From Verrucomicrobiales bacterium (GTDB lineage Bacteria > Verrucomicrobiota > Verrucomicrobiia > Verrucomicrobiales > DEV007): a stretch of 19,416 bases of DNA. A program made the translations under genes and the position numbers. The notes beneath the pieces were generated by a model. It did not search any database. It was not told the DNA's origin and was given only the letters and a program-made list of their open reading frames with translations. The stretch lies in the NCBI GenBank assembly GCA_023253615.1, contig JALRFZ010000710.1, positions 1 to 19,416 of the forward strand, written 5' to 3'. Within the stretch, counting starts at the first letter, position 1, and each line of letters opens with the position of its first letter. Below, piece after piece: positions 1 to 19,416 of this stretch.

Positions 1-2
1 AG

Positions 3-260
3 ACGCTCTCGAATCCTCCGGCCGAGCCCCCTGCCTCGCGGACGGTGGTCGCGCCTCCGCCTTTGCCCTCGGTGCCCGTGGTGGTGCAGACGACTCCTTC
101 ACCCGTTCCGACACCGGTCGCAAAAGCCCGGGTGGAGCAGAAGGAGGAGAGAGCCCCCTCGCCCGCCTCGGGTTTGACGAGCGTCTTGCGTCGCCGCGGT
201 TCTCTCCGGGAAGCCCTCATCCTGAAAGAAGTCCTCGACTCGCCCGTCTCCCTCCGTTGA
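3..260 (+). CDS. C-terminal part of an unknown proline-rich protein (5' end outside window)
   Basis: The frame is open from the window edge to a TGA at 258-260, so this is the end of a longer gene. The first ~45 residues are rich in Pro, Val, Ala and Thr (PPPLPSVP, TTPSPVPTPV), like a flexible linker. A charged stretch (KARVEQKEERAPSP) and a short basic C-terminus ending LREALILKEVLDSPVSLR follow. I do not recognise a family. The compact helical C-terminal tail after a low-complexity linker may be a conserved tail motif, but that is only an impression. An internal GTG at 45 could serve as a start, but the upstream sequence stays open and has the same composition, so a partial gene is more likely. 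It converges on the ABC permease gene with only 24 bases between the stop codons. Confidence 0.55.
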   Translation, partial: TLSNPPAEPPASRTVVAPPPLPSVPVVVQTTPSPVPTPVAKARVEQKEERAPSPASGLTSVLRRRGSLREALILKEVLDSPVSLR

Positions 261-283
261 CGCGTGCGGGCACCGGGCACGCG
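261..283. terminator. Hairpin exactly filling the gap between two convergent genes
   Basis: CGCGTGC (261-267) pairs perfectly with GCACGCG (277-283) around a 9-base loop. It begins right after the TGA at 258-260 and ends one base before the opposing stop (285-287). There is no T-tract on either strand, so it is not a classic intrinsic terminator. Its placement between convergent genes suggests a bidirectional terminator or RNA 3'-end stabiliser. Confidence 0.45.
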
Positions 284-284
284 G

Positions 285-1475
285 TCACGCCAACCACTGC
301 CGCACGAGGATCGGCGCGACGATCCGCAGGATCGCGAGACCCGCGCCGGCCATCATCAGACTCGTCACGACGACAAATGCGCCCTCGAACAGGACGAGGG
401 CCCGCACCGTCCCCGGATCGGCGCCCAGGTGTCGCAAGTGCCGGAATTCATCGCGCCGGAGCCGATTCGAGAGGAGAAAGACGAGCGCCCCGATCGCGAG
501 CGTGGCCACGCCGATCGCCCCGAGCAGCCTCAGGACGAAATCCTGCACGCTGAAGACGGTGGCGAAAAGTTCGTCCATCTCCGTCCCGGGTGAAATGAGC
601 TGCGGACCGCCCGCCTTTCCATAGCGTCCTTTCAGCAGCGCCTGCGCCTTCGCATCCACGGGGATCACGATCGCCGCGGTCACCGGATAATCGGCGATCT
701 CGCCGTGGAAATGGAAATCATCGGTATTTTCCTCGGTCACCTCGTTGTATTGCACGACCGAGGCATTCAGCCGCACGGCACCGTCATCGCTCCCTGACAA
801 AGCCGCCAATCGCGCTTCCTCGCCGAGTTTGTCCGCCTCCTCGTGCCCGTGGCCGAGACCCTCGATGATCCACGCGGTCTTCACGTCCACGAAGATCGCC
901 GCGTCGTCTGGCGTTCCCGACGGAGCCAGTACTCCGACGACCTTCATTTTCAGCGGATATACCCCCGCGAGATCAAAGAGCGTCTCGGGCGTGGAGATGA
1001 CCGAATCGCCGGGAACGATGCCGTTTTGCGCCGCGACACCGGATCCGACGACGCATTCGCCGAGATCGATGAGCCCTCGACCCTCGCGGATCTCCAGCCC
1101 GCGGAAGTCGAAGTAATCCAGCGTCGTGCCGACGATGCGGTGGTCCGCCGCGGCATAACGCGCGTAAAGCGGGATCACGGTGGCGAGCCCGTCGGCCGCG
1201 ATCGCCTCGGTCCCGCCATAGGGCAGTGTGGCGATGGCGGGTTTGGTGAAATACAGTCCGTTGAAGACGAGCTCGAGCGGACTCCCCGCCTGACCGAGCA
1301 ACAAAGGCGTGCCGGCCGCCCGGGCGCGCAGTTGCTCCTCCACCTTGCCCACGACGAGGGCGATGCCCGCGGGGAGCAGCCACACGAGGCTGAAGGCGGC
1401 GACGAGCAGGGCCGTCTTCGCCCGGTTCCGGCCGAGGTAGCGGCGACCGAGGAACCAAACACCGCCCGCGTTCAT
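285..1475 (-). CDS. FtsX/MacB-type ABC transporter permease with His-rich periplasmic segment
   Basis: 396 residues. The ATG (1475-1473) overlaps the ATPase stop as ATGA, so translation is probably coupled. TM1 is at ~22-43, followed by a large periplasmic domain (~44-312) of the MacB-PCD kind. TM2 is at ~314-335 and one or two segments lie within ~359-391. The cytoplasmic loop RLRRDEFRHLRHLGADP is the usual FtsX coupling region. Unlike most FtsX domains the chain ends at ~391-396 with no clear final TM and cytoplasmic tail, so it is short at the C-terminus. Two His-rich patches sit in the periplasmic domain: GLGHGHEEAD (207-215) and DDFHFHGE (252-259). FtsX-type permeases usually power mechanical work or export (LolCDE, MacB) rather than forming a pore, and some relatives are metal-linked. 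Substrate unknown; metal involvement is inferred from the His patches. Confidence 0.85.
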   Translation of the reverse strand: MNAGGVWFLGRRYLGRNRAKTALLVAAFSLVWLLPAGIALVVGKVEEQLRARAAGTPLLLGQAGSPLELVFNGLYFTKPAIATLPYGGTEAIAADGLATVIPLYARYAAADHRIVGTTLDYFDFRGLEIREGRGLIDLGECVVGSGVAAQNGIVPGDSVISTPETLFDLAGVYPLKMKVVGVLAPSGTPDDAAIFVDVKTAWIIEGLGHGHEEADKLGEEARLAALSGSDDGAVRLNASVVQYNEVTEENTDDFHFHGEIADYPVTAAIVIPVDAKAQALLKGRYGKAGGPQLISPGTEMDELFATVFSVQDFVLRLLGAIGVATLAIGALVFLLSNRLRRDEFRHLRHLGADPGTVRALVLFEGAFVVVTSLMMAGAGLAILRIVAPILVRQWLA

Positions 1476-2140
1476 GCGACGCCTCCTTTCCTCAAGGCGG
1501 GCACGTCGATGGTGCGGTCGAACCGCGGCAGCAGCAGCGGATCGTGGGTGATCATCAGCACCGTCGCGCCGATCTCCCGCGCCTCCTCCAGCATCAGGCT
1601 GACGATGCGATCCTGGTTCTCCGGATCGAGGTTGCCGGTGGGTTCGTCGGCGAGGATGAGCGGCGCCGCTGTGACGAGCCCCCGGCACAGGGCGGCCCGC
1701 TGCCGCTCGCCCTGCGAGAGTTGATCGGGATATTTCCGGAGATGGCTGGCGATCCCCGCCCGCTCCGCGAGCTCTTCGCAGCGCGCGCGCGCCTCGTCCC
1801 CGATGCCGCCGCCCGCCCCGAGCCGGAAGGGCAGCAGGATGTTTTCGCGGACCGTGAGATAGTCGAGCAGCTCGAAATTCTGCGGCACCAGCCCGATCAT
1901 GCCGAGACGGAAACGCTGCCGCGCCGCGAGGGGAAAGAGATTCACCTCGACCCCGTCGACGAGGATCGCCCCCGATTGAGGCACGAGCAACCCCGAGATC
2001 AAATTCATCAGCGTCGACTTTCCGCATCCGCTCGGACCGACCAGGGCCACCGCCTCGCCGCGGGCGACGGAAAACGCTTCGATGCCCAGCACGAAGGCCT
2101 CGCCGGGATAGGCGAAACGCACCTGTTCACAGTGGATCAT
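1472..2140 (-). CDS. ABC transporter ATP-binding protein, LolD/MacB type
   Basis: 222 residues, the usual size for a LolD-like ATPase. Walker A GPSGCGKST at 35-43, Q-loop Gln87 (LVPQNFELL), signature LSQGERQR at 141-148, Walker B LILADEPTGNLD at 161-172 and switch His199 (MITHD) are all intact, so it should hydrolyse ATP. The EPTGNLD form is typical of the subfamily that pairs with FtsX-type permeases. The start ATG overlaps the stop of the upstream membrane-protein gene by 4 bases, and its own stop overlaps the permease start in the same way. It would act as a cytoplasmic dimer driving the adjacent permease. The subfamily is firm; the substrate cannot be read from the ATPase. Confidence 0.93.
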   Translation of the reverse strand: MIHCEQVRFAYPGEAFVLGIEAFSVARGEAVALVGPSGCGKSTLMNLISGLLVPQSGAILVDGVEVNLFPLAARQRFRLGMIGLVPQNFELLDYLTVRENILLPFRLGAGGGIGDEARARCEELAERAGIASHLRKYPDQLSQGERQRAALCRGLVTAAPLILADEPTGNLDPENQDRIVSLMLEEAREIGATVLMITHDPLLLPRFDRTIDVPALRKGGVA

Positions 2141-3366
2141 GGGACGGGATTCGGTGCGGGTGCGGGTGCCGCGGGCGGATCGGCGATCTGACGCGAGACT
2201 TTCTGCATGCGCTCCTCATTGAGCAATTCCAGACCGCTGATCTTCCACGTCTCGTCGAGCGCCACCAGCGTGATCTCGGCCTCGTAGCGGTTCGTCCGTT
2301 CGTGGGTGTGGCCCCAGTGAGTGACTTCTCCGATCGTCACCCACTCGGCCCGGGTGCGGAATCCGCCCGAGGCGAGTTCGCCGCCCGGCACCCCGCGGCA
2401 CTCGCGCAGGGCGATCTCGTAGACCCGCACCCTCGGGCCACCCGTATTTTCCAGTTCCAGCGAGGCACGCATCTCGAGGTAGACCTTTTCCAAGAGAGGT
2501 CCGCTCACGCTTTTTTCGAGCGTGTCGTAAATGGCCGACTCATCCCGGAAGTCGAAGGCGTGATACGTGTTGCGCAACAGCGCGTAGACGAGATCCTCGG
2601 CCGCCGCATCCGCCGGCAGGATGACACGGACCCGCTCGTAACGCAGGGCGAAGACCCCCAGCCCGATCCCGCCTACCATCAGCCAGCCCACCCACGCGGG
2701 GGACTTTGTCTTGCGCCTCACCACCACGACCGCGGCCACCGCGAGCATGAGGAGCCCGCCGAAAACCAGCGGACGCAGGGGTCGGCTGCTCTCCCGCCGC
2801 AAACCCGGCACCGACTGCAGGGCGGGCAAGGTGGCATCGCCCTCGAGCTTCCACACCGCCTCGTTTTCCGAAGGCGTCAGGAGCCGCGCCGACGGCTTGC
2901 CGCGACTGGCGATCTCGAGGACGAGGCGCTCCTGCCCGGGCGCGAACCAGAGCCATTCGAGATCAAAGGCCGTCACGCCGACGAGGGCGGAGGAAAGAGT
3001 CAAACCCACCAGCGCCTCCTCCACCGGGATGGACTCCCGCTCGTCCGTGAGAAAGCCCTTTTCCGCATCCGGCACGATGAACCGCAGGCTGCGCTCCGTG
3101 AAAACGAGATCCTTCCCCGGAACCGTCACGTTCACCCCTGATTCGAAAAGGGTGAGGAGATTGTCGAGCACCGCCTGTTTTTCCCCGGGACCGATCGACT
3201 CGCCCTCGAGCCTCCACGATTCGCGGTAAGCCGACACTTTCACAAGTGCCTCAAGACGGAATTCAAAGGGCTCGACACTCACAAAACCCCGCACCGCCTC
3301 CTGCGCCGCGAGCGGGGCACCGGCGAGGAAAACGCAAAGGATGGGGAGACTCAGGCGGCGGAACAC
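2137..3366 (-). CDS. Unknown membrane-anchored periplasmic protein, first gene of the ABC operon
   Basis: 409 residues from a GTG start; no better ATG is available and the signal peptide begins at once (1-21, ending PLAAQ). Predicted topology: periplasmic N-domain (~24-195), TM1 ~198-216, a short cytoplasmic loop with RRKTKSP, TM2 ~224-241, then a C-terminal domain (~250-390) that should return to the periplasm by the positive-inside rule. The C-domain is mixed alpha/beta, somewhat like an NTF2-type fold, and contains a His cluster HWGHTHERTN (350-359: His350, 353, 355). A Pro/Ala tail ends the chain. It is translationally coupled to the ATPase gene, so it is probably a dedicated subunit. I cannot name a family; similar uncharacterised proteins beside ABC genes in planctomycetes are an impression I could not check. 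Confidence 0.75.
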   Translation of the reverse strand: MFRRLSLPILCVFLAGAPLAAQEAVRGFVSVEPFEFRLEALVKVSAYRESWRLEGESIGPGEKQAVLDNLLTLFESGVNVTVPGKDLVFTERSLRFIVPDAEKGFLTDERESIPVEEALVGLTLSSALVGVTAFDLEWLWFAPGQERLVLEIASRGKPSARLLTPSENEAVWKLEGDATLPALQSVPGLRRESSRPLRPLVFGGLLMLAVAAVVVVRRKTKSPAWVGWLMVGGIGLGVFALRYERVRVILPADAAAEDLVYALLRNTYHAFDFRDESAIYDTLEKSVSGPLLEKVYLEMRASLELENTGGPRVRVYEIALRECRGVPGGELASGGFRTRAEWVTIGEVTHWGHTHERTNRYEAEITLVALDETWKISGLELLNEERMQKVSRQIADPPAAPAPAPNPVP

Positions 3367-3383
3367 GGCTCAACGAAAGACGC

Positions 3384-3399
3384 GACCGGAACTCCGGTC
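3384..3399. promoter_or_regulatory. Perfect palindrome, candidate operator between divergent genes
   Basis: GACCGGA-AC-TCCGGTC: 7-base perfect arms around two central bases. It lies 18 bases upstream of the GTG of the minus-strand operon and 117 bases upstream of the ATG of the plus-strand cytochrome gene. A two-base centre makes an RNA hairpin unlikely and fits a dimeric repressor site. No clear -10/-35 pair was found for either side of the 150-base region, so its link to a promoter is inferred. Confidence 0.4.
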
Positions 3400-3516
3400 A
3401 ACTCCCGCACCCGGCCGGGCCCCGTTTTGTCGGACAATCCCTGTTCAAAAAAGCCCTGAAGACGCTCCTTGATTCACCCCCGATCTTTGCTTTGTTCACC
3501 CTTTACATTTTCCATC

Positions 3517-5055
3517 ATGCGTAAAAGAACCCTCCCCCTGCTCCTGACGGGAACGCTCGTGCCGGTATTCGGGCATGCCCAGACCGTCGATTTCATGACC
3601 CAGGTGAAGCCCCTCCTCGAAGGCACCTGCATCCACTGCCACCACGAGGAGAAGGCCGAGGGCGAATATCGCATGGACACGATGGAGCTCGCCTTCGCGG
3701 GCGGGGAGAACTACGCGAAGGAGACCATCATCCCCGGCGATCCCGAAGCCTCGCCGGTCTACTGGATGACGACCGAGCCGGCCGACAGCGCCGATCTCAT
3801 GCCGCCGAAAAAGCCCCTCTCCGTCGAGCAGCAGGAGATCCTCAAAACCTGGATCGCCGAGGGCGCCAAGTGGCCCGAGGGCGTGACCCTCGAGGAAAAG
3901 CCGCGCATGGATTTCAAGAACAACATCCTCCCCCTCCTCTCCAAGGGCGGCCCCTTCAAGGCGGAAGAGCAGAAGATGCTCCGCCTGTGGGTCGAGCAGG
4001 GTGCCGTCTGGCCGGCTGATTTCAAACTCGGCGGCGAGAGCGAAGCCGACAAGGGCGGCCTCGCCGACAACCTCGAGCTCGTGAAGGTCATCCGTGAAAA
4101 CATCCTCGCGACCACCAAGGAAAAAGCCGAGGGCGACATGAAGGACTACACCGGCACGATCACGAAGACCGGCGTCAAATACGACATGGTCGCGATCAAG
4201 GGCGGCGAGTTCCTGATGGGCAGCCCCTCCGATGAAAAAGGCCGTGTCGAAGATGAGGGGCCGCAACACAAGGTGAAGATCTCGCCCTTCTGGATGGGCA
4301 AATTCGAGGTCACCTGGAACATGTACGAGCCCTTCATGATCACCGGCGTCGCCCGCAACAAGGATGGTTCGCCGGAAAACATCCCCGCCGACGCCGCTCC
4401 CGTGGATGTCATTTCCAGCCCCACCACTCCCTACACCGAGATGAGCTTCGGCATGGGCACCGACGGCTTCCCCGCCATCTGCATGACCGAGCACGCCGCC
4501 AGCAAGTTCTGCCAGTGGCTCAGCGCCCAGACCGGCCACTACTACCGCCTCCCCACCGAGGCCGAGTGGGAGTACGCCTGCCGCGCCGGCACCGCCGGCC
4601 CCTACAGCTGCCCCGAGGACCAGCTCGCCGATTTCGCGGTGATGGATCCCGAACAGGTCCGCGTCGGTTACGAGAAAGTCGGCACGAAGAAGCCCAATCC
4701 CTGGGGTCTCTACGACATGCACGGCAACGTCATGGAATGGTGCCTCGACCAATACAGCGACAAGGGCTACGCCGGTCGCGAAGGTGTCACCGAAAATCCC
4801 CTCGCCATCCCCACGACGCTGTATCCCCGCGTCGCCCGCGGCGGCTCCTGGTATGATCCGCCGGAAGAGCTCCGCTCCGCCCGCCGCATTTCTTCCAACG
4901 AAAACTGGAAGGTGCAGGATCCCCAGTTGCCCAAGTCGATCTGGTATCACACCGACGCCCATTGGCTTGGCTTCCGCATCGTGCGCCCCCTCGAGATCCC
5001 CGAGGCCGAGAAGATGCACCAGCTCTGGAATCTGGGCACGGTCGACGGCAACTGA
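3517..5055 (+). CDS. Exported protein: planctomycete-type cytochrome c domain fused to FGE-like (SUMF1) domain
   Basis: 512 residues from the ATG at 3517; an upstream in-frame TTG (3469) would bury the signal peptide (1-21, ending FGHA). A haem-binding CIHCH (38-42) lies in the motif set of planctomycete cytochrome c domains, with DLMPPKKPL downstream giving a candidate axial Met and a closing KTWIAEGAKWP. A second half-copy follows (DFKNNILPLLSKGGPF to LWVEQGAVWP) with no CxxCH. From ~224 to ~490 is a formylglycine-generating-enzyme-like domain: AIKGGEFLMGSP, LPTEAEWEYACR, WGLYDMHGNVMEW (from 396), RGGSWYDPP (from 441) and GFRIVRPL. The copper-binding cysteines expected after RGGS in true FGE are absent, so sulfatase activation is unlikely and a C-type-lectin-like binding role more so. 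It leads a run with apbE, nusB and ftsY. Confidence 0.9.
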   Translation: MRKRTLPLLLTGTLVPVFGHAQTVDFMTQVKPLLEGTCIHCHHEEKAEGEYRMDTMELAFAGGENYAKETIIPGDPEASPVYWMTTEPADSADLMPPKKPLSVEQQEILKTWIAEGAKWPEGVTLEEKPRMDFKNNILPLLSKGGPFKAEEQKMLRLWVEQGAVWPADFKLGGESEADKGGLADNLELVKVIRENILATTKEKAEGDMKDYTGTITKTGVKYDMVAIKGGEFLMGSPSDEKGRVEDEGPQHKVKISPFWMGKFEVTWNMYEPFMITGVARNKDGSPENIPADAAPVDVISSPTTPYTEMSFGMGTDGFPAICMTEHAASKFCQWLSAQTGHYYRLPTEAEWEYACRAGTAGPYSCPEDQLADFAVMDPEQVRVGYEKVGTKKPNPWGLYDMHGNVMEWCLDQYSDKGYAGREGVTENPLAIPTTLYPRVARGGSWYDPPEELRSARRISSNENWKVQDPQLPKSIWYHTDAHWLGFRIVRPLEIPEAEKMHQLWNLGTVDGN

Positions 5056-5064
5056 TCCCCGCGG

Positions 5065-6165
5065 ATGAACGGCGCCCTCCAGACGCCGTCGCGGATACGG
5101 AAGGCGGGCCCGCGGGTCCGCCTTTTCTTTGCCTTCGCGCTGGCCCTTTTCAGCCAAGCCGGAAACGCCCGTTCCGCCGACTGGCGCCTCCTTACCTTCA
5201 CCGAGCCCCACATGGGCACGGAGTTCACCATCCGTGCCTGGACCGAAGAGGGTCGCGAGCCCGACCTGCCCCTCTTGGTTGAAAAGGCCTTTGGCCGTGT
5301 CAGGGAGCTCGATGCCGCCCTCTCCGACTACCTGCCGGAATCCGAGATCAACCGGCTCGCCAAGGCTCCGGCCGGGGAAGCGATCACCGTGAGCGAGGAT
5401 CTCTTTTCCGTCTTCGAAACCTCCGGCCGTCTCACGCAGGAAACGGACGGCGCCTTCGACATCACCGCCGGCCCCCTCATCCGGCTCTGGCGCATGAGCC
5501 GGAAGAACAACGCCCTGCCAACGCCGGAGCAGATCGAAAAAGCCAAGGCCCGCACCGGCTTCCACCACCTCGTCCTCGATCCTGACAAACGCACCATCAC
5601 CAAAAAGGTCGAGGGCATGCTCTTCGATGTCGGCGGCATCGCCAAAGGCTATGCGGCTGACGCGGCGCTCGCGCTTTTGAAAGAAGGGGGCTTTCCCCGC
5701 AGTCTCGTCGCGGCGAGCGGCGACATCGTCACGGGCGAGGCCCCTCCCGGAGAAGCGGGCTGGCGGGTCGGCATCGAGACGCTCGAGGTGGGCCACGATC
5801 TGAAAGACCTCCAGACCGTCACCCTCGTGAACCAGGCGATCTCGACCTCGGGAGACACGCGCCGGTATTTCGAGCACGAGGGCGTGCGTTATTCGCACAT
5901 CGTCTCGACCCGCACCGGACTGGGTCTCACCGAGCGGACCGGGGCGAGCGTGATCGCCGCGAATGCCACGATCTCCGACAGCCATGCCACCGCGGTGACC
6001 TTGCTCGGACCAAAGGAAGGCTTGCAATTCATCCGAAATCAGCGAGGGATCGAGTGCCAGATCGTCGTCCTTCGCGATGGTCGCGAAGCCTTCCTCCGTT
6101 CCGATGGATTCCCCCTCCCCCCGGGATCTCAAGCCCAAAAAGAAAGCGCCGTCACCCCGCCGTGA
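5065..6165 (+). CDS. apbE: FAD:protein FMN transferase (ApbE family)
   Basis: 366 residues. ApbE attaches FMN through a phosphoester bond to Ser/Thr of periplasmic redox proteins, using FAD and Mg2+. A hydrophobic export segment is at ~19-38 (cleavage near ARSA). Family motifs in order: HMGTEFTI (49-56), LSDYLPESEINRL (86-98), GAFDITAGPLIRLW (129-142), FDVGGIAKGYAAD (187-199), ASGD (217-220), AISTSGDTRRYF (258-269) and SDSHATAVTLLG (304-315), where Asp305 is in the metal-ligand region. Length is normal for the family. It starts 9 bases after the cytochrome c/FGE gene and overlaps nusB by 62 bases. No obvious ApbE target motif is seen in the neighbouring exported proteins, so its substrate is probably encoded elsewhere (NQR/RNF type). 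Confidence 0.93.
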   Translation: MNGALQTPSRIRKAGPRVRLFFAFALALFSQAGNARSADWRLLTFTEPHMGTEFTIRAWTEEGREPDLPLLVEKAFGRVRELDAALSDYLPESEINRLAKAPAGEAITVSEDLFSVFETSGRLTQETDGAFDITAGPLIRLWRMSRKNNALPTPEQIEKAKARTGFHHLVLDPDKRTITKKVEGMLFDVGGIAKGYAADAALALLKEGGFPRSLVAASGDIVTGEAPPGEAGWRVGIETLEVGHDLKDLQTVTLVNQAISTSGDTRRYFEHEGVRYSHIVSTRTGLGLTERTGASVIAANATISDSHATAVTLLGPKEGLQFIRNQRGIECQIVVLRDGREAFLRSDGFPLPPGSQAQKESAVTPP

Positions 6166-6553
6166 CGGGCGCGAAGCCGCTGTACAATTTCTCTACGGGA
6201 ATGATGCCCAGGGTACCCTCGAGGCGACACCGCAAAAGATGGCGGCCTTCTGGGATCTGCGAGATGCCAAACCGGTCGTCCGTGAATTCGCCGAGGAATT
6301 GATCCGCGGCGTGATCGATCACATCGGCGAGATCGATTCGATGATCCGCACCCATCTGGAAAACTACACCTTGCAGCGGCTCACCGCGGTGGACCGCAGC
6401 ATCCTCCGGCTCGGCGCCTACGAGGTGCTTTTCTCCAGCCACATCCCGCCGCAGGCGGCCATCAACGAGGCCATCGAGATCGCGAAACGCTTCGGCACGG
6501 AGGATTCTCCGGGCTTCGTCAACGGCATCCTCGACCGCATCCTGAAACGCTGA
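6104..6553 (+). CDS. nusB: Transcription antitermination factor NusB
   Basis: 149 residues, the usual NusB length. NusB binds boxA RNA together with NusE (S10) and supports antitermination of rRNA operons. The all-helical domain begins at RRDGREAAVQFLY and continues through LRLGAYEVLF, IPPQAAINEAIEIAKRFG and FVNGILDRILK, all classic NusB signatures. The ATG at 6104 is preferred. An in-frame ATG at 6077 would add nine residues, and no ATG, GTG or TTG occurs between 6104 and the domain. The start therefore must lie inside apbE, giving a 62-base overlap in another frame. The N-terminal ~15 residues are basic and Pro-rich (PSPRDLKPKKK). ftsY follows 12 bases after the stop. Confidence 0.93.
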   Translation: MDSPSPRDLKPKKKAPSPRRDGREAAVQFLYGNDAQGTLEATPQKMAAFWDLRDAKPVVREFAEELIRGVIDHIGEIDSMIRTHLENYTLQRLTAVDRSILRLGAYEVLFSSHIPPQAAINEAIEIAKRFGTEDSPGFVNGILDRILKR

Positions 6554-6565
6554 TCCCGCCGACGC

Positions 6566-7414
6566 ATGGGCCTTTTTCAATCGATCCTGAACCGTTTCCG
6601 CGGAACCGACGTCGACTGGGACGATCTCGAGGAAACCCTCATCGGCGGAGACCTCGGCGTGCGCCTCTCGACCGAGATCGTCGGCCGCCTCCAGAAGCGC
6701 AAAGGCAAGCTCGACGCCGAGTCGGTCGTGGCGGCCTGTCGCGAGGAGATCACCGCCATCCTGGGGGGCGAAGCCGTGCCGGTGCCGCCTCCGGGCCCGC
6801 CCGGAAAACCGACCGTGATCCTCGTCGCGGGGGTGAACGGAGTCGGGAAAACGACCTCGGTCGCGAAACTCGCGGCTTTTCTGAAGAATCAGGGCCACGG
6901 TGTCGTCCTCGCCGCCGCCGACACCTTCCGCGCCGCCGCGATCGAGCAACTCAAGATCTGGGGCGAGCGCATCGAGGTGCCGGTCGTGACCACGCAATAC
7001 CAGGGCGATCCCTCGGCGGTCTGTTTCGACGCCCATCAGAAGGCCATCGCCACAGGGGCCGCCTATCTCATCTGCGATACCGCGGGCCGGCTCCACACGC
7101 GGCACAATCTGATGGAGGAACTCAAGAAGATCCGCCGCACCCTCGCGAAGCAGGATGCGGCGGCACCGCACGAACGCTGGATCGTCGTCGATGCCACGAC
7201 CGGTTCGAATGCCGTCTCGCAGGCGCGGGAATTCCAAGGGGCTCTCGATCTCACGGGCGTGATCGTCACGAAACTCGATGGATCGGGCAAGGGCGGCAGC
7301 GTCGTCGCGATCCGTCACGAACTGGGCGTGGCGACCCGCTTCATCGGCACCGGGGAAAAGGCCGGGGATTTCAAGGCCTTCGTCCCCTCCGAGTTCGTCG
7401 AGACTTTGCTGTGA
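6566..7414 (+). CDS. ftsY: Signal recognition particle receptor FtsY
   Basis: 282 residues: a short FtsY with only an N-domain (~1-75) before the G-domain and no acidic A-domain. It is the SRP GTPase that docks ribosome-Ffh complexes at the inner membrane for co-translational insertion. P-loop GVNGVGKTT at 89-97, DTFRAAA at 119-125, DTAGR at 171-175, TKLDGSGKGG at 235-244 and the closing GEKAGDFKAF at 263-272 are intact. The N-terminus MGLFQSILNRFRG is amphipathic and could aid membrane binding in the absence of an A-domain. No Shine-Dalgarno site precedes the ATG. It is the last gene of the run from 3517, ending 10 bases before the opposing CAP-domain gene. Confidence 0.96.
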   Translation: MGLFQSILNRFRGTDVDWDDLEETLIGGDLGVRLSTEIVGRLQKRKGKLDAESVVAACREEITAILGGEAVPVPPPGPPGKPTVILVAGVNGVGKTTSVAKLAAFLKNQGHGVVLAAADTFRAAAIEQLKIWGERIEVPVVTTQYQGDPSAVCFDAHQKAIATGAAYLICDTAGRLHTRHNLMEELKKIRRTLAKQDAAAPHERWIVVDATTGSNAVSQAREFQGALDLTGVIVTKLDGSGKGGSVVAIRHELGVATRFIGTGEKAGDFKAFVPSEFVETLL

Positions 7415-7424
7415 GCCGCGGGGA

Positions 7425-7991
7425 TCAGTAGATCGCTCCACCAAAACGGTTGCCCGGAGGATCATAACAACAGACGATCACGGTCATGACGTATCCGTCG
7501 TCTTCGAAGCGGGCGATCCCGGCACCGATCGCACTCGTCTCTTTCCACACCATCTGGGTGTAATGTCCCACGCCGCGGACGAAGAGCGCCGGGGTCATGA
7601 TCGGGACATCAACGGGCATCTCCGATTTTTCCGCGTACCAATCCCTGCAGGCATCGAGCACGGTGTAGCTGGTGCCGAGCGCGAGATTTTCTCCGTAGGG
7701 ATTCTCTCCCGGCGGCAGATGCGAGAGGCGCCGGGACCGGGCGATCGCATCGGCGCGCTCCTGGGCATATCGGGCGATCTGACTCGACCAGACGACACTG
7801 CCGCTCCCGACCTCGGCACGTTTTTCATTATGGAAGTGGACCATCTGACGCGCCTGTTGCCCGGTGAGGCCGGAACCGGTCGATGCGCCCGCGGCGTGTG
7901 GGGGTGCGCCCTCCTCCGGAGAGGGCGTGCAGGCGGAAACACCCACCATGGCGGCTGTCAGACAGCCGAGGGAACGGAGAAGCCGGGTCAT
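7425..7991 (-). CDS. CAP/SCP-domain (PR-1-like) lipoprotein
   Basis: 188 residues. The ATG at 7991 places a clean lipoprotein signal at the N-terminus, with lipobox VSAC and Cys21; an upstream in-frame ATG at 8036 would precede this with a polar stretch. A CAP domain follows a Ser/Gly/Ala-rich linker: HNEKRAEVG (54-62), SRRLSHLPPGENPYGEN (86-102), GHYTQMVWKETSAIG (142-156) and VIVCCYDPPGN near the end. The CAP cavity tetrad appears intact as His91, Glu101, Glu121 and His143. Bacterial CAP proteins are secreted or surface anchored and mostly of unknown function. The closeness of the GHYTQMVW signature to plant PR-1 makes the family secure. It diverges from the pseudouridine synthase gene across 68 bases. 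Confidence 0.92.
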   Translation of the reverse strand: MTRLLRSLGCLTAAMVGVSACTPSPEEGAPPHAAGASTGSGLTGQQARQMVHFHNEKRAEVGSGSVVWSSQIARYAQERADAIARSRRLSHLPPGENPYGENLALGTSYTVLDACRDWYAEKSEMPVDVPIMTPALFVRGVGHYTQMVWKETSAIGAGIARFEDDGYVMTVIVCCYDPPGNRFGGAIY

Positions 7992-8049
7992 GGGACGATC
8001 GTCATCAGGAGAATTCCACTTTGCCCGATGCCGCATCGCGAAGCAAGTT

Positions 8050-8053
8050 GGAG
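8050..8053 (+). promoter_or_regulatory. Shine-Dalgarno site of the rluE-like gene
   Basis: GGAG six bases upstream of the ATG at 8060. It decides that start over in-frame codons further upstream that overlap the CAP gene. It is the only convincing Shine-Dalgarno site noticed in front of any gene start in the window. Confidence 0.5.
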
Positions 8054-8059
8054 CTGAAG

Positions 8060-8707
8060 ATGATCCTGATGTTCGACAAACCCTACGGGATGCTCTCGCA
8101 ATTCACCCGGGATTGCGAGGGGCAGGTGACCTTGGCGGCCGGCGGATTTCCTCCGGGCGTGTATCCGATCGGCCGGCTCGATCTGGACAGCGAGGGTTTG
8201 CTGCTGCTCTCCGATGAACCAGGTTTGAACACGCGCCTGCTCGATCCCCGCAACGCCCATCCCCGAACCTATCACGCCCAAGTGGAGGGCGAAGTGACGA
8301 AGTCTGCGCTCGACCGTCTCGCCGCGGGAGGGCTCTTGATCCAGGGGCACCGCACCCTCCCCTGCCACGCCCGCCGTATCGAGCCCTCGCATCCCGACCG
8401 CGATCCTCCGATCCGCTACCGCGCGGCCATCCCGACGAGCTGGATCGAACTGACCCTGACAGAAGGCAAAAACCGGCAGGTCCGCCGCATGACCGCGGCC
8501 GTGGGCTTTCCCACCCTGCGCCTCATCCGCGTGGCCATCGGTCGCTTGCAACTCGCCTCGACCGGACTCGCTCGCGGCGAATGGCGGGAACTGACGCCGG
8601 AAGAGCGATCGCTCGTCGTGCCGGAGCGCGCCCTGCCCACGGCTCGTTCCTCCGATCGCTCGAAACGGAACCATTCCCGGTCTCGTTCCCGGAGGCAACG
8701 GTACTGA
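8060..8707 (+). CDS. rluE: Pseudouridine synthase, RluE/RsuA family without S4 domain
   Basis: 215 residues starting directly at the catalytic domain (MILMFDKPYGMLSQF), with no S4 RNA-binding domain, as in RluE, which modifies U2457 of E. coli 23S rRNA. The catalytic motif is GRLDLDSEGLLLL with Asp41; EGKNRQVRRM (135-144) and the RLIRVAIGRLQLASTGLARGEWREL region complete the family pattern, written here in two parts: RLIRVAIGRLQL then ARGEWREL. The C-terminus is a basic Arg/Ser tail (~195-215), probably for RNA contact. The start is supported by GGAG at 8050-8053. RluE is the closest named type, but target specificity cannot be proved from sequence, so the symbol is tentative within the RsuA/RluB/E/F group. 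Confidence 0.85.
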   Translation: MILMFDKPYGMLSQFTRDCEGQVTLAAGGFPPGVYPIGRLDLDSEGLLLLSDEPGLNTRLLDPRNAHPRTYHAQVEGEVTKSALDRLAAGGLLIQGHRTLPCHARRIEPSHPDRDPPIRYRAAIPTSWIELTLTEGKNRQVRRMTAAVGFPTLRLIRVAIGRLQLASTGLARGEWRELTPEERSLVVPERALPTARSSDRSKRNHSRSRSRRQRY

Positions 8708-8768
8708 TGCCGGACCCGACCCTTGCATTTCCTCCAATCTGCGAAAGATTCCCTACTCAACCCGTGAA

Positions 8769-9137
8769 ATGCGCAGCCTCCTCCGATCCAAGATCCACCA
8801 CGCCACGGTCACCGAAGCCAATGTCGACTATGTCGGCAGTGTCACGATCGATCGCGAGCTAATCGACGCGGTGGGTCTTTGGGTCGGTGAAAAGGTGCTG
8901 ATCGTCAGCTCCACGACGGGCGCCCGTCTCGAGACTTACGTCATCGAAGGCGAGGCCGGATCGGGTATCATCGGGATCAATGGTCCGGCCGCCCATCTCA
9001 TCAACGCGGGCGAGCGCGTCATCATCATGGGATTCGAGATCACGGAGAAGCCGGTGAAACCGAAGATCGTGCTCTGCGACAAGCAGAACCACATCGCCGA
9101 GTACCTCGACGAACGCGCCGGCATGGTGGTGGGCTGA
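8769..9137 (+). CDS. panD: Aspartate 1-decarboxylase (pyruvoyl enzyme)
   Basis: 122 residues, standard PanD length. It decarboxylates L-aspartate to beta-alanine for pantothenate and CoA synthesis. The proenzyme self-cleaves at the Gly-Ser bond in YVGSVTID (Gly23/Ser24), turning Ser24 into the pyruvoyl cofactor. SKIHHATVTEAN at 7-18, GARLETYVI (51-59, with Arg53 and Tyr57) and INGPAAH (70-76) are the expected active-site elements. No Shine-Dalgarno site precedes the ATG. It lies 61 bases after the rluE-like gene and converges on the M28 homologue with a 15-base gap. No other pantothenate gene is present in the window. Confidence 0.97.
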   Translation: MRSLLRSKIHHATVTEANVDYVGSVTIDRELIDAVGLWVGEKVLIVSSTTGARLETYVIEGEAGSGIIGINGPAAHLINAGERVIIMGFEITEKPVKPKIVLCDKQNHIAEYLDERAGMVVG

Positions 9138-9152
9138 ATGCCCGCGTCGACC

Positions 9153-10082
9153 TTACGGATTCGCCCAGACGCGGACGACGGCCTCGAGCCCGCGGGTGAC
9201 CTCGAGCAGGGCTCCGAAGTTCATTCCCACGACGGGACCGGTTGCCTTTGATTCCTCCACGACGCTCACGGCGGCGATCTCCGCCCCTGCAAAGCCGGCG
9301 GCCGCGACTTTTCCCGAGACGAAGGTTCCGCGATCCAAGAGCTCGCTCCCGCCCTTCCGCGGAGAGACGGTGGAAAACGCGCCCTGCGCGGAATCGACAA
9401 AATAGCGCGAGGATTCCTCGCCGGAAAAGACGACACGGCTTTCCTGACCCGGCCCGCCGATGGCATCGAGCGAGAGCATCGCGATGACCGTCTCTCCCCG
9501 CGAACGGCAACGCATCGCATATTGGTAACTGCCGCGTTGCCCGGCCGGGACCGCTCCCCCGCCATCGGCGAAAGCGATGAAACGAACGGTGCGCTGCTGG
9601 GCCTCCCCGGCCAGCGCACGGGCGAGCGCCACCAAGGCGGCGATGCCGCCATCCGCTCCCGTCTCATCGTAGCGGACGCCGACGACGATGATCTCCTTCC
9701 GGCGATCGCGACCGGGCAGCTCGGCGACGAGATTCCGGAGCTCGCGACCCGGCGTCTCGAAATCATGTCGCTCGACGACATATCCGATGTTTCCTCCTCC
9801 CAGGGTGGATTCCAGCCAGAACGCGGTTTTTTCGAGGCCGTCCGCGCTTGCGAACGAGCGGTCGGCCAACGGGCCTGACAAGATCGCGAGCGAACGCGAC
9901 AGCTCCTCTTCGCCGACCGGTCGCCGCTGCAAGCTCGCCGCCTCGAGACGGATCGCTTCATTCGGATCCGCGGGCTCTTTCTCCGCCTGGATCTGGCTGT
10001 AAAACATCGCTCCGACGCCGAGGACGAGGAGTCCGGCGGGGAATCCCACGAGCAAGGATCGGATCAGGGCACCTTCTTTCAT
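9153..10082 (-). CDS. M28-family peptidase homologue, membrane anchored, probably catalytically dead
   Basis: 309 residues with one N-terminal TM (~8-28) and a periplasmic M28-like domain. The fold pattern is recognisable: IIVVGVRYDETGADGG (131-146), TVRFIAFADGGG (165-176), SYQYAM (185-190) and MLSLDAIGG (202-210). The catalytic residues are mostly gone. Arg137 replaces the first zinc-binding His of the usual GAHYDS, the general-base and metal Glu pair after FA is replaced by Gly residues (175-176), and no late His ligand is visible. Asp144 and Asp206 may be what remains of the metal site. A structural or binding role is likely. It sits 9 bases after the lpxB stop on the same strand, hinting at co-transcription with lipid A synthesis. 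Family call from motif order is fairly firm; loss of activity is inference. Confidence 0.75.
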   Translation of the reverse strand: MKEGALIRSLLVGFPAGLLVLGVGAMFYSQIQAEKEPADPNEAIRLEAASLQRRPVGEEELSRSLAILSGPLADRSFASADGLEKTAFWLESTLGGGNIGYVVERHDFETPGRELRNLVAELPGRDRRKEIIVVGVRYDETGADGGIAALVALARALAGEAQQRTVRFIAFADGGGAVPAGQRGSYQYAMRCRSRGETVIAMLSLDAIGGPGQESRVVFSGEESSRYFVDSAQGAFSTVSPRKGGSELLDRGTFVSGKVAAAGFAGAEIAAVSVVEESKATGPVVGMNFGALLEVTRGLEAVVRVWANP

Positions 10083-10091
10083 CAGCCGGGA

Positions 10092-11219
10092 TTACGATGG
10101 AACCTCCCAGGCAGCCGCCACGGCCGCGGCGGCGCGTTCGTGCGAGCCGCCTTCTCCTAACAAACCCACCACGGCCGCAAGATCGTGTTGCAAGGTGTCG
10201 CGGGCATCGCGATCGGAGAGGAGCCGATCCAGCTCCGCCGCGATCGAGCGGCCCTCGGCGCGCTCCTGCAGGAGTTCCTTCACCACCTCGCGGTCCGCCA
10301 TGACGTTCACGATGCCGAGGTATCGCACGGACATGACGCGCCGCGCCACCATCGCGGTGAGCCACGCGACCTTGTAGGTCAGGCAATACGGCAGGCCGAG
10401 GCAGGCCGCCTCGAGCGTGGCCGTGCCGGAAGCCACGACTCCGGCGGCGGCGCGGCACATGATGACATGGCTCGGGTCCACTCCCACTTCGACGACACCC
10501 GCCAGCCCCGCCTCGAGCGTCATCTCCCTGAGACGCTCCGTGAGGGGCGGCGTCGCCCCGGTCGTCGCGAAACGGAGCCTGGGATTGGATTTTACCAGAA
10601 TCGCGGCCGCCTCCAGCATCGCCGGATAGAGCGCCGCGATCTCGCGCCCGCGCGAACCGGGGAGCAGGGCGACGAGATTCTCCTCACGCGTGATGGCCCG
10701 TGCTTTCACCGGAGCCAGGGAATCGACGAGAGGATGACCGGCGAAAATCGTGCGCGGGCCCGAGGATTCGTAGAGCTCCTTTTCGAAAGGAAAAATGCAG
10801 ATCATCAGATCGAGGAGCTCCGCCATCGTCTTGATCCGTCCTTTCTTCCACGCCCAGACCTGGGGGCTGATGTAGTAGATCAGCTTGCCCGCGTAGCCCG
10901 ACTCCCGCAATCGCTTCGCGACGCGCAGGTTGAATCCCGGATAATCGATGAAAACGACCGCATCGGGACCTTCGTCCTGGATGCGTGTCAGGGTCTCCTC
11001 CATCTTGCGGCGGAAGTAACCGTATTTCTTGAGCACCTCCCAGAGACCCAGCACGGCGGCCTCCCCGAGCCAGTCCTCCACCTCCGGAGCGATCCGTCGC
11101 ATTTCCGGGCCGCCCAGACCGGAGAAAGACCATTCACCGTAGGAAAAAAGCGCCTCCATCAGAGCCGCCCCGTGGGTGTCTCCGCTGATCTCGCCGGCGA
11201 TGAGGAAGAGGGATTTCAG
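10092..11219 (-). CDS. lpxB: Lipid-A-disaccharide synthase (LpxB), apparent CTG start
   Basis: GT19 enzyme joining UDP-diacylglucosamine and lipid X to form the lipid A disaccharide at the inner membrane. The first in-frame ATG is at 11159, but the family N-terminus is encoded upstream in the same frame: LKSLFLIAGEISGDTHGAAL matches the LpxB motif AGExSGDxhGA. The frame is closed by TAA at 11228-11226, and the only usable near-start codon is CTG at 11219-11217, giving 375 residues, close to the normal length. Further motifs are FIDYPGFNLRVAK, YYISPQVWAW, LLPGSRGREI, ASGTATLEAACLGLP and IVNVMADREVVKELLQ. No Shine-Dalgarno site is visible. It lies 38 bases after the hicA-like gene and just before the M28 homologue. 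Its presence implies an LPS-type outer membrane. Confidence 0.92.
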   Translation of the reverse strand: MKSLFLIAGEISGDTHGAALMEALFSYGEWSFSGLGGPEMRRIAPEVEDWLGEAAVLGLWEVLKKYGYFRRKMEETLTRIQDEGPDAVVFIDYPGFNLRVAKRLRESGYAGKLIYYISPQVWAWKKGRIKTMAELLDLMICIFPFEKELYESSGPRTIFAGHPLVDSLAPVKARAITREENLVALLPGSRGREIAALYPAMLEAAAILVKSNPRLRFATTGATPPLTERLREMTLEAGLAGVVEVGVDPSHVIMCRAAAGVVASGTATLEAACLGLPYCLTYKVAWLTAMVARRVMSVRYLGIVNVMADREVVKELLQERAEGRSIAAELDRLLSDRDARDTLQHDLAAVVGLLGEGGSHERAAAAVAAAWEVPS

Positions 11220-11257
11220 AAAGAATTATTGGGTTTTACGATTTGAAGATGCGCGGA

Positions 11258-11425
11258 TCAGAGATCTTCCGGCTTCAATCCGGTCTGTTTTGCGACCCTC
11301 GCCAGCATTCGCGGCCCAATCTCTTCGCCGTCATGAAATGCAAAAATCACATCGGGCCAACCTTCTTTGGCAAGAATACGATGAGAACCTTTCGCCTCAC
11401 GCTTCAAGCTCCAGCCGATCGGCAA
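11258..11425 (-). CDS. hicA: HicA-like toxin, N-terminally short
   Basis: The frame encodes WSLKREAKGSHRIL, then FAFHDGEEIGPRM and a LARVAKQTGLKPEDL end, a pattern I know from a HicA subfamily (mRNA interferase with catalytic His in GSH, here the codon at 11383-11381). Full-length members usually carry a further ~10-15 residues (first strand/helix) before the GWSLKR stretch. Here the upstream codons of this frame lie inside hicB. The nearest start candidate is TTG at 11425 (55 residues); ATG at 11482 would give 74 residues with an unfamiliar N-terminus. It overlaps hicB by 29 bases. It may be a truncated or non-functional remnant. Family call moderate, start uncertain. Confidence 0.6.
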   Translation of the reverse strand: MPIGWSLKREAKGSHRILAKEGWPDVIFAFHDGEEIGPRMLARVAKQTGLKPEDL

Positions 11426-11558
11426 GCACCCTGAGAATGAGCGCCTCCACTCGTGACACGGCCTCGTCCCGCGCCGAACCATAAGCCATCGCGCCGGGAA
11501 TCTCGACCACTTCCGCAATCCAGCGGCCATCTTCTTCGCGCTCCACTTCGACCTTCAT
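11397..11558 (-). CDS. hicB: Short HicB-like antitoxin
   Basis: 53 residues: MKVEVEREEDGRWIAEVVE, IPGAMAYGSARDEAVSRVEA, then LILRVLADRLELEA. The GRWIAE, PGxxAYG, EA and RVEALxLRVLADRLE pattern is that of short HicB-type antitoxins, which fold as a partial RNase H-like sheet and bind HicA. The usual C-terminal extension (often a DNA-binding part) is missing, as the frame stops three codons after DRLE. A good promoter lies immediately upstream (11568-11596). It starts 34 bases after the sulfotransferase stop on the same strand. Confidence 0.7.
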   Translation of the reverse strand: MKVEVEREEDGRWIAEVVEIPGAMAYGSARDEAVSRVEALILRVLADRLELEA

Positions 11559-11567
11559 AGATGAGGA

Positions 11568-11596
11568 ATTTTAAAAGTACTTCGCATCAATCTCAA
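11568..11596 (-). promoter_or_regulatory. Sigma-70-like promoter for hicB/hicA
   Basis: On the minus strand, TTGAGA (11596-11591), a 17-base spacer and TAAAAT (11573-11568): five of six matches to each consensus hexamer at optimal spacing. The expected start point (~11561) is only a few bases before the hicB ATG (11558), so the mRNA would be nearly leaderless. The -35 overlaps the last codons of the sulfotransferase gene. Confidence 0.6.
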
Positions 11597-12777
11597 TCCG
11601 TTTCTACCCGCACCCCCACCGCGATTTCCCCGGGCGGCTCGGGATCGTATCCCCACTCTTCAAAGGCAAAGGCCCAGCGTTCGCGGATCGCAGCCGCGTG
11701 CTCCGGCTCGATGCGATGCACGTTGCGGCGATAGTCCTTCAAGGTTCCGGCATACGCGGAGATGGCATCGAGCCCCTTTTCCTTGCCTCCGATCCCGAGC
11801 TGGTCATACAGCCGCCCGATCTCCCCGACAGGATCGGCGGTGAGACGCTCGTAGCTGGTCTCGGCGAGTTGATGGGCCGGCAGCGCCAGACGGCGACGGT
11901 CCGCGAGATAGCGGCGCATCACTTTCTCGTAGGTCTCGAGGACGAATCCCGGGAGGTCGACCCCTTGGAAGGATTGCCAGGCAAATGCATTGTAAACGCG
12001 GGGAAACTTCGCGCAGGTCGAGCTGAAGACCGGCCACGGATTCCGCACGATGTGGATGAATTTCGCGTCGGGAAACAACTCGAGGAGCAGGGCCATCCGC
12101 GTCGTCGAGGGCGGATTCTTGAAAAGCGTCCGTTGCCCCCGTTTCACATACGAGACCTTGCGGACGAGGAATTCATACTCCCGTCGGAAACGCTCCACCT
12201 CGCGGCGGGAGAGCCCTTCGAAAAACATCGCCCGGTCGCGGTGCCCCTCCATATCGGTGGGAAAATGGTAGACACTGTAATAGCCGTGGCGCTGCAGGTT
12301 GCCGAGGGCCATCTCCTCCTCCTGCGGCTCCTCCAGGGCGAGCTTCACTTTGTCGAAGCCGCGCGTGTCGGGTAGGGCCTTTTCAATCCGGCTGCACGCG
12401 AAAGGCAGCAGCGGCCCCAGCATGTCGAGCGGCATGGCCGTCTCGGAGAATTTCAAATAGCCGAACTGCGGGTCGCGGCTCATCAGGTTGTGCAGGTGCG
12501 TCGTCCCGCTGCGCCAGTGACCGATCAAAAAGATCGGCGGGGCCGAGGGAATGTGGCGCCGGATCGCCGCGTTGTGGACCAGGCCCTCCATCGTCGCGAA
12601 GGGGAAACGCACCGCCTGCGCCACCGTCGCGATGAACCGCTGATAACGCGTCCGGGGATCAAGCCCCGGGGTAAACAAAGCGTGCCGCAGAAAGACCCGC
12701 AGTCTCGCCCCGGCGAAGGGATGCAGACCCGGAGGTTTCTCCCTCGCCGCCGATTCCAATGTCCATTGTTCTCCCAT
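11593..12777 (-). CDS. Sulfotransferase family protein (PAPS-dependent)
   Basis: 394 residues from the ATG at 12777. An upstream in-frame start at 12918 is unlikely because it would run through the divergent intergenic region into dprA. The 5'-phosphosulfate loop is PIFLIGHWRSGTTHLHN (81-97); the 3'-phosphate motif is FIHIVRNPWPVFSST (240-254, Arg245 and Ser252); LFKNPPSTTR is at 218-227. These place it in the bacterial Sulfotransfer_3 group, which moves sulfate from PAPS to a carbohydrate, lipid or other small acceptor. No signal peptide is seen, so it is cytoplasmic. The acceptor is unknown; no PAPS-synthesis gene or carbohydrate-synthesis genes are adjacent. Proximity to lpxB allows a guess at a cell-envelope acceptor, but this is weak. 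Confidence 0.85.
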   Translation of the reverse strand: MGEQWTLESAAREKPPGLHPFAGARLRVFLRHALFTPGLDPRTRYQRFIATVAQAVRFPFATMEGLVHNAAIRRHIPSAPPIFLIGHWRSGTTHLHNLMSRDPQFGYLKFSETAMPLDMLGPLLPFACSRIEKALPDTRGFDKVKLALEEPQEEEMALGNLQRHGYYSVYHFPTDMEGHRDRAMFFEGLSRREVERFRREYEFLVRKVSYVKRGQRTLFKNPPSTTRMALLLELFPDAKFIHIVRNPWPVFSSTCAKFPRVYNAFAWQSFQGVDLPGFVLETYEKVMRRYLADRRRLALPAHQLAETSYERLTADPVGEIGRLYDQLGIGGKEKGLDAISAYAGTLKDYRRNVHRIEPEHAAAIRERWAFAFEEWGYDPEPPGEIAVGVRVETD

Positions 12778-12870
12778 GGTTGAATCAAAGAGCTCCCAGC
12801 TTAGGCGGGGTGAACCGGGATCGCGAACGGATTTTCCGCGCCGAAAACGCGACAAAATTCCAAAAGACAC

Positions 12871-12899
12871 TTGACTGTTCACCTGTTCAATATTAATAG
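12871..12899 (+). promoter_or_regulatory. Candidate dprA promoter with tandem CTGTTCA repeat
   Basis: TTGACT (12871-12876), a 17-base spacer and TAATAG (12894-12899), a weak -10. Two copies of CTGTTCA (12875-12881 and 12883-12889) sit in the spacer, a possible regulator site. The predicted start point falls at about the dprA ATG (12905), implying little or no leader. Confidence 0.35.
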
Positions 12900-12904
12900 G
12901 CGCG

Positions 12905-14068
12905 ATGCTCACCGCCACCGAGGCTTATCTCGCCCTGAATCTGCTCCCGAACATCGGGCCGATCCGCGTGCGACGGCTCCTCGGTCATTTCCACACGCCC
13001 CAGGCCATTCTCGCCGCGCCAGCGGGCGAACTTCTCCTCGTGCCGGGGATCGGAGAAGAAATGGCCGCCCACATCGCCGATTGGGAAAACCGGATCGATC
13101 TGCCCGAGGAGAAATGCCGCCTTTCCGATCATGGGATCGAGCTGCTCACCCTCGACGACCCGCGCTACCCGGCGGCGCTTCGCCAGATCCACGATCCGCC
13201 TTTTCTGCTGTATATGAAAGGCACCCTCCTGCCCGCGGATGAGGCCGCCGTCGCCGTCGTCGGATCCCGGCGCATGACCCACTACGGCCGCGAGCAGGCG
13301 CGGAAGTTCAGCTTCCAGCTTGCCCGGGCCGGCTTCACCATCGTCAGCGGCCTGGCGCGGGGCATCGACACCGCCGCCCACGAAGCCGCCCTCGCCGCCG
13401 GGGGCCGCACCATCGCCGTGCTCGGATCGGGCATCGGGAACGTCTATCCGCCGGAGAACCAGGCCCTCGCCGACCGCGTCAGCCAGAGTGGCGCGGTCCT
13501 CTCGGAGTTCCCCGTCCTTTACGTGCCCGACAAACAATCCTTTCCCCTGCGGAATCGCATCGTCGCCGGCATGTCGAGCGGCCTCCTCGTCGTGGAGGCT
13601 CCGGCCCGGAGCGGTTCGCTCATCACCGCGAACCAGGCGCTCGAACAGGGACGCACCGTCTTCGCCATTCCCGGCCCGATCGACCGCCCGTCGTCCGAGG
13701 GTTGTCACCGCCTCATCCAGCAAGGGGCCACCCTCGTCTGCTCGGCCGACGATGTGATTGACGAATTGGGTCTGGAAATCAACACACTACCGCTGGATTT
13801 CACGAATTCCGAGGTAAAACCGGATGCTCTGCCGGGATTGGAAGCGAGGACCACATCGGAAAGTGCCCCGCCCCCTCTCCGCACCGTCGAGCTGAGCGAG
13901 TTGGAGCGCCGTCTCCTCGTCGAGCTCGACCTCGGCGATACCACCATCGACCGCCTCGCCGAAGTCACCGGAGTGCCCGCCGGACGGGTCGGCGCCAGCC
14001 TCCTGCAGCTCGAAATGAAACGCCTCGTGAAGCAGCTCCCGGGGAAATACTTCTCGAAAGCGGGTTGA
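12905..14068 (+). CDS. dprA: DNA processing protein DprA (Smf)
   Basis: 387 residues. DprA binds incoming single-stranded DNA and loads RecA during natural transformation. A helix-hairpin-helix-like N-terminal region (LNLLPNIGPIRVRRLL, 11-26; VPGIGEEMAAHI, 46-57) precedes the Rossmann-like core: AVVGSRRMTHYGREQARK (117-134), SGLARGIDTAAHEAAL (148-163), FPLRNRIVAGMS (213-224), EAPARSGSLITANQAL (231-246) and AIPGPI. A C-terminal winged-helix domain (~318-387) follows a variable linker, as in the longer DprA forms. The start has a TAGG seven bases upstream, too weak to count as an SD site. It diverges from the sulfotransferase gene across 127 bases and is followed by topB after 55 bases, a common dprA-topoisomerase neighbourhood. 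Confidence 0.96.
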   Translation: MLTATEAYLALNLLPNIGPIRVRRLLGHFHTPQAILAAPAGELLLVPGIGEEMAAHIADWENRIDLPEEKCRLSDHGIELLTLDDPRYPAALRQIHDPPFLLYMKGTLLPADEAAVAVVGSRRMTHYGREQARKFSFQLARAGFTIVSGLARGIDTAAHEAALAAGGRTIAVLGSGIGNVYPPENQALADRVSQSGAVLSEFPVLYVPDKQSFPLRNRIVAGMSSGLLVVEAPARSGSLITANQALEQGRTVFAIPGPIDRPSSEGCHRLIQQGATLVCSADDVIDELGLEINTLPLDFTNSEVKPDALPGLEARTTSESAPPPLRTVELSELERRLLVELDLGDTTIDRLAEVTGVPAGRVGASLLQLEMKRLVKQLPGKYFSKAG

Positions 14069-14073
14069 CCTTT

Positions 14074-14087
14074 CCCCGAAACCGGGG
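14074..14087 (+). terminator. Small hairpin between dprA and topB
   Basis: CCCCG (14074-14078), loop AAAC, CGGGG (14083-14087), six bases after the dprA stop, followed by a loosely T-rich stretch (TTTCAGTCTTTTC) rather than a clean T-run. It could attenuate read-through into topB. Weak evidence. Confidence 0.25.
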
Positions 14088-14123
14088 CACTCCGTGTCCT
14101 TTCAGTCTTTTCGCCCACCCTCC

Positions 14124-16793
14124 ATGTCGAAGTCTCTCATCATCGCCGAGAAGCCCAGTGTCGCCAACGACCTCGCCCGCGTTCTTGGGAAGGATCCGGC
14201 CATCGGTCGCTTCGACAAGCACGACGAATACTACGAAAACGACCGCTACGTGATCTCCTCGGCGGTCGGCCACCTCGTCCAGCAAGCCCTGCCCACCACC
14301 GCGGACGGTAAAAACCTGCCTTGGAATTTCGAATGTCTTCCCGTGCTGCCCCAGGAATTCGCCCTCGAGCCCAGCGAACAGAAAGGGGGCAAATCGCGCC
14401 TCACCGTTCTGAAGAAGCTGATGAAGCGCAAGGACGTCACCGAACTGATCAACGCCTGTGACGCCGGCCGCGAGGGTGAGCTGATCTTCCGCTACATTGT
14501 CCAGTATTGCGGCGTCGACAAACCCGTGCGCCGGCTCTGGATGCAGTCGATGACGGATGGCTCGATCCGCGAGGCCTTTGCCTCGCTCCGCAGCGACGGG
14601 GAGATGCGGCCGCTCGCCGACGCCGCCTACTGCCGCTCCGAGTCCGACTGGCTCGTCGGGATCAACTCGACCCGGGCGATGACCGCTTTCAACAGCAAGT
14701 TCGGCGGGTTCAACAAGACGCCCGTCGGCCGCGTCCAGACCCCCACCCTCGCCCTCCTCGCCGAGCGGGAGCAGGAAATCGGTGATTTCGTGAGTGAAGA
14801 TTACTTCGAGGTGGTCGGCAACTTCGCCGTCAGCGCCGGGAGCTACCTTGGCCGCTGGTTTGATCCCGACTTCAAGAAGAGTGAAGACAAACCGCACGCC
14901 CGTGCCGAGCGTCTCTGGGACCGCGCCAAAGCCGAGGCCATCGTGCGACGGTGCGAGGGCAAATCAGCCACCGTCGAGGAGAAAAAGAAGCCGGTCAAAC
15001 AGATCGCCCCGCAGCTCTACGATCTCACCAGCCTCCAGCGCGAGGCGAACGGACGGTTTGGATTCTCCGCCCGCCGCACCCTGCAGCTCGCCCAGGCCCT
15101 CTACGAGAAACACAAGGCTCTCACCTATCCGCGGACCGACTCCCGCTATCTGCCCGACGATTATGTCGGCACCAGCATCGGTACCCTTGAAAAGATCTCC
15201 GGGGCCTCGGGACGCAGCATTTCCGACCTGCCCGGCCACGCCGCCAAGGCCTTGAAGGATCGCATGGTCCACGGAGGCAACCGCCGTGTCTTCAACGGCG
15301 CGAAGGTCAGCGATCACTTCGCCATCATCCCCACCGGCCAGATCCCGCTGAATCTCGATGAGGCAGAGCAGAAGCTCTACGACATGGTGACCCGGCGTTT
15401 CATCGCCGCCTTTTATCCCCAGGCCGAATTCGAGAGCACCACCCGGATCTCGACGATCGGAGAAGACCAGTTCAAGAGCGAGGGCAAGATCCTCGTCGAG
15501 CCCGGCTGGCTCGCCGTCTACGGCAAGACCGCCGATCAACCCCAGGCCGCCGCCGAGAGCGACGACGAGGAGGATGAAAACAAGAAGGGCGAGCGCCAGA
15601 TCGTGCCGGTGCAGCCGCGCGAAAAAGCCGGCCTGAAGCGCGTCGATGTGCTCGAAAAAGTCACCCGTCCCCCGGCCCGCTACAACGAAAGCACGCTCCT
15701 CTCCGCGATGGAGACCGCGGGCAAACGCGTCGACGACGAGGATCTCCGCGATGCCATGTCCGAGCGTGGTCTCGGCACTCCCGCGACCCGGGCCGCCATC
15801 ATCGAGGGACTCATTCTCGACAAATACATCACCCGCGACGGGCGCGACCTCTTCGTCACGACCCGCGGCATGCGCCTCATCGAGCAGCTCCACAACATGG
15901 AGATCGGCCTGCTCACCTCGCCGGAAATGACGGGCGAGTGGGAGTACAAGCTGAAGCAGATGGAGCACGGCAAGCTCGATCGCAAATCCTTCATGCGCGA
16001 GATCCGCGATCTGACGAGCACCGTCGTCGAGACCGCGAAGAACTACGCCCGCCACGCCGTCGAGCGGGAGTGGCCCGAGTTCCCCGTCCCCTGCCCCGTC
16101 TGTGGCGCGCCCACGCTCGGGCAGGACGACGGCCGCTACAAATGCAAGCAGCCCGATTGCAAGTTCTCGCTCTCCAAGGTCGTCGCGAGCCGCCCTCTCT
16201 CCGAAGACGAGGCGAAGACACTTCTCACGAAGAAATTCGTCGGGCCTCTCACCGGCTTCGTGAACCGATTCAAGATGCCCTTCGACGCCGCGATCGAGCT
16301 GGTCGAGGACAAGAAGACGGGACTCAAGGCTTCCTTCGTATTTGAGAAATCTCCCGAGGAGGAAGCCGAGGCCGAGGCCATCCTGCCCGAAAACCGTCTC
16401 TGCAAATGCCCCGCCTGCGACAAGGGAGACATCTACGAGACGCCCGGCAGCTACATCTGCGACCGGCGCGTCTCCGGCGACGGGTGCAAGGCCCGCCTCG
16501 CCAAGGAGATGTGCAAATTCCCGATTCCGCGCGAGCAGGCCATCAAGTATTTCACCGAAGGCAAGACCGATGTCATCGACAAGTGGATCAGCAAGAAGGG
16601 CCGCCCTTTCTCCGCCGCCCTCGTCTGCAACGTGAAAGGCAAACGCATGCTCGCCTGGGATTTCCCGCCGCGCGAAAATGCCAAGGGCAAGACCGCCAAG
16701 GTTGCCGAAGGCGAGGCCGCACCCGCGAAAAAGACCGCGGCGAAAAAGGCTCCTGCCAAGAAGGCGGCCAAGAAGAAAGCAACGGCGAAGTGA
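14124..16793 (+). CDS. topB: Type IA DNA topoisomerase (TopB/Topo III-like) with basic C-terminal tail
   Basis: 889 residues from the ATG at 14124, chosen over an upstream GTG (14094) because the TOPRIM domain begins at SLIIAEKPSVANDLARVLG. Glu9 and DAGREGELIFRY (Asp113-) form the metal site. The cleavage/religation core has FGFSARRTLQLAQALYEKHK and LTYPRTDSRYLP with catalytic Tyr335. An acidic insert (ESDDEEDENKKGER) lies near residue 480. Two Cys-rich C-terminal units follow: CPVC (657-660) with CKQPDC, and CKCPAC with the C-terminal topo repeat KGRPFSAALVCNVKGKRML. The last ~36 residues are a Lys/Ala/Pro tail (AKKTAAKKAPAKKAAKKK), like histone H1. It relaxes or decatenates DNA. The DAGREGE form and the overall order fit TopB rather than TopA. 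Confidence 0.93.
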   Translation: MSKSLIIAEKPSVANDLARVLGKDPAIGRFDKHDEYYENDRYVISSAVGHLVQQALPTTADGKNLPWNFECLPVLPQEFALEPSEQKGGKSRLTVLKKLMKRKDVTELINACDAGREGELIFRYIVQYCGVDKPVRRLWMQSMTDGSIREAFASLRSDGEMRPLADAAYCRSESDWLVGINSTRAMTAFNSKFGGFNKTPVGRVQTPTLALLAEREQEIGDFVSEDYFEVVGNFAVSAGSYLGRWFDPDFKKSEDKPHARAERLWDRAKAEAIVRRCEGKSATVEEKKKPVKQIAPQLYDLTSLQREANGRFGFSARRTLQLAQALYEKHKALTYPRTDSRYLPDDYVGTSIGTLEKISGASGRSISDLPGHAAKALKDRMVHGGNRRVFNGAKVSDHFAIIPTGQIPLNLDEAEQKLYDMVTRRFIAAFYPQAEFESTTRISTIGEDQFKSEGKILVEPGWLAVYGKTADQPQAAAESDDEEDENKKGERQIVPVQPREKAGLKRVDVLEKVTRPPARYNESTLLSAMETAGKRVDDEDLRDAMSERGLGTPATRAAIIEGLILDKYITRDGRDLFVTTRGMRLIEQLHNMEIGLLTSPEMTGEWEYKLKQMEHGKLDRKSFMREIRDLTSTVVETAKNYARHAVEREWPEFPVPCPVCGAPTLGQDDGRYKCKQPDCKFSLSKVVASRPLSEDEAKTLLTKKFVGPLTGFVNRFKMPFDAAIELVEDKKTGLKASFVFEKSPEEEAEAEAILPENRLCKCPACDKGDIYETPGSYICDRRVSGDGCKARLAKEMCKFPIPREQAIKYFTEGKTDVIDKWISKKGRPFSAALVCNVKGKRMLAWDFPPRENAKGKTAKVAEGEAAPAKKTAAKKAPAKKAAKKKATAK

Positions 16794-16885
16794 GCGGGAG
16801 GATCGCCTCCTCCTCTTCATCGATGCAGCCGGCCACCGTGAGGCCGGGCCGTGGCCCCGGAGACGTCCGCCCAGGGCACCTCCGC

Positions 16886-16904
16886 CCGGGGTTGTTCACC
16901 CCGG
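16886..16904. terminator. Hairpin between convergent topB and beta-helix genes
   Basis: CCGGGGT (16886-16892) pairs with ACCCCGG (16898-16904) around loop TGTTC. It lies 93 bases after the topB stop and 10 bases beyond the opposing stop at 16914. No T-run on either strand; a second, imperfect GC-rich hairpin lies at ~16844-16860. The 120-base gap otherwise shows nothing coding. Likely a shared bidirectional terminator. Confidence 0.4.
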
Positions 16905-16913
16905 CTACAGTCA

Positions 16914-18200
16914 TCACGGCAGCTCCACATTCGCCACCCCATCCCGGCCCGGGGCGAATAGGTTGTCGACGAAACGCAGGCCTTTTGGTCCATCCTCGCC
17001 GCCGGCGACGATGACGGCATATCGGTAGCGGGGCTCGCCCAGGCAATCGACGACGTTGCCCTGCACGAGGACGTCGCGCAGCGGCGGATCATCGGCCTCC
17101 TGCCCGTTGTCGAACTTGAAGGGCGATCTCTCGGTGCCCCAGATCCAGGCGGCATCGCCGTGACCGAACCCGGAGATCAGGTTGTTCGCGACGATCGACC
17201 CGCCATCGGAATTCTCCGCATCCGCACCCGTGCCGGGCATGAGCCCGATCGCCCAAAGACTGTTCCGGAGAAACTGGTTGCCGGTGATGAGGACGTTGCG
17301 CGATCCGTGCATCGCCTTCATCCCGATGAAGGCATTGCCGACGATGTTGTTGGCGACGATGACCTGATCGCTGTGGATGTCGATGCCTTGGGCGGCGTTC
17401 TCGATGTGGTTGCCGAGGAGGCGAGTCATGGTGCTGTCTTTCGGCGCGTTGACGACGATGGCCGAGCCCTGCTGCCAGGCGTCGGTGTAGTCCGCGTTCC
17501 ACATCACGTCGTTGACGATCTTCCCCTTCACGGGATTCTTCTTCACGAAATCGCCGAGTCCGTATTGATCGCGCACTTCGCGGGTGGGCACGAGCCGCTC
17601 CTCGATGAGGCGGTTGCCCTCGATGAGGCAACCGCTGCTGCGATCGAGGCTGATCGCGGTGCCATCCGAGCAGCGGAAGGCATAGCCCCAATCCTCGCTG
17701 CGGGTGCGGTCGTCGATGCTGATGCGCATGTAATTCCGCACGAGACAACGGCTGATCCGCGCATCGCGGCAATCGCGCAGCGAGATCGTGCCGGCGTTCG
17801 ACCAGTTGTCGAGGACGCGGACATTCTCGATGACGAGATCGCGGCAACGGATCGCGAGGATGGCTTCGACCCGCGTTTCGGTCTTTCCCTCCGGACGGGT
17901 GAGCGTCAGATCGCGCACCTCGACGGCGGCGGCATCCTCGATCTCGAGATGCGGCTGATCGGGATTCGTCTGGATGATGCGTCCCGGTCCGGCGAGGCCG
18001 CTGCCGTCGCCCCGCAGGCGGAGCTTCGCGGAAATCTCGTAATCGCCGGGCGGCAGATGGACGACCCTGCCGGGATTCGCATCGAGCGCGGCCTGGATCG
18101 AGGGATGGTCGGCGACGGAGAGAGAAGCGGCGGGGACTTCGGCCTTCGCCGCCGGCGGAATCAGGAAACACAGGAGCAGAAACGCGAGACGGCACTTCAT
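16914..18200 (-). CDS. Exported right-handed parallel beta-helix protein
   Basis: 428 residues from the ATG at 18200; an upstream in-frame ATG (18254) would overlap the preceding gene and hide the signal peptide (1-20, ending AAKA). After an N-terminal PSIQAALDANPGRVVHLPPGDYEI segment (start of a pectate-lyase/glycosidase-type helix, written here as its parts PSIQAALDANPG and VVHLPPGDYEI), successive short repeats read like beta-helix coils: LVIENVRVLDN, ARISRCLVRNY, CLIEGNRLIEE, TRLLGNHIENA, VIVANNIVGNA, VLITGNQFLRN, SIVANNLISGF and VLVQGNVVDCL. The asparagine-ladder GN/NN positions are clear. Such proteins bind or cleave polysaccharides; no specific catalytic set was recognised. It starts 4 bases after the DUF6807 gene and is last in the operon. 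Confidence 0.85.
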   Translation of the reverse strand: MKCRLAFLLLCFLIPPAAKAEVPAASLSVADHPSIQAALDANPGRVVHLPPGDYEISAKLRLRGDGSGLAGPGRIIQTNPDQPHLEIEDAAAVEVRDLTLTRPEGKTETRVEAILAIRCRDLVIENVRVLDNWSNAGTISLRDCRDARISRCLVRNYMRISIDDRTRSEDWGYAFRCSDGTAISLDRSSGCLIEGNRLIEERLVPTREVRDQYGLGDFVKKNPVKGKIVNDVMWNADYTDAWQQGSAIVVNAPKDSTMTRLLGNHIENAAQGIDIHSDQVIVANNIVGNAFIGMKAMHGSRNVLITGNQFLRNSLWAIGLMPGTGADAENSDGGSIVANNLISGFGHGDAAWIWGTERSPFKFDNGQEADDPPLRDVLVQGNVVDCLGEPRYRYAVIVAGGEDGPKGLRFVDNLFAPGRDGVANVELP

Positions 18201-18204
18201 GGCA

Positions 18205-19236
18205 TCAGCGGAGATAACGTTCCCACGCCGGTTTGCCCTCGCGGTCGATGGCATAGAGATAGACCGAATGATTGAAGGAATAGGATTCCCCCTTCTTCAC
18301 CTCGATGCGGCTCGCCTCGCCCTGCTTCATGGCCTGGCGTCCGAATGGATTGGCGACCATGAGTCCGTAGTCGCGGTTGTGCCACCAGCTCCGATGGGGA
18401 TTCGCGGGGTCCGGAACGAGGAGCACGCCGACGCGGCGGCCATCGATCACCTTCGAGTAGTCGCACCACGCGGCCCGCTGGCCCCAGGTCGCGGCGGCGG
18501 AGGCGAGATGGCCGCTGTTGGTGATCACACCGCCGTTCTTTTCCGTGAGCGGAGTCGCGATCCGGACGCCGAAGCCCATCTCCTCCTGATCGCCGAAGGC
18601 GAAGCCATCGATCCGCGGGGTGAAGCGGAGCCTCCAATCGAGCCGCCACCCTTCGGGCAGACGCGAGACGAGCAGGGCACTGAGCACCTTGGCGATTTTT
18701 TCCCCCGACTCCGCCTGCATCGAGGCGACGCTGGTCACCGAGATCCGGTCGCCGGCGGCGGCGGGCTCGAGCACGAAACGCTCGTGGACGATGCGGCCCT
18801 TGTTGCGCCAGAAATCGTGTCCTGACACATCACCTAAACCGAACCAGATCCCCGGATGCATGTCGGCGTGGTCGGTGGCGTCTTTGCCGGGTTCGGGCGG
18901 ATGGGTGCGCGTCAGCGGCGTGCCATCGGGGAGATGGAGATTGGCGAGATAGGGCCGGAGGATTTTTTCATCCTTGAAGACATACTCGGCCACCGGAGCG
19001 GTCCCGTCGGTGATGACGAGACGGTCTTCACGCCGCTCGATCTCCAATTCATCGCACCACGCCGCGTTCGGGGACAAGAGCGCGAAGAGGAGGAAAGAAA
19101 CCCGTAGAACGCCGCCAAGCCGGGCTTGCCGGGCGACAGGAATCGAAGCGAAGCGGAGATAGAAAGCCGTAGGCTGCCCGTAGGGTGAGCGGAGCGAATC
19201 AATGTCGCCCCTCCGTGATGTGGAGAGGAAGCCCAT
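18205..19236 (-). CDS. Exported DUF6807 (PmoA-named) family protein
   Basis: 343 residues. The DUF6807 family (PF14100, once misnamed methane oxygenase PmoA) is common in PVC bacteria beside glycan-degrading genes; its function is unproved. Recognisable parts are DHADMHPGIWFGLGDVSGHDFW (split: DHADMHPGIWFGLG and DVSGHDFWR), a DYSKVIDGRRVGVLLVPDP stretch and WWHNRDYGLMVANPFG. The ATG at 19236 is the only normal start before the signal peptide (~44-61, SFLLFALLSPNAAWC). Residues ~9-36 between them are encoded by a palindromic repeat (19131-19210) and look unlike coding sequence. The signal peptide is thus preceded by an unusual 43-residue leader, which may impair export. Starts 7 bases after the upstream propeller gene. 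Confidence 0.85.
   Translation of the reverse strand: MGFLSTSRRGDIDSLRSPYGQPTAFYLRFASIPVARQARLGGVLRVSFLLFALLSPNAAWCDELEIERREDRLVITDGTAPVAEYVFKDEKILRPYLANLHLPDGTPLTRTHPPEPGKDATDHADMHPGIWFGLGDVSGHDFWRNKGRIVHERFVLEPAAAGDRISVTSVASMQAESGEKIAKVLSALLVSRLPEGWRLDWRLRFTPRIDGFAFGDQEEMGFGVRIATPLTEKNGGVITNSGHLASAAATWGQRAAWCDYSKVIDGRRVGVLLVPDPANPHRSWWHNRDYGLMVANPFGRQAMKQGEASRIEVKKGESYSFNHSVYLYAIDREGKPAWERYLR
19131..19210. repeat. Palindromic 80-base element inside the 5' end of the DUF6807 gene
   Basis: GGGCGACA (19131-19138) and TGTCGCCC (19203-19210) are perfect terminal inverted repeats. Inside are AGCC-GTA-GGCT and the purine-rich units GAAGCGAAGCGGAG and GTGAGCGGAGCGAAT, which partly pair with each other's complement. 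The sequence (CCGTAGGCTGCCCGTAGGG) resembles dispersed intergenic repeats of the REP/MITE type known in many bacteria. Only one copy is in the window, so repeat status is inferred from structure. Confidence 0.5.
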
Positions 19237-19243
19237 GGGTGGA

Positions 19244-19416
19244 TCACTTCGTGCCGAGGCAATAGAGATGATCGACGCCGCGGACGAGGAGTTTGTTGCT
19301 CACCGGCACGGGCGAGGCGGCGATGCGCTCGCCCATTTCGTTCTGGGAGACGAGTTCCATCCCGGCATCGCCCACGCGCACGACCGCGACCATGCCGTCC
19401 TCGCGGGCGGCGTAAA
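19244..19416 (-). CDS. C-terminus of a PQQ-like beta-propeller protein (5' end outside window)
   Basis: The frame is open to the window edge and stops at TGA (19246-19244), giving the last 56 residues. The sequence contains YAAREDGMVAVVRVGD, a strand set, and ERIAASPVPVSNKLLVRG, then VDHLYCLGTK. The ASP-strand-turn-LYCLG form is a typical closing blade of PQQ-like (WD-type) beta-propellers common in planctomycete and verrucomicrobial exported proteins. It is first of the three visible genes on this strand, with DUF6807 7 bases downstream. Co-factor binding cannot be judged from this fragment. Confidence 0.75.
   Translation of the reverse strand, partial: YAAREDGMVAVVRVGDAGMELVSQNEMGERIAASPVPVSNKLLVRGVDHLYCLGTK

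Follow-up and report, generated by a model that had tools for sequence, protein, structure and literature searches.

What does an ABC operon do when two of its membrane proteins carry clusters of histidine? The question is raised by three coupled genes in a DNA stretch of 19,416 nucleotides (the window) from a Verrucomicrobiales bacterium. It bears on a wider problem, as the role of MacB-type ABC systems in zinc supply is unsettled: the papers on Zrg-type systems are divided between zinc import and pyochelin export (PMC9820375, PMC9817125, PMC11481552). The system described here resembles the poorly understood Zrg zinc system of Vibrio and Pseudomonas, yet it is differently built, and a member with three transmembrane (TM) helices would reveal which parts of the type VII ABC design are dispensable. 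Because the candidate metal sites are invariant residues in three proteins, the question can be addressed by point mutation.

The reading that we prefer, with a probability of roughly 0.6, is that of a type VII (MacB/Lol-class) ABC machine, laid out on a Zrg-like plan, that transfers a transition metal, most likely zinc, in the periplasm.

Layout of the Operon

All three genes are on the minus strand, and both junctions are ATGA overlaps (Table 1). An earlier interpretation made from the letters alone (the sequence-only reading) had described an ATGA-coupled operon of three genes with His clusters; this description was confirmed, and its coordinates and overlaps were verified. A 580-aa ORF at 285-2027 is the permease frame extended upstream beyond the permease ATG. 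As for the ATP-binding subunit, its best NCBIfam matches are FtsE, L_ocin_972_ABC, DevA and LolD, every one below its own cut-off.

Table 1. Coordinates of the operon and its features within the window
Feature	Residues (aa)	Position (nt)	Strand	Remarks
Partner gene, 409 aa		2137..3366	-	GTG start
Partner, N-terminal periplasmic domain	19-172	2851..3312	-	ZrgA/PA4063-like predicted fold
Partner, TM hairpin with RRKTK basic loop	200-221 + 225-242	2641..2769	-	helices from model
Partner, C-terminal NTF2-like domain	245-391	2194..2634	-	
Partner, HWGHTH motif	350-355	2302..2319	-	turn joining two long strands
ATP-binding subunit, 222 aa		1472..2140	-	PF00005, E 3e-32
MacB/Lol-type (type VII) permease, 396 aa, three TM helices		285..1475	-	
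Permease, periplasmic domain	55-295	591..1313	-	
Permease, GHGH (H209, H211)	208-211	843..854	-	64/64 sequences
Permease, FHFHG (H255, H257)	254-258	702..716	-	64/64 sequences

The Permease

To which class does the permease belong? Against Pfam it matches MacB_PCD (34.2 bits), with FtsX (17.7 bits, spanning 7-69 of 120) and DUF7315 below cut-off, and ABC-3 is not matched. In a structure search its predicted model folds like MacB, LolC/LolE and non-canonical ABC chains of S. pneumoniae, and the type VII order of TM1, MacB-type periplasmic domain and TM2-TM3 is present. The fourth helix of type VII permeases is absent from the sequences. After the column of E364, at most 36 residues follow in each of the 64 family permeases (in one case the contig stops within the gene); in ten ZrgB, LolC, LolE and MacB permeases the number is 73-92. 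Counted by hydropathy, the family has three TMs in 53 cases, four in 10 and two in one. This set joins the window permease to 63 of the 69 locus ORFs, those of at least 340 aa; the six shorter ORFs were dropped.

The periplasmic His residues noted by the sequence-only reading, H209, H211, H255 and H257, turned out to be invariant across the set, and the model is of low confidence near FHFHG (segment 223-241). A chance origin of the His clusters is rejected because of this conservation and of that of the HWGHxH motif described below.

The permease appears closest to ZrgB, in one direction of the comparison. The family profile gives 75-102 bits to ten ZrgB and at most 16 to the other FtsX-type permeases tested, so that an ordinary MacAB or LolCDE copy is set aside. 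The reverse profile, built on ZrgB, gives 35.8-86.2 bits to the 64 family permeases (63.3 to that of the window), a range that overlaps with the scores of an FtsX permease of the window's genome (41.1) and of E. coli MacB (39.7), so that this profile cannot tell the family apart from these two. The ten ZrgB sequences come from 12 fetched ZrgA loci, L105 and L116 being excluded as they had no ZrgB match.

The Partner Protein

The product of the first gene, called the partner here, matches no Pfam or NCBIfam family above cut-off, and a PDB sequence search with its family gave nothing notable (best E 0.9). The structure search places ZrgA as the top match of its predicted model, on the N-terminal domain, so that the periplasmic subunit is predicted to have the ZrgA/PA4063 fold. 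In the window protein this domain (aa 19-172) holds no His. It is the predicted fold that suggests kinship with ZrgA; the sequence-level link was treated as no evidence, since the hhalign P of 0.013 (probability 1.5%) stands against 0.024 for a control, the partner's own C-terminal domain (other controls: ZrgB set 0.25, ZnuA-variant set 0.43). A first ZrgA alignment (A3) had been set aside for at least three wrong ORFs. The proposal that the first gene encodes a new kind of partner subunit holds as far as Pfam families go, and is qualified by the ZrgA-like fold predicted for the N-terminal domain.

The two TMs with a basic loop between them, claimed previously along with a signal peptide, agree with the two long helices that the model places between two folded domains, signal peptide and topology being judged by eye; by the positive-inside rule, the hairpin would leave both flanking domains in the periplasm. 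The C-terminal domain is predicted to adopt the NTF2 cone fold, and the solved fold nearest to its model is the ARC6/PARC6 intermembrane-space domain, with VirB8 and Tim44 coming next. In the model, HWGHTH forms the turn between strands E336-350 and E353-370. Conservation of this motif is high: H350 occurs in 119 of 120 homologues, H353 and H355 in all 120, and HWGHxH in 79 of 82 family ORFs; of the three that deviate, two are incomplete.

Linkage, a Variant ZnuA, and Neighboring Genes

Does the first gene travel with the ABC pair? The linkage supposed by the sequence-only reading holds across phyla: the ATPase/permease pair follows the partner in 68 of 80 loci, and in 58 the ATPase is no farther than 100 nt away (longest-ORF starts). 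Loss of the His residues in close homologues, or a first gene unlinked to the pair, would have spoken against that reading, and neither was observed. Among the other 12 genomes, 11 have the permease elsewhere, and one partner genome (L057) is without it. The system was found in Verrucomicrobiota, Desulfobacterota, Gammaproteobacteria and others; no paper recognized as describing the gene set came up in a search of open-licence PMC literature.

Another question is whether a binding protein takes part. None of a typical kind had been noticed, which is correct within the window. It does not hold for the relatives, where a variant ZnuA (ZnuA*) adjoins the partner at 31 of the 80 loci, nor for the rest of the genome, which encodes ZnuA* on another contig. 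In the relatives nearest to the window, the operon does not include ZnuA*, and at more than 300 bits it was not found in 6 of 25 partner-carrying relatives, these being draft genomes. In a set of 185 Gammaproteobacteria, 4 genomes have the partner, 6 the permease and 5 ZnuA*; each of the 4 partner genomes also encodes the other two proteins (Fisher p 1e-7 for partner and ZnuA*), and one genome (G050) has the permease without partner or ZnuA*.

The copy from the window's own genome matches PF01297 with 155.7 bits, and the two locus copies scanned match it too. H116, H118, H124, H126 and H196 are present in 30 of 30 sequences, with the motif HxHG...HxH (29 of the 31 locus ORFs, at least 250 aa long, plus the own-genome copy; two shorter ones were dropped). 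Aligned to 2o1e and 7jj8, ZnuA* has DPAFWKP in place of PHDWEP and TTWL in place of HVWL, and keeps the third His. We take these three positions to be the His zinc ligands of classical ZnuA. Two of the three are absent from the ZnuA* sequences, and ZnuA* may therefore bind another metal, or bind differently.

Could the machine work outward, as an exporter of a metal or a metallophore? This has been proposed for P. aeruginosa PA4064/PA4065, with PA4065 placed in pyochelin export (PMC11481552), and the MacB fold of the permease and its nearness to ZrgB by the family profile fit such a role, as does a cluster with a FadL-type outer-membrane protein at 4 of 80 loci (the one scanned matches PF03349). 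We regard export as distinctly unlikely: no MacA-type adaptor or TolC-type channel occurs among 19 annotated neighbor proteins (two of them long partner forms), and a ZnuA-type binding protein would suggest capture.

Sensing is a further alternative, in which metal occupancy of the His sites would control the ATPase or some process of the cell envelope, and nothing would be transported on balance. In its favor, FtsEX, a type VII relative, is described as a signal transmitter, PA4063 has been put forward as a possible sensor (PMC8561739), and a cluster with sequences that look by eye like regulators and kinases is present in 13 loci. On the other side, most of these regulator-like genes are over 4 kb away from the partner, and a ZnuA-type carrier would be needless for that purpose. 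The idea looks very improbable to us.

Relation to Known Systems

Of the known systems, the Zrg one (ZrgABCDE in Vibrio, PA4063-PA4066 in Pseudomonas) is the most relevant. ZrgA is required for growth in zinc shortage in two Vibrio species (PMC9820375, PMC9817125). Both systems have an ATPase and a MacB-type permease as separate genes, together with a periplasmic protein of ZrgA fold, here predicted, and ZrgB is the top scorer with the family profile among the permeases tested.

The differences are several. The ZrgA-like domain here belongs to a membrane-anchored protein, in which it is fused to an NTF2-like domain, and it has no match to PF10986. This family was not among the matches of the 409-aa protein at E <= 1, nor among 25 of the 27 families listed for the partner and 21 homologues (best E 0.0091), nor found in the window's genome, in a search where no control matched; its model does match in 24 of 185 Gammaproteobacteria and on a fetched ZrgA. 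The permease lacks TM4 and has GHGH...FHxHG, against a single aligned His in ZrgB. The accompanying protein is ZnuA*, whereas in Zrg loci DUF3299 (ZrgE, PF11736) adjoins ZrgB in 4 of the 5 tested (for the fifth, L106, the ORF chosen turned out to be a pirin); a DUF3299 search matched 0 of 36 relatives, and no control genome either.

Classical ZnuABC (cluster A-I) is alike in that a PF01297 protein accompanies the pair. Identity with it is rejected: the permease is of MacB/FtsX type, not ABC-3, and ZnuA* is short of two classical ligands. The window's genome also has classical ZnuA genes adjoining ABC genes, and ABC-3 is found in that separate locus. MacAB-TolC, LolCDE, YbbAP and FtsEX share the permease fold, and differ by having four TM helices instead of three, no such invariant His pairs, and no anchored partner of NTF2/ZrgA-like build.

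Another resemblance is to Ang-1, the "anglerase" domain found in HupE/UreJ-2 proteins: the predicted model of the partner matches 9gce in fold (E 1.3e-5), and in both cases a periplasmic domain is attached to a protein of the membrane (PMC12537917). Here, in contrast, there is no HupE/UreJ permease, and by eye no N-terminal His past the predicted signal peptide.

Upstream Regions and the Proposed Metal Transfer

Is the operon under zinc control? Upstream sequence was scanned in 69 of 80 loci, the 11 with too little of it being dropped. The consensuses were the gamma, alpha, Firmicutes and cyanobacterial types, from which the Zur sites of these phyla may differ. Within 3 mismatches, the gamma, alpha and Firmicutes types have no match in the 69 regions. 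The cyanobacterial type has 5, against 9 in 690 shuffled copies, scattered among unrelated loci and uncorrected for how many motifs were tried. Within 4 mismatches, the gamma type occurs in 6 of 69 regions against 8 of 345 random stretches of the same loci, an excess that is mostly gone against shuffled copies (34/690). There is no convincing Zur-type operator upstream in these 69 loci, with consensuses that may not fit the host phyla, and this is unlike Zrg operons.

Such a result would also suit a metallation machine, delivering metal to exported metalloenzymes and not to the cytoplasm, in the manner of NosDFY. At 15 of 80 loci there is a cluster of metallo-beta-lactamase-fold proteins (both of the two scanned match PF00753, and the N-termini look signal-like by eye); in five of these the gene is on the same strand and precedes the partner by at most 330 nt. 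No member of this cluster stands beside the Verrucomicrobiales operons closest to the window (L001-L037), and we consider this role unlikely.

How, then, would periplasmic metal transfer proceed? Three features make a metal the best reading: the predicted ZrgA-like fold, the likeness of the permease to ZrgB and the ZnuA-type protein. The ATPase would power the MacB-type permease, presumably by mechanotransmission as in its class and with no channel. The permease would offer its two invariant His pairs (GHGH, FHxHG) in the periplasm, and the near-constant partner its membrane-anchored ZrgA-like domain and the NTF2-like domain with HWGHxH; ZnuA* would be a probable soluble carrier. Movements powered by ATP would load the metal onto these candidate His sites or release it from one to another; the sites would bind it, probably as zinc, and hand it from protein to protein for acquisition or trafficking.

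A bolder version, possible though doubtful, is a separate type VII class: the TM hairpin of the partner would replace the missing permease helix, and the His sites would form a path from ZnuA* to the partner to the permease for ATP-driven periplasmic hand-over without a channel.

A last point concerns the long form of the partner (~600 aa). By hhalign its extension matches domain 2 with P 0.0008, which is suggestive only, and this form may carry a tandem ZrgA-like domain.

Organization and Linkage of the Three Genes

The partner, ATPase, and permease genes are joined by two ATGA overlaps, as had been read from the window itself. No Pfam or NCBIfam family was found above cut-off in the 409-aa partner; in Pfam, nothing scored better than E 0.0091 for this protein or any of 21 homologues. 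The permease, described as FtsX-type from the sequence alone, matched MacB_PCD, and FtsX only partially and below cut-off. Divergent from the operon lies a 528-aa ORF whose product, judged by eye, looks like a secreted protein bearing a haem-type CxxCH motif and a domain resembling formylglycine enzymes. Coordinates are collected in the table.

Coordinates of the operon genes and of features noted at other loci (L numbers)
Feature	Position	Strand	Type
Partner, 409 aa	3366-2137	minus	ORF
ATPase	2140-1472	minus	ORF
Permease	1475-285	minus	ORF
Divergent 528-aa protein	3469-5055		ORF
Partner with intact HWGHQH	L057:7827-9128		gene
Long partners (~600 aa)	L063:7344-9179, L042:7206-9182, L038:7218-9161		
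Truncated globin	L117:3594-3968, L145-L158		gene
Classical ZnuA beside ABC-transporter genes, window's genome	L118:3618-6358 (ZnuA split across two matches), L119:3763-5778		genes
Metallo-beta-lactamase-fold neighbours	L038:3867-6893, L054:1982-4628, L055:5958-7214, L066:3423-5982, and others		

The proposal that the first gene encodes a subunit working with the ABC pair agrees with its neighborhood elsewhere. A contig scan confirmed 195 partner loci, the best 80 of which were analysed; 38 are Verrucomicrobial by record title, the others being chiefly Desulfobacterota-type and Gammaproteobacterial, with Dadabacteria, Methylomirabilis, Rokuibacteriota, Spirochaetes, Acidobacteria, Planctomycetota, and Sumerlaeota also recorded. 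ATPase and permease genes lie 3' of the partner, on the same strand, in 68/80 loci, and in 58 of the 80 the ATPase starts at most 100 nt from the partner end (longest-ORF starts). As for the other 12 loci, two end at a contig edge, and when all 12 genomes were searched, 11 proved to encode the permease elsewhere, the L057 genome alone yielding none. Absences here and below weigh little because most records are, by title, draft metagenome assemblies. The L057 partner has an intact HWGHQH.

Conservation of the Histidines

The His clusters from which the sequence-only reading derived a metal link proved invariant or nearly so in the homologues compared. Among the best 120 of 170 partner homologues from a database search, H350 is kept in 119, and H353 and H355 in all 120; H350, W351, G352, H353, and H355 are invariant in a set of 74 sequences, the most distant of them 24% identical to the window protein. 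HWGHxH is present in 79 of 82 partner-family ORFs from the 80 loci, the exceptions being L017, which meets a contig end before the motif, an N-terminal fragment in L075, and a second copy in L048 that reads HWAHQH. Permease residues H209, H211, H255, and H257 occur in 64/64 sequences, comprising one set of 28 (the window and loci to L033) and one of 36 (L035 onward), with six shorter ORFs out of 69 locus ORFs set aside.

Outside the window's relatives, the partner often reaches ~600 aa through an extra N-terminal domain, possibly a second ZrgA-like domain in tandem; it contains a His (H181 in L063) shared by at least 93% of 33 sequences.

Permease Architecture

In the permease model (pLDDT 84.4; residues 165-169 and 223-241 below 50), long helices span residues 18-54, 296-339, and 354-395. 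Its structural matches include MacB, LolC/LolE, and related chains, and extend over the full length only at large rmsd; against A. baumannii MacB, the match stops at residue 620 of 650. Hydropathy gives three TMs in 53 of the 64 permeases, four in 10, and two in one, and in the two four-TM proteins inspected the additional segment falls within the periplasmic domain. Beyond the E364 column, none of the 64 has more than 36 residues (one is truncated at a contig end), as against 73-92 in ten ZrgB, LolC, LolE, and MacB proteins.

With a profile of the window permease's family, ten ZrgB permeases score 75-102 bits, while E. coli YbbP, MacB, LolE, and other FtsX permeases of the window's own genome reach at most 16 bits or go unreported. 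The reverse search, with a ZrgB profile, gives 35.8-86.2 bits for the 64 permeases (window 63.3); these scores overlap those of an own-genome permease (41.1 bits) and MacB (39.7 bits), so the resemblance is not peculiar to ZrgB. ZrgB differs from the window family in keeping a single aligned His and in having no FHxHG.

The Variant Binding Protein ZnuA*

Many loci carry, 3' of the permease, a ~310-aa protein, here called ZnuA*; both members scanned are PF01297, ZnuA. It adjoins the partner gene, on the same strand each time, in 31/80 loci (30 downstream, one upstream). It is absent from 29 loci that extend far enough for a permease plus about 1.5 kb, including 24 in L001-L027, the window's nearest records. 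The window's own genome encodes ZnuA* on another contig, C761 (357 bits); its two other ZnuA loci, where classical ZnuA genes lie beside ABC-transporter genes, score 38 and 54. Thus, the claim that a typical binding protein is lacking holds for the window itself, but neither for its genome nor for those 31 loci.

In 30 ZnuA* sequences, H116, H118, H124, H126, and H196 are invariant. Aligned with solved ZnuA-family proteins, ZnuA* has DPAFWKP for PHDWEP and TTWL for HVWL. The His residues of these two motifs are classical ZnuA ligands; both are replaced in ZnuA*, and the third ligand is kept. In 11 of 15 ZnuA* loci of the window's relatives, drawn from 23 matches above 300 bits, the immediate 5' neighbor of ZnuA* is a same-strand gene for a truncated globin (the single one scanned is PF01152).

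Among 36 relatives, the partner occurs in 25 and ZnuA* (>300 bits; next score 75) in 20: both in 19, partner only in six, ZnuA* only in one, neither in 10 (Fisher p 2.7e-4, shared ancestry ignored). One partner-only genome, G013, has an 82-residue ZnuA* fragment (70.8 bits). For the 13 genomes outside the genus, the counts are three, one, zero, and nine (p 0.014, shared ancestry ignored). In 185 Gammaproteobacteria, the partner is found in four, ZnuA* in five, and the permease (>470 bits; next score 92) in six; all four with the partner also encode ZnuA* and the permease, in G198 the permease and ZnuA* lie close to a contig start, and G050 has the permease alone. The next permease tier there covers 23 genomes (47.8-91.9 bits), 16 of which are among the 20 with ZrgA above cut-off.

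Relation to Zrg Systems and Other Neighbors

The closest comparison is with Zrg (ZrgABCDE of Vibrio, PA4063-PA4066 of Pseudomonas). Both V. cholerae and V. parahaemolyticus require ZrgA when zinc is scarce (PMC9820375, PMC9817125). PA4063 has micromolar affinity for zinc (PMC8561739), and PA4065 of P. aeruginosa is assigned to pyochelin export (PMC11481552). We file the window system as a distinct variant of the type VII ABC kind with a putative metal link, and not as a Zrg member, because it shares the general plan but lacks the PF10986 subunit and the four-TM permease. DUF3299, present in 4/5 fetched Zrg loci tested, gave no match in the 36 relatives in a search where no control matched either. 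No convincing Zur box was seen upstream of partner operons.

Metallo-beta-lactamase-fold proteins with signal-like N-termini, sometimes multicopy, occur near the partner in 15/80 loci (two scanned).
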